Positions 1 to 64,000 of a DNA stretch of 64,000 bases are shown here, one piece after another (positions within the stretch are counted from its first letter, which is position 1; each line of letters starts with the position of its first letter). The notes beneath the pieces are model-generated. The model was not told the DNA's origin. It saw only the letters and a list, made by a program, of their open reading frames with translations, and did no database searches. The stretch is from Spirosoma taeanense (lineage in GTDB: Bacteria > Bacteroidota > Bacteroidia > Cytophagales > Spirosomataceae): contig NZ_CP053435.1 of assembly GCF_013127955.1 (NCBI RefSeq), positions 3,224,001 through 3,288,000 on the forward strand, in the 5' to 3' direction. Made by a program: the position numbers and the translations under genes.

Positions 1-3000
1 CGCCACCTGCTGTCCACTCCGGCGCAGGACGTAACGCGAGGGCTGCATAACGCCCCGGTTCGCAATAGCCCCGGCCATGCGGGCCATCGACGCGGGCGTT
101 GCCGTCAGCTGCCCCTGCCCCCAGGCCAGGCCAGAAAACTCGCTGCGGTACCGCTTGGGATACTGCGTGCTGCGATACAGCGACCGCCTGACCACAAACG
201 AGGAGTCGCGCCAGTGTTGCCGGATTCCTTTCTTTTCGACCTCTGTATGCGTATCGGCGAAGGAGTATCCCCCGACATAGTCCACGTTCATGCCCGTGGC
301 CAGATATAGGGCGGCCAACTGATCGTCCAGAGTCTGATCATTCGCCAGACGGATAAAATAAACGTTACTCGACCGGACGATGGCTTTTCGCATATCGACC
401 CGCTCTCCACAGGGTTCGCTCTCATACTGACCCCGGCGAATAATCTCTCCGCAGCTAATGGCGTAACTCGTCTTTGCCCCCTCTATACCCAGCTTGTTCA
501 GGGCGGCCGTCGCCGTCAGGATTTTAGCCGTTGAGCCGGGAGCGGTCGGATAGGTCAGAGCCAGATCCCGGTCGGTGACCAGATACGGTAAGCGAAGGCG
601 GTCCCGGTCAGATAGCTGCATTTCTTCGGGCTTCTGCAGGTTCGGCAGAGGGTGTATGGCCGAGGCCAGCACTTCGCCCGTAGCGGCATCCAGCACGGCA
701 ACAGACAGCCGTTTATCATTATATTCCGATTCGGCCAGCGCCTTTTGCAAAGCGACCTGCAGCCCTCCATCAACGCTCAGGTATACGTCGCGGTCGCGGG
801 ATTTTCGTTCGGCCACCACCCGGCTGTCCAGTCCAGCCCGCAGGGCCGGGGCCAGTTCACTGTAGTCGTAAACGGGCAAGGTCAGCGGTCGGGCAACGGC
901 AGGCGTAAACCGGTCGGCCCGGTACTTACTCGCCAGCAACGTATTCTGTCTCGGCCGGTTGTTGAACCCCCGCAAATCACTCAGGTGGGCCGCTTCGGCA
1001 AAATACCCGTTCTGCTGCGACCAGAACAAACGGGTGTTGGCATCGCCTACCCAGAAAAACAGATGCTCACCAAAAGGATAATAACGCTGGACACGCCGTT
1101 GGGTCAGCTCGGTTATTCGCTTTGCGTCAAGCCCTGTTTTACGGAGTTGCGGCAGATTGCGCCGGACCGTATCGGGCGAGCTGGTCGCCAGTACCCGACC
1201 CGCCCGGTCATAAATCGTCCCGGCCGACAGGGTTTCTGTCAGGCGGTCCAGACGGGGATTGTAGCTATAGACCGGCAGACCGTTCCGGCTCACTACCCGG
1301 GCAGGCCGGACGATATAATCATCCCACCGAACAAGCGCCACATCGGCAGCTTTCCCTACCAGCACCAGCGTACCAACCAGAAAGCCGGCAATGCCCGTTG
1401 CCAGAACGGGATCGTAGTGCTGTTCGAGATACGCGTGCTGGCGGGCTTCGCCGGGACGACTGGCAATGGCAAACACCACCCCCATGGCCGTCAGGTTGAT
1501 AATCAGCGACACCTTCCCGTAGCTCAGAAACGGAACTGAAATGCCCGTGAGGGGCAGCAACCCCAGCGAGCCACCCGCAATCAGCAGAAACTGCACACCC
1601 GTTGCCAGCGCAATACCCGCGCATAGATAAAAACTGAACGGCTGTCCGGCCCGGCGGGCGTGCAGCAGCGTCCGGTGGAGGAGGATGAACAGCAGCAGGC
1701 AGACCGACACCAGCCCCATCCAGCCGATTTCTTCGGCCAGACTCGGCAGCATCATGTCGGTATGGGCAGCCGGCATGGCGTTGGCGAAGCCTTTGCCTAA
1801 CCCCTGCCCGGCCCAGCCGCCCGTAGCGAGTGTCCAGTAACTATGCGCCAGATGGTCGCCCCCATATACGTCATTATTCCAGGGGTCGAGCCACATCGCC
1901 TTGCGGCCCGCCAGCCGGTCGCCTACCAGCGGCAGCAGGTCTCCAAAGGCAAACGCAGCCATGACCAGCACCAGCAGAATAGGCCCTTCGGCCACCAGCG
2001 CCAGCCAGCCCAGCGAGGTTGTAGCACGGGCCTGTCCGCGCCAGATCAACAGACCAATGCCTGCCGCCAGGGCAACCAGCGTAGCGCCCCAGCCGGGTAA
2101 CAGCCACAAGGCTATGCCATAAATCAGCCCCGTTGCCAACGTAATGCCGAGCGTATTGCGGGCGATGGTATAAAACAGCAGGAACGTAAAACCGATAACC
2201 AGGGCGGGCCCCATGTCGCCCAGCAGCAGGTAGAGTCCCATCAGCAGGCCTGTTCCGACGAAGACACCCGCGCTGATTCGCCAGCGCCAGCGCAGGTCGG
2301 GCAGCGTACGGATCTGTTCTTCGTGGGCCGCAAAAAAACCCGCCAGAAACAGGAGTACCAGATATTTGGTCAACTCACTCGGCTGAAACAGCAGGCCGCC
2401 AATGCGCAGGTTAACCTGAACGCCACTCCCCTCCGGCCCCGTTCCAAACGCTAATGTCAGTAAAGCCAGACCAACAGCCAGAATTAGCCACGTCCAGCCC
2501 GTCAACCGGAAGGTGCTGCGGCTGCGCAGATTCACCAGCGGATCGAACCACCAGCGCGTGTAGAAACGGCCGATGTTCAGCTGTGACAGCACCGTAAGCC
2601 CCAGCAAGCCCAGCCCGACACCCTGCACCGCCTGTATGCCGTACAACGTATCCTGCAAGGGATCCTGAATGGCCAGCAGTGTCAGCACCGACAGACCGGT
2701 GAGCAGCATCAGGACAGGCAACAGCAGGGCGTCGGGGTGAAAGTGCCGAAACGACCAGAAGATATGTACGGCCCAGAATGCCAGCAGAAACGCCCCCACC
2801 ACCAGCCAGAACGAATACCGGAATTCGGCGGGTGTGCGCACGGTAAACGCATGATCGTCTTTTAACTGGCCATAGACTGTCGAGCCAATGAGCCGCAGCG
2901 TATGCGGTCGGGCGGTAAATTCATAGTCGGCCGGGCGGTTTAGCTGGGCCACACCCCGTCGACTCCCGAACTCATAGCCGGGTTTAAGCGGTAAGACGCT

Positions 3001-3678
3001 GTATCCGGCCCCGGGTTGCAGCCCCGCGAACGTAAACCGGCCATCAGCATCCGTGCGGGCATACGTAAGCTCGTCGGGAATGGAAATATCCTCGTCCGTA
3101 GTGGGTCGGTGGCGTTTAAGCTGTACCAGCACATCGGCCATAGGCCGGGGCTCGTCCCCGCCCCGCTGAACCCGACCGGACAAGGTAAGCCCGCCCTGAC
3201 CGGCATTGGCGGGATACGACCGGGGGCGCTGCAGTTCTCTGATATAAAGAACAGAGTCGTACCCCATCTGCTGCCGCGACAGGCGCAGGCGGCTCTGGAA
3301 CTCGGGGCCGCCAATCGGGCTTTGCCAGGCCGTCGGGACGGTAATCGCAAACGCCCGTTTATTGATCGTGCCCACATTGTCCGGGGGGCCTCCTCCGGAT
3401 GGACTGCGTTCAGCCTGTTTTAGTTTGGCCGTCAGGGAGTCGGCCACCAGCGATACATCGTGCGGGTCGGTGAGGTAATTGCCCCGGCTGAGCAGCTGGC
3501 GAAGCGTGGCCGGCTTCAGACCGGCCCGCAGGTTAACCGCTGCCCCGGTCGTGTAGGCTCGTTCGACGCGATCAAGAGTGGGCTGAAGGTTACTATACAG
3601 TCGGGTAAACAGCACCAGTAATAAGCTCGTAGCGCCAAGCAGATACAGGCGTTCGTGGTGCAGCGAATTCGTTTTCAT
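1..3678 (-). CDS. SEDS (FtsW/RodA-type) glycosyltransferase fused to a penicillin-binding transpeptidase, C-terminus cut by window edge
   Basis: One continuous minus-strand frame of 1226 codons starts at the ATG at 3678 and runs off the left edge. Order: an N-terminal membrane anchor (about residues 10-28); an extracytoplasmic segment that includes a carboxypeptidase-regulatory-like beta-sandwich (about 150-245, with an ADGRFTFAGL-type core); a multi-membrane SEDS domain (about 265-780); and a class B PBP transpeptidase domain from about 800. The SEDS catalytic region is visible as AAHTDMMLPSLAEEIG, with the conserved Asp at residue 641. The PBP active-site serine is S1049 in the STAK motif and the SxN motif is S1103-N1105; the KTG motif would lie outside the window. 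SEDS proteins polymerise glycan strands and class B PBPs cross-link them, so this single protein should do both at the inner membrane. RodA and PbpA are normally separate. Gene neighbours on the same strand further on are Ser/Thr kinases, PP2C and FHA proteins. Domain identity is confident; whether it serves division, elongation or another process is unknown. Confidence 0.88.
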   Translation of the reverse strand, partial: MKTNSLHHERLYLLGATSLLLVLFTRLYSNLQPTLDRVERAYTTGAAVNLRAGLKPATLRQLLSRGNYLTDPHDVSLVADSLTAKLKQAERSPSGGGPPDNVGTINKRAFAITVPTAWQSPIGGPEFQSRLRLSRQQMGYDSVLYIRELQRPRSYPANAGQGGLTLSGRVQRGGDEPRPMADVLVQLKRHRPTTDEDISIPDELTYARTDADGRFTFAGLQPGAGYSVLPLKPGYEFGSRRGVAQLNRPADYEFTARPHTLRLIGSTVYGQLKDDHAFTVRTPAEFRYSFWLVVGAFLLAFWAVHIFWSFRHFHPDALLLPVLMLLTGLSVLTLLAIQDPLQDTLYGIQAVQGVGLGLLGLTVLSQLNIGRFYTRWWFDPLVNLRSRSTFRLTGWTWLILAVGLALLTLAFGTGPEGSGVQVNLRIGGLLFQPSELTKYLVLLFLAGFFAAHEEQIRTLPDLRWRWRISAGVFVGTGLLMGLYLLLGDMGPALVIGFTFLLFYTIARNTLGITLATGLIYGIALWLLPGWGATLVALAAGIGLLIWRGQARATTSLGWLALVAEGPILLVLVMAAFAFGDLLPLVGDRLAGRKAMWLDPWNNDVYGGDHLAHSYWTLATGGWAGQGLGKGFANAMPAAHTDMMLPSLAEEIGWMGLVSVCLLLFILLHRTLLHARRAGQPFSFYLCAGIALATGVQFLLIAGGSLGLLPLTGISVPFLSYGKVSLIINLTAMGVVFAIASRPGEARQHAYLEQHYDPVLATGIAGFLVGTLVLVGKAADVALVRWDDYIVRPARVVSRNGLPVYSYNPRLDRLTETLSAGTIYDRAGRVLATSSPDTVRRNLPQLRKTGLDAKRITELTQRRVQRYYPFGEHLFFWVGDANTRLFWSQQNGYFAEAAHLSDLRGFNNRPRQNTLLASKYRADRFTPAVARPLTLPVYDYSELAPALRAGLDSRVVAERKSRDRDVYLSVDGGLQVALQKALAESEYNDKRLSVAVLDAATGEVLASAIHPLPNLQKPEEMQLSDRDRLRLPYLVTDRDLALTYPTAPGSTAKILTATAALNKLGIEGAKTSYAISCGEIIRRGQYESEPCGERVDMRKAIVRSSNVYFIRLANDQTLDDQLAALYLATGMNVDYVGGYSFADTHTEVEKKGIRQHWRDSSFVVRRSLYRSTQYPKRYRSEFSGLAWGQGQLTATPASMARMAGAIANRGVMQPSRYVLRRSGQQVA

Positions 3679-4104
3679 TCTCCAATAAAGTCAAAAAAAG
3701 ACTGCAAGATAATCCAAGCCGAAAAAGTCATTGAAGGGCCGTATTGATCACTGGCTGGACGAGGTGGTTTAGGTCCTCAATGATGCCCGTAACCCGAACC
3801 ATATACGCACAAATAGTTTGGGGATTCCATTGATACAGCCCACCGTCCAGGCAGAGGCTGTGGACGTTCGGTTTTATAGCCGGAAATCAGACTGGGGAAC
3901 CCGGCTAATCGCTCAAATAAATTCATCCTGACAGCTAAAAATATGAGTAAATTGATAGACTAAACTGACTTTTCCGACCACATGTCAATACTGGATATAC
4001 CGGCTAAAAGATTTTTTGTTTATGCATCCTTTAAACCGGCATATTCGTGTTGCGCCTTTCCGCAATAATTCATCATCCAATCTCACTTATTAATCAATCT
4101 TTCC
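3679..4104. other. intergenic region between divergent SEDS-PBP and subtilase genes
   Basis: 426 bases that should hold the promoters of two divergent genes. I found no clean TTTG-N19-TAnnTTTG promoter. The part around 3815-3920 can be read as a short open stretch without a good start codon and resembles coding-like composition, possibly a gene remnant, but I cannot assign it. No repeat or RNA gene is evident. Confidence 0.5.
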
Positions 4105-5298
4105 ATGCGCGTCTATCGCAACCTCTTTTTGGGTTCTGCCCTGGTGTCCGGAGCCCTGTTCCTAAACGGCTGTCAGCCTCAGGATCCATCAGCAACTAAA
4201 CCCGCCACCGATGCCCTTCCGGCAGCTGCTCAGGCCCGCGTAGCGGCTCTGGATGGCCGGTACATCGTTGTGCTGAAAGAAGGTGTTTTATCTAATCTTC
4301 AACTGGAAAACCTCGATCAGGTAGCGGCTCAACTGAGCATTAATCCGGTCGAGATTTATCAGCGTTACCGGGAGGTTATTCAGGGATTTGCAGCCAAACT
4401 GACGCCTGAGCAGGTACAGTTGCTGGCCAAGAGCCCGCTGGTTGATTATATCGAAGCCGATCAGATCGTTCAGTTGGCCGAGCCCCAGAAAGAAGGTTTC
4501 CAGACAGCCGTCAGTACGCAGGAAGTTCCCTGGGGCATTACGGCGGTGGGCGGCTTCGTGAACTACACGGGTACGGCCAAAGCCTACATTATTGACACCG
4601 GTATTGATCTGGACAACCCTGAACTGAACGTTGACGCCAGCGCGGGTTTCAACGCCTTCACGACCGGACCGGATGCGGCTTCGCTCGACGATCTGAACAG
4701 CCACGGAACCCACGTTTCGGGCACGATTGCGGCCAGAAACAATGACTTTGGCGTTGTGGGTGTTGCCGCCGGGGCAAAGGTTGTTCCCGTGAAAGTACTG
4801 GGTGGCGACGGGGGCGGTACAACTTCGGGCGTAATTGCCGGGGTTGATTTCGTGGGCCGGACAGGTAAGCGTGGCGACGTAGCCAACATGAGTCTGGGTG
4901 GCGGAGCATCGACCGCTCTGGACAATGCCGTGAAGAATGCCGCCGGCAAAGGCATTTATTTCTCGGTGGCGGCTGGTAACGACGGTCTGCCCGCGAACTG
5001 GTTCTCGCCCGCCCGCGCCAACGCAACCAACATCCGGACCGTTTCAGCCCACGACGTAAACGGCGTGTTTGCTTATTTCTCGAACTACGGCAATCCACCG
5101 ATTGAAGTAGCAGCTCCCGGCGTAGCCGTCAAATCGACGGTTCCGGATGGTTATGCAACCTATAGCGGTACGTCGATGGCGGCTCCGCACTTGGCGGGTA
5201 TCATGCTGGCCAATGGCAGCGGTAAGTACTACACCAAAGGCACCGTAACCGGCGACTACGACAATACCCCCGATAAGAAAGCCTCACGTGTTCGTTAA
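4105..5298 (+). CDS. lipoprotein subtilase (S8 serine protease with I9 propeptide)
   Basis: 397 residues. The N-terminus is a lipoprotein signal with the lipobox LFLNGC (Cys23), so the protein is probably anchored in an envelope membrane. Residues about 50-125 match the inhibitor I9 propeptide (GRYIVVLKEG start, then a helix-strand pattern ending YIEADQIVQL). The mature peptidase S8 domain follows, with the triad D164 (IIDTGID), H200 (NSHGTHVSG) and S357 (SGTSMAAPH) and the oxyanion Asn292. This is the proteinase K/fervidolysin-like layout, and the length is typical for a protease without C-terminal extensions. A strong hairpin terminator follows at once, so it appears to be a single-gene unit. 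It lies between the cell-wall synthase fusion and the kinase block but on the opposite strand, and nothing ties it functionally to either. Confidence 0.93.
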   Translation: MRVYRNLFLGSALVSGALFLNGCQPQDPSATKPATDALPAAAQARVAALDGRYIVVLKEGVLSNLQLENLDQVAAQLSINPVEIYQRYREVIQGFAAKLTPEQVQLLAKSPLVDYIEADQIVQLAEPQKEGFQTAVSTQEVPWGITAVGGFVNYTGTAKAYIIDTGIDLDNPELNVDASAGFNAFTTGPDAASLDDLNSHGTHVSGTIAARNNDFGVVGVAAGAKVVPVKVLGGDGGGTTSGVIAGVDFVGRTGKRGDVANMSLGGGASTALDNAVKNAAGKGIYFSVAAGNDGLPANWFSPARANATNIRTVSAHDVNGVFAYFSNYGNPPIEVAAPGVAVKSTVPDGYATYSGTSMAAPHLAGIMLANGSGKYYTKGTVTGDYDNTPDKKASRVR

Positions 5299-5318
5299 TC
5301 AGGTAGTCTATCCTTTAG

Positions 5319-5349
5319 AAGCCCCTGGCCGCGAGGTCGGGGGCTTTTT
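5319..5349 (+). terminator. intrinsic terminator of the subtilase gene
   Basis: An AAGCCCC / GGGGCTT stem around a GC-rich loop is followed by a T run, 20 bases after the subtilase stop. Confidence 0.85.
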
Positions 5350-5446
5350 GCGTATAATTCTTCACTCCGGCTTATCTATTCTAAAATCTGTTCGGCAAAA
5401 ACAATCTGTAAACGACCCGGTTAATTTTCAAAAAAGCTCTTGTCTT

Positions 5447-6340
5447 ATGTTGTTAGACAAACGGATATCCTTTGCCTATATCTTCAATAAGGTTAAGTCT
5501 GAATTATTAATCGTCCTGATTGTCGGGTTACTGACGAACCTGATCACCCTTTATTCCCATGCTCACCTGCCCGAAATGCCGCTTACCATTCCTACTTTTC
5601 TGGGGACGGCTATTTCAATCCTGCTCTCGTTCAAAATGAACCAGTCGTACGACCGCTGGTGGGAGGCTCGGAAAGTGTGGGGCGCTATTGTTAACGATTC
5701 GCGGAGTTTCGTCATTCAGCTGCAAACCTTTCTGGATACTGACGACACCGCCATTATCCGGAAGCTGGCTTACCGTCAGATTGCCTGGTGCTATTGCCTG
5801 GGCCAGTCGCTGCGGGGGCTTAACCCGATTGAAGGAATTGAGGGATTAATTCCAGCCAATGATCTGATCGAAATTCAGAAGCATACCAACAAACCGCTGG
5901 CTCTCCTGCAACTTCACGCCCAAGACATAAAGGCATTGCGGTTAACCGATACGATCGACGTGTTCAGGCAGGTGCAGCTGGATAATACGCTCGTTCGTTT
6001 CTGCGATTCAATGGGCAAAGCGGAGCGCATCAACAGCACCATCTTTCCGTCAACCTATCGGCATTTTCTGTACTTCATTATCTATCTGTTCGTCGTTACG
6101 CTTTCTATTTCGCTCAGAAATGTGCAGATGATTTTTGAAATTCCTCTCCTGCTCGTAATTTCAGCCGCCTTTTTTCTGATCGAAAAGAGTGCTTATCATT
6201 TGCAGGACCCCTTCCGGAACCGCCCCAGCGACGTATCGGTAACGGCCATTGCCCGCACCATCGACATCAACCTGCGGCAACTCGTGGGTGATCAGGATGT
6301 ACCGGAACCGGTTAAACCCAACGAGTTTTATCTGTTATAA
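5447..6340 (+). CDS. bestrophin family anion channel
   Basis: 297 residues from the ATG at 5447 (MLLDKRISFAYIFNKV). An in-frame start at 5288 is rejected because it lies inside the upstream gene and would place the terminator hairpin in the coding region. The protein has the bestrophin/UPF0187 signature: a first membrane helix, then SFKMNQSYDRWWEARKVWG, a central helical region, and two further hydrophobic segments near FIIYLFVVTL and LLLVISAAFFLIE. The C-terminus carries the conserved DPFRNRPSDV stretch. Bacterial bestrophins form pentameric inner-membrane ion channels; eukaryotic relatives conduct chloride and bicarbonate. The stop is 29 bases before a beta-carbonic anhydrase on the same strand, so the two are probably co-transcribed. 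That pairing makes bicarbonate a reasonable, untested substrate. Confidence 0.92.
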   Translation: MLLDKRISFAYIFNKVKSELLIVLIVGLLTNLITLYSHAHLPEMPLTIPTFLGTAISILLSFKMNQSYDRWWEARKVWGAIVNDSRSFVIQLQTFLDTDDTAIIRKLAYRQIAWCYCLGQSLRGLNPIEGIEGLIPANDLIEIQKHTNKPLALLQLHAQDIKALRLTDTIDVFRQVQLDNTLVRFCDSMGKAERINSTIFPSTYRHFLYFIIYLFVVTLSISLRNVQMIFEIPLLLVISAAFFLIEKSAYHLQDPFRNRPSDVSVTAIARTIDINLRQLVGDQDVPEPVKPNEFYLL

Positions 6341-6369
6341 GCAACCAATTACGACTAACCCCATACGCT

Positions 6370-7008
6370 ATGAACCGACACTCCAACGAGTTCCTGAACA
6401 ACCTGAAACCTGCCGAAGCGCTCCAGATGCTGCAGGAAGGCAATCAGCGATTTGTCAACAAAGCGGGAACGACTCCAGACCTGCTGCAGCAGGTCAAAGA
6501 AACCAGCGGAGGGCAGTATCCGTTCGCCACCATACTGAGCTGCATGGACTCGCGCACGTCGGTCGAGCTTACTTTTAACCTCGGAATCGGGGACGTATTC
6601 AGCATCCGGGTGGCCGGTAATGTTCTGAATGAGGATATACTGGGCAGTATGGAATACGCGACCAAAGTCGTTGGCACTAAAATCATCATGGTTCTGGGTC
6701 ACACCAGCTGCGGAGCGATTAAAGGAGCCTGCGATCATGCTGAACTGGGCCATCTGACCCAACTGGTGAACAAAGTGATTCCTGCCATTGACCAGGAAAC
6801 CACCACCCAGACCGAACGGAATGGGCATAACCTCACCTTCGTGAATCACGTAGCCGAGCTAAACGTCCGCCTGGTGATGGAACAGATTACCGCCCAAAGC
6901 CCTGTGATTGCCGAACTGGTGGAAGCCGGAAGCGTGCAGGTAGTGGGAGGAATATATGATATCGCCACCGGCCAGGTTACCTTCCTGGAAGCGCCGGTAC
7001 AGGCTTAG
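6370..7008 (+). CDS. beta-carbonic anhydrase
   Basis: 212 residues. Zinc ligands and the catalytic dyad are all visible: Cys58-x-Asp60-x-Arg62 (CMDSRTSVE), His111 and Cys114 (GHTSCGAIKGA). It interconverts CO2 and bicarbonate in the cytoplasm (no signal peptide). The length and the C-terminal VVGGIYDIATGQVTFLE strand are typical of the bacterial beta class. It is the second gene of a likely two-gene unit with the bestrophin channel and is closed by a strong hairpin at 7030-7065. Assignment to the beta class is secure. Confidence 0.96.
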   Translation: MNRHSNEFLNNLKPAEALQMLQEGNQRFVNKAGTTPDLLQQVKETSGGQYPFATILSCMDSRTSVELTFNLGIGDVFSIRVAGNVLNEDILGSMEYATKVVGTKIIMVLGHTSCGAIKGACDHAELGHLTQLVNKVIPAIDQETTTQTERNGHNLTFVNHVAELNVRLVMEQITAQSPVIAELVEAGSVQVVGGIYDIATGQVTFLEAPVQA

Positions 7009-7029
7009 CGGCCTGTTTGGCTTACGCTT

Positions 7030-7065
7030 ACAAACAGCCCGGGCTAGCTGGTCCGGGCTGTTTGT
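7030..7065. terminator. bidirectional terminator between convergent carbonic anhydrase and kinase genes
   Basis: A perfect 13-bp inverted repeat (ACAAACAGCCCGG / CCGGGCTGTTTGT) with a 10-base loop sits between the convergent stops at 7008 and 7146. T-rich flanks on both strands suit termination in both directions. Confidence 0.85.
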
Positions 7066-7145
7066 ATTCTCATCAGTAGCAGCCGTAATCCACAGGTCCG
7101 ATGTCCGGGTACGGTGGCATTCGCGCGAAAAGCCGCCCTTTCGGC

Positions 7146-8459
7146 TTAGGGCATACTATCCAAAGGTACTGTCGCGGTTGAATCCGGGGTAATCTCCAGG
7201 TTCGCAGCAGAATCGGCAGGCACCTGCTCCAATGGCTCGATGTTCGTAGAAGGCGCAATTTCCTCTTTCGGGATCGTGTCAGTCTCTACCGATGTTTTCT
7301 CCTCCGAAAAAGCGGTATCGGGCGCGGCCTGGGCAGTTGTATCGGCGGCAGCGGCTGGCATACGGGCGGGCTGCGCGGGGTTGCGGTTCAGCAGATAGTA
7401 CGTCAGCAGCCCGCCTACCAGCAGAAGGGCCACCCACCACCACGGACTTACCCGCGCAGATTCTTCTGACGGCTCATAATCAAATTCTTCCGTATTGGCT
7501 CGTCTGGGTGAGGGCGCTGAGGACAGATCGAACGGTTGGGTAATGGTCGCCGGTAGGCCAACTGGCCCCACGTGGGTTTGCGGCTGTTGTGCTGACCGGT
7601 TGGCTTTCAGCTGCTCGACGTTAGCCTGGCCCAGCAATAATTCAACTTCATCCACATTCTGCATTCGATCGGCAACGCGCTTGACCAGCATGCCCCGAAG
7701 CAACTCACCCAGGCTGGGGGGCAAATAAAGCCCCGGCGCCAGCATTGGCTCGGGTGGAGCAGCCGTCAGCACCTGACTCATAAAAGCAGCCAGGCCGGTA
7801 TCGTCACGTAGCGTAAATGGAACCCGCCCAGTTAGACACTCAAACAGCACAACACCCAGCGAATAATAGTCCGTAGCCGCGCTTACCTGCCGGGGGTTGT
7901 CGAACTGCTCGGGTGACGCGTACTCATACGTCATCAATGACTGGCCCGTTCGGGTACGGGTGCTTTCGTCCGCCCGGATCTTCGCGATGCCGAAGTCCGT
8001 CAGCAAAAAGTGCAGCTCGCCACTGGCCAGCCGACGATAGAGAATATTCTCCGGCTTGATGTCGCGGTGGATGATGTGGAGCGGGTGAATGGCCCGGAAA
8101 GCCTCGGCCATCTGCAGGCCCAGTCGGATGGTTGCCGTTACGTCCAGTTGTCCCTGCGTGCGCAGCAGACTTCTGAGATCGCCACCTTCCACAAACTCCA
8201 TAACCAGATACGGCAGGGCCGCATCGAGATGAATTTCGCGCACCTTCACGACGTTCGGGTGGGCGATGCGGGTCATGATTTCCGATTCACGCTGAAACCG
8301 ATGCAGCGTGTCGGGGTCAGCGCTGAAGGCAAACTGCTTGATGGCCACCAGATCGCCCGTTGCCAGATGCCGGGCCTTGACGACGCGGGCGTTGCCGCGT
8401 CCCAGTTCGCTCAGGAGTTCGTAGCCTGGAAAATGTGTACTGGCGCTGACAGTTGGCAT
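7146..8459 (-). CDS. membrane Ser/Thr protein kinase (PknB-like), second of a tandem pair
   Basis: 437 residues. The cytoplasmic kinase domain spans about 13-285: nucleotide loop LGRGNARVV (18-26), Lys41 (VAIK), the HRD loop His131-Asp133 (IIHRDIKPEN), the DFG Asp155 and the EYASPEQF activation-loop end. The third loop glycine is replaced (Arg25). After a linker comes one membrane helix (WWWVALLLVGGLLTYYLL), then a Pro/Thr/Glu-rich tail of about 70 residues with no recognisable sensor domain (no PASTA repeats). This topology fits a transmembrane Hanks-type kinase. It is the last gene of the FHA / mini-ORF / PP2C / kinase / kinase run, 6 bases after the preceding kinase, and probably phosphorylates FHA-recognised partners. 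It shares a near-identical 116-base stretch with the neighbouring kinase. Confidence 0.94.
   Translation of the reverse strand: MPTVSASTHFPGYELLSELGRGNARVVKARHLATGDLVAIKQFAFSADPDTLHRFQRESEIMTRIAHPNVVKVREIHLDAALPYLVMEFVEGGDLRSLLRTQGQLDVTATIRLGLQMAEAFRAIHPLHIIHRDIKPENILYRRLASGELHFLLTDFGIAKIRADESTRTRTGQSLMTYEYASPEQFDNPRQVSAATDYYSLGVVLFECLTGRVPFTLRDDTGLAAFMSQVLTAAPPEPMLAPGLYLPPSLGELLRGMLVKRVADRMQNVDEVELLLGQANVEQLKANRSAQQPQTHVGPVGLPATITQPFDLSSAPSPRRANTEEFDYEPSEESARVSPWWWVALLLVGGLLTYYLLNRNPAQPARMPAAAADTTAQAAPDTAFSEEKTSVETDTIPKEEIAPSTNIEPLEQVPADSAANLEITPDSTATVPLDSMP
7834..7949 (-). repeat. 116-base near-identical segment shared by the two kinase genes (copy 1; copy 2 is 9391-9506)
   Basis: By eye there are 5 mismatches and no gap between 7834-7949 and 9391-9506, and the first 49 bases of the plus-strand reading are identical. 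The segment encodes the region from TGQSLMTYEYASPEQF through the helix ending LFECLTG. The rest of the two kinases is clearly more diverged. Confidence 0.85.
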
Positions 8460-8465
8460 GAAGCG

Positions 8466-10028
8466 TTACGGTTGGGGTTGTTCGGCCGGGGCCGGAATGT
8501 CGGGCGACTCATAGCTGACAACTTTAGCGCTGACCTGCGTCCCTCGCTGGCTATCCGGCGCCGACCTGACCTCGGTCGAGTAAGGCCCAATGTTCCTGAA
8601 ATAAACGTTTGCCGACTTAAAGATCTTGCCGTTGTCTTTAATATAGCTCACTTTAACCAGCACGTACCGAAAATTTAGCTCAGTCGGGTTACGTAACCGA
8701 AGTTTCAGTTCTTTTATCCCGCCGAAAAGCCCCGTCCGGAAACCTGCCGATTCTACTTTAACCAGTTTAGCCGCTTTCAGCATCTGCTGCCGTCGCTCTT
8801 CCAGCAAACGAGCCTCTTCGGCCTTTCTTTTAGCCTCTTCAGCCTGAATCTGCTCCGGGCTTACCTGAGCAGTTTTGGGCCCGGCATTCGGCGCAACCGA
8901 CACCAGTGGCTTATCGCCGGAATTCCGGGTTACAGCATAATATACGCCCGTGCCCACCAGCAGCACCAGCAAACCAATTAGCACCAGTTTACGCTGCCCC
9001 GTTCGGGGACGACTGATTTCAGCCGACTGTTTTGCGGGCCGTCGCGGCTGCGTTTCTTCGACCGGACTTCGATGAGCCTGCGTTGGTTTGGTCTGGCTCC
9101 CCGCTCCTAAAACCGACGCTTCTGTGGTAACCGCGCCGGTCAGGGCACTCCCCTGTTCCATCTGCAGTTGTTCCAGTTCAGCCTGTTTCAGGGCCAGCTT
9201 GACCACCGTTGGATCGTGGATTCGTTCGGCCGCCTGTTTCATCAGTAATCCGTGCAGCAGATCGGCCAGACTGGGCGGAAGCGGTCGGTCGGGGGTAGGC
9301 ACAAGCCGGGGCGGTGGCGTCGTCAGCACGGTGTTCATAAACGTAACGATGCCAATGCCCTCCCCCATCGAGAAGGGTACCTGCCCGGTCAGACACTCAA
9401 ACAGCACAACACCCAGCGAATAATAGTCCGTAGCCGCGCTCACCTGCCGGGGATTGTCGAACTGCTCGGGTGACGCGTATTCATACGTCATTAATGACTG
9501 ACCCGTCACCGTTACAGCCTGCTCGTTCAGGCGGGCGATGCCGAAATCGGTGAGCAGAAAGTGCAGCTCGCCACTGGCCAGCCGCCGAAACAGAATGTTT
9601 TCCGGCTTGATGTCGCGGTGAACAATTCCCTGCGGATGGATTACGCTCAGGGCATCAATGATTTGCAGGCCCAGCCGAATGGTTGTATTGACTGATAAAT
9701 TCCGGGTTTCGCCACCCTCTCCGGTCAGCAACTGGCGAACGCTGCCCCCTTCCACCAGATCCATGACAATGAACGGCAGTTCGGCATCAAGCCGGACTTC
9801 GCGCACATTGACAATATTAGGGTGGTTAATACGAGCCATGATCTCCGACTCGCGGCCGAATCGCCGGAGGGTTTCGGCATCGGTATTGAACGTAAAGTGC
9901 TTGATCGCTACCAGATCGCCGGTATCCAGATGCCGGGCCTTGAGCACGCGGGCGTTGCTGCGGCTGATTTCGCCCAAAATCTCATACCCAGGAAACTGCG
10001 TATTAAAGCTGACAGTTTGCATCGACAT
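8466..10028 (-). CDS. membrane Ser/Thr protein kinase with degenerate glycine loop and coiled-coil/C-terminal domain
   Basis: 520 residues. Kinase domain about 13-290 with Lys43 (AIKHF), the HRD loop His137-Asp139 (GIVHRDIKPEN), DFG Asp161 and EYASPEQF. The nucleotide loop reads ISRSNARVLK, so none of the three usual glycines is present, although all catalytic residues remain. A membrane helix (LVLIGLLVLLVGTGVYYAV, about 346-365) is followed by an Ala/Glu/Arg-rich coiled coil (about 395-425) and a roughly 90-residue extracytoplasmic domain that resembles FxLYD-type beta domains (LKLRLRNPTELNFRYVLVKVS). Its ATG shares one base with the phosphatase stop, which indicates translational coupling. 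It is probably an active kinase with an unusual ATP loop. Confidence 0.93.
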   Translation of the reverse strand: MSMQTVSFNTQFPGYEILGEISRSNARVLKARHLDTGDLVAIKHFTFNTDAETLRRFGRESEIMARINHPNIVNVREVRLDAELPFIVMDLVEGGSVRQLLTGEGGETRNLSVNTTIRLGLQIIDALSVIHPQGIVHRDIKPENILFRRLASGELHFLLTDFGIARLNEQAVTVTGQSLMTYEYASPEQFDNPRQVSAATDYYSLGVVLFECLTGQVPFSMGEGIGIVTFMNTVLTTPPPRLVPTPDRPLPPSLADLLHGLLMKQAAERIHDPTVVKLALKQAELEQLQMEQGSALTGAVTTEASVLGAGSQTKPTQAHRSPVEETQPRRPAKQSAEISRPRTGQRKLVLIGLLVLLVGTGVYYAVTRNSGDKPLVSVAPNAGPKTAQVSPEQIQAEEAKRKAEEARLLEERRQQMLKAAKLVKVESAGFRTGLFGGIKELKLRLRNPTELNFRYVLVKVSYIKDNGKIFKSANVYFRNIGPYSTEVRSAPDSQRGTQVSAKVVSYESPDIPAPAEQPQP

Positions 10029-11497
10029 TAGCGTTTCCGGGATGAATCAGGTTTGTGAATGACATTTAGTTGTATCGACGCATTGCGGAAGGTATCCTGC
10101 CGGATAACGACCTGAATAGGGGCCTCTACATCCGTAAAGAATACGTTACGCAACTCCAGCTGTTCGCTCGCTCCTGTTTCTATACCCGTTTCAAAACCAG
10201 TAATCTGCACGTTTTCCAGCCGCATGGTCTGGGTTCCGGCCACCCGAAACGCAGCATCGGGCTGCGTTGTATCAGCGGCCACGATGACGACCGGTTTCTG
10301 GTCGTTACTGCCGACCAGGGCCCGTAAGGAATCGTGCATTACCAGCGACCGGGTCAGCCGGAGGGTATCGGTTGGCCAGGTCAACTCATGGCCGGCACTT
10401 TCATAAGCCTGGCGCAGCAACGAATCCAGCAACTGCTCCTGCCCATTGTCGGGCACAGGCACCGCAGCCGCCGGCTGCGGTGCCGCCAGCGAATCCGGTT
10501 GAATAACCGAACGCTCTGGCTCCTGATTCTGGTACCAAAGCAAGGCAGCTATCACAATTACCAGTGACAGCACACCGGCCCAGATTCCGGCCCTACCCTT
10601 TGGTGCAGGTACACTGGGTTTCGACGCCAGAAGGGCTGTGCCTGGATCATTCGAAGCCACCGGGGTCGGCGGTGTTGCTTTCGCTGGTTTGCTGGCTGCT
10701 TTTGTGGATATAACCGGATCGGATTCAGTATTGTTGCGGGCCAGCACCACCGTAATATTATCGTGTCCGCCCTGCTCATTAGCCTGGCGAATCAGCTCCG
10801 TTATCTGTTCCTCAACCGGGATGGATTGCGTCAGTACCGCCAGTAACTGCGCCCGCGTCAGCATGTCGGTCAGCCCGTCACTGCACAGCAGCAGCGTATC
10901 GCCGGGCAGGAAATCGGTTTCGCCCGACTCCAGAAATTCCGGGTCGTCTATCCGTCGGATGGCCGACCCTACTTCGCGCAGAATCTCGTTCCGGCGCGGG
11001 TGCCGCATGGCTTCGGCTTCGGTCAACTGATTGGCATCTTCCCGAACGCCCACCAGCGAGTGGTCGCGGGTGAGTTTTTTGAGCGGGTCGCCCTGAGTCT
11101 CGTCCGGCCGAAAGCGGTATAACCGGGTGTCGCCGACGTGAACGAACAGCACCCGACGCGTTTCGGTATCGGCCACGGCAGCCGTGAGCACGCAGCACAT
11201 CTGGGCCAGTTTCGGGTCCTGCTGCCGCTGCTCGGCAATCTGATTGTTGGCATGCACAACGGCTTCGCGGAGCATCGTCAGCGTATCGCCGGTGGGCGTG
11301 GTCATGTAGCGCTCGATAGACGACCGGGCGATGGCGGCTGCCTGCTCACCTCCGGCATAGCCACCGACGCCGTCGATCACGACCAGCAGCGCGCTATGTT
11401 CCGTCCAGAGCGATTTGCTGATAAACGTATCCTGGTTGTCGCGTCGGCGCTGACCGACGTCGGTTTGGCCCGCGATAAGCATTGAGGTCATGAACAA
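10028..11497 (-). CDS. membrane PP2C-type Ser/Thr phosphatase with extracytoplasmic tail
   Basis: 489 residues. The PP2C/PPM domain occupies about 1-255: RRDNQD (metal Asp23), IDGVGGYAGGE (Asp42), HVGDTRLYRF, LLCSDGLTDML and GGHDNITVVLA carry the metal-binding residues. A Pro/Ala-rich linker leads to a membrane helix (WAGVLSLVIVIAALLWY). The final 170 residues contain short hydrophobic strands (MRLENVQITGFETGIETG, LELRNVFFTDVEAP) that look like turns of a right-handed beta-helix. PP2C enzymes of this kind dephosphorylate kinases and substrates of Hanks-type kinases (PstP role). It lies between the FHA gene and the two kinases, with a one-base overlap to the next gene. The alternative Met start four residues in changes little. 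Confidence 0.94.
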   Translation of the reverse strand: MFMTSMLIAGQTDVGQRRRDNQDTFISKSLWTEHSALLVVIDGVGGYAGGEQAAAIARSSIERYMTTPTGDTLTMLREAVVHANNQIAEQRQQDPKLAQMCCVLTAAVADTETRRVLFVHVGDTRLYRFRPDETQGDPLKKLTRDHSLVGVREDANQLTEAEAMRHPRRNEILREVGSAIRRIDDPEFLESGETDFLPGDTLLLCSDGLTDMLTRAQLLAVLTQSIPVEEQITELIRQANEQGGHDNITVVLARNNTESDPVISTKAASKPAKATPPTPVASNDPGTALLASKPSVPAPKGRAGIWAGVLSLVIVIAALLWYQNQEPERSVIQPDSLAAPQPAAAVPVPDNGQEQLLDSLLRQAYESAGHELTWPTDTLRLTRSLVMHDSLRALVGSNDQKPVVIVAADTTQPDAAFRVAGTQTMRLENVQITGFETGIETGASEQLELRNVFFTDVEAPIQVVIRQDTFRNASIQLNVIHKPDSSRKR

Positions 11498-11524
11498 ACG
11501 ATAAATTGCGGTTCGTTGATACGC

Positions 11525-11608
11525 CTACCGGGGCAGGTTCTGAAAATGCCGGACCAGCAGCAATAGAACAAACGCGCCGACCAGCCCGGCAAACAGAAAA
11601 TCGAACAT
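11525..11608 (-). CDS. 27-residue single-pass membrane mini-protein in the kinase operon
   Basis: An ATG at 11608 opens a 27-codon frame ending TAG at 11525. It encodes MFDFLFAGLVGAFVLLLLVR followed by HFQNLPR. The sequence is one hydrophobic helix flanked by an acidic residue on one side and basic residues on the other. It begins 6 bases after the FHA stop and ends 27 bases before the phosphatase ATG, exactly filling the gap in a tightly packed operon. I recognise no family. Such mini-proteins can act as membrane adaptors, but no function can be claimed. The frame is short enough to be accidental; its position and helix-like composition are the arguments in favour. Confidence 0.5.
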   Translation of the reverse strand: MFDFLFAGLVGAFVLLLLVRHFQNLPR

Positions 11609-11614
11609 AACCGG

Positions 11615-12619
11615 TTACAGATTACTTTGAAATGAAAGGGTAACGATACCATTGAGCAGAATCTGCGCCTGCCGGGGCAGTTCGGTCCACTGCGGACTGG
11701 CGGGTTCGCTGCGGGTCATGACCTGCTCATTAACGCGGGTCTCATTCCGACTGAAGGACGCAATCTCAAACCGCTGGGCCGCTTCGTTGTACCGAATGCG
11801 GGCGTGCGGATTTGAGACGTAGGGCGAGTCCAGCCGCAGATAATTGGAAAATGCCTGATTGTCGGCTTCCATCCGCGCAACCACTACCTCCCGATCCTGC
11901 ATCCAGTACGTTTCCTCTTTGTCTTTATCGGCCAGGTAACAGTCGATCCGCGCCAGCGCTGATGGATGCGCAGTTTTATGCGCGATCGTACCCGTTGGCG
12001 CTGCAGGAGCAGCCGACTGCGGTTTTTCGGCATTCAGCAGCCGGGTATCCATTTTGATGGCAAAGGCCCCGGCCTCCCGAAAATCAATGTGCTGAAAGGC
12101 CCCCACGCTGAGGTCCATTTTATCGTACAGGTTCGTGTTTTTGACCTTACGCGTGGCTTTTACGTTACCCAGTGAGGCATTCTCGGACGCGCGCGGACTA
12201 TCAAACCCGGCGCCGGAGAGCGAACCAATTACGTCGATATCACCGGGGCCAATCGTTCGGCCGGCGAATTCGGTGCCCGGTCCGAACTTGAAATACCAGT
12301 GTGTTGAAACCGGTGGGACTTCATCTTCCGGACGTTTACGCTCCTTCAGCCGTTCCGTAAACGCCTTCACCGCTTCGTTCACAATGACGGGTAGTGCCGC
12401 CAGCCGTTCCTTATACGTATCGGGGTGCAGAATAATGATGTAATGTGCGTTGAACAGCAGGCTCGTGCCGAAGCTCTCGCGCTCCAGCGACGTCTCGAAA
12501 CAGGCAATCAGCTCCTTCAGGATACGTTCGTTAGTGACCGTCTCCGGCTGTTTTGTCCGTTCTTTCGGCACAAGCAGATTGCTTAGCTGATCCAGAAAAC
12601 GGTTGGGTTGCTTCTCCAT
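11615..12619 (-). CDS. FhaA-like FHA domain protein
   Basis: 334 residues from the ATG at 12619. The frame is open to a TTG at 12658, but a promoter-like TATACTTG (12656-12663) covers that codon, so the ATG is preferred. The N-terminal region (about 1-100, with HYIIILHPDTYKERLAALP) resembles the DUF3662/FhaA N-terminal domain of actinobacterial FhaA. A variable middle contains an Ala/Pro linker. The C-terminal 110 residues form a forkhead-associated domain: VSNPHARI gives the Ser-x-x-His motif and NETRVNE stands for the usual Asn-Gly-Thr, while the first conserved Gly-Arg of FHA is reduced to Arg. FHA domains bind phosphothreonine, so it should read the output of the adjacent kinases. It is the first gene of the signalling operon. 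Confidence 0.82.
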   Translation of the reverse strand: MEKQPNRFLDQLSNLLVPKERTKQPETVTNERILKELIACFETSLERESFGTSLLFNAHYIIILHPDTYKERLAALPVIVNEAVKAFTERLKERKRPEDEVPPVSTHWYFKFGPGTEFAGRTIGPGDIDVIGSLSGAGFDSPRASENASLGNVKATRKVKNTNLYDKMDLSVGAFQHIDFREAGAFAIKMDTRLLNAEKPQSAAPAAPTGTIAHKTAHPSALARIDCYLADKDKEETYWMQDREVVVARMEADNQAFSNYLRLDSPYVSNPHARIRYNEAAQRFEIASFSRNETRVNEQVMTRSEPASPQWTELPRQAQILLNGIVTLSFQSNL

Positions 12620-12772
12620 TGGAACGAAAACACGTAAGGCTCTATACAAAACAGCCAAGTATACCGCATTTCCGGAACTTTCCGGCGAAATCGGGAAAGA
12701 AGCGAGTTTCCGGCCCTAAAACTGACTAACCGTTTCCAGGACCGGAAGCGATACGGTCAGCTATGTAACGCC

Positions 12773-12808
12773 GAAGCCCGCCTTTGTCGTACGACAAAGG
12801 CGGGCTTC
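12773..12808. terminator. perfect 18-bp palindromic hairpin downstream of the ThuA/dehydrogenase gene
   Basis: GAAGCCCGCCTTTGTCGT is followed directly by its exact reverse complement. It lies 25 bases past the end of the large minus-strand gene and 154 bases upstream of the FHA start. The T-rich flank is better on the plus strand, so the direction is uncertain, but it insulates the two operons. Confidence 0.7.
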
Positions 12809-12832
12809 TTTGGGGATCACCCGCATGTTTCG

Positions 12833-15800
12833 CTACTTTTTAAACTGCAGCCAGTCCAGAATCATCAGGTTTTTGTCGTTTACCTGCTCGTTCCGAAAAA
12901 CCAGAAACAGGTCGCCGGGCGCACTCGTATTGGTAATGGGCGCCGTAACGGTCTGCCACTGCGGCCCCCGCCGACCAGTACCGCCACCGGTACCTGCTTC
13001 AGTGGGCGTTCCTACGTTGACACTGCCCAGGAGTTTTCCGGTGGGCGAACCCGCGCGAACCTCGATCCGGCCACCCCGCGACGGCATGGCCGCTACGTTA
13101 AACTCCAGGCTGGTAATGCCCGTCAGGTCAATGTCGGGGAAGCCGATATAGGAGCCATCTTTGATGTCACCCACCCACGACTGGTTGCTGCCGTCCTGAT
13201 GCTTGCGATCAACATTGGCCGACAGCGTATAGGCTTCTGCCTGCACTTTTGGGTTACGCAGAATGATCAGCTTACGGCCCGTCAGCGGCCCCGTAACCGG
13301 ATTCCCTTTGTCGGTATAGCTGGCTGAAATGACGTAACTGCCTTCTTCGCTGGCACCCGATGGCTGAGTTGGTGTGTACGTGCCGGACAGGGGCAGGCGC
13401 TGCGAACCTTCGGCCGCCAGCGAAAGAATATACCGAACCATCTCGCTCGTTTCGGCTTCCGTGTGCTGCGGGTGCGCCGACATCACATTCTTGCCCCAGT
13501 TGCCGTTACCGCCCGTAATAACTTTCGTCGCCAGCATCGGCACGGCGCTCTCACCCGCCGGGCTGTAGCGTTTCGATACCTCCATCCAGGTTGGTCCGAT
13601 TGACTTTGCATTCATGGCATGGCAGGCTTTGCAATCGCTATTGGCCACCAGATTTCTTCCCTGCACGAACCTGGCTCCTACGTCGCCGAGGCTCTGGCTA
13701 TTGGACGTGAGCAAAGCCAGGTCTTTGCCTTCGGCGAGGTAGTCCACGGCGAATTTGACCTGCCGGGGCAATATGCCTTTGTTCAGGCTGCCGTCCTCTT
13801 TGTCGCGCACACTCACGGTATAAACCAGCGGAGTTTTGTCGAAGTAAAATGAGCGGTTGCCTTTCAGCGCAATGTCTATCTGGGGCGTCTCATTGCCCAC
13901 TTTGATTTCGACCTCAGTGGTGGCGCGTTGGCCTTCGGCGTCGATGACCGTCAGCTTGGGTCGGTAAATACCGGGTTTCGTATACGTAAAGGCTGGATTC
14001 ACGGCGCTCGACTTCTGCCCGTTACCGGACTCCCACTGGTAAGTAAGTTTATCGCCCCGGTCGTAATCGAACGATTCATTCGCCGAGAGTCTGGCAGTCA
14101 GCGGTACTGCACCTACGGTTTTAGACGCGGTAATTTTCGCCACCGGCCGACGGTTGCCTTCCGAATACTCGATGCGCAGGAGCTGCGAATCCGGGTTGCG
14201 GGCGAAGTAGTTTGCACCATAGGCCAGCACATACATGGCCCCGTCGCGCCCAAACTTCATGTCGATCGGTTTGGAAATGAAGGTCGTGGGCATGAACGGT
14301 TCAATCTGCCGCAAATCCCCGGCCTCGTTAAAGGTCAGGACCTTGATCCAGTTCCGCGCCCATTCGTAGATGAACATTTTCTTGTCATAGTATGTCGGAA
14401 AGCGAACATCTGATTTTTTGTAATCATCGAGGTAATAAAACGGTCCGGCCATGGCGCTGCGGGAGCCGGTGCCCAGCATCGGAAACTCCGCCGATTTGTC
14501 GTACGGGTACCAGATCATGGCTTTCTGCGCCGGCGGCAGCACCTTCGAACCATTGTTATTCGGCGACTCATTCACCGGGCGGGCCGGGTCGAACAGAGGT
14601 CCAACCTTGTTGGTGGCGAAGTCGAAATCAGCGTAAGGCTTGTTGTCGCCCACGAAATACGGCCATCCATAGTTCCCCGGTTTGCGGGCCTGGTTCCACT
14701 CATCCTGGCTTTTAGGGCCCCGTTCGTTGGCCACCCCGCCATCGGGTCCTACGTCGCCCCAGTACAGAAACCCGCGCTTATCAACCCAGATCCGGTAGGG
14801 ATTGCGGGCACCCATGACGTAAATTTCGGGACGCCCCTGCGAACCGTCTTTCGGAAACAGATTCCCATTGGGAATAGTGTAGCTCCCGTCGTTCTCAACC
14901 TGAATCCGCAGGATTTTACCGCGCAGATCGTGGGTATTCCCGGACGATTTCTGCGAGTCGAACGGTCCGCGGCCGGGACGCTCGTCGAGGGGCGAAAATC
15001 CGTCCGATTCTTTGGAACTGGTGTTGTCGCCTGTAGACAGGTACAGGTAACCATCCGGCCCGAAGTAAACGTTACCGGCCGAGTGACAGCAGGTTTCGCG
15101 CTGCACGGGCACCTGCATCACTATTTTCTCGGAGGCCATCTGCAGGCTATCGCCCGTAAACGTAAACCGGGACAGATTCTGCACCGGCTTGCTGCCCACG
15201 GGCGAGTAGTACAGATACACAAAATGATTCTTCTCGAATTTGGGGTCCAGTTCTAGCCCCAGCAGGCCGTCTTCGTAGTTGCCAGTCAGGTGAACGGGCA
15301 GCTTGTTAATAATCTTCGTTGCCTTGGCGGCCGGGTCATAGAGCTTGATATTCCCCCGGCGCTCAATGAACAGCACGCGCCCATCGTCCATGACCTCCAT
15401 CTCGATCGGCTCCTCCATGTACGAATCCAGCACCGTAGCCGTAAAGCGGTTCTCTTCCGGCGTCCGGGCGGTGTGGGCTCCCCGGTAATCCAGCGCCTGC
15501 CCTTCGAGCGACTGTTTGACACCGTCCAGAATCTGTTTTGCCAGGGCCGCGTCAGCCATGTTACCGGCCGATGCATAGAATACGCGTCCACCGTCGTAGG
15601 GTTTTGACCAGAACAGCGATGACCTGTTATCGGCCGGGCGGCTCGGGTCATTGGCCAGCATATCGTTGTACCAGGGCCACTGGTAGGCGGTAAAACCACC
15701 GGCGTTGATGATGCCCAGGCCCCCGCCCGCCTGTACAAACCGCTCAACGTCGTTCTGCTGCCAGGCATCCAGCACGTCCGGCGAGGTTTGCAGGAACACA

Positions 15801-16048
15801 ACGGCGCGGTAATTCTTCAGCGAGTCCTCGGCGATATAAGCGCTGCTGGAGGTCGTATCGGCATTGATTCCATTCTGATTCACCAGATTGAGCAGTGCTC
15901 CGGCGGCTACGCTGGCGGCCTGCTGGCTGGTGCTGTTCTTCAGGAAGATGAGCAGCTTGTCTTCTTTACGGGTGTGCCAGCCCATCAGGACCAGCAACAG
16001 AAGAGAGCTCCCGACGGGACTTAAAAACGAACGTATTCGCCTGTTCAT
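12833..16048 (-). CDS. exported multidomain ThuA / PQQ-type sugar dehydrogenase / PKD / cytochrome c / carbohydrate-binding protein
   Basis: 1071 residues with a Sec signal (residues 1-25). Domains in order: ThuA-like glutamine-amidotransferase fold (about 30-205, with AGGGLGIINAGGFTAY); glucose/sorbosone dehydrogenase six-blade propeller (about 210-635, with CCHSAGNVYFGPDGYLYLS and WGDVGPDG); PKD domain (about 640-715); a class I cytochrome c domain with haem motif C806-x-x-C809-H810 (CKACHAMN) and a downstream Met ligand candidate near GKNVMSAHP; and a C-terminal CBM6-like domain (about 940-1071). Sugar oxidation by the propeller could pass electrons to the haem in the periplasm. This fused layout recurs in Bacteroidota and Planctomycetes-type bacteria. 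It is the last of three minus-strand genes of exported sugar proteins (16987-18528, 16094-16930 and this one). The ThuA role is unknown here. Confidence 0.88.
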   Translation of the reverse strand: MNRRIRSFLSPVGSSLLLLVLMGWHTRKEDKLLIFLKNSTSQQAASVAAGALLNLVNQNGINADTTSSSAYIAEDSLKNYRAVVFLQTSPDVLDAWQQNDVERFVQAGGGLGIINAGGFTAYQWPWYNDMLANDPSRPADNRSSLFWSKPYDGGRVFYASAGNMADAALAKQILDGVKQSLEGQALDYRGAHTARTPEENRFTATVLDSYMEEPIEMEVMDDGRVLFIERRGNIKLYDPAAKATKIINKLPVHLTGNYEDGLLGLELDPKFEKNHFVYLYYSPVGSKPVQNLSRFTFTGDSLQMASEKIVMQVPVQRETCCHSAGNVYFGPDGYLYLSTGDNTSSKESDGFSPLDERPGRGPFDSQKSSGNTHDLRGKILRIQVENDGSYTIPNGNLFPKDGSQGRPEIYVMGARNPYRIWVDKRGFLYWGDVGPDGGVANERGPKSQDEWNQARKPGNYGWPYFVGDNKPYADFDFATNKVGPLFDPARPVNESPNNNGSKVLPPAQKAMIWYPYDKSAEFPMLGTGSRSAMAGPFYYLDDYKKSDVRFPTYYDKKMFIYEWARNWIKVLTFNEAGDLRQIEPFMPTTFISKPIDMKFGRDGAMYVLAYGANYFARNPDSQLLRIEYSEGNRRPVAKITASKTVGAVPLTARLSANESFDYDRGDKLTYQWESGNGQKSSAVNPAFTYTKPGIYRPKLTVIDAEGQRATTEVEIKVGNETPQIDIALKGNRSFYFDKTPLVYTVSVRDKEDGSLNKGILPRQVKFAVDYLAEGKDLALLTSNSQSLGDVGARFVQGRNLVANSDCKACHAMNAKSIGPTWMEVSKRYSPAGESAVPMLATKVITGGNGNWGKNVMSAHPQHTEAETSEMVRYILSLAAEGSQRLPLSGTYTPTQPSGASEEGSYVISASYTDKGNPVTGPLTGRKLIILRNPKVQAEAYTLSANVDRKHQDGSNQSWVGDIKDGSYIGFPDIDLTGITSLEFNVAAMPSRGGRIEVRAGSPTGKLLGSVNVGTPTEAGTGGGTGRRGPQWQTVTAPITNTSAPGDLFLVFRNEQVNDKNLMILDWLQFKK

Positions 16049-16093
16049 AATCGTTGAGTCAAGTTTGTTCTATATAGGTTAACTACCAATAAG

Positions 16094-16930
16094 TTAATAG
16101 TCGAGTCTGGCCATGTAATCGAAGTCATACTTAGCGCTTTCTATGGCGGTTTTAGGGTATTCCTCCTGCTCCACGAAGAAGTATTTTACGCCCGACTTCT
16201 CCATGTTCTGCAGCATCTGCTTTACATTGATGTCTCCCTTGCCAAATTCAGTGCTTTCCTTTTTGGCCTTGTCCATGTCCTTCAGGTGCCAGAGCGGAAA
16301 CCGGCCGGGGTATTTTTTGAAATAAGCCAGCGGGTCGTTGCCCGTGATGATGGCCCAGCCCAGGTCCATTTCCATTTTCACCAGATTGGGGTCGGTCCGT
16401 TCCAGCAGGATGTCGTAGAGTACCTTGCCGTCGGCTTTGTCGAATTCGTACTCATGATTATGATAGGCAAAGACCAGGTTGGCTTTCTGACACTGCTCAG
16501 CCGCTTTGTTGAACGTATCGGCGCAGCGCTGGTAGTTGGCAACGGTTTGCCCCTCCGAAGGCAGCGAGGAGCAGACCAGATAGGACTGTCCGGCCTCAAC
16601 CGCCATGTCAATTGACTTTTGCCAGTCCTTGTCAATGTGGACGTGACCGCTGCGTACCGTCATGCCCAGATCATTGGCGATCGTTTTGATCTCTTTGGGC
16701 TGCAGGCCGTAAAAATTACCCTTAGCGCTGCGGGCCGATTCCAGCTCTTTATAGCCAATTTTCGCCAGTTGCTTCAACGTGCCGACAGCATCGTCGAGCA
16801 TTTCCTTACGCACCGTATAAAGCTGTATACCTACGTTTTTCACTTTAGCGGCTTTTGCCAGATTAGGTGCCAGGATCGCACCGGCTGCCAGACAGCCCGA
16901 TGCCTTTAAAAATTCACGTCTTGTTTTCAT
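16094..16930 (-). CDS. exported TIM-barrel sugar phosphate isomerase/epimerase-like protein
   Basis: 278 residues from the ATG at 16930; an upstream in-frame Met at 16984 would bury the signal and overlap the preceding gene. The N-terminus is a Tat-like signal (MKTRREFLKASG, then a hydrophobic stretch to NLAKA). The rest matches the AP endonuclease 2/xylose isomerase-like TIM barrel: VGIQLYTVRKEM, HVHIDKDW, YHNHEYEF, MEMDLGW and HLKDMD supply the metal-binding His/Glu/Asp positions expected of this family. Such exported proteins act on keto-sugars or as lyases in 3-keto-glycoside breakdown in some Bacteroidota. Substrate unknown. It sits 45 bases before the ThuA/dehydrogenase gene and is likely co-transcribed. 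Confidence 0.86.
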   Translation of the reverse strand: MKTRREFLKASGCLAAGAILAPNLAKAAKVKNVGIQLYTVRKEMLDDAVGTLKQLAKIGYKELESARSAKGNFYGLQPKEIKTIANDLGMTVRSGHVHIDKDWQKSIDMAVEAGQSYLVCSSLPSEGQTVANYQRCADTFNKAAEQCQKANLVFAYHNHEYEFDKADGKVLYDILLERTDPNLVKMEMDLGWAIITGNDPLAYFKKYPGRFPLWHLKDMDKAKKESTEFGKGDINVKQMLQNMEKSGVKYFFVEQEEYPKTAIESAKYDFDYMARLDY

Positions 16931-16986
16931 AAACCAGAGAAGTCGTGTTGGTTGTAACGCCTTTTGCCCGTTCTGCACCGGCAAAC

Positions 16987-18528
16987 TTATTTCTTTGAGA
17001 TTTCGACCGGGCTGATGGTGCTTACGTCGGTATTACTGACAAAGGCAATGCGCTTGCTGTCGGGCGACCACGAGGGGGTGTTGATCGACCCCTGACCACC
17101 GTAGAGATAGGCAATCACCTTGGGTTTCCCGCCCGTTGCGGGCATGAGCCGCAGGTACACGTGCTTGTAGGGTGGATGATCGCCGGGGGCCACCTCTTCT
17201 TTCAGGAACGACAGGAACACAATCCACTTGCCGTCGGGCGAGATGTGCGCGAACCAGTCGTGAAACTCGCCATCCGTTACGGCTTCCTGCCCGGAGCCAT
17301 CGGGCTTCATCCGCCAGATCTGCATGGTGCCCGTCCGGTTCGAATTGAAATAAACGTGTTTGCCATCCGGCGAATACTCCGGGCCGTCGTCGAGTCCTTT
17401 GGCATCGGTCAGCCGGATTTCGGGGCCGCCCGCAGCCGGAACTTTATAAACGTCATACTCATTGTCGCGCGATCCGCAGAATACCAGGTCTTTCCCGTCG
17501 GGCGACCAGCCGTGCAGATACGACGGTCCTTTGGGGGTAATCTGTCTGGGCGTGCCGCCCGTAACGGGAACGGTATAGATAATTGAGCCGCCCAGTTCGC
17601 GCACCCCGCTGCTGAGGCCCAGCGTCTTACCGTCGAAGGACAGAACGTGGTCGTTGTTGTTGTTCTTTACATCGCCCGTGTTGAGCACTTTCGGCTGGCG
17701 GCTGGCCAGATCAAGGGTATAGATCAGTCCCTCGCTATTGTAGATGAGCGTTTTCCCGTTGGGCGTCCAGTTAGGTGCCTGAATAGAGTTCGGTGCCGTG
17801 AAGATGACCTCGCGCCTGCCGCTGGCGATATCCATCAGTTCCAGCCGACTCCCCAGATCCATCCTACCGGACGGAGCGTTCAGCTTTGCCGGTACGGTAA
17901 TCCGCGCATCCTGAAAGACGCCTTTCTCAACGGCGTCTTTGTTATGCGCACTAACGAACAGCCCCACGTAGACTTCGTCGCCCAGATTCACGTCGGTTAC
18001 CTCACGAACCTGAAACGGCTCGCCGAACTTAGCGACCCGCAGCGTATAGGTATTGCCCCGCCGTTCGAGCTGAATAATGTCGGCTCCGTTGATTGTCGAC
18101 TGGTTTTCTTCGGTGTTCCCCCCGGCTGTCCGGCGGAATTGCAGCGAGGTCAGGCCGTCGCCATGCACGGCCGCGCTAACCTGCGGAGCGTTCGCTTCCA
18201 GGCTGGCGCGGGCCATCCAGCCGATTTTACGGTGGGGGTCGATGCCTTTCCCGATTAGCTGGCCGCGGGTATAGACAATGAAATCGCCCTTGATGCGCTT
18301 CCACAAAAAGTGGAACTCGTCCTCGGTTCCCCAGATGTTCGTGCCGGAACCGCTGAGCTGGTAATCCTGCGTTTTGGGGGTATAAGTCGCTGTGCCAGGG
18401 TGCAGCACCCTGCCAATATCGGCCTGTCCGTCGAAAACACCGACTGGTGTTGATTGAGCCAGAGCGAGCTGACTCGCGGTTGCCAGCAAACCCAGCAGAA
18501 AGCCTGCCTGTTGTATTCGTTTATACAT
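16987..18528 (-). CDS. exported TolB-like beta-propeller (PD40) protein with DUF1349-like N-terminal domain
   Basis: 513 residues with a Sec signal (ending LALAQ). Residues about 25-215 form a concanavalin-like domain of DUF1349 type (DEFHFLWKRIKGDFIVYTRG, GWMARASLEANAP). Residues about 225-505 contain at least five WD40-like PD40 blades, each with a S-P-D-G-K or similar turn (WTPNGKTLIY, SPDGKDLVFCGS, SPDGKHVYFNSN, SPDGKWIVFLSF, SPDSKRIAFVSN). These propellers bind proteins or carbohydrates in the periplasm; no catalytic residues are evident. It is the first gene of a three-gene unit with the isomerase-like and ThuA/dehydrogenase genes, 56 bases before the next start. Confidence 0.85.
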   Translation of the reverse strand: MYKRIQQAGFLLGLLATASQLALAQSTPVGVFDGQADIGRVLHPGTATYTPKTQDYQLSGSGTNIWGTEDEFHFLWKRIKGDFIVYTRGQLIGKGIDPHRKIGWMARASLEANAPQVSAAVHGDGLTSLQFRRTAGGNTEENQSTINGADIIQLERRGNTYTLRVAKFGEPFQVREVTDVNLGDEVYVGLFVSAHNKDAVEKGVFQDARITVPAKLNAPSGRMDLGSRLELMDIASGRREVIFTAPNSIQAPNWTPNGKTLIYNSEGLIYTLDLASRQPKVLNTGDVKNNNNDHVLSFDGKTLGLSSGVRELGGSIIYTVPVTGGTPRQITPKGPSYLHGWSPDGKDLVFCGSRDNEYDVYKVPAAGGPEIRLTDAKGLDDGPEYSPDGKHVYFNSNRTGTMQIWRMKPDGSGQEAVTDGEFHDWFAHISPDGKWIVFLSFLKEEVAPGDHPPYKHVYLRLMPATGGKPKVIAYLYGGQGSINTPSWSPDSKRIAFVSNTDVSTISPVEISKK

Positions 18529-18636
18529 AAATACCTTGATTATACGTAGATCCTGATTGGAGTATAAGTAAAAGAGATTACCGGATGCGCTCTACTTGAT
18601 AAACCCGATTTTGCAATCCGGTAAGCCCCAAAACGA

Positions 18637-18669
18637 ACGCGCCAGCCATCTTAAAGACGGCTGGCGCGT
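18637..18669 (-). terminator. intrinsic terminator after the GH32 gene
   Basis: ACGCGCCAGCC / GGCTGGCGCGT stem with an 11-base loop. Read on the minus strand it is followed by a T-rich tail, 42 bases past the GH32 stop. Confidence 0.85.
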
Positions 18670-18711
18670 AACGCACGATTCAGAAGGGTTAATTAAGCTT
18701 GGGTAATTCGT

Positions 18712-20244
18712 CTATAAACCATCATTCACGGCCGGGGTCAGCGTCGTGTACTTCAGGCTGGATACAGAAATGCCCGAAGCCGATTTGATTGCCAGCCGGG
18801 TCATATCCTTTTCCGGAAAAAAGATGTCGGTCATGACCGTCAGGCCATTGTCGGCAAACAACTCGACCGAGGCTACGTCGACCAGCAGCGTCAGCGAAAT
18901 CTTGTTGTCTGTCGCTAGTCGGGGCGCGGTATGGCGTTTGCCAAACTCTTTCTTGAAATCGGTTTTGCCCGCTTTACTCCGGTCAATGTAATACTCGTTA
19001 GCGGCTTTGTCGTAGCCGATAACCAGTTCGTTGCCCTGTTCATTGGCGAGCACGATGGCGAAGTCATTCGCCGGAGCCGCCAGCGTAAGTTTGAACAGCT
19101 CGCTCTTGCTGCCGGTTTTAGCCGTCAGGTCGTATTCGCCTTTCACGGCTACGTTGTTGAGCGAGGTCGTTTTGTCGTTCAGAGCGTCCAGTTCCTTTAC
19201 AGGGGTGGAAGTCAGATAAAGTTCCCTGTTTACTTCTTTCAACCCAAGCTCGCGCGGTACGGTGTTGGCGCTGCGCCAGGGGTCGGTAGGTACAGCTTCT
19301 GCGTATTGCCAGTTGCTCATCCAGCCCATCAGAATCGTCCGGTCGCCGGTGTTGGCGAAGGTTACGCCGGCATAATTGTCGGTGCCGTAATCCATCCATT
19401 TCGTTTTCGTAGAAAAGGGGGTAAAACTTTTCCCGTCGAAATCGCCCACGAAATACTGGGTAGCCGAACCGCCATTGGGTCCGCCAGGGTTGATGCTGAC
19501 CAGCAGCACCCAGGCTTTTTTGCCGTTATGTTCCAGCGGAAACAGGTCCGGACATTCCCAGACGCCCCCGTGTGCGCCAACCTCTTTGCCGAACTCGCTT
19601 TCTTTCGTCCAGTTTTTCAGATTGGGCGACGAGAAAAACGTAATACGGTCTTTGGTCGCCAGGGTCATGATCCATTTTTTCTGGGGTTCATACCACCGCA
19701 CCTTCGGGTCCCGAAAATCGGTAATGCCAGGGTTAGGCAGCACCGGGTTACCCGCGTATTTGGTCCAGGTTTTACCTTCGTCGAGGCTGTAAGCAATGCT
19801 CTGGTACTGGTACTTATTCGACTGTTTCGTTTTTTCCAGTTGCGCGTTATGGTGCGTAAAAATGGCCACCAACGGCGTCTGTCCGTTTTTGCCGAAGCCG
19901 CTGGTATTGTTTACGTCAACGACGGCACTGCCCGAGAAAATTGTTCCCAGGCTATCCGGATACAGCGCAATGGGCTGCTCCTGCCAGTGCACCATGTCCT
20001 TGCTGGTTGTATGTCCCCAGTGCATCGGTCCCCAGGTCGTGCCATTGGGGTGATACTGAAAAAACAGGTGGTACGTCCCCTTAAAATACACCATGCCATT
20101 GGGGTCGTTCATCCAGTGCGCCTTCGGTGAAAAATGAAACTGGGGCCGGTGCTGGTCCAACTTGGGGCTCGCCGGGTTCGATTGACCAAACGAACTCTGC
20201 CCCATAGCGACCAGGGCGGCAAGGGTTATGATGAGTTTATACAT
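18712..20244 (-). CDS. GH32 fructan hydrolase (levanase/inulinase/beta-fructosidase)
   Basis: 510 residues with a Sec signal (ending SSFGQ). The GH32 catalytic triad is intact: nucleophile Asp47 in WMNDPNG, stabiliser Asp179 in FRDPK, and acid/base Glu230 in ECPDLFPL. The five-blade propeller (about 35-350) is followed by the usual C-terminal beta-sandwich (about 365-505). It releases fructose from fructans or sucrose outside the cytoplasm. It is the last gene of the porter-fructokinase-SusC-SusD-GH32 run, separated from SusD by 179 bases with two hairpins, so its expression may be tuned separately. Exo or endo action and levan or inulin preference cannot be told by eye. Confidence 0.95.
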   Translation of the reverse strand: MYKLIITLAALVAMGQSSFGQSNPASPKLDQHRPQFHFSPKAHWMNDPNGMVYFKGTYHLFFQYHPNGTTWGPMHWGHTTSKDMVHWQEQPIALYPDSLGTIFSGSAVVDVNNTSGFGKNGQTPLVAIFTHHNAQLEKTKQSNKYQYQSIAYSLDEGKTWTKYAGNPVLPNPGITDFRDPKVRWYEPQKKWIMTLATKDRITFFSSPNLKNWTKESEFGKEVGAHGGVWECPDLFPLEHNGKKAWVLLVSINPGGPNGGSATQYFVGDFDGKSFTPFSTKTKWMDYGTDNYAGVTFANTGDRTILMGWMSNWQYAEAVPTDPWRSANTVPRELGLKEVNRELYLTSTPVKELDALNDKTTSLNNVAVKGEYDLTAKTGSKSELFKLTLAAPANDFAIVLANEQGNELVIGYDKAANEYYIDRSKAGKTDFKKEFGKRHTAPRLATDNKISLTLLVDVASVELFADNGLTVMTDIFFPEKDMTRLAIKSASGISVSSLKYTTLTPAVNDGL

Positions 20245-20300
20245 GATGAGTTGTTAATTGATTTACCCGAGGCTTACCTACATAACCAATTTGATAAGAT

Positions 20301-20385
20301 AGTGTGAGGAGTCACTCATCGGCTGACCGCTCCCCACACTAAATTGAATTACCAACCTACTTATCGCTGCGTTCAAACGCAGCGA
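20301..20385 (-). repeat. two hairpins in the SusD-GH32 spacer
   Basis: The first (20364-20385) is a 9-bp perfect stem TCGCTGCGT with a 4-base loop. The second (20301-20340) pairs AGTGTGAGGAG with CTCCCCACACT with one mismatch. Neither is followed by a T run on the minus strand, so they look more like RNA-processing or stability hairpins than terminators. Confidence 0.6.
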
Positions 20386-20423
20386 ACTCTATTGACACTA
20401 CGTAAAATCGTTGCTTCTGCCTC

Positions 20424-22142
20424 TTAGAAGCCGGGGTTCTGCTTGTAAAGTCCCTTCGTAAAATTGATCTCGCGCTGCGGAATGGGCAGGTACTCATCCC
20501 GGCCCGCCGTGAACTTAGCCCCGCTCAGGTATGACCGTCTGGTTTTTTCTTTGGCCAGGTACGCGTTCAGCGTAGGTTCGGCAATACCCCAGCGAACGAG
20601 ATCGAAGAAACGCGGACTCTCGGTGGCGAATTCCAGGCGACGCTCCCACTGCAACGCCCGGCGGGCATAGGCCTGCGTCCAGTTGGCGGCTTCATAGGGT
20701 TTGATCAGGTATTTAGATGGGTCCGTGCCGTCGGCTTTTTTCGTGCGGCCGGTGCTGGCGGCTGCCCGCGCCCGAATCTTGTTGATGAGCGGCAGCGCCA
20801 TTGCCGGCTGGCCTAACTCAATATAGGCTTCGGCCTGGAAGAGCAGCACATCGGCATAGCGGATAATATCGATGTTCTTCGACACGCCCATGAACGGCCC
20901 CTGCTTTTTGTAGGACGAGCTGGTCGCGAGCTGCTGCGATTTCATCGACTGGAAGAAACCATACACCCCCGGATCGCGCACCCAGCTGTTGCTGAACGGC
21001 AGGGCCGGATTGTACTTGTACGGGTGTCCGTCGATACCGATGGTGTGATCCACCCGCGGGTCGACGGTGGCGGTTTTGAAGTCGATGGTGCCGTCGTTGA
21101 ACGTATCAAATTTGGGCAGTCCGTTGGCATCCGTACCGAAGGCATTGGCCAGGTTCTGGCTGGGCTGGTGGAAACCGCAGCAACCGTACTGCGGAGCGCC
21201 GTGGGGATAGTTCAGACCGTCCTCAAAGTTGAGCCGCCCCAGGGTCGTGCCGTCGTTAATCGAGTACTGAACGGCGAAAACCGATTCAACCCCGTTGTCG
21301 TACTCGGGCAGAAAATTCTCGGCAAAATCGGGCTGCAGGTTATACTTGCCCGAGCTGATTACCATCTCGGTCAGCTTGACGACTTCCTGCAGCTTGGACT
21401 TGTTGATATTCGTGACCTTGTTATTGTCGTCCTGTTCATAGGCCTGATACAGCCGCAGCTTCGCTAGATAGGCCGCTGCCGACAGCTTGTTGGCCCGTCC
21501 TACCTGCGTCTGCGAAACGGGCAGGTTATCAACAGCATACTGAAAATCCTCGCCGATCTTATCCCAGAGCTGGTCGTTGGTGTACTGCCGGTTCGAGGTC
21601 GCCAGAATCTGATCGTTCGACAGCGTCTCGTCAACGTAAGGAATATACTTGAACAGCATTTTCAGCATGAAGTGGGCGTGCCCACGCAGGAAGCGCAGCT
21701 CGGCCAGCCGGGTCTTCTTCAGCGGAAACTCGGTCTCCGACAAACCGCCGATCGAGCGGATGGCGACGTTGGCCCGCGAGATGGCTTTGTAATAATTCTC
21801 CCAGGTATAGGGGTGATAAAAGCCGCCACCCTGCTGAGGCTGCGTCAGGTTGTGCTGCTCGTAGAAGTTGATATCTTCCAGGTCGGCAACGCCCCCCCCG
21901 CCCTTGTAGGCATCGTCGGAGCGAACGCTGCCGTACACCCACATGCTGGCCACGGGGCCGATCATCTCGCCGTTGCCGACAGCCGCATAGGCCGCCGTAA
22001 CCAGCGCATCGGCGTTACCGGCACTCTTGATGTTATCGGACGACAGGGTTCCCTGTGGCTGGTAGTCCAGAAACTCCCTGCAGGACGAAAATAAACTGCC
22101 ACCCACCAGCAGGAAACATGAAACCAGAACTTTATTTTTCAT
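20424..22142 (-). CDS. SusD/RagB family glycan-binding lipoprotein (fructan locus)
   Basis: 572 residues. The lipoprotein signal ends with the lipobox LFSSC (Cys near 21), placing the mature protein on the outer-membrane surface. The SusD fold is indicated by the N-terminal CREFLDYQPQGTLSSDNI, the AELRFLRGHAHFMLKMLFKYIPYVDETL helical repeat and the C-terminal RRALQWERRLEFATESPRFFDLVRWG signature. It captures glycan and caps the SusC partner encoded 20 bases upstream. Linkage to GH32 and fructokinase suggests a fructan ligand. The extreme C-terminus KQNPGF is typical. Confidence 0.95.
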   Translation of the reverse strand: MKNKVLVSCFLLVGGSLFSSCREFLDYQPQGTLSSDNIKSAGNADALVTAAYAAVGNGEMIGPVASMWVYGSVRSDDAYKGGGGVADLEDINFYEQHNLTQPQQGGGFYHPYTWENYYKAISRANVAIRSIGGLSETEFPLKKTRLAELRFLRGHAHFMLKMLFKYIPYVDETLSNDQILATSNRQYTNDQLWDKIGEDFQYAVDNLPVSQTQVGRANKLSAAAYLAKLRLYQAYEQDDNNKVTNINKSKLQEVVKLTEMVISSGKYNLQPDFAENFLPEYDNGVESVFAVQYSINDGTTLGRLNFEDGLNYPHGAPQYGCCGFHQPSQNLANAFGTDANGLPKFDTFNDGTIDFKTATVDPRVDHTIGIDGHPYKYNPALPFSNSWVRDPGVYGFFQSMKSQQLATSSSYKKQGPFMGVSKNIDIIRYADVLLFQAEAYIELGQPAMALPLINKIRARAAASTGRTKKADGTDPSKYLIKPYEAANWTQAYARRALQWERRLEFATESPRFFDLVRWGIAEPTLNAYLAKEKTRRSYLSGAKFTAGRDEYLPIPQREINFTKGLYKQNPGF

Positions 22143-22162
22143 AGTAGTAAGGTCTTGGGTCG

Positions 22163-25100
22163 TTAGAAGGAGACGTTTAAGCCGAACGTAAGCGTGCGGG
22201 GCACCGGAACCGTATTGACGTCAATCCGCTCGGGATCGGGTCCGAGGAAGCTCTTGCTCTTGAACCAGAACACGTTCTCGGCCATTCCGTACAGACGCAG
22301 GCTCGTCAGGCCCAGTTTGCCCATGACAGCTTTGGGGAAGGTGTAGCCAAGCTGGATGTTCCGAATTTTAAAGTAGGACGTGTTTACGTTGAAATAATCC
22401 GACGAGCGCGTTTCGTTGTTGCCATCAGCCAGCGTGAGCGCCGGAATCCGCGACGACGTGTTCTGGGGTGTCCAGGCATCGAAGACGCCGGGGCCTACGT
22501 TGTCGCGTCCCCGGATAAAGTTGTTGTAAAACGTATAGGGGTCAAATCCTGTCCGACCGGCAACGCCCGAACCAAAGATGGAGAAGTCGAACTGTCGGTA
22601 CCCCATCTCCACGCGGGCACCGTACTCCAGACCGGGCAGGGTGGTTCCGAAAAACTCCTGATCCAGCGCATCGATTTTATTGTCATTGTTCAGGTCGCGG
22701 TAGCGAATCCGGCCCGGTGCGGCCCCTACCTGCGCAGCATGATTCTTTACCTCTTCCTGATTCTGGAAAATGCCGTCGGTGCGGTAGCCGAACAGATCAA
22801 ACTGCGAATGGCCCAGAATCGTTGTTACGGCGTTGCCGGCAAAGGCCGAGCGGACTTCTTCCGGCAGGACCGTTATTTTATCCCGGAAGCGGGCAAAATT
22901 GGCCGATACGTTATAGGTGAAATCGCCCTTGGGCTTGCCAAAATAGGTCAGCAGCAACTCGAAGCCTTTGTTGATCTTGGTTGCGCCGTTTACAAACTTC
23001 AGCTGACCTTCGCCCACAGCCGCAGCAACCGGCGGCTTGATGAGAATGTCCTTGGTCTGACGGGTGAAGTAATCGAACGAACCCACCAGACTTCCGTTCA
23101 GAAAGCCAAAGTCAAGACCCATGTTCAGTTCGTTGGTGGTTTCCCAGCGGAGGGCCGTGTTCTCGCCCTGCGTCTGCACGAAACCCGAGGGCAGCGTACC
23201 GCCGTTCGTGCCGTTCAGGTCATAGGCCGTACCGACGTTCCAGTACTGGTCGAAAAAGCTGTTGTGACCGTTAGGCACCTGCGACGCCAGCGTACCGTAG
23301 CGCGGCTCAAACAAACCGAACCGGGCGAGGTCGCCAATGTCCTGATTACCGATCCGGCCCACGCCCGCCCGCAGTTTCAGGTTGGAAATAGCCTTTACGC
23401 CACTCATGAAGGCTTCCTTGTCGATACGCCAGCCCACCGATGCGGCCGGGAAGAAACCATACCGGCTGTCCTGCCCAAAGCGCGACGAGCCATCCCGACG
23501 TAAGGTCAGGGCCGCCAGGTAGCGGTCCGAGAACCCGTAATCAACCCGGGCAAACTGCGACATCAGCCGGCTGCCGGTCGAGGTTCCATTGCTGCTGGCG
23601 TTGCCCGAAGCCGCGCTCAGCACAAAGAAATCTTCGGTCTGCACCGCGAAATTCTCCCGGTACGAGATCACATCATCCAGGTTATCCCGAATAGCTTCAA
23701 CGCCGGCCAGCAGCTTGAAGTTATGATCGCCGAAGCCGAAGTTATACCGTAACGTATTAGTCCATGCCAGGCTCAGAAACTTGTTCGTATTGAGCGTCAA
23801 ACTGTTGAGCGTCCGGGAAATAAAGCCGTTCTGGAACGACTGCTCGATGTTCTTATTGGCATAGCTCGCATTGTCCATGCCCAGCGACGAGCGGAAGATC
23901 AGCCCCCGGATTGGTTCGATTTCGGTATAGACGTTGCCGAACGCAAAACTCCGGTTGATCTTATCCCAGCGGTTGATATACTGCATGAATACCGGGTTGT
24001 TCCGGTCCGAATAGCCCGACCCGATTGGCCCAGCGAAATCGCCCGTTGCGGTGTAGACTGGAATCGTCGGGGCCAGCGTAACGGCCAGACCCGGCGTTGG
24101 AGCGCCCCCCAGGTCGGTTGTTACGGGCGTTTCTTTCGAGGTAGTCAGCTGAAGGTTGACGCCGAACTTCACCCGGCCCTCGGCCAGACTGGTTTGTCCG
24201 TTGATACGGCCCGTGAGCCGCTGGTAGCCCGTATAGCGCACCATGCCCGTGTTGTTCAGGTAGCTGAGATTGACCAGCAGCGAGGAGGCTTTGGTGCCGC
24301 CTGAAATGGTCAGGTCGTTGTTGGTAACGTAACCTGTTTTATAGAGTTCGTTCTGCCAGTCGGTATTGCCGGCCGGTACGCTCTGGTTCCCGCCGACGTA
24401 AGGCTGTACCGTTACGTTGTTGAGCACCGGGTTTTTGAAATCCTTGTTCCAGTCAAACTTATAGATTTCGCCATAGGCCGAGGCCGGATCGGCTCCGTCA
24501 TTGACGGAAGCCCGCCAGAGCGCCCGACCCCGATCCACGGCGTTCAGCATCTTGAACCGCTCGGGTTTCTCCGACTGCGCCGACAGGCTGGTGTTGAACT
24601 GAACGTTCAGTTTGCCATCGGTATTCGCACCGTTCTTCGTCGTTACGATGATGACCCCGTTTGATGCCCGCGAGCCGTAAATCGACGCCGACGAAGCATC
24701 TTTCAGCACCTGAATCGACTGAATCGCCGTGGGGTTCAGACTCTGAAACACCTGCGACCGCTTGGTGGGCATGCCGTCGATGATATAGAGCGGGTCGTTG
24801 TTGCCCAGCGTATTGGCACCCCGGATCAGGATGCGGCTGGCCTCACCTGATGGCGTGCCCGACTTTTCGACGTAAAGCCCCGGCACCCGTCCCTGCAGGG
24901 CCTGCATGGGGTTGCCCGAGCTGGTATTCTTGGTGGCTGCCACCTCTACCACGGCAACGGCTCCGGTCAAATCTTCCCGGCGGGCCGTGGTATAGCCCAG
25001 CACGACGACTTCGGCCAGTTGCCCGCCTTCGGACAGCAGCACCGTAACGTTGTTCGTGTTCTGCACCGACACTTCCTGGGTAGCGTAGCCAATGAATGAC

Positions 25101-25324
25101 ACCGCTACGGCTGTGGCGCTCGGTGGCACCGTAAGGCTGAATTTGCCCGCAGCATCGGCTACGGTGCCCGTCGTTGTGCCCGGAACGATAATGCTGGCGC
25201 CGGGGAGCGACTCTCTGGTTTTGGCATCGAGTACGCTTCCCGTAATCAGACGCTGCTGCGCCAGCGCTACTGTCGTCAGGAGCAGCAGGCCGGCCAGGGT
25301 TAACAGGTAATTCTTCATGTGCAT
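22163..25324 (-). CDS. SusC family TonB-dependent outer-membrane transporter (fructan locus)
   Basis: 1053 residues with a Sec signal (to ALAQQ). A carboxypeptidase-regulatory-like domain (about 24-110, GSVLDAKTRESLPGASI) precedes the plug (about 115-230, with NPMQALQGRVPGL and DPLYIIDGMPT) and a 22-strand barrel ending in the aromatic FGLNVSF. It has no STN domain, so it should not signal to a FecR. Two Met codons lie at 25324 and 25318; either is possible. It imports oligosaccharides delivered by the adjacent SusD, energised by TonB. Confidence 0.96.
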   Translation of the reverse strand: MHMKNYLLTLAGLLLLTTVALAQQRLITGSVLDAKTRESLPGASIIVPGTTTGTVADAAGKFSLTVPPSATAVAVSFIGYATQEVSVQNTNNVTVLLSEGGQLAEVVVLGYTTARREDLTGAVAVVEVAATKNTSSGNPMQALQGRVPGLYVEKSGTPSGEASRILIRGANTLGNNDPLYIIDGMPTKRSQVFQSLNPTAIQSIQVLKDASSASIYGSRASNGVIIVTTKNGANTDGKLNVQFNTSLSAQSEKPERFKMLNAVDRGRALWRASVNDGADPASAYGEIYKFDWNKDFKNPVLNNVTVQPYVGGNQSVPAGNTDWQNELYKTGYVTNNDLTISGGTKASSLLVNLSYLNNTGMVRYTGYQRLTGRINGQTSLAEGRVKFGVNLQLTTSKETPVTTDLGGAPTPGLAVTLAPTIPVYTATGDFAGPIGSGYSDRNNPVFMQYINRWDKINRSFAFGNVYTEIEPIRGLIFRSSLGMDNASYANKNIEQSFQNGFISRTLNSLTLNTNKFLSLAWTNTLRYNFGFGDHNFKLLAGVEAIRDNLDDVISYRENFAVQTEDFFVLSAASGNASSNGTSTGSRLMSQFARVDYGFSDRYLAALTLRRDGSSRFGQDSRYGFFPAASVGWRIDKEAFMSGVKAISNLKLRAGVGRIGNQDIGDLARFGLFEPRYGTLASQVPNGHNSFFDQYWNVGTAYDLNGTNGGTLPSGFVQTQGENTALRWETTNELNMGLDFGFLNGSLVGSFDYFTRQTKDILIKPPVAAAVGEGQLKFVNGATKINKGFELLLTYFGKPKGDFTYNVSANFARFRDKITVLPEEVRSAFAGNAVTTILGHSQFDLFGYRTDGIFQNQEEVKNHAAQVGAAPGRIRYRDLNNDNKIDALDQEFFGTTLPGLEYGARVEMGYRQFDFSIFGSGVAGRTGFDPYTFYNNFIRGRDNVGPGVFDAWTPQNTSSRIPALTLADGNNETRSSDYFNVNTSYFKIRNIQLGYTFPKAVMGKLGLTSLRLYGMAENVFWFKSKSFLGPDPERIDVNTVPVPRTLTFGLNVSF

Positions 25325-25356
25325 GGGTTAATGGAGTTTGAGGGTTAACGGGGCAA

Positions 25357-26268
25357 TCAGATCACTTCGGTCCCCAGGACTTTATCCGCGATGGTCTCCG
25401 CCGTGAACACGGGCGTAGCGCCCTGCTGGGTAGCAACGTAAGCGCCGGTGGCGCAGGCGAACTCCAGCGTTTTCTTCGCCGATTCGCCCTGTAGGGTTTT
25501 ATAAAGAAAAGCGGCCAGAAAGGCGTCGCCACTGCCGATGGTATCGGCTACCTCAACCGGAAAACCGACCTGGCTGTAGAGACCGGTTTCGTCCAGCAGC
25601 ACGGCGCCATCCGCGCCCAGCGTAACAATCAGCGTTTCGAGCCGGAAGCGTTCGCGCAGTTGCTGCATGGCCCGGTGCAGGTCGTTTTCTTCGCCGTGCC
25701 AGGCTGCCAGTTCAACCAGTTCGTGCTCGTTCAGCTTGGCGATGTCGGCGAGATAAAGCAGTTCCTCCACCGTTGCCCGGTCGTAATGCGGAGCGCGCAG
25801 GTTTACGTCGAATACCTTCCGGGGGGCCACGGCCAGCAGCGCCCGCAGGGTTTCGTAAGTCTGCGGACTGCGCGCGGCCAGACTGCCATACACAAACAAA
25901 TCGCTCTGGCGAACCACGTCGAGCAGCCCCGGCACCAGTTGGATGTAATCCCAGGCAACGGGCTGGACAATCTTGTAGGTGACTTCGTTGCAGTCGGAGA
26001 TATTGGCTTTGGCAACGCCCGTCAGGTGCGACTGGCCGACCTGAACCAGCTCGACCGGAATGCCTTTACCGGCCAGAAAATCCAGCAGTTCGCGGCCCAG
26101 ATCGTCGCTGCCGACGCGGCTGATCAACTGGGCGTTCAGCCCGAAGTTGCGGAGGTCGGCGGCTACGTTCATGGGCGCGCCACCGGGTTGTTTGCTCGTC
26201 GGCAGCACATCCCACAGGATTTCGCCGAAACAGGTGATGGTTGGTGTCATTTGCTTCTGGGTAGTCAT
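25357..26268 (-). CDS. PfkB-family fructokinase
   Basis: 303 residues, cytoplasmic. The N-terminus TITCFGEILWDVLP, the GGAPMNVAADLRNFG substrate loop and the C-terminal DTIGSGDAFLAAFLY anion-hole/catalytic Asp motif are diagnostic of ribokinase/PfkB sugar kinases of the fructokinase subgroup. It would phosphorylate fructose freed by the GH32 enzyme and imported by the sugar porter. It starts 12 bases after the porter stop and ends 32 bases before SusC, so it belongs in the middle of the operon. Fructose specificity is inferred mainly from context. Confidence 0.9.
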   Translation of the reverse strand: MTTQKQMTPTITCFGEILWDVLPTSKQPGGAPMNVAADLRNFGLNAQLISRVGSDDLGRELLDFLAGKGIPVELVQVGQSHLTGVAKANISDCNEVTYKIVQPVAWDYIQLVPGLLDVVRQSDLFVYGSLAARSPQTYETLRALLAVAPRKVFDVNLRAPHYDRATVEELLYLADIAKLNEHELVELAAWHGEENDLHRAMQQLRERFRLETLIVTLGADGAVLLDETGLYSQVGFPVEVADTIGSGDAFLAAFLYKTLQGESAKKTLEFACATGAYVATQQGATPVFTAETIADKVLGTEVI

Positions 26269-26280
26269 TAGGCTTGTCAG

Positions 26281-27606
26281 TCAATGCACGAAAACGGTCT
26301 GTTCGATCTTCTCCAGGCTGGTGCCCTTGGTTTCGGGCATGATGCGCAGCACGAACAGGAGCTGTAGCACCATCATAGCGGTGAAAAAGAGGAAGGTGGC
26401 GCCCCCGCCGAACTGCTCGGCCAGGTAGGGGAACGTAAAGGTGATGATGGCGGCCATCAGCCAGTGGGTGAAGCTGCCCAGCGCCTGACCACTGGCGCGG
26501 ACTTCGTTGGGAAAAATCTCGGAGATGAACACCCAGATGACCGCACCCTGCGAGAAGCCGAAGAAGGCGATATAAACAAACAGCAGCAGCGGTACGGTCA
26601 TGCCGCTGAAGTCCTCGACGAAGAAGGCGCGGGCTACCAGTCCCAGCGTAATGATCAGGCCCACCGAACCGATTTTCATGAGCGTCCGCCGACCGTAGCG
26701 GTCAATCAGGTTCATGGAAATCAGGGTGAAGACGAGGTTGATAAGGCCAATGCCCGCCGACGACAGCAGCGACGAGCTTTTGCCCAGACCCGTCATTTCG
26801 AAAATGCGGGGGGCGTAATAGATGATGGCGTTGATCCCCGATACCTGGTTGAAGACGGCAAACAGTACCGCCAGCATGATAGGCGTTTTGTGGATGGCCG
26901 AGAACAGCCGGGTCGAAGCCGCCGTGTGGTGATTACTCTGCTGAATGGCGACCAGCGTTTCTTCGGCGGTGGCCGGGTCGATCATGTTCAGTACCTCGCG
27001 GGCTTCGGCCACCAGCCCTTTCCGAAGCAGCAGCCAGCGCGGACTTTCGGGAATGTTCAGAACGGCGATCAGGAAAATAAGCGAGGGCAGCGCCTGCACG
27101 CCCAGCATCCACCGCCACGACTCCTCACCCAGACCCGACAGCAGGAAATTGGACAGGTAGGCGATCAGGATGCCCAGCACGACATTGAACTGAAACATGC
27201 CCACCAGCTTGCCGCGCGATTTAGCGGGCGAAATTTCGGTGATATACATCGGAGCCGCCACGGACGATGCGCCGACGCCCAGACCACCCAGAAACCGGAA
27301 GACGAGAAAGATGGACCAGGTAGGGGCCAGCGCCGTGCCGAGCGACGCCAGCAGGTACAGAACGGCAATCCAGAACAGCGTTCGCTTACGTCCGAGCGAC
27401 TCGGCGGGGATGCCGCCCGTCATTGACCCGATGACGGTGCCGATGAGCGCGATGGAAACCGTAAGGCCGTGCTCCCACACGTTGAGCGTCCATAAGGATT
27501 GCAGCGACTGCTCGACGCCGGAGATAACGGCCGTGTCGAAGCCGAAGAGAAAACCGCCCAGTGCCGCCGTAATGGACCAAAAGAAAATGCGCTGTTTCTG
27601 ACTCAT
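26281..27606 (-). CDS. sugar porter (MFS, XylE/GalP type), probably fructose importer
   Basis: 441 residues with 12 predicted membrane helices. Sugar-porter signatures are visible: GFLFGFDTAVISG in helix 1, GGIPAESLGRKRTLF in loop 2-3, RFLGGLGVGASSVAAPMYI(T)EISP in helix 4-5, PESPRWLLLR after helix 6, and DRYGRRTLM in loop 8-9. It should import a monosaccharide by proton symport across the inner membrane. It is the first gene of the fructan operon, with a perfect TAnnTTTG element 42 bases upstream. This is the inner-membrane step of the SusCD / GH32 / porter / fructokinase route. Confidence 0.94.
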   Translation of the reverse strand: MSQKQRIFFWSITAALGGFLFGFDTAVISGVEQSLQSLWTLNVWEHGLTVSIALIGTVIGSMTGGIPAESLGRKRTLFWIAVLYLLASLGTALAPTWSIFLVFRFLGGLGVGASSVAAPMYITEISPAKSRGKLVGMFQFNVVLGILIAYLSNFLLSGLGEESWRWMLGVQALPSLIFLIAVLNIPESPRWLLLRKGLVAEAREVLNMIDPATAEETLVAIQQSNHHTAASTRLFSAIHKTPIMLAVLFAVFNQVSGINAIIYYAPRIFEMTGLGKSSSLLSSAGIGLINLVFTLISMNLIDRYGRRTLMKIGSVGLIITLGLVARAFFVEDFSGMTVPLLLFVYIAFFGFSQGAVIWVFISEIFPNEVRASGQALGSFTHWLMAAIITFTFPYLAEQFGGGATFLFFTAMMVLQLLFVLRIMPETKGTSLEKIEQTVFVH

Positions 27607-27647
27607 GATTGACTGGAATGAACCGGGTTAGCCGTCAGTTCATGGGT

Positions 27648-27655
27648 CAAACTTA
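27648..27655 (-). promoter_or_regulatory. -7-type promoter element of the fructan operon
   Basis: TAAGTTTG on the minus strand fully matches the Bacteroidota TAnnTTTG element, 42 bases before the porter ATG. No clear TTTG lies 19 bases further upstream, so it may need an activator such as a hybrid regulator. Confidence 0.55.
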
Positions 27656-28130
27656 GCAGGTCAGGCAGGGAAGGGCTTTTTATTATTGTTCAAATACTTC
27701 CTAAATAAGATCAATAGATAATTAACTGATAATCAGACAATTAACCAAAATACTCATCTCCTCAATTACAATTTCGTTACGTCGATTTTCAGTTTTGATA
27801 CATGGTCTTTCGACGCAGATACGGCTTCCTGGCTTCGCGTTCCGCCCGACTCGAATAAGCCTGACCGACGTTATTACGAGTGGATTCTGCTGTGAGTCAA
27901 ATTCACGGTGATTAGTCGATTGCTTCGACGACCAAGAACAGACGGAAGAGACAAGTCATATAAACGCTATATGCGCAACGGCCAACAATGGGTATCTATA
28001 AAGTGCTGAATTCATCATAGACATGTACCGAATACTCAAAAGACGGTTCAATGTTGGTCTTGTTGAGCCCCTATATTCCAATAGCCACTAATTTATGTCT
28101 CAGCTTCTTAAACCAAACTCTTTCAGAACT
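27656..28130. other. AT-rich intergenic region between divergent porter and DUF4142 genes
   Basis: 475 bases, visibly richer in A and T than the flanking operon. It should hold the activator site for the porter operon and the promoter of the DUF4142 gene. I see no RNA gene, long repeat or credible ORF. Confidence 0.5.
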
Positions 28131-28652
28131 ATGAAATCTTACCTTAAACATTTCTATGTTATCGGCTTTTGCCTATTTTTTTCCTGTCAGAACGATATTA
28201 CTGAGCAGGACCGCATGTTTCTTAACATAGCCGGCAGCGCTGGTATTATGGAAGTAGAAATGGGTAAGTTGGCGCAACAGAAAGGCGTCCGTACTGATGT
28301 AAAGCGCTATGGCGATCAGATGGTGGATGAGCACACCAATGTTAACAGTGAATTTAGGGAGTTAATAAAACGGCTGAAAGTAGAAGTACCAGAAACGATG
28401 AACGAACGCAACCAGCAGATGGTGCAGGAAATGGCGACTTTAGAAGGCCCCCGTTTTGATGAGAAGTATATAGAAACTATGATTAGTGATCATAAGCTGG
28501 CGGTCGAGAAGTTTCAGGAAGCGCACGACATTGCCCAAAATAAAGAGTATAAAGATTGGCTGTCCCGAATGATTCCGGTGGTAGATCATCATTTGAAAAT
28601 GGCACAGGAACTTAAGAATAAAAAGAACCGTAGCGCCCTGCACCTTCCTTAA
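28131..28652 (+). CDS. DUF4142 lipoprotein
   Basis: 173 residues from the ATG at 28131, chosen because it opens directly onto a lipoprotein signal (MKSYLKHFYVIGFCLFFSC). An in-frame ATG at 28095 would add 12 residues before it. The mature part is the all-helical, ferritin-like DUF4142 fold: DRMFLNIAGSAGIMEVEMGKLA, VKRYGDQMVDEHTNVN, FDEKYIETMISDHKLAVEKF, and a His-rich VVDHHLKMA end. Paired Glu/His residues at DEH and SDHK positions resemble a metal site. DUF4142 proteins are envelope proteins of unknown function, often stress-linked. The gene is monocistronic and more AT-rich than its neighbours. Confidence 0.9.
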   Translation: MKSYLKHFYVIGFCLFFSCQNDITEQDRMFLNIAGSAGIMEVEMGKLAQQKGVRTDVKRYGDQMVDEHTNVNSEFRELIKRLKVEVPETMNERNQQMVQEMATLEGPRFDEKYIETMISDHKLAVEKFQEAHDIAQNKEYKDWLSRMIPVVDHHLKMAQELKNKKNRSALHLP

Positions 28653-28660
28653 TAGAAAAT

Positions 28661-28696
28661 GGGTGAGGTATACCCTTCATAGGTACCACCTCACCC
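28661..28696. terminator. hairpin between convergent DUF4142 and dehydrogenase genes
   Basis: GGGTGAGGT / ACCTCACCC stem with an 18-base loop, flanked by A/T-rich sequence. It lies between stops at 28652 and 28724 and probably serves both directions. Confidence 0.75.
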
Positions 28697-28723
28697 ACTA
28701 TAAGCTTACTATTAGGTGATAAC

Positions 28724-30073
28724 TTACACCTTCGGCTCCCAGCCTTTTTCGTACTCACGGCTCCAGAGCTTCTGAGCCTCTTTGTCGCCGATGATGTGGC
28801 CGTTTTTCGGGTCGATCTGGAGGGTACGTCCCATCCGCCAGGCAATGTTGCCCAACTGCATGGCGACCACGCTCTTGAAGCCCAGTTCTACGTCGCAGTT
28901 CGGCCGGCGATTGTTCCGGATGGCGTCGAGGAAGTCCGCGACGTGGAGGTTATCCATGCCCAGGCTGGGACTGGCTGTGTTCCGGCCCTGTACGTCGTCA
29001 TCGCCCTCGGCCACGGATTTTACCTCCTTCACCAGCTTGCCGTCGAGGTCATAGACTTTGTAGCTGTCGCCACCGGTATCCAGGCTGCCGTTTTCGCCGT
29101 AGAAAATAATCCCCCGGTCCTGGCCCTCAATTTTCCGGCCGTTCGAGCTGCGGGATTCCCACATCAGCGACACCCGTCCCGGATAATCCATGATCACCAC
29201 CTGCGTATCGGGCGTTTCCCAGTCGTCTTTGAACTCATACCGCCCACCCACGGAGCTAACCCGAATCGGGTAATCGACACCCAGACCCCAGCGCGCTACG
29301 TCGACCTCGTGGGTGCCGTTGTTGAGGGCTTCGCCGGTGCCCCAGTGCCAGAACCAGTGCCAGTCGTAGTGAATCAGGCCCTCTTTGTACGGTCGCCGGG
29401 GAGCCGGACCCTGCCAGAGTTCATAATCGAGCCAGGACGGCACCGTACCGGGTTTCAGGTTGGTGGCCTTCCGTTTGTTGGTGTACCAGGTTTTGGCCAT
29501 GTACACGCGACCAATGATGCCTTTGTGCAGCTGATCGATACCCTGCGTCAGCACAGGCGCCGACCGACGCTGCGCGCCCATCTGCACCACGCGGTTGTAT
29601 TTGCGGGCGGCTTCAATGGCCATCTCGCCCTCGCGGGGGTTATGGCTCAGCGGCTTCTCGACGTACACATGCTTACCGGCCTGACAGCCCATGATGGTTA
29701 GGGGCGCGTGCCAGTGGTCGGGCGTGGCGGTATAGATGGCGTCGATGGATTTGTCTTCCAGCACCCGGCGCAGGTCGCGCTCCGACTTGGGCGTCTGGGT
29801 TTGTTTGGTTTTCAGGATCGTTTTGATTGCCTTCGGAATCGCCCGCTCGTCCACGTCGCAGACTGTTCCAACCTCCGCATTTTTCTGACCGGCAAACGTC
29901 CCGCTCATGCTGTTGCCCCGGCTGTTGACCCCAATGGTGGCCACCCGGATCAGCTCATTCGCGCCGATGATCCGGTTGTAGCTCTTGGGACTGAAGCCAA
30001 AGGCGGTGCCGCCAATGGCCAGACCGGCTGACCCGGCCGCTACTTTCTTTATAAACTCACGTCTGTTTTCCAT
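28724..30073 (-). CDS. Tat-exported Gfo/Idh/MocA family sugar dehydrogenase
   Basis: 449 residues. A Tat-like signal (ENRREFIKKVAAGSAGLAIGG) is followed by a Rossmann NAD(P)-binding domain (about 40-165; LIRVATIGVNSRGNSM, DAIYTATPDHWHAPL) with the family EKP motif (VYVEKPLSHNPREG) and a C-terminal substrate domain with a HYDWHWFWHWGTGEALNNGTHEVDVARWG-type stretch of conserved His/Asp residues. Members with this signal oxidise or reduce sugars, often at C3, using tightly bound cofactor. It starts 9 bases after the DUF1080 gene in the same operon, which fits 3-keto-glycoside chemistry. Substrate is not known. Confidence 0.93.
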   Translation of the reverse strand: MENRREFIKKVAAGSAGLAIGGTAFGFSPKSYNRIIGANELIRVATIGVNSRGNSMSGTFAGQKNAEVGTVCDVDERAIPKAIKTILKTKQTQTPKSERDLRRVLEDKSIDAIYTATPDHWHAPLTIMGCQAGKHVYVEKPLSHNPREGEMAIEAARKYNRVVQMGAQRRSAPVLTQGIDQLHKGIIGRVYMAKTWYTNKRKATNLKPGTVPSWLDYELWQGPAPRRPYKEGLIHYDWHWFWHWGTGEALNNGTHEVDVARWGLGVDYPIRVSSVGGRYEFKDDWETPDTQVVIMDYPGRVSLMWESRSSNGRKIEGQDRGIIFYGENGSLDTGGDSYKVYDLDGKLVKEVKSVAEGDDDVQGRNTASPSLGMDNLHVADFLDAIRNNRRPNCDVELGFKSVVAMQLGNIAWRMGRTLQIDPKNGHIIGDKEAQKLWSREYEKGWEPKV

Positions 30074-30082
30074 GCTCTTGAC

Positions 30083-30796
30083 TTAGAGTTGTTTGACTTT
30101 AATATTCCGGAATGAAATTTCACTGCCATGTTCCTGAAGCAGGAAACGGCCCTGCTCAACGGTCCCGAAGGCCGGTACCGCTTTGCTGAATTTACTCTGG
30201 GCCACAGCCTCTGTAAACGGCTGGCTCCCCCGGCTGAACGCCAGAATTTTGATGCCGTTCAGCCAGTGTTCAACCTTGTTACCTTTGGCCACAATCCGCA
30301 GCGTATTCCACTGCCCCGGCTCATTGACTTTTTTCACGGCGGCATTCGGCGGGATTACGTCGTAGAATGAGCCCGTCAGGTGGTTTTCTTTCTTGTTGTC
30401 CTCGGCCAGTTTGTCGTCCAGAATCTGGTACTCCATGCCCAGCTTCCCGCCTTTCTCGTAGTTCGTATAGAAATACTTGACGCCACTGTTGCCGCCAGGT
30501 TCGATATTAAAATCGAGCATCAGGTCGAAGTCGCCATACTGGTTTACGCTCACAATATCCCCGCCTTTCGCGCCCTTCCTGGCGGTCAGCGTACCGTTTT
30601 TCACCTCCCAGCCAGCCGGAACCGGATTGCCCGATGGGGTTGTCCAGCCGTTGGCGCTGACCCCGTCGAATAAAAGCGTCCACCCCTCCTTTTTCTCCTT
30701 AGGCGTCAGCACATTTGCGGTCTGGGCAAGGGCGGCCGGCAGTAGCATACAGCCCAGCAGGCCGCCTACAAGCAGTCGTTTCGCCTGGTTTTTCAT
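30083..30796 (-). CDS. DUF1080 (3-keto-disaccharide hydrolase-like) secreted protein
   Basis: 237 residues with a Sec signal (to ALAQ). Single PF06439-type jelly-roll domain: GWTLLFDGVSANGWTTPSG, WEVKNGTLTAR, GDFDLMLDFNIEPGGNSGVKYFYTN, MEYQILDDK, WNTLRIVAKGNKVEHWLNG and FLLQEHGSEISFRNIKVKQL are the expected blocks. Characterised members cleave 3-keto glycosides made by Gfo/Idh/MocA partners. It lies 5 bases after a SusD gene and 9 bases before a Gfo/Idh/MocA gene, so the genomic context supports that pathway. Confidence 0.93.
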   Translation of the reverse strand: MKNQAKRLLVGGLLGCMLLPAALAQTANVLTPKEKKEGWTLLFDGVSANGWTTPSGNPVPAGWEVKNGTLTARKGAKGGDIVSVNQYGDFDLMLDFNIEPGGNSGVKYFYTNYEKGGKLGMEYQILDDKLAEDNKKENHLTGSFYDVIPPNAAVKKVNEPGQWNTLRIVAKGNKVEHWLNGIKILAFSRGSQPFTEAVAQSKFSKAVPAFGTVEQGRFLLQEHGSEISFRNIKVKQL

Positions 30797-30801
30797 CTGT
30801 C

Positions 30802-32310
30802 TTAATAGCCGGGGTTCTGTTTGATTTTTTCGGGGTTCGCCTGGATAGCCTGCAGCGGAATCGGGAACAGCAGCATGTTATCGCTCCAGGCCGACGGGTT
30901 AAAGCCGTTCTGTTCTTTCTGTTCCTGCGTCATCACGGCCTTGGCCCGCTCGGTCCGGACCAGATCGAACCAGCGGTGGTTCTCGAACGCCAGTTCCACG
31001 CGTCGCTCATTTTCAATGGCCAGCAGCAGGGCCGCATCCGAGCTGAACGGTTTATAGTCGGGCAGCACGTTGGCTCCTCCGCCGGTGCTGTTGCGGGCGC
31101 GGGTCCGAATCTTGTTGAGGTACTGAAGCGCTACGTCCTGCTGTTTCTCCTGCCGAACCAGAGCCTCGGCATAGAGCAGATAGATATCGGCCAGCCGCAG
31201 TTCAATCCAGTTGTTATCGTTATCCGAGCCGCTGAACGAGACGTCGTAATATTTCTTTACGTATTTCTCGTTGATGGTCTGCCCGCCGGGCACCGTTACG
31301 TAGCCATCGCTCATGGAAATGGCCTTGCGCGGATCGCCTTTCTCGTAGGCACTCGACATAGAGGGCGTAGGCGCGTTAAAGCCGCCCTTGTCGCCGATCA
31401 GTACGACCTCTTTGTTGGAGAATCGGGGCGCAAAATCATTGTTCCAGGGGCTGCCTGTGCCCGTACCGCCTTTTTTATACTGAATTTCGAACAGCGACTC
31501 CGTGCTGTTTTCCTTCGTTACGTCGAACAGCGCCTTATAATCCGGCACCAGCGAATACTGGGGCATATTGATCAATTCGAGCGCTTTGGCTTCGGCCAGG
31601 GCGTAGTAGGGCGCACCTTTTTTCAGCGGATAGCCTGCCATGGTCATATACACCTTCGCCAGCAACCCTTTGGCTCCGCCAACAGTTACGCGCCCTTTGT
31701 CGACGGCCGAGTAGGAAGCGGGCAGATTCGCTTCGGCAAACTTCAGATCTTCCACAATGAAGTTATAGATTTCCTGCGTAGAAGTCCGGCCGAGCGCATA
31801 GGCGTCTTCAACGGATAGCTGACGGTCTACCTTCGGCACGTCGCCGAAGATGCGAACCAGGTAAAAGTAAGATAACGCCCGGATGAAGCGGGCTTCGGCT
31901 TTGTACTGCTCCTTCAGTTTGGCATCGGTAAACGGAACAGCGTCGATCTTATCCAGCACGATATTGCACCGCAGGATGGTGTTATAGCTGTTATTCCACA
32001 TCCCCAGCACGAAGGTGTTCTCCGACAACAGGACGTCCCCGAAGTTATCAATCGAGGTCATATCTTTCGAGTTGCCCGGCACCCACGAAAACGTAGTGTT
32101 GTCCGACCGGATTTCACCCGCGTAGATATACAGCTGGTTGTAGAGATTGCGGAGGGATGCGTACGGCGACATCACCGCCTGGTTCATATCCTTCTCGGTC
32201 TTGTAGAATATCCCGGCGTTCATGTCCGAGATCGGCTGGAGATCAATAAAGTCCTTTCTACAGGAGAAAGAGCCCGTCATGAGTACGGCCAGTATGAGGA
32301 ATCGTTTCAT
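30802..32310 (-). CDS. SusD/RagB family lipoprotein (3-keto-glycoside locus)
   Basis: 502 residues, lipobox SFSC near residue 17. SusD features include FIDLQPISDMNAGIFYKTEKDM at the N-terminus, the RFIRALSYFYLVRIFGDVP helix, and the C-terminal ENERRVELAFENHRWFDLVRTE block ending KQNPGY. It binds glycan on the cell surface as the lid of the SusC encoded 36 bases upstream. The ligand is unknown; downstream DUF1080 and dehydrogenase genes point to a glycoside processed through a 3-keto intermediate. Confidence 0.94.
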   Translation of the reverse strand: MKRFLILAVLMTGSFSCRKDFIDLQPISDMNAGIFYKTEKDMNQAVMSPYASLRNLYNQLYIYAGEIRSDNTTFSWVPGNSKDMTSIDNFGDVLLSENTFVLGMWNNSYNTILRCNIVLDKIDAVPFTDAKLKEQYKAEARFIRALSYFYLVRIFGDVPKVDRQLSVEDAYALGRTSTQEIYNFIVEDLKFAEANLPASYSAVDKGRVTVGGAKGLLAKVYMTMAGYPLKKGAPYYALAEAKALELINMPQYSLVPDYKALFDVTKENSTESLFEIQYKKGGTGTGSPWNNDFAPRFSNKEVVLIGDKGGFNAPTPSMSSAYEKGDPRKAISMSDGYVTVPGGQTINEKYVKKYYDVSFSGSDNDNNWIELRLADIYLLYAEALVRQEKQQDVALQYLNKIRTRARNSTGGGANVLPDYKPFSSDAALLLAIENERRVELAFENHRWFDLVRTERAKAVMTQEQKEQNGFNPSAWSDNMLLFPIPLQAIQANPEKIKQNPGY

Positions 32311-32346
32311 TTTCCGGATGATTAAAAAAATTGATCGAGTAGTTGG

Positions 32347-35300
32347 TTAAAAAGAGACGTTCAGACCCAGAATGATGGTACGCGCCGAGGGGTAACCCAG
32401 GTAATCGCCACCCCGCGACAGGCCGTCGCCCTGGCTGCTCGTTTCGGGATCGAAGCCCGGGTATTTCGTGAAGGTGTACAGGTTCTGGCCCGTCAGGTAG
32501 GCACGTAATCCTTTCACGTGGATCTTCTGAATCAGGGCGCTGTTGAACGTGTAGCCGAGCGACAGGTTCCGGATGCGCACAAACGAGCCATCTTCCACCC
32601 AGTAGCTCGACGGTTCTTTCTGCAGACCTTTCGGGTCGCGGTTGGCCCGCAGGATCATGCCCGAACCCGGATTTTCTTCCGAGCGCCAGCGGTCGTTCAG
32701 TTTGGTCAGTCCGTTCCGGTCGCCATGGTAAATACCCACCATCCGGTTAAAGAAGCTGAACAGCTTGGCCCCCTGCGAACCGGTAAGCTGTACGTTCAGG
32801 TCAAAGCCTTTATAGGCAAAATCGTTACTGAAGCCAAAGATGAACCGGGGCTGGTTGTTGCCCAGATACGTTTTATCGCTGGCATTGATGACGCCGTCCT
32901 TGTTAACATCGATATACCGGGGGTCGCCGGGGCGGTCGTTGGCCAGGTGCGGAGCCGCATCCAGCTCGGCCTGGTTTTTAAAGACGCCGTCGTACAGGTA
33001 GCCGTAAAAGGTGGCTACGGGCAGACCGATGGTTGTCACAAAGGTGTTGTTGGCGTTCGGCGCACCCGCATAAATAGGCCGCTGATCGGGGCCCAGAGCC
33101 AGCACTTTATTCCGGTTGAACGACATATTGAAATCGGTCGACCATTTCAGTTTGCCCGTCAGGTTACGGGTTCTGAGCAGGTACTCCATGCCCTTGTTTT
33201 CTACCTGTCCGATGTTTTGCAGCTGCGAGGCATAGCCCGTCAGCGTTGGCACGGGCACGTTCAGCAGCAGATCGACCGAGCGGCTGTTGTAGAAGTCGGC
33301 TTCCAGCCGGATGCGTTCGTTGAGCAGGCCCAGATCAAAGCCCAAATTCCACTGCCGGGTTTTCTCCCAGCCCAGATCCGGGTTCGGATAGTTGATCGGG
33401 TCCACCGAATTCACCAGGTTACCATTCAGCACGTAATAGCTGGTGCCGGTGCGGGCAATGGCGTCGTAATTACCAATCCGGTTGTTCCCCACCAGACCCC
33501 AGCTCGCCCGCAGTTTCAGATCACTGACGGAGCGAACGTCGCTCATGAATGACTCGCTGTTGACCCGCCAGCCAACCGACACCGAGGGGAACGTTCCCCA
33601 CTTGTTGTTGGCCCCGAAGCGCGACGAACCGTCGGCCCGGATGCTGGCCGTCAGCAGGTACTTGTCTTCGTAGGAGTAGTTGACCCGGCTCAGGTACGAG
33701 ATCAGCGAGTTCTCGTATTCGGTATTGGTGCCGCTCACAATCTGACCGGCGCTCAACGTGCGAACGACGTCATTGGGAAAATTCTGTGCGTTGACGCGGG
33801 CATACTCGCCGGACGATTTCTGGGCCGTGTAGCCCGCCAGCAGGTTGATCGAGTGCTTGGTGAACAGGGTTTTGCTGTAGTTCAGCGTATGCTCGATCAG
33901 CCAGTCCTTATCCATCCAGGTTTCGTTCCGCGCGTCGGCTGTTTTGGGTGCCCGCGACCCGTCGGTATCCACGAACGAAGGCCGGTAATACTTGAGCCGC
34001 CGGTTGCCCAGCGTCCCGTTCAGGCTCAGCTTGTAGCGTAATCCAGGAATGATTTCGTACTGCAGGTACGACGAGGCAATCAGCCCGTTGCGGTTGGTGA
34101 AGTTGGTAATGTTTTCGGCGATACCCACTGGATTCGCTACGTCGCCCGCCCAAATTTCGGGGTTACGTACCTGCGACCCATAGGTTCCATCGGGGTTGCG
34201 GAGCGGATAGATTGGCGGCAGATAGACCGCATACGCCAGCGGGCTGTCCTTTCCGTTATCCACGCTGTTGTTTTCCGAGAAGTACCCGCTGACCGATATC
34301 CCCATCTCTACTTTTTTGCTGATGTTGGACGTAATGTTGGTGCGCAGGTTATACCGTTTGTAATCACTGTTGATCTGAATCCCCTGCTGGTCGGTATAGC
34401 TTCCCGAAATGGCGTAGCGGGCTTTCTCGACACCCCCGGTCAGCGACAGCTCGTGCCGCTGCGTTGGAGCGACCCTGAAAATCTCGTCCTGCCAGTTGAT
34501 CTCCCCGAAATTCTTCGGGTCGTTGAAGCTCTCGGGAATGATATAGAAATTGGAGTTGGTGTATTTCTGCCGGATGGCGTTGCCGTCCGTAATGGAGTGC
34601 GGAGGATCGCCGGGCATTGGGGTCCGGTCGAGCCACGCCTGGTTATGACCATCCTTGAAGAACTCCAGGTATTCCTGGCTGTTCATCATGTCCATTTTCC
34701 GGGCCACCTGCTGAAATCCGTAGAAAGCGTTATAGGCAATAGTCGGCGGACCTACTTTGCCTTTTTTAGTCGTTACGATCACCACCCCGTTGGCCCCACG
34801 CGACCCGTAAATGGCCGTCGACGACGCGTCTTTCAGGACCTGAATACTTTCGATATCCGACGGGTTGACCAGCGAGAATGCGCTGCCTTCCATTGGGTAG
34901 CCGTCAATGACATAGAGTGGAGAACTACCGGCCGTAATGGAGCCCGTGCCCCGCACCCGGATGCTCAGCCCTTCGCCACCCGGTGCGCCGTCGATCTGCT
35001 GCACCTGCACACCGGCCAGCTGACCGACCAGTGCCTCACCGTATGAAACGGCGGCTTTGTTCTTTAGCTTTTCGGCCGATACGGTAGCCACCGCACCCGT
35101 CAGGTCGGCTTTCTTCTGCGTACCGTAACCCACAACGACCACTTCATTCAGGGTCTTACTGTCGGTCTTCAGCGTGACCCTGAAATCGGTTCGGTTTTCA
35201 ACGGCAATTTCCTGGGGTTCGTAGCCCAGGAACGAGAAAACCAGCACCGACTTCGGGTCGGGCACCGCCAGCCTGAACTTGCCATCGACATCCGTCGATG

Positions 35301-35808
35301 TGCCGCGGCTGGTGCCTTTCACCACCACGTTTACGCCCGGCAGCGACTGACCGGCATCGTCCACCACCGTTCCGGTGACGATCTGTTCAGCCAGCTGCGA
35401 CGCGGCTTTTCCCGACGGGGCAGCCGCGGCCTTTTCAGTCGGTGCCACCGAACTCAGGACGATCTGCCGCCCTACCACCTCATAACGCAGCCGGAGCGGC
35501 CGGACCATTTTGTTGAGCACGTCGCCCAGCGATTCGTTCGACGCAATCAGGGTCAGTTTCTGATCGAAGGGAATTTCACGCGGCCGGAACGCAAACCGAA
35601 CGTCGGCCTGGCTCTCGATTTCTTTCAGGATCTGGCGCAGGCTCTGATTTTCGAGCCGGAAGCTGACCCGCCTGTTCAGCAGCTCCTGAGCCGACAGATC
35701 AAAGGCCAGCGCTACACTCGTAAACAGCACGGCCAGCAGAGTATGGGCCAGCGAGCAGCGCATGAAGTAAGGCAGGGACCAGGTTCGTCTAGTTTTTTTC
35801 ATCAGCAT
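32347..35808 (-). CDS. SusC family TonB-dependent transducer with STN domain
   Basis: 1153 residues. After a signal and membrane segment (to about 40) comes an STN domain (about 48-118; VSFRLENQSLRQILKEIE, LGDVLNKMVRPLRLRY), then a carboxypeptidase-like domain (about 145-220), plug (about 225-340; LYVIDGYPMEG) and barrel ending LGLNVSF. STN domains touch a FecR-type anti-sigma factor, so this protein both imports glycan and reports its presence to the FecR/ECF sigma pair directly upstream. Possible starts are at 35808 and 35802. It is separated from FecR by 155 bases that should contain the sigma-dependent promoter. Confidence 0.95.
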   Translation of the reverse strand: MLMKKTRRTWSLPYFMRCSLAHTLLAVLFTSVALAFDLSAQELLNRRVSFRLENQSLRQILKEIESQADVRFAFRPREIPFDQKLTLIASNESLGDVLNKMVRPLRLRYEVVGRQIVLSSVAPTEKAAAAPSGKAASQLAEQIVTGTVVDDAGQSLPGVNVVVKGTSRGTSTDVDGKFRLAVPDPKSVLVFSFLGYEPQEIAVENRTDFRVTLKTDSKTLNEVVVVGYGTQKKADLTGAVATVSAEKLKNKAAVSYGEALVGQLAGVQVQQIDGAPGGEGLSIRVRGTGSITAGSSPLYVIDGYPMEGSAFSLVNPSDIESIQVLKDASSTAIYGSRGANGVVIVTTKKGKVGPPTIAYNAFYGFQQVARKMDMMNSQEYLEFFKDGHNQAWLDRTPMPGDPPHSITDGNAIRQKYTNSNFYIIPESFNDPKNFGEINWQDEIFRVAPTQRHELSLTGGVEKARYAISGSYTDQQGIQINSDYKRYNLRTNITSNISKKVEMGISVSGYFSENNSVDNGKDSPLAYAVYLPPIYPLRNPDGTYGSQVRNPEIWAGDVANPVGIAENITNFTNRNGLIASSYLQYEIIPGLRYKLSLNGTLGNRRLKYYRPSFVDTDGSRAPKTADARNETWMDKDWLIEHTLNYSKTLFTKHSINLLAGYTAQKSSGEYARVNAQNFPNDVVRTLSAGQIVSGTNTEYENSLISYLSRVNYSYEDKYLLTASIRADGSSRFGANNKWGTFPSVSVGWRVNSESFMSDVRSVSDLKLRASWGLVGNNRIGNYDAIARTGTSYYVLNGNLVNSVDPINYPNPDLGWEKTRQWNLGFDLGLLNERIRLEADFYNSRSVDLLLNVPVPTLTGYASQLQNIGQVENKGMEYLLRTRNLTGKLKWSTDFNMSFNRNKVLALGPDQRPIYAGAPNANNTFVTTIGLPVATFYGYLYDGVFKNQAELDAAPHLANDRPGDPRYIDVNKDGVINASDKTYLGNNQPRFIFGFSNDFAYKGFDLNVQLTGSQGAKLFSFFNRMVGIYHGDRNGLTKLNDRWRSEENPGSGMILRANRDPKGLQKEPSSYWVEDGSFVRIRNLSLGYTFNSALIQKIHVKGLRAYLTGQNLYTFTKYPGFDPETSSQGDGLSRGGDYLGYPSARTIILGLNVSF

Positions 35809-35963
35809 TACATGGTTAGGGGTTAGGAATGGGCTCCAGCCATTGGCGGAAGACCCGGGATGTTATGAGATTGAGTAGTTTCAGCGCCAACTGCATCGTA
35901 CCGGATACGTTGGCACGTTTTGTTAGTAGAGGAAGGTTACTTTCTGATTAAGGGTGCGCCCCG

Positions 35964-37037
35964 CTATTTCGGACACCCTTTACTATAGATGACTACCTGG
36001 GCGTCGATGAGCTTGTAGTGCGCGCCCAGCACCTTGCAGATGACATCCAGCTTCTGGAAGAAATCTTCTTCGTTGATGTTCATCGTCACCGAGCAGTGCT
36101 GCATGAGTTCTTCATCGAAAATCATCTCCACGCCATAGGCCCGCCCAATGGTACTGAAAACCCGGGGGGCCCTCGCATCGTCGAATTCGAACCGCTGGTT
36201 GGGTATTAGCAGACTGGGGATATCGGTCAGGGTTTTCGTAAGCGTACCCTTATCGCGCTCAAAAACGGCTTTCTGGTTAGGGGTCAGCACCATCCCTTTC
36301 GATTCGGGATCGCTGGTCGAGTTTTCCTGATTTGGGTACACGGAAACCCGCCCGGTTCGGACATCTACCGTTACGGTCGAGGCTTCAACGGGGGCGTTAA
36401 TGCGAAAGCTCGTACCCAGGACTTTGGTCACCAGCCCATTGGCATACACCACAAATGGCTTTCCGGGGTTCTTTCTGACGTTGAAAAAGGCGTCGCCCGT
36501 CAGGTAAACTTCGCGTTGCGCGCCAATGAGTTCTTCGCGGTATCGGAGCCGCCCCTTTTTCTGCAGCTCCACCCGGCTGCCGTCGGCCAGCTGAACGTGC
36601 ATAACCTGGCTGGCATCATTGACAACCTCAATCCACTTGCCTTCGGTCTGGCCCAGCCCACCCGCCGGAAACTGAATGATACCCAGTTGCTGAAGGCTGA
36701 ACCAGCTGGCTCCCAGCACCAGAATTACGGTTGCGGCCACTTTCCAGACCTGCCGTCCCGTCAGCCAGCGCACCACGGGCAGAGGGCGAGCCTCTTCGAG
36801 GCTATCCTCAATCCGGCCCCAGAGGGCATCTTCCCGCCCGGCCAGAACGGGCCGCTGCTGAATCTTCTGCAGCCCCATCACCAGCAGCCGGGCTTCCTCA
36901 ACCTGATAATACCGTTCGGGAAACTCGGATAAGAATGTTCTCCAGAACGCTTCCGTCCCGGCCGTAGGCGAACACACCCACTCTTTAAAGTAGTCGTCGG
37001 CCGCCAGGTCCTCGGCCGTAAATTGATAGTAATTCAT
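35964..37037 (-). CDS. FecR-type anti-sigma factor
   Basis: 357 residues. The cytoplasmic N-terminal part (1-95) should hold the sigma factor. One membrane helix lies at about 100-118 (VWKVAATVILVLGASWFSL). The periplasmic FecR domain follows (about 155-260; VQLADGSRVELQKKGRLRY, GDAFFNVRKNPGKPFVVYANGLVTKVLGTSF) and a C-terminal DUF4974-like domain (about 285-355; RFEFDDARAPRVFSTIGRAYGVEMIFDEELM). The latter is standard in Bacteroidota FecR proteins and contacts STN domains of SusC. It starts 21 bases after the ECF sigma gene. Confidence 0.95.
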   Translation of the reverse strand: MNYYQFTAEDLAADDYFKEWVCSPTAGTEAFWRTFLSEFPERYYQVEEARLLVMGLQKIQQRPVLAGREDALWGRIEDSLEEARPLPVVRWLTGRQVWKVAATVILVLGASWFSLQQLGIIQFPAGGLGQTEGKWIEVVNDASQVMHVQLADGSRVELQKKGRLRYREELIGAQREVYLTGDAFFNVRKNPGKPFVVYANGLVTKVLGTSFRINAPVEASTVTVDVRTGRVSVYPNQENSTSDPESKGMVLTPNQKAVFERDKGTLTKTLTDIPSLLIPNQRFEFDDARAPRVFSTIGRAYGVEMIFDEELMQHCSVTMNINEEDFFQKLDVICKVLGAHYKLIDAQVVIYSKGCPK

Positions 37038-37058
37038 GGTATTATTCCGGTTGGCCCC

Positions 37059-37622
37059 CTACGAAATCCTGACGGTTTCGCGGAGCGTTTTAAGACCTGC
37101 GTAGATGAACCGACAGGCCGACTGGTAGTTGACGCCCATGATCTGGGCAATCTCCTCGTTGCTGAAGTGCTGGTAAAATCGCAGGTTCAAAGCCTCCTGC
37201 TGGCGCGGGGTTAGCAAGGCAAAACTCTTCTGAAGCTGCTGATACACGTCCTGCGTTTCCTCACCCTCGATCAGCTTGTTCTCAATCACCGCGTCGTCAA
37301 CGGGTGTCTGCACCTGATCGATGTCGGATGCCTGGAAGAAAACGTCACGATTGCGGGTCCGGGTTATCTTGTTACGCAGCGAACGAAACAGATAGAACTT
37401 GATCGAATCGGTATCGCTCAGGTTATGACGGCTCTGCCAGAGTTCAATGAACAGATCATGAATGCTGTCTTCGATGAGGGGCAGATCATTCGTTACCTTA
37501 TAGCCGTAATTCAGCAGATCCCGGACATACAGCCGATAAATCTGCTGAAAAGCGGCCTTATCACCCTGGCGAAAGGAGTACCACAAATCGGTATAGGAAC
37601 AGTTGTATGGCACAGTGTACAC
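37059..37622 (-). CDS. ECF sigma factor of the FecI/RpoE group (Bacteroidota type)
   Basis: 187 residues with sigma-70 region 2 (about 25-95; FQQIYRLYVRDLLNYGYKV, EDSIHDLFIELWQSR, KFYLFRSLRNKI) and region 4 (about 128-180; LLTPRQQEALNLRFYQHFSNEEIAQIMGVNYQSACRFIYAGLKTLR). The start is a GTG at 37622; no internal ATG precedes region 2. It directs RNA polymerase to the SusC promoter when released by the neighbouring FecR. The order sigma / FecR / STN-SusC / SusD is the classical trans-envelope relay of this phylum. Confidence 0.95.
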   Translation of the reverse strand: MYTVPYNCSYTDLWYSFRQGDKAAFQQIYRLYVRDLLNYGYKVTNDLPLIEDSIHDLFIELWQSRHNLSDTDSIKFYLFRSLRNKITRTRNRDVFFQASDIDQVQTPVDDAVIENKLIEGEETQDVYQQLQKSFALLTPRQQEALNLRFYQHFSNEEIAQIMGVNYQSACRFIYAGLKTLRETVRIS

Positions 37623-37927
37623 GGATTAGATAACTTGAGCACTCTGTTGCACAATGACCTGAACCGATTGGCTAAAACAGAGGCTGCTATATACTAATGC
37701 CGGCGGAAGGCGTTTTTAATCCTTTTTTTTATAAAAATTTTTAAAAAAGCCTCTCACAGGCTCTACGTCATGATAATTATCAGATTAGGCTGCCCATTCC
37801 GATTACAGGGACTCGTTTACGCGGATCTGATCCAGTTTAATGGCCGGACCGAACAAGTCATTTATATCGGATATAAACCAGGACGTTAAACAGACCGTTA
37901 TTCGGGTATCTCTCTCAGGGCTTTATC
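37623..37927. other. intergenic region between divergent sigma factor and YihY genes
   Basis: 305 bases with a run of T and A around 37718-37748 and a small AGCCT / AGGCT hairpin (37748-37762) that carries a T tract on the minus-strand side. It may attenuate transcription toward the sigma gene. I see no perfect promoter match and no ORF. Confidence 0.4.
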
Positions 37928-38830
37928 GTGAAAAAAATCATTTCCGTTGTTCCCGTAGTTACCCGGGCGTTCAGCCATTTGAAATCCAATGATCCGCTAC
38001 GAATGGCATCCGCGACGGCCTTCTTCTCGTTCTTTGCTCTGCCTCCCATTGTTATTCTGCTGAGTCAACTGTATGGTGGCCTGCTCAATGAACAGCACCA
38101 GCAGGTTAGCGGTCAGCTCTTTAAACAACTGGCTCTTCTATTTGGCGATCAGAGCGCACGTCAGCTACAGGACATATCCCAGCACCTCCAGCAACGGCGT
38201 TCGAACAGTTTACTCCCTGTGCTGAGCGTACTGATTTTACTGCTGGCGTCCACGACCCTGTTCACCATCATCAAAAATTCGCTGAATCAGCTTTGGCATG
38301 TAAAATCCGCGGCCAACCGGCGTTTCTGGCACGTGCTGACCGATAAACTGATTGCGCTGAGCCTGATTATCCTTGCCGGTTTTTTATTCATAATTTCCCT
38401 GACTCTCCAGCGCACGATAACCGGAATTCTGCCGACGGAGCCTATCCTATACAATAGCCTGGGGTATGCAGTGCACCACGGACTGTCGATCATCCTGCTG
38501 GCGGTGTGGTTCGCCTTCGTATTCAAGTTTCTGCCCGACATCCGCATCCACTGGCAGGCGGTTTGGGTGGGCGCTCTGGTTACGGGCGGGCTGGTAGAAA
38601 TAGGCGAACAGGTCCTGGATCTTCTGTTGATAAACAACTCGATACGAAGCCTGTACGGCTCCGCCGGGGATATAATTCTGGTGCTGCTGTTCGTCTTTTA
38701 CTCCGCGCTGATTTTCTATTACGGAGCCAGCTTCACCCGTCAATACGCCCGGTGGATTCATCTGGAGGCCGAACCGGGCGCCCATTCGGTGGCCTATCAG
38801 GTTAAGGAAGTAACCGACAGCCCGGAATAG
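37928..38830 (+). CDS. YihY/BrkB family membrane protein
   Basis: 300 residues from a GTG start (37928). Six hydrophobic segments and family blocks are visible: PLRMASATAFFSFFALPPIVILLSQ, LPVLSVLILLLASTTLFTIIKNSLNQLW, LIALSLIILAGFLFIISLTL, FVFKFLPDIRIHWQAVWVGALVTGGLVEIGEQVL and IILVLLFVFYSALIFYYGASFTRQYA. YihY proteins are inner-membrane proteins of uncertain transport role, formerly misannotated as ribonuclease BN. It converges on the hybrid regulator gene, with only 9 bases between the stops. Confidence 0.93.
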   Translation: MKKIISVVPVVTRAFSHLKSNDPLRMASATAFFSFFALPPIVILLSQLYGGLLNEQHQQVSGQLFKQLALLFGDQSARQLQDISQHLQQRRSNSLLPVLSVLILLLASTTLFTIIKNSLNQLWHVKSAANRRFWHVLTDKLIALSLIILAGFLFIISLTLQRTITGILPTEPILYNSLGYAVHHGLSIILLAVWFAFVFKFLPDIRIHWQAVWVGALVTGGLVEIGEQVLDLLLINNSIRSLYGSAGDIILVLLFVFYSALIFYYGASFTRQYARWIHLEAEPGAHSVAYQVKEVTDSPE

Positions 38831-38839
38831 TGGGCTGCG

Positions 38840-41629
38840 TCAGGCCCCTACCGGCGATTTTCGGTATTCGGAGGGGGTTTTCTGCGTATGTTGCTTGAAG
38901 AACGTAGTGAAGTAAGCCGCCGAGTTGAAACCCGTTTCATCGGCAATCTGGGCCATGGGCTTGGTAGTTTCCCGAAGCAGGTATTTGGCTTTTTTGAGCC
39001 GAATTTCGGTCAGGTAGTCCATTACGTTCATGTCCAGCAGGGCCTGCACTTTGCGGTACAGCTGCACCCGCGAAAGCCCCATTTCCCGGCTCAGCATTTC
39101 GACGCCAAATGCCGGATCACTCAGATGCTGTTCAATCAGGGCCGTCAGTTCGTTGAGGAATTTCTTCTCCTGCCGATTGCCCGACTGCGGCAGCAGATCC
39201 GAAGCGAACCGCTGCTGCAGTTTCTGCCGGTTGGCGAGGGTCGTCCGGAGGGTTTCGAGCAGAAAGGTTGTATTGAACGGTTTTGTAATGTAGGCATCAG
39301 CCCCGGCGCGGGTTCCTTCAATGCGCTGCTCCATCTGCCCCTTGGCTGTCAGCAGAATCACGGGAATGTGCGACGTACGCAGATCGGCTTTGATCCGCTG
39401 GGTCAGTTGCAGGCCGTCCATACCCGGCAGCATGATATCGCTGATGATCAGGTCCGGAATCGTTTCCAGCGCCCGCTCCCAGCCTGCTTCGCCGTTATTT
39501 TCAGCCACTATCTCAAACTCGCTGCCTAAACGGGCAGCCAGAAAAGTACGCAGTTCGTCGTTGTCTTCAATAATCAGCAGCGTACCTGTCTGCTTGCCAG
39601 GGAGCGTAATGGGGGGAGCAGGCATCTCTTCGTCCCCGGCGTCAACGATCATACGCTGCTGGCTTGGCGTATCGACCATTTCGGTGCTGTCCAGGTGCTG
39701 ATTACCCAGCGGCAACAGAATCGTGAACGTTGTGCCCTGCCCTTTCTCAGACTGTACACTGATGTCGCCCCGGTGCAGTTGAATAAACTCCAGCGACAGG
39801 GCCAGCCCCAGTCCTTTGGCCAGATCAAAGGGGCGGCTCCCGCTAAAGAACAGATCGAAGGCGTGGTCTTTTTCTTCGGGCGTCATCCCTGCGCCATTGT
39901 CCTCTACCTGAATCCGGACCTGCTCGCCAACGCGATTCAGCCGTACGTGGATCAGCCCGCCTTTCGGCGTGTATTTAAAGGCGTTCGATAGCAGATTAAA
40001 CAGAACCTTATCCAGCTTCTCGGCGTCGAACCAGAGCGGCTGCGCGGGCAGATCGGTCAGCAACTGCAGATCAATCCGCTGCTTTTCGGCTTTGCGCCGG
40101 AAGTCGTGTACAATGTCCCGTACAAACGCAACCAGGTCCTGTTCGGCCGTCCGCAACCGCAGCTTGCCCGCATCCGTTTTGCGCAAATCCAGCATCTGAT
40201 CCACCAGGCGCAGCAGCCGATAGGCATTTTTTTGCACCAGACTCAGACTACTTCTCAGGTCGTGCGGGCTTACGTTCTTTTTGCTCAAGAGATCCTCCGT
40301 CGGGGTCAGAATCAGGCTCAGGGGTGTGTTGAACTCGTGGGAGATATACGAATAGAACCGCAGTTTCTCTTCTGTCGCCAGCCGGGCCTGCTGCGATACG
40401 GTTTCGATCTGGTTTTTCTGGTTCAGAATCTCCTCGTTCTGCTTTTCCAGCGTCTGGTAGGCGGCCTGCTTGGCCCGAATCAGATAGAGCGCCCAGATAC
40501 CCAGCAGCATGACCACCATCAGACTCGCGAAGGTGATATAGAGCGTGTTCTTCTGCGATGCGTAGGTCTGGGTTAGATAGCTGATTCGCTGGCTTTGTTT
40601 AACAATATCGGCCTGCTGTTCAATGACTTTCTCGTTCTGAAACTTCATAATCCGCACGTTCGAGGAGTCGATCAGCGTAATGGGCAGGCGATTCTCGCGT
40701 CGGAAGGGTTGCTTCTGCAGGATGGCAACGGCCGTCCGGATAGCCTCTTTGCCGCCCGTCGGGTAAAGCACCGTAGCGCTCAGTATGCCCCGGTCTACCA
40801 GGTCGATGCCTTCGTTTTTGCCCGGCAACCCATCCACACCAATAATTTTCACCCGCTGCTCAAGCCCCAGTTTCTGGCATACGGCATGGGCTTTCAGGGC
40901 CGTGCGGTCGTTCTGCGCAAAAATGAGCTGAATGGTTGGCTGGTCGCTCAGCAGCCGGGTTAGCTTTTCGGCAAACGAACGCTTATCCCAGTCACCTTCC
41001 AGTTTGGCCACCAGCCGGATGCCGGGATGCTGGTGAATAGCTTCGACAAACCCCCGATGCCGGTCGATGTCGGCCGACGACCCCGGCGACTCGCCGATTT
41101 CCACCACGTTGCCCCTACCCTTCAGGAGTGCGTTGGCGTAGAGCCCGGCCGTGCGACCTACCTCTACGTTATCGGCGCCGACGTAAGCGGTATACTGGTC
41201 GGAAGCTGTGCGTCGGTCGACAACAATGACCGGAATACCCTGCTGGTAGGCTTTTTCAACGATAGGCGTAATGGGCCGGGCCGCATTCGGCGAGACAATC
41301 AGCAGGTCGACCTGCTGATTGATCAGCTCCTGAATCTGCTGCACCTGCCGGCTGCTTTGCCCACCGGCATCCTTGACAATGAAATCAATTTCGGGATTAA
41401 AGGAAAGTTCCTGGTTCATGCTCTCCAGCATGGTTTTCCGCCAGGTGTCGGCACCGGTGCGCTGCGAAAAACCGATGCGAAAAGATTTATTTTCAGTCGC
41501 TGACTGACAGCTGGTTATCAGCAGCCAGCAAACCGCCAGCCATGCGAAGTTGGCTTTCTTTCCCCGACCAGCGCTGCTGTGCAACAAAGAAGAACCAAAC
41601 GTGATGAACTGGTTGATAAGCGTAGACAT
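38840..41629 (-). CDS. hybrid two-component regulator with periplasmic sugar-binding sensor (BT1754-type)
   Basis: 929 residues from the ATG at 41629. An earlier ATG at 41653 lies at the predicted transcription start, so it is rejected. Order: signal with lipobox-like LLITSC; a type I periplasmic-binding (LacI/ribose-binding) sensor (about 45-320; FRIGFSQRTGADTW, VIVVDRRTASDQYTAYVGADN, VKIIGVDGLPG); a membrane helix (ITFASLMVVMLLGIWALYLI); HisKA with phospho-accepting His431 (HEFNTP); HATPase; receiver with Asp731 (ISDIMLPGMDG); and a C-terminal AraC-type DNA-binding domain (about 820-925). The same architecture occurs in B. thetaiotaomicron BT1754, whose sensor binds fructose and which controls a fructan locus. 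The GH32 fructan operon 11 kb away is the obvious candidate target. It probably autoregulates through the palindrome at 41632-41658. Confidence 0.93.
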   Translation of the reverse strand: MSTLINQFITFGSSLLHSSAGRGKKANFAWLAVCWLLITSCQSATENKSFRIGFSQRTGADTWRKTMLESMNQELSFNPEIDFIVKDAGGQSSRQVQQIQELINQQVDLLIVSPNAARPITPIVEKAYQQGIPVIVVDRRTASDQYTAYVGADNVEVGRTAGLYANALLKGRGNVVEIGESPGSSADIDRHRGFVEAIHQHPGIRLVAKLEGDWDKRSFAEKLTRLLSDQPTIQLIFAQNDRTALKAHAVCQKLGLEQRVKIIGVDGLPGKNEGIDLVDRGILSATVLYPTGGKEAIRTAVAILQKQPFRRENRLPITLIDSSNVRIMKFQNEKVIEQQADIVKQSQRISYLTQTYASQKNTLYITFASLMVVMLLGIWALYLIRAKQAAYQTLEKQNEEILNQKNQIETVSQQARLATEEKLRFYSYISHEFNTPLSLILTPTEDLLSKKNVSPHDLRSSLSLVQKNAYRLLRLVDQMLDLRKTDAGKLRLRTAEQDLVAFVRDIVHDFRRKAEKQRIDLQLLTDLPAQPLWFDAEKLDKVLFNLLSNAFKYTPKGGLIHVRLNRVGEQVRIQVEDNGAGMTPEEKDHAFDLFFSGSRPFDLAKGLGLALSLEFIQLHRGDISVQSEKGQGTTFTILLPLGNQHLDSTEMVDTPSQQRMIVDAGDEEMPAPPITLPGKQTGTLLIIEDNDELRTFLAARLGSEFEIVAENNGEAGWERALETIPDLIISDIMLPGMDGLQLTQRIKADLRTSHIPVILLTAKGQMEQRIEGTRAGADAYITKPFNTTFLLETLRTTLANRQKLQQRFASDLLPQSGNRQEKKFLNELTALIEQHLSDPAFGVEMLSREMGLSRVQLYRKVQALLDMNVMDYLTEIRLKKAKYLLRETTKPMAQIADETGFNSAAYFTTFFKQHTQKTPSEYRKSPVGA

Positions 41630-41631
41630 GA

Positions 41632-41658
41632 GGACAATGCAGCAAATCTGCATTGTCC
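41632..41658. repeat. 11-bp perfect palindrome at the start of the hybrid-regulator transcript
   Basis: GGACAATGCAG, 5 bases, then its exact reverse complement. It begins 3 bases upstream of the chosen ATG and reaches the edge of the -7 element, so it can act as an operator at the transcription start or as a 5' hairpin in the mRNA. Confidence 0.8.
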
Positions 41659-41688
41659 AAAGATAATGTATAAGATATTGAATGCAAA
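41658..41688 (-). promoter_or_regulatory. consensus Bacteroidota promoter of the hybrid regulator
   Basis: On the minus strand TTTG (41685-41688) is followed by exactly 19 bases and then TATCTTTG (41658-41665), a full match to TTTG-N19-TAnnTTTG. Transcription should begin a few bases downstream, near 41653, which rules in the ATG at 41629 as the start codon. Confidence 0.85.
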
Positions 41689-41745
41689 ATCAGCCCGGTG
41701 ACCCTCACTCACTGTGCAGAACCGGGGGTATCGGCCCTGGTACGT

Positions 41746-42882
41746 TTATTTTACCGAGAATTTATAAACGGTCGTGCTCTGATAGGCCTCACCGGGCCGC
41801 AGGGTGGTTGTGGGGAAATTAGGATGATTGGGCGAATCGGGGAAATGCTCCGTTTCCAGGCAAAGGCCAAACCGGCGGGTGAACAGCACACCTTCTTTAC
41901 CCTGCAATTTTCCATTCAGATGATTGGCCGTATAGAGCTGTACCGCCGGTTCGGTGGTAAACATTTCCATAAACCGACCGCTTTCGGGTTCATAAACGGT
42001 AGCGCCTAATTTCAGCTTCTTCGATTGATCGGTGAACACCCAGCAGTGATCGTAGCCGGAACCATACCGGATCTGGGTTTCGGTGGTGTCGTTGATGCGT
42101 TTGCCAACTTCGGTGGGGGTTCGGAAATCGAAAACCGTACCCGCCACCGGCCGGATTTCGCCCGTTGGAATCTGAGCCTTGCTGGTCGGCAGGAATTTAT
42201 CGGCTTTAATCATGACCACATTATTCAGAACATCGCGCTTCATGCCACTCAGGTTGAAGTAAGCATGATTGGTCAGATTCAGAACGGTCGGTTTATCGGT
42301 CGTGGCTTTGTAGTCAATCCGCAGCGCGTTGTCTTTCTGCAGTGTGTACACCACATCGACCGACAACGTACCGGGGTAGCCTTCTTCGCCATCTGGTGAG
42401 GTATAGTGTAGTTTGAGCGCCGGCTCGGGGCCATTCACGGGGGTAGCGTCCCACAGCTTTTTGTCGAAACCGACCCGGCCGCCGTGAATATGATTCCCAT
42501 TGCTGTTGGCCGCCAGCGTGTATTCCTTGCCGTCGAGGAGAAATTTGCCCCCGGCGATCCGGTTACCAAAGCGGCCAATGATGGGGCCAAAGCTGGGCGT
42601 GCCTTTCAGGTAGTCGGCAAACGTAGGCACGCCCAAAGTTACGTTCTCCTGTTTACCGGCTTTATCAGGGACCGAACACGACACGATATATCCGCCGTAG
42701 TTAGTCAGCTTAACCTCCATCCCGGCGGCATTCCGAAGAGTGAACAGGTGGGCGTCGCGGCCGTCCGGCATTTGGCCAAACACTTCTTTTTCGATACCCG
42801 CTTTCTGGTTAGGTACTGGTTTTTGCGTGGAGGGAGCGAGCAGACTACCCGCTGCAAACAGAAACAGGCTGATGAGATTCAT
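41746..42882 (-). CDS. galM: exported aldose 1-epimerase (galactose mutarotase family)
   Basis: 378 residues with a Sec signal (FLFAAGSLLAPS). Galactose-mutarotase blocks are clear: LTNYGGYIVSCSVPDK, PSFGPIIGRFGNRIAGGKF, NGNHIHGGRVGFDKKLWD (substrate-binding and catalytic His), LTNHAYFNLSG, GYDHCWVF, and a C-terminal TRRFGLCLETEHFPDSPNHPNFPTT that carries the catalytic Glu. It interconverts alpha and beta anomers of aldoses, here in the periplasm. It is a single gene upstream of, and on the same strand as, the hybrid regulator. Its substrate among glucose, galactose and other aldoses is open. Confidence 0.94.
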   Translation of the reverse strand: MNLISLFLFAAGSLLAPSTQKPVPNQKAGIEKEVFGQMPDGRDAHLFTLRNAAGMEVKLTNYGGYIVSCSVPDKAGKQENVTLGVPTFADYLKGTPSFGPIIGRFGNRIAGGKFLLDGKEYTLAANSNGNHIHGGRVGFDKKLWDATPVNGPEPALKLHYTSPDGEEGYPGTLSVDVVYTLQKDNALRIDYKATTDKPTVLNLTNHAYFNLSGMKRDVLNNVVMIKADKFLPTSKAQIPTGEIRPVAGTVFDFRTPTEVGKRINDTTETQIRYGSGYDHCWVFTDQSKKLKLGATVYEPESGRFMEMFTTEPAVQLYTANHLNGKLQGKEGVLFTRRFGLCLETEHFPDSPNHPNFPTTTLRPGEAYQSTTVYKFSVK

Positions 42883-43257
42883 TGCGACAGAAAAACAGGT
42901 TCAGGTGATAATAACGGATCGGATTCACCTGGACTAATGGCTGAACATTTTGTCAGTCAGCCTTCGACCAGCAGAACCGTTACGTTAAAAAGAGAAGCAC
43001 AGCCGCCGTTTACTCAAACCACTGAGCATCCAATCGCGTCAGTAATCCATTTCTTTTCGTGTTTCGACCGTTTTGCTCCTGCAACTTCTAAAGAATCGCT
43101 TGTACAATTCGTCTTTTTGCAGACCAATACAAGGCAGTTATTGTACTATTCCGATAAGACCAAACCATAAGTACCAGAAATCCTGTTATTATATTACGGA
43201 AGATAGTATTGAACGCTTTCGCATAATATCTGATTATTAATAAATTAACTCATCGTT
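42883..43257. other. intergenic region upstream of the epimerase and two small plus-strand ORFs
   Basis: 375 bases, A/T-rich toward 43200. It includes an 8-bp inverted repeat CAGGTGA / TCACCTG around 42900-42933 just upstream of the epimerase start, which might be an operator. No convincing promoter match or RNA gene. Confidence 0.4.
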
Positions 43258-43434
43258 ATGGTAACTACACAACCAGTAAAACACGAAAATAAGGCTAAAG
43301 CCACCTGGATAAGCATTTGCACTTTTACGCGACTATTCGCTATTGGCTTTATTACTGATAACTCAACTGTTTTTGAGTCCCTAACGCGTATGGACGCACC
43401 ATTTGGCGGCAATCTGCTCGCTCGAAATAGCTAA
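43258..43434 (+). CDS. small uncharacterised protein (58 residues)
   Basis: ATG at 43258, stop TAA at 43432. The product begins MVTTQPVKHENKAKATWISI and ends FGGNLLARNS. A basic N-terminal third leads to a short hydrophobic patch (WISICTFTRLFAIGFIT) and a Gly-Gly-Asn C-terminal region. I do not recognise a family. It precedes another small plus-strand ORF by 59 bases, so the two may form a unit. Chance occurrence cannot be excluded because the region is A/T-rich. A ribosomal peptide precursor is conceivable, but there is no modification enzyme nearby. Confidence 0.35.
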   Translation: MVTTQPVKHENKAKATWISICTFTRLFAIGFITDNSTVFESLTRMDAPFGGNLLARNS

Positions 43435-43493
43435 GACTCAACCCAAACAGATCGAATAACTGCTCTCACCGAGCCACATAAGCTATTAACATC

Positions 43494-43769
43494 ATGACTA
43501 CTCTCGAAAAACACCTCGCTGCTCTGCAGCAACAACTTCAGCAACTGGCCGCCGACGTGTCCATGCTTGTCGAACTGAGTACATCAAACCAGCACGCTGT
43601 TGGTACTATGAACGTTTCTAAAGCTCTTAACCCGCCCGCCGAAAAAGGCGCTACGTCCCCTAAAAACCGGGAGGTTGGCCTTAACCGGTATCGGCAGCTA
43701 CAGGCCAGTGAGCCGCCCGGCCAGTCTGAAAACCCGGCGGAACGCTATCTGCGACGACGGTCGGTCTGA
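43494..43769 (+). CDS. small Gln-rich uncharacterised protein (91 residues)
   Basis: 91 residues. The first 30 residues (EKHLAALQQQLQQLAADVSM) form a clear heptad-like coiled coil, the rest is rich in Pro, Gly, Asn and Arg and ends AERYLRRRSV. No signal peptide or membrane helix. Codon usage and GC content match the neighbouring genes, which supports a real gene. I recognise no family and assign no function; the coiled coil suggests a self-associating or adaptor protein. It converges on the FAD oxidoreductase gene, 22 bases between stops. Confidence 0.6.
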   Translation: MTTLEKHLAALQQQLQQLAADVSMLVELSTSNQHAVGTMNVSKALNPPAEKGATSPKNREVGLNRYRQLQASEPPGQSENPAERYLRRRSV

Positions 43770-43791
43770 CGTAACGTTCCGATTCTGAAAA

Positions 43792-45435
43792 TCAGTTGGT
43801 CAGCCGCTGCTGGTCTTTGAGCAATACCGCCTGGAGCTTTTCGTAAGGCAGGCGCTGGGGCGACACCTTATTGTCGATGGCCAGGACCGCAGCGGTGGCC
43901 GCTGACTGCCCCAGAATCATGAACACCGGTTCCATCCGAATTGACCCGTAAGCGATGTGCGAACTCGATACGCAGACCGGCACCAGCAGATTCCGGCACT
44001 CGTTCTCTTTCGGCAGAATTGACCCGTAGGCTATGGAATAGGGCCGCTCGGGATGAACGCCGATGTCGCCTTCGTTCTGAACGAAACCGTCTTTCTTGAC
44101 GAACCGCTGAGCGTTGTGCGCATCCAGCGCATACGACCCCATGCCGATAGGATTGGGCACGGTTGTCTTGCCTAAGGCGTCGGCTTCGGTCATCACAAAC
44201 TCACCCAGCATCCGGCGGGCTTCGCGGATGTAGAGCTGGTGTGGCCAGCCGCCGTTGTCAGTGAACTCGTCTTTAGGCAGACCCCACTGCTGCATGGTCT
44301 CCCGCACGTCGGCCGGGACGCGGGAATCGTTCTGCAGAAAATACATGAGTCCCTTCTGGTAAAGTTCGTGGTCGCGGATGATCTGTTTTCGGCGTTCGTA
44401 GGTCGCTTCGGGATAATCGTAGTTTTTGCCGAGATAGTCCGTACTGAACGGGCCGTGGTTGTTGGTGTCGGTTTTGCGGTTTGGGATCGGATCATACTTG
44501 TCGAACGTTTCGCGCCAGCCCGACGCAAACACACGGGCCAGCAACTCATACCGATTCGGGTCGTAACCGGCGGGTTTGGAAAAAGGAATCCGATTGTCCG
44601 GGTGATTGCTCAGGCACATGCGGAAGCAGTACGCCTGAATTTTATTATCGCCTTCACCGTTCATTCCCGGATCGTCGGGCGACACCCCCGGCAGCAGACC
44701 GCTTTTCGGATTGCCCGGCACCACGTAGGGGCTGATGTTTGCTTTGAAGTGGTGCCCGTGTTGAAAAACGCCCACCTGCACGCCGTTGTGCGTTTCGTTA
44801 TAGACGCGGTTAGCCTCCCGGCCTACATGGTACTTTACGCCCGCAGCCGCCATGAGGTCGCCTTCGTAGGTCGCATCGATGAACATCTTGCCCTCGTAAA
44901 CCGTGCCCTTCAGCGTCCGGATGGATTTGATAACACCGTTGTTTTTCCGAATTCCTTTCGCCGACCGGTCGAGCCATTCGTCGCGGTAGATGGTCAGATT
45001 ATATTCTTTCGCGAAATCTTCGAAAACCTGCTCGGCCGCATGGGGCTCAAAAATCCACATCGTGCGGGCATTCCCGTCAATAGCGGGCGTGCCCTGCCCT
45101 TTGTTACCGTACTCGTTTTGCTTCTGCCATCGCCAGGCGTCGGGTTTCTGGTAGTGCTGATACAGACGCTGGTAAAACTCGCGCGACAGGCCGCCGATCA
45201 CTTCTTTGTTGCCCGTATCCGTAAACCCAAGCCCTCCTGCCGACAAACCGCCCAGGTGCTTATCGGGCGATACGACCAGAACGGACTTACCCATTTTTTT
45301 GACCTGCACAGCCGCAATGACGGCCGCTGATGTGCCACCATACACAATGACATCGGCTCGTCGGGAAGAACGCTGGCCCCAGAGTGCAGTCGAGAAGAAC
45401 GTGAGAACGCTTAACGTACAGGCGATGATCTTCAT
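43792..45435 (-). CDS. secreted FAD-dependent oxidoreductase (FAD_oxidored / 'xanthan lyase-like' family)
   Basis: 547 residues from the ATG at 45435, which opens onto a Sec signal (MKIIACTLSVLTFFSTALWGQ); an ATG at 45477 would add 14 residues ahead of it. A Rossmann FAD-binding motif follows (ADVIVYGGTSAAVIAAVQVKKMGKSVLVV) and then LGGLSAGGLGFTDTGN, GKMFIDATYEGDLMAAAGVKYHVGREA, IGMGSYALDAHNAQRF, and a C-terminal LLVPVCVSSSHIAYGSIRMEPVFMILGQSAATAA that closes the flavin site. These PF12831 proteins are common in carbohydrate loci of Bacteroidota; the substrates are largely unknown. It is a single transcription unit. Confidence 0.92.
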   Translation of the reverse strand: MKIIACTLSVLTFFSTALWGQRSSRRADVIVYGGTSAAVIAAVQVKKMGKSVLVVSPDKHLGGLSAGGLGFTDTGNKEVIGGLSREFYQRLYQHYQKPDAWRWQKQNEYGNKGQGTPAIDGNARTMWIFEPHAAEQVFEDFAKEYNLTIYRDEWLDRSAKGIRKNNGVIKSIRTLKGTVYEGKMFIDATYEGDLMAAAGVKYHVGREANRVYNETHNGVQVGVFQHGHHFKANISPYVVPGNPKSGLLPGVSPDDPGMNGEGDNKIQAYCFRMCLSNHPDNRIPFSKPAGYDPNRYELLARVFASGWRETFDKYDPIPNRKTDTNNHGPFSTDYLGKNYDYPEATYERRKQIIRDHELYQKGLMYFLQNDSRVPADVRETMQQWGLPKDEFTDNGGWPHQLYIREARRMLGEFVMTEADALGKTTVPNPIGMGSYALDAHNAQRFVKKDGFVQNEGDIGVHPERPYSIAYGSILPKENECRNLLVPVCVSSSHIAYGSIRMEPVFMILGQSAATAAVLAIDNKVSPQRLPYEKLQAVLLKDQQRLTN

Positions 45436-45566
45436 ACAGATTGAGGAATAGCGAATGAGAACGTGATAGTTGCGCATGGCTGGCCTTTTCTTTAAATGCC
45501 AGCCATGCGCAGATTTACTTGAATCGATTCTTTTCGAAGATGTTATTAAATCACTTTTCTGAGCTA

Positions 45567-45622
45567 CGCCACAAAAAAACGGCTCCCGGATTGACCGATC
45601 CGGGAGCCGTTTTTTTGTGGCG
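45567..45622. terminator. 25-bp perfect inverted-repeat terminator after the receiver-kinase gene
   Basis: Two perfect 25-base arms (ACGGCTCCCGGAT core with A7 / T7 ends) flank a 6-base loop. It begins 6 bases after the receiver-kinase stop. The A/T runs make it a terminator on either strand. Confidence 0.92.
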
Positions 45623-45627
45623 TCTGC

Positions 45628-46779
45628 TTATTTCCGCCAGTCAAACGATACAGTGCTGCCCGCCCCGGGGGCGGTGTTTACCCGAATGCTTCCGCCCTGC
45701 TCTTCAACCAGCACTTTAATGATGTTCAGCCCGACGCCCGTGCTGCTTTCATGCTGCGAGTGGCCATTGGCCTGAAAAAGCTGGAAAAGCTTCGTCTGCT
45801 GGTCGTCGGTCATGCCGGGGCCGTTGTCGCGGATAGAAAACTCAACAAAGTTACCCTTATCCCGATAGCTGACCTCGATCAGTCCCTTGGGCTTATCGTT
45901 GTATTTGATGGCATTGCTCAGCAGATTCTGGAAGACCTGCTGCAGTTTCAGCTTTTTGGTAAAGAGGACGGGCATCGACTCGGCAATCCGGATCTGAATG
46001 TGCCGGGGTGGAAACAACAGATGGGCCGTCTGCGCCAGCAGTTCGCCTACATCGACCTTTTCGCTCCGCTGCTGCTCAATGCTCTGGCGGGAATACTCCA
46101 GAATTGAGCTGATCATTGAGGAGAGGTGGTACCCCGCGGCTTTGAACTCGCCCAGATACTCAGCCAGTTCGTCCTGCCGAATGGGTCGGCTTTCGTTCGT
46201 ATATTCCACCATCCACAATAACGTAATCAGGCCCGTCAGGGGTGACTTCAGGTCGTGGGCGACCATATAGACGAAGCGTTCCAGCTGCTTGTTGATACTC
46301 TCCAGATCGCCCGCTGTTCGCCTAAGCGCCTGCTGATACGTCCATAACTGCTCGAAAACCCGCACCTTGGCCCGGGTTACGTTTTCATCCAGGGGCTTGG
46401 CCAGGTAATCAACGGCTCCTTCTTCAAAGCCTTTGAGTACATATTGTTCTTCCTTACTGATCGCCGTCACGAAAATGATTGAAATATCGCGGGTTTTGGG
46501 GTTGGCTTTCAACAACCGGGCGACTTCAAACCCGTCCATGTGGGGCATCTGTACGTCGAGCATGATCAGGCCGATGCGATCGTTTTTCAGCACGCACTTC
46601 AGGGCTTCATTTCCCGATGTGGCTTTAATAAACTGTCGGTTGTCGTCAGCCAGTAGTTCTTCCAGCACGATCAGATTTTCCTCCCGGTCATCGACCAGCA
46701 GGATCGTGAACAGGGTTGATTTGTCCGTCGAGGCCGGGTAAGCAATAGAAGTAGAAGTTAGCATAGAGACGTTCGTCAC
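45628..46779 (-). CDS. response-regulator/histidine-kinase fusion (REC-HisKA-HATPase)
   Basis: 383 residues. An N-terminal receiver (about 22-140; ILLVDDREENLIVLEELL, phospho-Asp75 in LDVQMPHMDG) is followed by a short coiled coil, HisKA with His175 (VAHDLKSPL) and a HATPase domain (about 265-380; NLLSNAIKYN, DNGPGMTDDQ, STGVGLNIIKVLV). No membrane segment, so it is soluble. Receiver-first kinases usually take phosphate from another histidine kinase and relay it. It is the last gene of the operon with the triple-receiver hybrid kinase and CheR, 45 bases after CheR. Confidence 0.92.
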   Translation of the reverse strand: MTNVSMLTSTSIAYPASTDKSTLFTILLVDDREENLIVLEELLADDNRQFIKATSGNEALKCVLKNDRIGLIMLDVQMPHMDGFEVARLLKANPKTRDISIIFVTAISKEEQYVLKGFEEGAVDYLAKPLDENVTRAKVRVFEQLWTYQQALRRTAGDLESINKQLERFVYMVAHDLKSPLTGLITLLWMVEYTNESRPIRQDELAEYLGEFKAAGYHLSSMISSILEYSRQSIEQQRSEKVDVGELLAQTAHLLFPPRHIQIRIAESMPVLFTKKLKLQQVFQNLLSNAIKYNDKPKGLIEVSYRDKGNFVEFSIRDNGPGMTDDQQTKLFQLFQANGHSQHESSTGVGLNIIKVLVEEQGGSIRVNTAPGAGSTVSFDWRK

Positions 46780-46824
46780 ATAAATGAGTATGGATGATAT
46801 TTTAAATCTTTGCTGCTGGCGACA

Positions 46825-47652
46825 TCATCGGGTTCGTCGGAAGATTTTAGCGGTCGAACTCAGCACATCAAACTGCGGCCGGACGTCGGTGAACAGCAGA
46901 GACTCTTTCAGCCCGATAGCCAGGTAACCCAGCGGGGCCAGGCTGTCGTGAAACAGCCGGATAACGTGGTTCTGCAGGTCCTTGTTAAAATAAATCAGGA
47001 CGTTCCGACAGCAAACGAGCTGAAACTCGTTGAATACCCGGTCGGTCACCAGGTTATGCTGCGCGAACAGGATCGAATCGCGCAGATTCCTATGGATGAG
47101 TACGTGGTCCTGTCGGACCGTATAATAGCTCGAAAACTCATTGTTGCCGCCAGCCTGCTGATAGTTCTGCGTGTATTCTTTCATGTGCTGCAGCGAGATT
47201 AATCCCTGGCGGGCTTTGTCCAGATTCGCCGGGTTGAGGTCGGTGGCGTAGATGCGGCAGCGTTCCAGCAGTCCGGCTTCCTGCAGCAGAATGGCCATCG
47301 AATAAACCTCCTCACCGGTGGAACAGCCCGCATGCCAGATTTTGATGATCGGGTATGACGCCAGCTTGGGCAGCACCTTCTCACGAAGGGCTGCGTAGAA
47401 CGGCGGGTCGCGAAACATGCCGGTTACATTGACCGTAATGAACTGCAGAAACCAGGTAAAAAAGGCGGGGTTGTTGGCCAGTTGGTACCGCAGGTCGCTG
47501 CCCGTCTGAATACCCGCCATTGTCATGCAGCGTAGCACCCGACGCTTCAGCGAAGCCCGGGCGTAGTTCGTGAAATCGTATCCGTAGGTTAACCGGATCA
47601 GCGTCAGAAGATCGTCCAGTTCGGTCGTGCCGAGGTCGTAGTCCAGGTTCAT
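46825..47652 (-). CDS. CheR-type protein-glutamate methyltransferase
   Basis: 275 residues from the ATG at 47652; an upstream in-frame Met at 47730 lies inside the preceding gene. The N-terminal helical domain (YDFTNYARASLKRRVLRCM, FLQFITVNVTGMFRDPPFY) and the SAM-binding domain (IKIWHAGCSTGEEVYSMAI, IYATDLNPANLDKARQG, FQLVCCRNVLIYFNK) match CheR. It methylates glutamates in chemoreceptor-like proteins, but no chemoreceptor, CheB or flagellar gene is nearby. It starts one base after the hybrid-kinase stop, so it is translationally coupled to it. Confidence 0.94.
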   Translation of the reverse strand: MNLDYDLGTTELDDLLTLIRLTYGYDFTNYARASLKRRVLRCMTMAGIQTGSDLRYQLANNPAFFTWFLQFITVNVTGMFRDPPFYAALREKVLPKLASYPIIKIWHAGCSTGEEVYSMAILLQEAGLLERCRIYATDLNPANLDKARQGLISLQHMKEYTQNYQQAGGNNEFSSYYTVRQDHVLIHRNLRDSILFAQHNLVTDRVFNEFQLVCCRNVLIYFNKDLQNHVIRLFHDSLAPLGYLAIGLKESLLFTDVRPQFDVLSSTAKIFRRTR

Positions 47653-47653
47653 A

Positions 47654-50600
47654 TCAGGGTTGCATCCAGACGTGCATAACCGACAGCAGCTGATCGATGT
47701 CCACGGGTTTGGTGATATAATCCGACGCACCGGCTTCGAGGCATTTTTCCCGGTCGCCGGGCATCGCCTTGGCCGTTAAGGCGATGATGGGTAGCTGCGC
47801 GAAGCGCTCGTCTGTCCGGATGCGTCGCGTAGCTTCGTAGCCATCCATGGTCGGCATCATAATATCCATCAGCACCAGATCGACCTGTGGCTGTTCATTA
47901 ATCGTTTCAAGGGCTTCCAGGCCATCGCTGGCTGTAATGACCGAGAGATTCTGCTCTTCCAGCAAGGTGCTGAGCGAGAATACGTTCCGCATGTCATCAT
48001 CCACCAGTAGGACGGTTTTGCCTTCCCAGTTCGTTAGAGTCGGTTTGAGGCTCTGCTCCCCGGCGGGTAACGGCCGAACGGCTACGTCGCCCCCGTCACC
48101 CTGTACTTTATAAAGAAATAGTTCCAGTTCATCCATCAACCGGTCTTTAGCCTCGATTGAATCGTGGATGACCGTATCCGACACTTTCTTTAACTGCAGC
48201 TGGTCGAGGTCGGTAAGCTCCTTGTTCAAATAGATAATGACCGGTATGGGATCGTCCTGGAGGACGGACTGCAGCTGGCGCAGAAACTCCACGCCCTGTA
48301 CCAGATCTTTTCCAATGTCAGCAATGACGCAGTCGTACGCCCGATCCCTGACTTTTTGCAGAGCAGCCTCGTCCAGCGTCGCATAGTCGCAGGTAATGTC
48401 GAAATGGCGTTCGTCAATCAGTCGCGTCAATGAATTGTCGGGCAGGTAGTCGCCCGACAGCACCAGCACGTTCCGGACCCGCTCGGCAATTCGGTTCCGG
48501 ATTCTGGTAAAGGCCTGCTCCAGATCCTCTTTTTCAACGGGTTTTTTGATGTACGCCAGGGCGCCGGGCAACGTAAGCCGTGGTTCGTCACTGGCCGACA
48601 TGACGTGCACCGGAATGTGCTTCAGGTCTTTGTCGTCCTTGAGTAGCTTCAGCAGGCTTACGCCATCGAGGACCGGGAGTTGCAGGTCGAGAATAATGGC
48701 CGAAGGGCAGTAATGCCGGGCGTAGTGCAACCCTTCGTCGCCCTGCAGCGCCACGACGGTTTTGTAGCCTTTAGCGCGCGCAAAGTCCCGGACAATCGTG
48801 GCGAAGCGCGGATCATCCTCAATAATCAGCATGATCCTGTCGCCTTTTTCCAGTTCTTCCCGATCATCCGCAACGGCGGTTTGCACACCAGGCTGTTCCA
48901 GTGGCTCAACAGGCTGGCGGACCGCCCAGTGGCTGGTGGCGGGTAACGGCGGCACGACCGCATCGGTCGTCGGCGTCAGGGGCAGATAGATCGTGAACGT
49001 ACTCCCCTGCCCTTCTTCACTCTGCAGCGTAATCTCTCCCTTCAGGCGCTTGATCAGTTCCCGGCTGATGGACAGGCCCAGGCCCGTTCCGCCGTACCGG
49101 CGGCTGGTTGAACCGTCGACCTGCTGAAAAGCCTCAAAAATAAGCTGCTGCTTGTCGAGCGGGATGCCAATGCCGGTGTCCTTTACGGCAATGGCCAGAA
49201 CCGGACCACCGGTTCGAAGCGCCTTCTGCGTTAGTCCTGCTACATTCGTGGTGACCGAGAAGGATAACGTAACGCTACCCTCGCGCGGGGTGAACTTAAA
49301 AGCGTTGGATAAGAGGTTTTTAAGAATCTGCTCCAGCCGAAGCTTATCGGTGGTCAGTTCTGACGGCACGGCCTCATCAACGTGGGTAATCAGGCTGACT
49401 TTCTTTTCCTCGGCCACTACTGTAAACAGCTGGGTTAAGTCGCGGAGGATACTTTTGATGGGTATGATCTCTTCGTGTAGCTCGATATGACCGGCTTCGA
49501 TCTTGGCCAGATCCAGAATATCGTTGATGAGCGTCAGCAGATCGCTGCCCGACCGGTGGATGATATTGGCGTATTCGACCTGTTTGGGCGTCAGGTTTTC
49601 GGTTTTGTTATCGGCCAGCAGCTTCGCCAGAATCAGGACGCTGTTCAGCGGGGTCCGCAGTTCATGCGACATATTCGCCAGGAAGGCCGACTTATACTGG
49701 CTCGTCACTTCCAGCTCGCGGGCTTTGAGTGACAGAGCCTGCCGGGCCTGTTCAATCGCTTCGTTTTTTTCAACCAGTTCCGCGTTGATCTGCCTGAGTT
49801 CCTCTTCCTGGACTTTCAGCTCTTCTTCCGAAACCTGTAAACTTTCGGCCTGCCGGACGAGAGCCTCGTTCGACTGCCGGAGTTCCTCCTGCTGTTCGGC
49901 AACCAGCTCGTTCTGCTGCTGTAGCCGCTGCAGCAGAACGGCCATCTGTTCGTGGGTCTGGGCCGAATTTATAGCCACTGCCATTGGCTCCAGCAGACGC
50001 TGCAGCAGATTCATCGTCAGCGACTCGAGTACCTGGAACGACACCAGCTCGATTACGCCGATTCGCTCTTTTCGGCACCAGAGCGGCACTAGGATGAGCT
50101 GCCCCGGTAAAGATTCACCGGTGCCCGACTGTAGTTTCCAGTAATCATCGGGTACGTGATTCACGACCAGAATGTGCCGCCCCATAGCCGCCTGCCCCAC
50201 CAATCCGTCGTTCAGGGCATACGAGCGCTGGGCGTCGGGCGGCAGTGCCGTTGACGCTACCATATCCAGCGACCGTTTGTCGTGCTGGTAAAAATAGAAT
50301 GCCCCAGCCGGCAGGTCGAGGTGCTGCACCAGCGCGTTAATAATTCCCTGCGCCATTTCGTGCGGATGATCTTTACCGTGCAGACTGTTGCTAACCGTCG
50401 ACATGCCCGTCAGCAGCCAGTTCCGCTCGTTGCTTTCCTGGTTATACGTCTGAACAGTTTCCAGGTTTTTCTTGAGTTCGCGCTCGGCCCGCCGACGCTT
50501 CCGAAACTCACCAAAAAAGACCAGAATCAGAATTGCCAGACTGGAGATGGCCACAAAAACGGCGCCCCACATCGCACATTTTTCCCAGTAGTCTGTGTCT

Positions 50601-51025
50601 GCGTTCGATTGTTTTTGCGCCAGCAACGCCTGCTGAGCCTCCTGCTTAATCTGGTTCAGCAGTTGACGAATCGTGCTTAGCCGAGGGGTTTCCCCAGCCA
50701 GCAGCGCATTGGTTACCTGCTCGACCTGCTCCATTCGATTCAGCTGGGCGGGCTCGGGCAATAACTCTTTCAACTCACCGATTGCCCGATCAACCGCGGC
50801 TACCTTCATACCCGGCAGCGCCTGTCGCTGACCAGCAGCCGTCAGTTCCATTAACGTCAGTTGCAGCGTAGTCACCTGCTCAACTACCTGTTCGGTACGT
50901 TTTGTTTCTTCGGAAAGCAGATCATGCCGACGGAAGGCATCAAAATAAAGCAGAATGATGACCGGCACCGTCATAAACGCGGTGGTTGTACCGAAATAAA
51001 TCCGTCCTGTTAACGACTTTATCAT
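47654..51025 (-). CDS. membrane hybrid histidine kinase with GAF and three receiver domains
   Basis: 1123 residues. Two membrane helices (about 12-28 and 153-172) enclose an extracytoplasmic helical CHASE3-like region. A GAF domain follows (about 215-360), then a long Gln/Glu-rich coiled coil (about 365-445), HisKA with His454 (MSHELRTP), HATPase (about 565-685; NLLSNAFKFTP, GTGLGLSISREL), and receivers at about 735-850 (Asp780), 865-985 (Asp903) and 1003-1120 (Asp1054). The middle receiver lacks the N-terminal acidic pair (VLVLSGD in place of LVDDD), so it is probably a pseudo-receiver. It feeds the coupled CheR and receiver-kinase genes downstream. The input signal is unknown. Confidence 0.93.
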   Translation of the reverse strand: MIKSLTGRIYFGTTTAFMTVPVIILLYFDAFRRHDLLSEETKRTEQVVEQVTTLQLTLMELTAAGQRQALPGMKVAAVDRAIGELKELLPEPAQLNRMEQVEQVTNALLAGETPRLSTIRQLLNQIKQEAQQALLAQKQSNADTDYWEKCAMWGAVFVAISSLAILILVFFGEFRKRRRAERELKKNLETVQTYNQESNERNWLLTGMSTVSNSLHGKDHPHEMAQGIINALVQHLDLPAGAFYFYQHDKRSLDMVASTALPPDAQRSYALNDGLVGQAAMGRHILVVNHVPDDYWKLQSGTGESLPGQLILVPLWCRKERIGVIELVSFQVLESLTMNLLQRLLEPMAVAINSAQTHEQMAVLLQRLQQQNELVAEQQEELRQSNEALVRQAESLQVSEEELKVQEEELRQINAELVEKNEAIEQARQALSLKARELEVTSQYKSAFLANMSHELRTPLNSVLILAKLLADNKTENLTPKQVEYANIIHRSGSDLLTLINDILDLAKIEAGHIELHEEIIPIKSILRDLTQLFTVVAEEKKVSLITHVDEAVPSELTTDKLRLEQILKNLLSNAFKFTPREGSVTLSFSVTTNVAGLTQKALRTGGPVLAIAVKDTGIGIPLDKQQLIFEAFQQVDGSTSRRYGGTGLGLSISRELIKRLKGEITLQSEEGQGSTFTIYLPLTPTTDAVVPPLPATSHWAVRQPVEPLEQPGVQTAVADDREELEKGDRIMLIIEDDPRFATIVRDFARAKGYKTVVALQGDEGLHYARHYCPSAIILDLQLPVLDGVSLLKLLKDDKDLKHIPVHVMSASDEPRLTLPGALAYIKKPVEKEDLEQAFTRIRNRIAERVRNVLVLSGDYLPDNSLTRLIDERHFDITCDYATLDEAALQKVRDRAYDCVIADIGKDLVQGVEFLRQLQSVLQDDPIPVIIYLNKELTDLDQLQLKKVSDTVIHDSIEAKDRLMDELELFLYKVQGDGGDVAVRPLPAGEQSLKPTLTNWEGKTVLLVDDDMRNVFSLSTLLEEQNLSVITASDGLEALETINEQPQVDLVLMDIMMPTMDGYEATRRIRTDERFAQLPIIALTAKAMPGDREKCLEAGASDYITKPVDIDQLLSVMHVWMQP

Positions 51026-51147
51026 TAGCTGTTTTTCAATCCAGCAATATTACTCAATTATAATTCCTGTAAAGTATATTTATCTATTTTACATTTAAAT
51101 AAACTTAAATAAAAAATATAGTTAACAAAAATCATGCTTTCAAATAC

Positions 51148-51185
51148 AAAAAGAGGCTCATCAACGAGTTGGTGAGCCTCTTTTT
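51148..51185 (-). terminator. intrinsic terminator of the aldose dehydrogenase gene
   Basis: AAAAAGAGGCTCA / TGAGCCTCTTTTT stem with A/T runs, 32 bases after the stop at 51217. The stretch 51026-51147 beside it is very A/T-rich and leads into the hybrid-kinase gene. Confidence 0.88.
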
Positions 51186-51216
51186 CAGTTAACCGACCCG
51201 GTAGGCGGACGGCCGT

Positions 51217-52440
51217 TTATTTCTGGTAAACAACCCGGTAAATAACTCCATTATTGTCGTCAGTGAACAGCAGCGACCCGTCTGGGTGGGTGGTTATACC
51301 GACTGGCCGACCAAACTGCGCCTGGTTATTATTGACCAGAAACCCGGTTGCAAAATCATCGAAGCGAACGGGCTTACCGTTCTCAAAATGCACCCGTACT
51401 ACCTTATAGCCCGAGGGCTGCGTGCGATTCCAGGAGCCGCGCATCGTTACAAAGGCATCATTCTGGTAGTCAGCGGGAAACGCACTGCTCGTGTAGAAAA
51501 CCATTCCGAGCGGGGCACTGTGCGCTTCATACTGCAGAGCCGGCAAAGTGGTTTTAGTTAGGATCTGCGCGTAGGTGGTGTCGCCCATGGGCCGTGGGTG
51601 CGGGTTATAGTTGCCGTCACCGTAAATATACGGCCAGCCATAGAAAGCCCCTTGCTTAATCAGATTCAGTTCTTCCTTCTGCTGCTCGTCGCCCAGCCAG
51701 TCGATTCCGTGGTCGAGACCGTAGAGTTCTTTGGTCAGCGGATGCCAGCCAAACCCGATGGTGTTACGTAGCCCACTGGCAAAAATTTTTCGGTTCGAAC
51801 CATCGGGATTTGCCCGCAGGATGGTCGCATTTTCGGCATTAGGTTCGGCGCAGGCGTTACAGGTACTGCCCACCGTAATATACATAAACCCATCCGGGCC
51901 GAAGGCAATCGTGCGGTTCGGGTGCTGTCCGGCGTCGGGCAGATCGCTGATGAGCTTCTGGGGTGTGCCGAGCGTACCGTCGGTATTGATGGTTGCCGAA
52001 TACACTTCTTTTACCGATACCAGATACATCTTACCGGTAAAAATGGTCAGCCCATGCACCCCTTTAATGGTGGCAACAACCTGCTTCTGATCGGCCTTTC
52101 CGTCGCCGTTGGTGTCGCGCAGCAGCGTAACCGTACCCGCTTCGCGACTGGTGACGTATACGTTTCCCGATTGGCTGACAGTCAGCATCCGGGGCTTACC
52201 CAACTGGTCGGCAAATTTCGCAATGGCAAACCCTGCGGGAACTTTAAGCTGCGCAATTCGCTCGTCGGTAGCAGGCACCAGGGCGGGCTCAAAAACGTTC
52301 CCCTGGATCTGAGCCGTCGTCGGCTGGTCATTTTTTTCCGGAATTTTAGCGTCAAACACTTCGTCGTCTTTGTCGCAGGCCGCCAGCAGGGCCATCAGTA
52401 CCACGCCCCACAGGGCCGTCGGTGTCAAACGTGTTTTCAT
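51217..52440 (-). CDS. soluble aldose/sorbosone dehydrogenase lipoprotein (PQQ-type propeller)
   Basis: 407 residues. A lipoprotein signal ends at LLAAC (Cys near 22). The rest is the six-blade propeller of the glucose/sorbosone dehydrogenase family: FADQLGKPRMLTVSQSGNVYVTSREAGTVTLL, DGKADQKQVVATIKGVHGLTIF, RTIAFGPDGFMYITVGSTCNAC, LRNTIGFGWHPLTKELYGLDHGIDWLG and RGSWNRTQPSGYKVV. Family members oxidise aldoses with PQQ, or bind sugars without activity. It is a paralogue of the propeller in the 12833-16048 protein but carries no extra domains. Monocistronic, divergent from the pectin block. Confidence 0.9.
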   Translation of the reverse strand: MKTRLTPTALWGVVLMALLAACDKDDEVFDAKIPEKNDQPTTAQIQGNVFEPALVPATDERIAQLKVPAGFAIAKFADQLGKPRMLTVSQSGNVYVTSREAGTVTLLRDTNGDGKADQKQVVATIKGVHGLTIFTGKMYLVSVKEVYSATINTDGTLGTPQKLISDLPDAGQHPNRTIAFGPDGFMYITVGSTCNACAEPNAENATILRANPDGSNRKIFASGLRNTIGFGWHPLTKELYGLDHGIDWLGDEQQKEELNLIKQGAFYGWPYIYGDGNYNPHPRPMGDTTYAQILTKTTLPALQYEAHSAPLGMVFYTSSAFPADYQNDAFVTMRGSWNRTQPSGYKVVRVHFENGKPVRFDDFATGFLVNNNQAQFGRPVGITTHPDGSLLFTDDNNGVIYRVVYQK

Positions 52441-52917
52441 TGACCGTTTTGTTGAGTGTAACGTTGAGCGGGCAGATCAGTCTCGTGTAGATCCCAGCCC
52501 GTTTTCAAAGGCTTTTCCGCCGATGCGCAGGCTTTTCTCTTATCTCCTTTGTCAGAAGCCGCTGTTCTTCGCTCATAACCGCGCCGATGCTGATTGGTTA
52601 TTAAAAATCCAGTAACTACCCATAGTTAATAGACTAAAAATTGTCTATTAACTCAATTCCAGACTACGTCTTTACGGTCATTTGTCATGATCCTGCACGT
52701 GTGATGCGGTAGTTCTGCCGGATTGGTCTCTTTAAGAACTAATCGCGCCGGGCTACCGGACGATGCCGAACCGGATCTGCCTCAGCCATCACTCGGTATC
52801 TGACTCCCGGCCGATCCGGGTGTTCCGGCTGGCAAACCCAATGGTTGCTTCGCCCGGAAAGGAGTAGAAATGAAACCAAACCGACTATTTCAGTAGCGAG
52901 CAAGAAACAGACTGACC
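52441..52917. other. intergenic region between divergent aldose dehydrogenase and GH105 genes
   Basis: 477 bases that must contain promoters for both directions. The clearest element is the palindrome at 52624-52653. I see no tRNA-like fold and no good promoter match. Confidence 0.5.
52624..52653. promoter_or_regulatory. candidate operator: 11-bp palindrome between divergent genes
   Basis: AGTTAATAGAC, an 8-base A/T spacer, then GTCTATTAACT, its exact reverse complement. The spacing places the two arms two helical turns apart, as for dimeric regulator sites. It lies about 265 bases before the GH105 ATG and 184 before the dehydrogenase ATG. Confidence 0.6.
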
Positions 52918-54900
52918 ATGCGCCTTCCTTTATTAAGTTGCCTGATTGTGATTTGTCATGGGTTAATCGCTCAACCCAGCCCTGCTCAACCGGCTCGTGG
53001 AGCAGCCTGGTCGCAGCGGATGGCTGCTACCGTCATGGGTACGCATCCCGATTCAATCGCCTATACCAAAGAAGGCAAAGATGCGCACTGGGAATATGAG
53101 ATGGGGGTTGTGCTGCGCGGCATCGAACAGGTCTGGTATCACACCGGCGACGCCCGCTACTTCGATTACATCAAGAAACATATGGATCGGTACGTGCTGC
53201 CTGACGGTAGCATCCGAACGTATAAACTCGACGAGTTCAACATTGATTACGTAACCCCCGGCCGGGCGCTCCTACTGCTTGCTCAGCAGTCGCTGCCGGG
53301 CAAAGAAAAATACCAGAAAGCCGCCGACCTACTCCGCAAACAGCTCGAACAGCAACCCCGCACCCATGAAGGCGGCTTCTGGCACAAGAAGCGGTACCCG
53401 TATCAGATGTGGCTGGATGGCCTTTACATGGCCGAGCCTTTCTACGCCGAATATAGCCTGCTGTATAACCAGCCGAAGAATTTCGACGACATCATCAACC
53501 AGTTTGTCTGGATGGAACAGCACGCCCGCGACGAGCGGACGGGTTTGCTCTATCACGGCTGGGACGAAAGCCGTCAGCAGAAATGGGCCGACCCTAAAAC
53601 CGGCAAATCTCCTAATTTCTGGAGCCGCGCCATGGGTTGGTATGCAATGGCCCTGGTGGACGTCCTGGATTACATTCCGGCAACGCACCCGCGTCGGAGC
53701 GAAGCCGTCGCCATCCTGCAGCGCCTGATGCCCGCCGTGGTGAAGTACCAGGACCCGAACGAAGGCGGCTGGTATCAGGTAACCGACAAAGGCGCCCGGA
53801 AAGCCGAGAATGGCGCGCAAAACTACCTCGAAGCTTCCGCTACCGGGATGTTCGTTTACGCGCTGGCGAAAGGCGTTCGACTCGGTTACCTGCCTGCTTC
53901 CATGATGACGTACGCCCGCAAAGGCTACGACGGGATGCTGAAAAACTTTATTTCGACTGATAACCGGGGCCTGGTTCATCTGGAGAAAACCGTGAGCGTG
54001 AGCGGCCTGGGCGGCACGCCCTACCGCGATGGCAGCTTCGCCTATTACCTCAGCGAACCACTCCGTCAGGACGATCTGAAGGGCGTCGGGCCGTTCATCA
54101 TGGCCAGCGTCGAGATGGAAATTGCCGCCGAGAGCGCTCTGGGCAAAGGCAAAACGGTTGCTGTCGACAATTACTTCAATCACGAATTTCGGAAGGGTGT
54201 CACGGGTGAACAGGAACCTTTTCATTATATCTGGGACGACAAACTGCATTCGGGCTTCTGGTGGTGGGGCAACACCTTCCGCGACCTGGGCGCCCGCACG
54301 ACTCTGATTCCTGGCCCGCCAACCGCAGATTCGCTGAATGGTGTAGACGTCTATATCGTGGTAGACCCCGACACACCCAAAGAAACCGCCCGGCCCAATT
54401 ACATTGGCGACGCCGACATTCAGGCGATTTCCAACTGGGTGAAAGCAGGAGGAACGCTCGTCTTAATGGCCAACGACACAGCGAACTGCGAACACAAAAA
54501 CTTTAACCGGCTGGCGGCTCAGTTTGGCATGCAGTTTCTGCCCAAAAACCGGAACATGGTCCTGAAAGACCAGTTCGAACAGGGCACGATCCGGATTCCA
54601 GCGGGTACCGCCCTGTTTCCCAATACCCGGACGGTATACATTAAAGAACTGGCTCCGCTCGACGTAAAAGCACCGGCCAAAGCCGTCGTTACCGATTCGG
54701 GCGACGTAATTATGGCCGTCGCGAAGGTGGGGAAAGGAACCGTATTTGCCGTGGGCGACCCCTGGCTATACAATGAATACGTGGACAACCGCCGGATTCC
54801 GGCGCAGTATGAAAACTTTCAGGCGGGTAAGGAACTGGCCGCGTGGCTGCTGCAGCAGGGGCCGTCCGGTGCATCAGCCTTACGTACCAGCAACCGATAA
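52918..54900 (+). CDS. GH105 unsaturated rhamnogalacturonyl hydrolase with C-terminal DUF4350-like domain
   Basis: 660 residues with a Sec signal. Residues about 30-395 form the six-hairpin (alpha/alpha)6 barrel of GH88/GH105: MGVVLRGIEQVWYHTGD, YQMWLDGLYMAEPFYAEY with catalytic Asp167 (YteR D143 position), HGWDESRQQKWADP and FWSRAMGWYAMALVD. Residues about 420-650 carry an extra domain (GGTLVLMANDTANCEH, FAVGDPWLYNEYVD) resembling a DUF4350/GATase-like fold. It removes the 4,5-unsaturated uronic acid from pectic oligosaccharides left by lyases. The KDG kinase and a hexuronate transporter gene follow on the same strand. The C-terminal domain's job is unknown. Confidence 0.93.
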   Translation: MRLPLLSCLIVICHGLIAQPSPAQPARGAAWSQRMAATVMGTHPDSIAYTKEGKDAHWEYEMGVVLRGIEQVWYHTGDARYFDYIKKHMDRYVLPDGSIRTYKLDEFNIDYVTPGRALLLLAQQSLPGKEKYQKAADLLRKQLEQQPRTHEGGFWHKKRYPYQMWLDGLYMAEPFYAEYSLLYNQPKNFDDIINQFVWMEQHARDERTGLLYHGWDESRQQKWADPKTGKSPNFWSRAMGWYAMALVDVLDYIPATHPRRSEAVAILQRLMPAVVKYQDPNEGGWYQVTDKGARKAENGAQNYLEASATGMFVYALAKGVRLGYLPASMMTYARKGYDGMLKNFISTDNRGLVHLEKTVSVSGLGGTPYRDGSFAYYLSEPLRQDDLKGVGPFIMASVEMEIAAESALGKGKTVAVDNYFNHEFRKGVTGEQEPFHYIWDDKLHSGFWWWGNTFRDLGARTTLIPGPPTADSLNGVDVYIVVDPDTPKETARPNYIGDADIQAISNWVKAGGTLVLMANDTANCEHKNFNRLAAQFGMQFLPKNRNMVLKDQFEQGTIRIPAGTALFPNTRTVYIKELAPLDVKAPAKAVVTDSGDVIMAVAKVGKGTVFAVGDPWLYNEYVDNRRIPAQYENFQAGKELAAWLLQQGPSGASALRTSNR

Positions 54901-54963
54901 AGCGTTGATTTATCGAGCCGTCTAAAGAGGTATTTTAATTGATTCCTATTGGTCACAGTGACT

Positions 54964-56022
54964 ATGATGATGCAGAAAGTTTGTTGTTTTGGCGAATTGC
55001 TGCTCCGGTTTTCGCCCTTAGGCAACGGTGAGTGGATCCGACAGGCCGCTATGCCAGTGTTTATCGGGGGTGCGGAGCTGAATGTCGCTACGGCCCTGGC
55101 AGGCTGGAACGTGCCGACTAAATACAGCACGGTCTTACCGTCCAACGCTCTGGCGGATGAGACGATGGATTACCTGGCCAGTAACCGGATCGATACGTCG
55201 GGGATTCTGCGGGGCGGCAGCCGGATTGGCAGTTATTTTTTACCGCAGGGTTCCGATCTGAAGAACGCGGGCGTTATTTACGACCGGGCGCATTCGGCAT
55301 TTTCAGAACTGGCTCCCGGCTGCATAAATTGGGAAACCGTCCTGAACGAAACCAGCTGGCTGCACATCAGCGCCATTAGCCCGGCGCTGAACGCCAACAT
55401 AGCGGCTGCCTGCCTAGAACTGCTGGAAGCGGCTTCGGCCAAAGGCATTACGATTTCGCTGGACCTGAACCACCGCGCTAAGCTCTGGCAGTATGGCGTT
55501 CAGCCGGTTCAGGTGATGCCCGATCTGGTGCAGCACTGCGACGTAGTCATGGGAAATATCTGGGCTGCCAATGCGCTACTGGGCATTCCGGTCGATGAAT
55601 ACATTCACGATAAAGGTCAGCAAACGGATTATCTCGCCCATGCGGACGAAACGGCAAAAGCCATTCAGGCAGAGTACCCGCGCTGTAAAGTCGTTGCCAA
55701 TACCTTCCGCTTTGATCATTCGACGGCTGGCTCTGCGGGCGGCATCCGCTATTACGCGACCCTACATACAAACGGGCAAACAGCGGTTTCGCCGGAGTTT
55801 GTGGTGGAGCGCGTCGTTGACAAAGTGGGGAGTGGCGACTGTTTCATGGCCGGACTGATCTACGGCCTGTATAATAACCTGCCCGCACAAAACATCATTG
55901 ATTTTGCCGCTGCGGCTGCCGTTGGCAAGCTGCAGGAGTTTGGTGATGCAACCCGGCAGACCATCGCCGACGTAAACCAGTCGCTAAACTCGGCTCAATC
56001 TGCTTTCGAAAAACAAACCTAG
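54964..56022 (+). CDS. kdgK: 2-keto-3-deoxygluconate kinase (PfkB family)
   Basis: 352 residues from the ATG at 54964 (three consecutive ATG codons; a TTG further upstream at 54949 is less likely). KDG-kinase features: CCFGELLLRFSPLGNGEWIRQA, the GGAELNVATALAGWNVPTKYST nucleotide/substrate loop, LDLNHRAKLWQ, and the C-terminal DKVGSGDCFMAGLIYGL motif with catalytic Asp. It phosphorylates 2-keto-3-deoxygluconate to KDPG, the last specific step of uronate catabolism. It follows GH105 by 63 bases and precedes the hexuronate transporter, which supports the assignment. Other uronate enzymes (KduI, KduD, aldolase) are not in the window. Confidence 0.92.
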   Translation: MMMQKVCCFGELLLRFSPLGNGEWIRQAAMPVFIGGAELNVATALAGWNVPTKYSTVLPSNALADETMDYLASNRIDTSGILRGGSRIGSYFLPQGSDLKNAGVIYDRAHSAFSELAPGCINWETVLNETSWLHISAISPALNANIAAACLELLEAASAKGITISLDLNHRAKLWQYGVQPVQVMPDLVQHCDVVMGNIWAANALLGIPVDEYIHDKGQQTDYLAHADETAKAIQAEYPRCKVVANTFRFDHSTAGSAGGIRYYATLHTNGQTAVSPEFVVERVVDKVGSGDCFMAGLIYGLYNNLPAQNIIDFAAAAAVGKLQEFGDATRQTIADVNQSLNSAQSAFEKQT

Positions 56023-56099
56023 TTCATTACTGATCCCGGCCGTAACGCCAGACTGATACCCTAACGATAAGCTAGTACTGACTTCAATTTCACTGTCTC

Positions 56100-57419
56100 A
56101 TGAATCTATCAACGGACCGCCCGGCGGGTGGCTATCGCTGGACTATAGTCGCGCTACTGTTCTTCGCCACCACCATCAATTACCTCGACCGGCAGGTTAT
56201 CGGCCTGCTCAAACCAGCGCTGGAAGACGAGTTCACCTGGACCGAAACCGATTACAGTCGGATTGTGATGGCCTTTTCGGCTTCCTACGCGCTCGGCCTG
56301 CTGCTGTTTGGGCGGCTGATTGACCGTATTGGCTCGAAGATGGGGTACGTCATCTCCATTATTGTCTGGAGTATAGCCGCCATTCTGCACGCGACGGCTC
56401 GCAGCACCTTTGGTTTTGGAGCCATGCGGGCCTTGCTGGGTCTGGGGGAGGCCGGTAACTTCCCGGCCGCTATCAAATCGGTGGCCGAGTGGTTTCCCAA
56501 GAAAGAGCGGGCGCTGGCAACGGGTATCTTCAACTCCGGGGCCAACATTGGTGCCGTCGTGGCCCCTATCATGGTTCCCTGGATTCTGGGCTCATATGGC
56601 TGGGAGGAAGCGTTCATCATTACGGGCGCCATTGGTTTTATCTGGCTGGCTTTCTGGTGGTTTATATATGAAGTGCCCGCCCGGCAGAAACGTCTGTCCC
56701 AGGCCGAGTTTCAATACATTCACAGTGATAACGAGCCGGAAGTAGCCGCGGGTGAGTCCATTAGCTGGGGACGTCTGTTCAGTATCCGGCAGACCTGGGC
56801 GTTCATCCTGGGCAAGTTCCTCACCGACCCAATCTGGTGGTTCTTTCTGTTCTGGTTGCCAAGTTATTTCTCGACAACCTTCAACCTCGACCTGAAAAAG
56901 CCGTCGCTTCCCCTGGTGGTTGTGTATACAGCAACAACCATTGGCAGTATTGGCGGGGGGTATCTGTCGGGCTATTTCATCAAACGGGGCTGGCCGGTGT
57001 TCCGCGCCCGGAAAATATCCATGCTGATTTTTGCCATCGCTGTCGTACCCATTACGCTGGCTCAGTTTGCCACCGGCATCTGGGAGGCCGTAGCCCTGAT
57101 TTCTTTGGCGGCTGCGGCTCACCAGGCCTGGAGCGCCAACATCTTCACAACAGCGTCGGATATGTTTCCAAAGCGGGCGGTCAGTTCGGTAGTGGGTATT
57201 GGCGGCATGGCCGGCTCAATCGGCGGAATCCTGTTCCCCATTCTTGTCGGTTCGCTCCTGGACAGCTATAAAGAAGCCGGCAACCTGACGGGCGGCTATA
57301 ACCTGCTCTTTATCATCTGTGGCTGCGCGTATCTGATCGCCTGGGGTATGATGCACCTGTTTGCGCCCCGCATGGAACCTGTACAGCTGGAATCCCACGA
57401 GCCGGAACCCGTAGCCTGA
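56100..57419 (+). CDS. exuT: hexuronate/ACS-family MFS transporter
   Basis: 439 residues with 12 membrane helices. The anion:cation symporter signature is clear: INYLDRQVIGLLKPALEDEF, FSASYALGLLLFGRLIDRIGSKMGY, ALLGLGEAGNFPAAIKSVAEWFPKKERALATGIFNSGANIGAV and FLTDPIWWFFLFWLPSYF, all as in ExuT and related hexuronate porters. It would import galacturonate or unsaturated uronates for KDG kinase. It lies 78 bases after kdgK and is closed by a hairpin terminator. Substrate specificity is inferred from context, so the symbol is tentative. Confidence 0.88.
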   Translation: MNLSTDRPAGGYRWTIVALLFFATTINYLDRQVIGLLKPALEDEFTWTETDYSRIVMAFSASYALGLLLFGRLIDRIGSKMGYVISIIVWSIAAILHATARSTFGFGAMRALLGLGEAGNFPAAIKSVAEWFPKKERALATGIFNSGANIGAVVAPIMVPWILGSYGWEEAFIITGAIGFIWLAFWWFIYEVPARQKRLSQAEFQYIHSDNEPEVAAGESISWGRLFSIRQTWAFILGKFLTDPIWWFFLFWLPSYFSTTFNLDLKKPSLPLVVVYTATTIGSIGGGYLSGYFIKRGWPVFRARKISMLIFAIAVVPITLAQFATGIWEAVALISLAAAAHQAWSANIFTTASDMFPKRAVSSVVGIGGMAGSIGGILFPILVGSLLDSYKEAGNLTGGYNLLFIICGCAYLIAWGMMHLFAPRMEPVQLESHEPEPVA

Positions 57420-57445
57420 CCGGCGCGCCATGAGCGTTGTTTAAG

Positions 57446-57484
57446 ATGGCTTGCCGGGAAAAGCAATACCCGGCAAGCCATTTC
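57446..57484 (+). terminator. intrinsic terminator after the hexuronate transporter
   Basis: Perfect 13-bp stem ATGGCTTGCCGGG / CCCGGCAAGCCAT followed by a short T run, 27 bases after the transporter stop. Confidence 0.85.
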
Positions 57485-57520
57485 AATGTATCCTATTGGT
57501 TCAATCAAACCCATTCCCCC

Positions 57521-58567
57521 ATGGCCATCAACCGCCCCCACGACGACACCCTGCATCCGCTGGCCCAGCCCGTCGGCACCACCCTGGACCGGTATATCAT
57601 GCAGCGGCAGAGTGCATTTGCCTATGCTACCGGCGAATTGTCCCAGCTTCTGCGCGACGTTGCCTTAGCCGGAAAAATCATCAACCGGGAGGTTAACCGG
57701 GCGGGACTGATCGATTTGACGGGCGGCATGGGCAGCGAGAATGTGCAGGGCGAAAGTCAGCAAAAACTGGATGTCATCGCCAACATTCGGTTCAAGCGCG
57801 CGCTGACCAACGGGGGCGAAGTATGCGCCATTATCTCCGAAGAAGAGGAGGACATTATTCTGACAGGCAACAATCAGGGGAAATACGTCGTGGCTATGGA
57901 CCCGCTGGATGGCTCCTCCAACATCGACGTTAACGTATCGATAGGCACCATTTTCTCGATCTATCGCCGGGTAACGCCCATCGGCAGCCAGCCTACGATC
58001 GACGATTTTCTGCAGGGTGGCCATGAACAGGTTGCCGCGGGCTATATCCTCTACGGTTCGTCAACGATCATGGTCTATACGACCGGCCACAGCGTCAATG
58101 CGTTTACGTACGATTATTCCATTGGCGAGTATCTGCTCTCGCACGCTGACCTCCGAACACCCGCGACGGGCACAATCTATTCCTGCAACGAAGGCAACCG
58201 GAATCAATATGACATTCGGGTGCAGGAATATCTTACCCATTGTCAGCAGCAGCACTACACCGCTCGCTACATTGGTTCGCTGGTCGCCGACTTCCACCGG
58301 AACCTGCTGAAAGGCGGCATCTATCTGTATCCGCCAACCACCAAAAACCCGCAGGGCAAACTCCGGCTGCTGTACGAAGCCTATCCCCTGGCGTTTATTG
58401 CCGAACGGGCCGGCTGCCGGGCCACCGATGGTCAGCAGTCTGTTCTGGACATTGAACCGCATGACCTGCATCAGCGAACCCCATTATACATTGGCGCTCC
58501 GGCCATGGTTCAGAGTCTGATGGACCATTTGCAACCCGGCCTAACCAACAGCGTTTTACCTAAATGA
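57521..58567 (+). CDS. fbp: class I fructose-1,6-bisphosphatase
   Basis: 348 residues from the ATG at 57521; an earlier in-frame ATG would put the upstream terminator inside the gene. FBPase landmarks: [36 protein letters not shown], the metal/substrate motif [46 protein letters not shown] and [18 protein letters not shown]. It hydrolyses fructose-1,6-bisphosphate in gluconeogenesis, which growth on uronates would require. Its stop overlaps the start of the GH95 gene by four bases (ATGA), so the two are translationally coupled, an odd pairing of central metabolism with a secreted glycosidase. Confidence 0.95.
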
Positions 58568-61020
58568 CTACCCGCTTCCCCTTAAACCATCTTTTTGGCT
58601 TCTGCCTCCTGCTGCTTTCTTCCTGGGCTTTTGCCCAACCGCTGGTGTTGTGGTATAACCGCCCGGCGGCCAACTGGAACGAGGCCCTTCCCATTGGTAA
58701 CGGACGTATCGGCGCCATGATTTTTGGCCAGCCCGGCCACGAACGATTGCAGCTCAATGAAGAAACGGTTTGGGCAGGCGGCCCCAATAACAACGTAAAC
58801 CCGAATGCAAAGCCCGTTATTGCCGAAATTCGGAGGCTGCTCTTTGCGGGTAAATATCAGGAAGCGCAGGTCCTGGCCGACCAGCAGATGAAGCCCTACG
58901 GCAACAGCGGTATGCCTTACCAGCTCGTTGGTGATCTGCTCATTACGTTACCCGGCCACGAGCGGGCTACCCAATACTACCGCGATCTGGACATTGAGCG
59001 GGCCGTCGCGTCGGTGCGGTATCAGGTCGACGGCGTGACGTATAAACGCGAGCTGTTTACGTCCTTTCCCGACCAGCTTCTGGTTATTCGCCTGACGGCC
59101 GACAAGCCCGGTAAGATTTCCGGACAGATCAGCCTGAACAGTCCCCTGATGACTGGACTGCAAACGAAAAACGGCCGGTTACTCTTATCTGGACAAGGCA
59201 GCAATCACGAAGGTCAGGCCCCCCAGGTTCGCTTTCAGGCGCATGTTCTTGCCCGTAACGAAGGCGGTACGCAGACCACCACCGATAGTACGCTGTCGAT
59301 CCAGAATGCCAATGCCGCTACGATTTACGTCTCGATGGCGACCAACTTTGTCAATTATCACGACCTGAGCGCAGACCCAGCCAAACGCGCGGATAATTAC
59401 ATCAAACAGAGCAGCAAACCATACGAAGCCGCACTAACGGCGCACGTAGCGGCTTACAAACGGTATTTTGACCGGGTCAGCCTCAATCTTGGTGCAACCG
59501 AGGCCGTCAAACAGCCCACCGATGTCCGGATTGACCAGTTTGCCCGCACGAATGACCCGCATCTGGCGGCCCTGTATTTCCAGTTTGGCCGGTATCTGCT
59601 CATCAGCTCGTCGCAGCCGGGCACCCAGCCCGCCAACCTGCAGGGCATCTGGAACGGCGAGCTTAAAGGCCCCTGGGACAGCAAATACACCGTCAACATC
59701 AATACCGAAATGAACTACTGGCCCGCCGAATCGACGGGTCTGCCCGAGATGCACGAACCGCTGTTCCGGATGCTCAAAGACCTGTCGGTGACGGGTCAGG
59801 AGAGCGCCCGGACGATGTATGGCGCGCGGGGCTGGATGCTGCACCACAATACCGACCTGTTCCGGATTACGGGTACTGTCGACCCGGCTTTTTATGGGTT
59901 ATGGCCTATGGGCGGAGCCTGGCTGAGCCAGCACCTCTGGGAACATTACCTTTTTACGGGCAACAAAGGTTTTCTGGCCGAATACTATCCGATTCTGAAG
60001 GGAGCCGCCCAGTATTTTGTGGATGCGCTGCAGGAGGAACCTTCGAACAAGTGGTTGGTCGTCGCGCCGTCTATTTCGCCCGAGAATGCCTATATCCGTA
60101 CGAAACCCAACGTATCGGTAACGGCGGGTGCCACTATGGATAATCAACTGGTGTTTGATCTGTTCGACAAAACCCGGCAGGCGGCCCGGGCCCTGAACAC
60201 CGACCGGGCGTTTGCCGATAGCTTACAAACGATGCAGGCCCGACTGGCGCCCATGCAGATCGGACAGCACAGTCAGTTGCAGGAATGGCTAGGCGACTGG
60301 GATGACCCCAACGACAAACACCGGCACGTTTCGCATCTGTACGGTCTGTACCCCAGCAACCAGATTTCGCCTACCCGCACGCCGGAGTTGTTCAACGCGG
60401 CCCGACACTCGCTGATTTACCGGGGTGATCCATCAACGGGCTGGTCGATGGGCTGGAAAGTGAACCTCTGGGCCCGGCTCCTCGACGGCAACCACGCCTA
60501 TAAGCTCCTGACTAACCAGTTACACATCGTCACCGAGCAGGGTGGTCAGGGCGGAGGCACGTACCCAAATATGCTGGATGCCCACCCGCCCTTTCAGATC
60601 GACGGTAATTTCGGCTGCACGGCCGGCATCGCCGAGATGCTGCTCCAGAGCCACGACGGTACCCTGCATATTCTGCCCGCCCTGCCCGACCAGTGGCCCA
60701 ACGGCCAGGTCAGGGGACTGCGGGCGCGGGGCGGGTTTGTGGTTGACATGGACTGGAAAGAGGGTAAGATTGATCGGCTGGTCGTTCGGTCAACGTTGGG
60801 CGGCAACTGCCGGATTCGGGTCAACCAGCCCATCCGGGCGACTGGCGAGGCTCGTCTGGTAACAGCTACGGGAACAAATTCTAATCCCTTTTATCAGCAG
60901 CCCGACATAAAACAGCCGCTGATTTCACCAAAAGCGCAGGTGCAACCGCTCAGGCTGGCTCAAACGCAAATGTATGATCTGCCGACCGTAGCGGGGAAAA
61001 CATACACCTTCCGCCCGTAA
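58564..61020 (+). CDS. GH95 alpha-L-fucosidase/galactosidase
   Basis: 818 residues with a Sec signal (to FAQP). GH95 N-terminal beta domain (about 25-290; [39 protein letters not shown]) and (alpha/alpha)6 catalytic domain (about 300-720). Residues expected of the inverting mechanism are present: the Asn pair N378/N380 ([10 protein letters not shown]), the general-acid candidate E507 (SPENAYI), and D680 ([10 protein letters not shown]). It removes alpha-1,2-L-fucose or, in some homologues, L-galactose, from plant or host glycans. The ATG overlaps the fbp stop. The final 100 residues form the usual C-terminal beta-sandwich. Linkage to the pectin block suggests a plant substrate. Confidence 0.95.
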
Positions 61021-61053
61021 GTCCCATTGAGCGAATATAACAGGATAGGAACC

Positions 61054-61095
61054 GGCCGAAACCGTTTAGACGGATTTAGCTAAACCGTTTCGGCC
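61054..61095 (+). terminator. hairpin after the GH95 gene
   Basis: GGCCGAAACCGTTTA / TAAACCGTTTCGGCC stem of 15 bp with one mismatch and a 12-base loop, 33 bases past the stop. No strong T run, so it may be a weak terminator. Confidence 0.6.
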
Positions 61096-61167
61096 CGAAG
61101 CGAGTTGAACAGATAGCCGACTGAGTAACTCTACTTTGATCGGATCTCTCGACAAACAATCTTCGAC

Positions 61168-61467
61168 ATGCGTCCTATTCTGTTTTCCCTGTTTTTATGT
61201 TTGAGCGGGTCGGTCTGCTTCGCACAGATTGATTCGGCCCGTACCGTACGGAGCGGTCAGACGCCCAATCCGCCGGTGTTGACACCGGGTATCAATTCGC
61301 CTATATCCGCACCCGGTACACTGATGCAGTCGTCGCCCCGGCCCAATGCGCTCCCGCAGGGCACTCTGGGCAAAGGTGACGTAAAGACAACGCCCCCCAG
61401 CGACCCGAGGGCTTTCGGTGTAGCGATACCCCTCGGTAAAGCCAAAAAAGATACGTTGAAAAATTAG
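61168..61467 (+). CDS. small secreted Pro-rich protein of unknown function
   Basis: 99 residues. A clean Sec signal (MRPILFSLFLCLSGSVCFAQ) precedes a mature part of about 79 residues rich in Pro, Ser, Thr and Gly with no predicted secondary-structure core (TPNPPVLTPGINSPISAPG), ending in a Lys-rich KAKKDTLKN. No Cys in the mature part and no known domain. It resembles the disordered small secreted proteins common in this group. It stands alone between two hairpins. I assign no function. Confidence 0.65.
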   Translation: MRPILFSLFLCLSGSVCFAQIDSARTVRSGQTPNPPVLTPGINSPISAPGTLMQSSPRPNALPQGTLGKGDVKTTPPSDPRAFGVAIPLGKAKKDTLKN

Positions 61468-61535
61468 CGGCTATTACGTTCGGTAAGGCATAGCCACGTT
61501 ACCTGTCGGTCTGTAGCCTGATTACGTCTCTATTT

Positions 61536-61585
61536 CAGTCGCCCTATTCATTACTAAACAAGCGTAATGAATGGGGCGACTGTTT
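61536..61585 (+). terminator. intrinsic terminator after the small secreted protein
   Basis: CAGTCGCCCTATTCATTAC / GTAATGAATGGGGCGACTG stem of 19 bp with one mismatch and a 9-base loop, followed by TTTG. It lies 69 bases after the stop. Confidence 0.8.
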
Positions 61586-61670
61586 GATTCAGCAGTAAGC
61601 GGTTTGGGCTTTAGGTATTTTTTACGTAAAGCCTTCTTTGTATAGCATCATCCTATATCCCTCTCCGCTT

Positions 61671-62828
61671 ATGTTCCGTTTCCGTACCGCAGGCCGGTTG
61701 CTGGTGGCAGCCGTCGCAATCAGTTCACAGGCTTTGGCCCAGATGCCTCAACGGCAGCCAACACCCAACGACACGCTTAAAACACCCCAGGTTCTGCCCG
61801 GCAATCGGGTCGCCATTAAAATCTTCGCGCCCAAAGCCAGCGAAGTGATGGTCTCCGGCGATTTTCTGGGCGGGGCTAAACCGCTCAGCCTTACTAAGAA
61901 TGAGCAGGGCGTTTGGTCCGTAACGACCGAACCGCTCAAACCCGATTATTATACGTACACGCTGACCGTAGATGGTGTGCGGACGGCAGATCCAAAGAAC
62001 CCGACTATCAAGCAGGGAATCAGCAGCCTGGAAAACGTGATGGTCGTAACTGGTAACGAAACGGCCTTCGAGGACAACAGACCCGTACCCCACGGCGAAG
62101 TGCGGCAGGTCTGGTATCAGTCCGGCACGCTGGGAATGCCGCGCCGGATGCATGTGTACACACCGCCGGGCTACGAAAAAAGCAGTGCGAAATACCCCGT
62201 CTTCTATCTCCTGCACGGCGGGGGCGATGATGATTCGGGCTGGAACACCATTGGTCGGGCAGGCTTTATCCTCGACAACCTGATCGCAGCCGGGAAGGCC
62301 AAACCCATGATTGTGGTTATGCCCAACGGCAGTATGCCTCCACCAAGCACAACGGGCGCGCCCAATCAAAGTCAGGCAATGTCCCGGATGCGGACACTGT
62401 TTGCCGACGAACTGCTCAAAGACGTTATGCCCCTGGTGGAGAAAAGCTACCGGACGCTGGCTAACCGCGAAAACCGCGCCATTGCCGGTTTGTCGATGGG
62501 TGGCTTTCAGACCCTTGACCTGACGCTTGGGCATCCGGAGCTGTTTAATTACGTAGGTGTATTCAGTTCGGGCTTTTTTGGCTCCTCCATTGATGAAGCC
62601 GAGACGACCTACGCCCGGGGCTTGCAGGATGCAAACTTCAACAAGGGCAAAAAGCTGTTCTGGATTGAAATTGGTAAGGACGATTTCGTGATGGACGCCA
62701 ACAAAAAGACGTTGGCCCTGCTCGATAAACACCAGATCAAGTATCAATATAGAGAAACCGACGGGGGCCACACCTGGATCAACTGGCGGCAGTATCTCAA
62801 CGAGTTCACACCCAACCTGTTTCGGTAG
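61671..62828 (+). CDS. secreted CE1-type esterase with N-terminal CBM48/E-set domain
   Basis: 385 residues from the ATG at 61671 (an in-frame TTG at 61638 would precede the signal). After a Sec signal (to ALAQ), residues about 40-120 form an E-set/CBM48-like domain ([28 protein letters not shown]). The esterase domain follows: [32 protein letters not shown] with nucleophile Ser275, and GGHTWINWR with His367. This is the feruloyl/acetyl-xylan esterase (esterase D) layout. It would remove ester groups from plant polysaccharide outside the cell. Monocistronic. Substrate cannot be set by sequence alone. Confidence 0.92.
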
Positions 62829-62955
62829 GCTCCAGGGCGGGTATCGGCTTTTGGTCGATACCCGCCGTAAATAAAGACGCCGGTTAGTCTATCCCGATTC
62901 TTCTTATCCGGATAAAATATAACTTAAACTACTGAAAAACTTTTTAGCTTGAATA

Positions 62956-62986
62956 TTGGTTGATATATCAACAAGACATACCTTTG
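62956..62986 (+). promoter_or_regulatory. MarR gene promoter with overlapping 14-bp palindromic operator
   Basis: TACCTTTG (62979-62986) fully matches the -7 element. TTGG lies 19 bases upstream in the -33 position (3 of 4). The perfect palindrome GTTGATATATCAAC (62959-62972) fills the space between them. The -7 element ends 4 bases before the ATG, so the mRNA should be leaderless or nearly so. Confidence 0.8.
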
Positions 62987-62990
62987 CGCC

Positions 62991-63467
62991 ATGCCTTTAG
63001 AAAAAGAACTGGATATACAGGAAAAATTCTCCACTCGGATGGGTCGCCTGTCGATCTTCATGATTAGCCACCTCGGCCATCTAATGGCTAAAATGGCCAA
63101 TCGGGAGCTGATCAAAGCAGGCTTCTCGTTGCAGATTGAGCAATTCCCGGTGCTGTTCATCATCTATTTTTCGGGCGATGATCTATTATCTCAACAGGAG
63201 ATTGCGAACATGCTCCAGAAGGATAAATCTGGGATACAGCGTTCCATTCGCACCCTTGAACGAAACGGCTATCTCCGAATCATCTCGGATAGCATTGACC
63301 GACGTAAGAACCTGATCCAGTTAACACCGGCCGGAAAGCTGGCAGTCGATAAAGCGATTGCCACCGCCGAACAAATTGATAAACAAGTGACCAGCCAGCT
63401 TACTGCCGACGAACTCACTGCGTTTTTAAGCACGATGCGAAAAATTTCCACTGTTCTGAATAAATAA
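62991..63467 (+). CDS. MarR-family transcriptional regulator
   Basis: 158 residues. The winged helix-turn-helix is visible at about 55-110 (LLSQQEIANMLQKDKSGIQRSIRTLERNGYLRIISDSIDRRKNLIQLT), framed by N- and C-terminal helices that form the dimer (LGHLMAKMANRELIKAGF, VTSQLTADELTAFLSTMRKIS). MarR proteins are dimeric repressors that leave the DNA when a ligand binds. The palindrome that overlaps its own promoter recurs twice in front of the following TolC-like gene, which points to autorepression plus repression of efflux. Ligand unknown. Confidence 0.93.
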   Translation: MPLEKELDIQEKFSTRMGRLSIFMISHLGHLMAKMANRELIKAGFSLQIEQFPVLFIIYFSGDDLLSQQEIANMLQKDKSGIQRSIRTLERNGYLRIISDSIDRRKNLIQLTPAGKLAVDKAIATAEQIDKQVTSQLTADELTAFLSTMRKISTVLNK

Positions 63468-63487
63468 TCTCTTTTTTTGGTTTAATA

Positions 63488-63516
63488 GTTGATATGTCCA
63501 CAGTTGACCTATCAAC
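63488..63516 (+). promoter_or_regulatory. two tandem MarR-type operators before the TolC-like gene
   Basis: GTTGATATGTCCAC (63488-63501) and GTTGACCTATCAAC (63503-63516) each match 12 of 14 positions of the palindrome in the MarR promoter and are one base apart. The second overlaps a TTTG-ending promoter-like element (63514-63521) just before the ATG at 63527. Confidence 0.75.
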
Positions 63517-63526
63517 ATTTGGATTT

Positions 63527-64000
63527 ATGAAACGAAAAATTGCACTTGGCTTAGTAGCACTCGTTCTTCCCCTGCTGGGATGGGCGCAGCCAGCCCCCGG
63601 TCAACCTGCGGGTGGTTGGAAGCTGAAGGACTGCCTGGACTACGGCCTGAAAAACTATGGTACCGTTCGTATCGCGCAGAACCAGACCCAGATCGCTGCG
63701 CAGCAGGCGCGCGAAGCCGTTGCCGGGTATCTGCCGCAGGTGACCGCCCAGGGAACGGTTGATGATAACATTAAACTGCAGACCACTGTCCTGCCGGCGG
63801 GTATCTTTGGTCCGGAGCCAACCCGGGTTGCGTTTGGTACAAAATACCAGACGACGGCTTCGGCTTCTCTGGATCAGACTTTATACGACAAATCCCTGCT
63901 GATTGGCATTAAGGCCGCCAGGCCAAACGCCCAGAAGGCCGAACTGAACACTCGGCAGACGCGTGAGGACGTGATTTATGCTATTTCGAGCAATTACTAT
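63527..64000 (+). CDS. TolC-family outer-membrane efflux protein, N-terminal part (cut by window end)
   Basis: The first 158 codons are in the window. A Sec signal (MKRKIALGLVALVLPLLGWAQ) is followed by a TolC-like N-terminal region: WKLKDCLDYGLKNYGTVRIAQNQTQIAAQQAREAVAGYLPQVTAQG has the helical repeat typical of TolC hairpins, then a beta segment and the second helix (LLIGIKAARPNAQKAELNTRQTREDVIYAISSNYY). TolC proteins form the outer-membrane channel of tripartite efflux pumps; the adaptor and inner-membrane pump genes are probably next, outside the window. Two MarR-type operators lie just upstream. Confidence 0.88.
   Translation, partial: MKRKIALGLVALVLPLLGWAQPAPGQPAGGWKLKDCLDYGLKNYGTVRIAQNQTQIAAQQAREAVAGYLPQVTAQGTVDDNIKLQTTVLPAGIFGPEPTRVAFGTKYQTTASASLDQTLYDKSLLIGIKAARPNAQKAELNTRQTREDVIYAISSNYY

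Follow-up and report, generated by a model that had tools for sequence, protein, structure and literature searches.

A SEDS-transpeptidase fusion encoded with FHA, PP2C and kinase genes in Spirosoma taeanense: a putative phosphorylation-gated wall synthase

Introduction

The control of wall polymerisation by Ser/Thr phosphorylation has been studied mainly in Actinobacteria and Firmicutes. PMC6554272 describes pstP, rodA, pbpA and a PASTA kinase gene as linked throughout Actinobacteria; according to PMC3989709, PknB has PbpA among its substrates, and the action of FhaA on MviN follows phosphorylation by PknB. A 64,000-nucleotide stretch of the Spirosoma taeanense genome (contig NZ_CP053435.1, positions 3,224,001 to 3,288,000; the window) raised the question of whether a comparable arrangement exists in Bacteroidota, as its initial annotation had suggested that the locus corresponds to the actinobacterial FHA-PstP-RodA-PbpA-kinase cluster. 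It was asked whether the genes concerned form one unit, whether they share descent with the actinobacterial operon, and what the encoded proteins may do.

Results

The open reading frame list and Pfam place the genes for FHA1, PP2C, a pair of Ser/Thr kinases and the SEDS-transpeptidase fusion all on the minus strand. FHA1 (11615-12619; FHA 1.6e-5), with an N-terminal FhaA_N-like and a C-terminal FHA domain, is followed by a 489-aa PP2C phosphatase (10028-11497; PP2C_2 7e-12) and two Hanks-type Ser/Thr kinases, KinA (520 aa, 8466-10028; Pkinase 2e-42) and KinB (437 aa, 7146-8459; Pkinase 9e-45), in the contiguous order first described for the locus, and PP2C overlaps KinA by 1 base. The FHA1 coordinates are those of the ATG start; a TTG at 12658 opens the longest frame. 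The fusion (1-3678), which had been placed on the same strand beyond three plus-strand genes, was recovered there with FTSW_RODA_SPOVE (5e-41) and Transpeptidase (1e-16) in one frame. The frame runs over the window edge, so that the window contains only its initial 1226 codons out of 1334; the remaining ones are found outside, ahead of position 1, at L006:11674-12000, and the full 1334-aa protein spans L006:11674-15678 on the minus strand. The gene for a second FHA protein, FHA2 (L006:10688-11581, minus strand), lies just outside the window, beyond the fusion.

The three intervening plus-strand genes (4105-7008) encode, by Pfam, an S8 protease (4105-5298), a bestrophin (5288-6340) and a beta-carbonic anhydrase (6370-7008), and are not members of the module. 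They separate KinB from the fusion in the window genome only and were missing from 17/17 other orthologous loci of the genus that have a kinase and the fusion (L069-L084 and L088; seven further fusion-bearing genus genomes lie outside this count). Whole-genome searches found three kinases above the PF00069 cut-off, two of them in the block, and a single FHA protein with PF00498, namely FHA1, with FHA2 under the filter; the clustering is thus beyond chance, because two of the three kinases and the sole PF00498 protein sit here. No FHA, PP2C or kinase match was obtained at either of the two separate SEDS loci of the genome with custom profiles (E 1e-3).

The fusion is genuine and not an assembly error, since an open stop-free frame of at least 1322 aa was kept in 25 of the 27 genus genomes with a fusion match; the other two matches were shorter (1238 aa in G032; 707 aa, on a contig fragment, in G027). 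No phage-borne copy was found at a query coverage of 80% or more. Active-site motifs were retained in both the SEDS and the class B transpeptidase halves: SxxK (S1049/K1052), SxN (S1103/N1105), KTG (1267-1269) and the HTD Asp641 (window fusion numbering) were invariant in 14 fusions, and S958, K961, S1007, N1009, K1142, G1144 and Asp572 were invariant in 15 diverse fusions, with T1143 almost so. These SEDS and transpeptidase motif residues have a catalytic role; lipid II polymerisation and transpeptidation by the fusion itself are inferred. The protein fell below the cut-offs of both TIGR02210 (RodA; 123 bits against 336.7) and TIGR02614 (FtsW; 154 bits against 337.5). This is a weak distinction, because the genome's own FtsW-type protein also missed the FtsW cut-off (242), its RodA passing TIGR02210 (338). 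The window genome, like 14/14 other genomes examined, has two or more standalone SEDS genes in addition to the fusion; in the window genome one is the above-cut-off RodA beside a PBP2-type gene and the other FtsW by best score.

KinB retains VAIK, HRD and DFG, and its membrane helix was recognised by eye only; KinA has a hydrophobic segment (346-368) and a glycine loop changed to SRSNAR. PASTA domains were absent from KinA, KinB and the L172 kinase, whereas Nocardia PknB carries PASTA; the NF033483 (PknB_PASTA) cut-off of 450 bits was not reached in the window, KinB scoring 213. PP2C has a hydrophobic segment (301-324), ends in a C-terminal tail and scored 184 of 230 bits against NF033484 (Stp1). 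It appears membrane-anchored and PstP-like in build; orthology to PstP was not shown. When matches to solved structures were ranked, which is no proof, KinA was closest to PknA, and PP2C was closest to another bacterial PP2C with PstP further down. Kinase types differ between Spirosoma, Pedobacter and Acidobacteriota (HRD or HGD), which makes a constant pairing of kinase and substrate doubtful.

FHA1 is, through its relatives, an FhaA homologue by transitive homology. This route was taken because direct recognition failed: window FHA1 itself gave no Pfam FhaA_N match. FhaA_N matched 42 of 58 FHA1 homologues at E 0.01 or lower (best 4.9e-6), only one of six homologues checked singly exceeded the Pfam cut-off, and hhalign aligned window FHA1 with its homologues across both domains (E 1.1e-27). 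Against Nocardia FhaA, direct hhalign of profiles A6 and A2 aligned the FHA domain alone, the match of the window profile being weak. One weak match and nothing more was found for FHA1 among solved-structure sequences. Foldseek searches with AlphaFold models of FHA1 (pLDDT 74) and FHA2 (pLDDT 76) gave FHA-domain entries as the top matches listed, and no FhaA N-terminal entry stood among the 50 matches listed (of 539 for FHA1). Window FHA2 scored 15.9 bits on FHA, under the cut-off of 20.7, and 15/15 members of its group had an FHA match at E 10 or lower. Type VI secretion systems also have sets of FHA, PP2C and kinase proteins, and a regulator set of that FHA/PppA/PpkA style could in principle be encoded here; the FhaA type of the FHA1 homologues and the constant presence of a wall synthase as partner make this barely credible.

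The initial annotation would have been refuted had fusions in related genomes always lain far from the kinase block, or never near kinase or FHA genes. Instead, the order FHA1-PP2C-Kin-(Kin)-fusion-FHA2 was found in 16/16 genus loci (L069-L084), with 1 or 4 bases shared between PP2C and kinase in 12 of them, and the fusion adjoined FHA, PP2C or kinase genes in 15/18 loci from other genera of the family. Other Bacteroidota carry the block too, as do Rhodothermota and Acidobacteriota. The proposal of a similar module in a distant phylum with both wall enzymes as one protein is supported, and the range of the module extends past Bacteroidota. Wider counts were made on named loci, which are the best 80 of 338 as ranked by a Rhodothermota-like first row, 65 of them from Acidobacteriota; some share genomes with those numbered G here. 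Where at least 5.5 kb upstream of the fusion was available, FHA1 was found there in 55/58, PP2C in 52/58 and a kinase in 52/58. With at least 1.2 kb downstream, FHA2 was found in 58/65, and all four genes accompanied the fusion in 39/51.

These data bear on the possibility that the wall synthase and the kinase, phosphatase and FHA genes are two unrelated neighbouring units with separate jobs. Such a division would fit G006, in which the block is broken up across about 80 kb, the three unrelated genes that intervene in the window genome, and L216 and L246, where the fusion occurs without other block genes; there was also no PP2C or kinase match near L162-L164. It is nevertheless quite improbable, given that gene order is the same in Bacteroidota and Acidobacteriota and that FHA2 stands on the far side of the fusion at 58/65 named loci with enough downstream sequence. 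Moreover, the PP2C and fusion trees are congruent, with 18 of 28 splits in common over 31 shared rows (L168 omitted), against at most two in 500 shuffles. Fusion and FHA1 were also jointly present or jointly absent in 35/36 genus genomes, both being missing from nine. In both trees, a second copy in G011 (L087) was placed among Pedobacter-type sequences, a pattern suggestive of joint movement of the unit.

Because it is missing from 9/36 genus genomes (two of the nine less than 85% complete), the fusion is judged from its distribution to be an accessory synthase, distinct from the enzymes chiefly responsible for elongation and division. A back-up synthase that helps the cell to survive beta-lactams or wall stress of another kind, the phospho-genes acting as its stress sensor, would also be accessory, and the plasmid-borne fusion of Spirosoma oryzicola is in keeping with that role. 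The fusion profile matched PBP2a (6e-13) among solved structures as well; PbpA (4e-14) ranked ahead by a narrow margin, and such ranks are no proof. A back-up role is the less likely interpretation, yet a serious one.

In the SEDS tree, the fusion domains and the RodA of the actinobacterial operon were grouped with support of 100/99, to the exclusion of the genome's own RodA and FtsW-type protein, SpoVE and actinobacterial FtsW, the last serving as internal control. Four alternative placements were rejected (p-AU 7.3e-4 or lower). The tree was unrooted with a small reference set, and the AU groups were named after it had been seen. For this SEDS tree, the two PBP trees described below and their AU tests the fusions were thinned to 20. 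Seven SEDS pieces were dropped, the long-branched L258 and L267 were left out of the SEDS trees and AU test, and Monoglobus was left out of the SEDS AU test. Arthrobacter RodA was excluded because it reads in two frames in L326, and a length and motif filter removed standalone PBP rows of more than 1000 aa as well as L302, L306 and L319. Judged from this phylogeny, the fusion SEDS domain is of the actinobacterial operon-RodA lineage.

The transpeptidase half was less clear. With class A PBPs included, PbpA was not joined to the fusions in the best tree, where long branches meet, and forcing them together cost 0.16 log-likelihood (p-AU 0.49). Without class A PBPs, PbpA joined the fusions (92/84); its placement with the PBP2-type clade of L299, to which the PBP beside RodA belongs (p-AU 0.11), or with the other standalone clade, of L290 (p-AU 0.24), was not rejected. 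Descent of the PBP half from the PbpA lineage is therefore suggestive only. The fusions formed a separate group in both halves.

The absence of PASTA, the different placing of the kinases in the gene order and the unsettled PbpA descent would all fit the view that common signalling families were recruited independently in Actinobacteria and in these Gram-negative phyla, the likeness of the clusters then not being due to descent. Such convergence is improbable in view of the strongly supported SEDS grouping with its internal control, the AU rejections (with the reservation on their naming) and the FhaA_N matches. Descent is supported for two parts, SEDS and FHA1, on comparative grounds. The proposed actinobacterial counterpart thus stands for these two proteins; it does not extend to PASTA sensing, and for PbpA it remains a suggestion.

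Discussion

The block probably represents a third, phosphorylation-gated peptidoglycan synthase with its own phospho-signalling set, additional to RodA with its neighbouring PBP2-type gene and to the FtsW-type SEDS protein. The gating is inferred, there being no phosphorylation, binding or wall-phenotype data. The kinases would autophosphorylate on the TxTG motif of their activation loop and also modify either the synthase itself or a partner in the cytosol. The two FHA proteins may bind the resulting phosphothreonines, thereby holding or gating the synthase, and PP2C would reset the switch. Fusion would fix polymerisation and cross-linking at 1:1. By analogy, these features suggest that wall synthesis may be switched here by protein phosphorylation.

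On a broader scale, FHA, PP2C, SEDS, PBP and Ser/Thr kinases may be an old transferable unit common to Actinobacteria, Clostridia, Acidobacteriota, Rhodothermota and Bacteroidota. On this view a single fusion of SEDS and PBP in the Gram-negative phyla gave a third, phosphorylation-gated class of SEDS synthase, acting in a wall process distinct from both standard elongation and standard division. This remains a tentative proposal, for which the chances fall just short of even. The fusion represents a third SEDS lineage in genomes that already have RodA and an FtsW-type protein. With a homologous accessory unit in non-pathogenic Gram-negative bacteria, both enzymes being one polypeptide, deletion mutants and in vitro assays could show how kinase, FHA protein and phosphatase act on a synthase of defined 1:1 composition; PASTA sensing would play no part, and the cells would probably remain viable.

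No publication linking a SEDS-PBP fusion to FHA or kinase genes outside Actinobacteria was found in the open-licence literature. Engineered RodA-PBP2 fusions are active, according to PMC6207328 and PMC10449877, and the latter notes single-ORF SEDS-PBP fusions, citing the Rhodococcus RHA1 genome. The Rhodococcus plasmid fusions (WAY2, R. pseudokoreensis) likewise join SEDS and transpeptidase in one protein, but are only 941-946 aa long, have a long-branched SEDS half on the RodA/FtsW side, and showed no FHA, PP2C or kinase match in stretches of 19-20 kb; with this different gene context and tree position they were rejected as a missing link. In Monoglobus (Clostridia), an FHA gene lies directly upstream of SEDS and PBP genes and the SEDS protein falls on the fusion side of the tree, but on a long branch; SEDS and PBP are unfused there, and no kinase or PP2C was annotated in the 13-kb stretch. 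The canonical RodA/PBP2 and FtsW/FtsI pairs comprise the same two enzyme families with the same active-site motifs, whereas the fusions are separate from them in both halves and coexist with standalone SEDS genes.

The closest comparison is with the actinobacterial fhaA-fhaB-pstP-rodA-pbpA-pknA-pknB operon, of which all seven genes were matched in Nocardia, Tsukamurella and Nonomuraea, and all but fhaA in Arthrobacter. In the block described here, SEDS and PBP are one protein (1334 aa in the window genome) in place of separate rodA and pbpA products, PASTA is lacking, the kinases are exchangeable and located either ahead of the fusion or at the block ends, FHA2 has 297 aa against 155 aa for FhaB, and the block is accessory and once plasmid-borne. 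In both systems, an FhaA-type protein comes first, there are a second FHA protein, two kinases and a PP2C with a membrane segment, SEDS precedes a class B PBP, and the SEDS parts are of one lineage.

Organization of the block in the window genome

The initial annotation had placed minus-strand genes for an FHA protein, PP2C and two kinases ahead of a SEDS-PBP gene that lay past three plus-strand genes; open reading frames and Pfam family matches agreed with this arrangement. In order of transcription on the minus strand, the genes encoded the FhaA homologue FHA1 (12619-11615), PP2C (11497-10028), the Hanks-type kinases KinA (10028-8466) and KinB (8459-7146), and the SEDS-PBP fusion, a protein of 1334 aa whose gene extended from 3678 past base 1 and ended outside the window. 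Directly after it, also outside the window, was the second FHA gene, FHA2 (297 aa), with a Pfam FHA score below the cut-off. The genes inserted between KinB and the fusion (4105-7008, plus strand) encoded an S8 protease, a bestrophin and a beta-carbonic anhydrase; among the genus loci retrieved, this insertion was found only in the window genome (5.72 Mb). The adjoining bestrophin and carbonic anhydrase genes may be a bicarbonate-handling pair, which is our guess from the protein families.

Conservation within the Spirosomataceae

A search of 36 genus genomes detected the fusion in 27 and FHA1 in 26. Both were absent from the same nine genomes, two of which (G025 and G026) were less than 85% complete. 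The sole genome with the fusion and without FHA1 (G027) yielded only a piece of the fusion; its assembly was 80% complete, in approximately 1030 contigs. The contiguous, one-strand order FHA1-PP2C-kinase(s)-fusion-FHA2 was observed in all 16 retrieved orthologous loci (L069-L084), with two kinases in 12 of them; FHA2 ran past the retrieved stretch in five. Locus L088 showed FHA1 through the fusion and then reached a contig end. The main loci of genomes G001, G008, G015, G017, G022, G032 and G035 were left out of the count. In G006 the block was split, with FHA1-PP2C-kinases approximately 80 kb from fusion-FHA2.

In the family sample, the fusion was present in 29 of 121 genomes and 7 of 36 genera. 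Loci were retrieved from 18 of the 21 fusion-bearing genomes outside the genus, and 15 of these 18 loci contained all block members; of the others, L130 was cut by a contig end, L131 had no FHA1 match and L129 no FHA2 match. On this comparison of gene order, the expected proximity of the fusion to kinase and FHA genes held at most of the Spirosomataceae loci retrieved.

The whole block of Spirosoma oryzicola was carried on the 136.7 kb plasmid unnamed7 (L316), whose own annotation independently listed FHA, PP2C, kinase, kinase, FtsW/RodA/SpoVE and FHA. By its length, the plasmid is identical to the contig of genus locus L081 and does not count as an extra locus. Two-component and TonB-receptor genes were located nearby.

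Three genus genomes carried an additional, diverged version of the gene set (L085, L086 and L087). In L085 and L086 the FHA2 and kinase genes were on the opposite strand. L087 joined Pedobacter-type sequences in the SEDS, PBP and PP2C trees, a grouping of sequences that points to transfer as a unit. In G032, FHA1 was read in two frames (G032:C1:7383235-7384220) and the fusion frame was shorter (1238 aa), reflecting either a decaying copy or assembly errors.

Distribution in other families and phyla

The fusion was detected at E 1e-60 in 15 of 395 genomes of the phylum sample, a count that may be too low because no more than two candidates were scored in each genome; under the same scoring, the fusion model reached E 1e-60 in 7 of 297 Acidobacteriota genomes. 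Twelve of the 15 phylum genomes lay outside the family. All seven loci from the same class outside the family had kinase, FHA1, PP2C, fusion and FHA2. The five loci from other classes of the phylum had FHA2 (5/5), an FHA1 match (4/5), PP2C (1/5) and, several kb upstream, a kinase match (2/5). L167, a second copy in an other-class genome, had the fusion and only a kinase, approximately 4.3 kb away.

A scan of named genomes gave 338 relatives, the best 80 of which were from Acidobacteriota (65), Bacteroidota (12), Rhodothermota (2) and Verrucomicrobiota (1); some named loci come from the same genomes as the sampled ones. Neighbours were called with our own profiles at E 1e-3, and upstream genes were counted if they lay on the same strand and no more than 6 kb away. 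Among these best 80 of 338, 58 loci had 5.5 kb or more of upstream sequence, and of these 55 had FHA1, 52 PP2C and 52 a kinase; FHA2 was found in 58 of the 65 whose downstream sequence was 1.2 kb or longer, and all four neighbours in 39 of 51. Two loci, L246 and L216, had the fusion and no FHA, PP2C or kinase matches at the locus. In the SEDS tree the fusion of L246, a contig from an Opitutaceae MAG, nested within Acidobacteriota, a placement due to either transfer or misbinning.

All FHA1 homologues of the 58 loci outside the window's class had an FHA domain, and 42 matched FhaA_N at E 0.01 or lower; one of six viewed singly was over the FhaA_N cut-off. The window FHA1 family aligned with these homologues across both domains (hhalign E 1.1e-27), and separate N-terminal matches also linked them. 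The PP2C and fusion trees had 18 of 28 splits in common, compared to at most 2 in 500 shuffles.

Two unusual domains were also seen. FHA2 of L165 (12434-13801, plus strand), a locus that grouped with Rhodothermota, had an N-terminal HEPN_Swt1 domain (1.5e-25). The tail of an acidobacterial PP2C (L172:4076-5620, plus strand) was a right-handed beta helix (Pfam 8e-11), which might, as a guess, stand in for PASTA as a sensor of wall or sugar.

Features and descent of the fusion protein

The SEDS domain was N-terminal to the transpeptidase, and the N-terminal region gave a sub-cut-off Pfam score for CarboxypepD_reg. In all 14 fusions aligned, the SxxK, SxN and KTG motifs of the transpeptidase were invariant, as was Asp641 of the SEDS domain (window protein numbering); in 15 diverse fusions the same residues were invariant, the Thr of KTG nearly so. 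Against curated models the fusion scored 123 bits for RodA and 154 bits for FtsW, both under cut-offs near 337. The genome's own standalone RodA passed the RodA cut-off. Its FtsW-type protein failed the FtsW cut-off with 242 bits, so that a missed cut-off proves little alone.

At least two standalone SEDS genes were present besides the fusion in the window genome and in all 14 other genomes examined, one of the two in G541 being in contig-end pieces. The first SEDS tree separated 36 fusions from 28 standalone SEDS proteins (support 100), and a tree of the PBP half separated 36 fusions from 22 standalone PBPs.

Actinobacterial operon references were taken from public plasmid-collection records. 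The Nocardia record contained fhaA, fhaB, pstP, rodA, pbpA, pknA and pknB, with FhaA_N at 1e-38 and PASTA present; further operons were found in Tsukamurella, Nonomuraea and Arthrobacter, with fhaA undetected in the last. FtsW proteins from Rhodococcus ruber and from Tsukamurella served as further references, together with two SpoVE and a Sphingobium RodA. In the resulting 56-row SEDS tree, 20 fusions, four actinobacterial RodA and an FHA-linked Monoglobus SEDS formed one side (support 100/99), and the same split was obtained without Monoglobus (100/99.8). Three of the four RodA rows were in a seen operon; Embleya RodA was not shown in one. Grouping operon RodA with the clade of the genome's own FtsW-type protein, which included four acidobacterial rows, was rejected (p-AU 2.5e-8), as was grouping with its own RodA clade (7.3e-4), actinobacterial FtsW (4.6e-5) or SpoVE (3.0e-5). 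These groups were defined only on inspection of the finished tree, and since the tree is unrooted the result describes a split and does not establish a rooted clade. The proposal that the block is a counterpart of the actinobacterial operon was supported for the SEDS half, which groups with operon RodA, and, through its homologues, for FHA1; placement of the PBP halves relative to actinobacterial PbpA was less clear.

Kinases and a possible phospho-switch

KinA and KinB both retained the catalytic Lys, HRD and DFG, and the activation loop of each has TxTG; the usual glycine loop was missing from KinA. KinA and PP2C each had one clear hydrophobic segment, that of KinB was weaker, as judged by eye, and none was found in FHA1 or FHA2. 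Kinase types varied by lineage while FHA1, PP2C, fusion and FHA2 mostly stayed constant, and on this comparative evidence the kinases look exchangeable. By inference, the FHA proteins would recognise either the kinases once activated or a partner that has been phosphorylated and, as a phospho-switch, would gate the synthase; neither phosphorylation, binding nor gating has been shown.

Comparison with known systems

The actinobacterial operon itself is well known. In Actinobacteria the locus is conserved and has roles in the wall and in division (PMC6554272); PknB has PbpA among its substrates, and the action of FhaA on MviN follows phosphorylation by PknB (both PMC3989709). Natural SEDS-PBP fusions are already mentioned in print, the source cited there being a Rhodococcus genome (PMC10449877). 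No description of a fused, PASTA-less, cross-phylum block was found in the open-licence papers searched. In Monoglobus (Clostridia; L329:5539-8524, plus strand), FHA, SEDS and PBP genes adjoin and are unfused.
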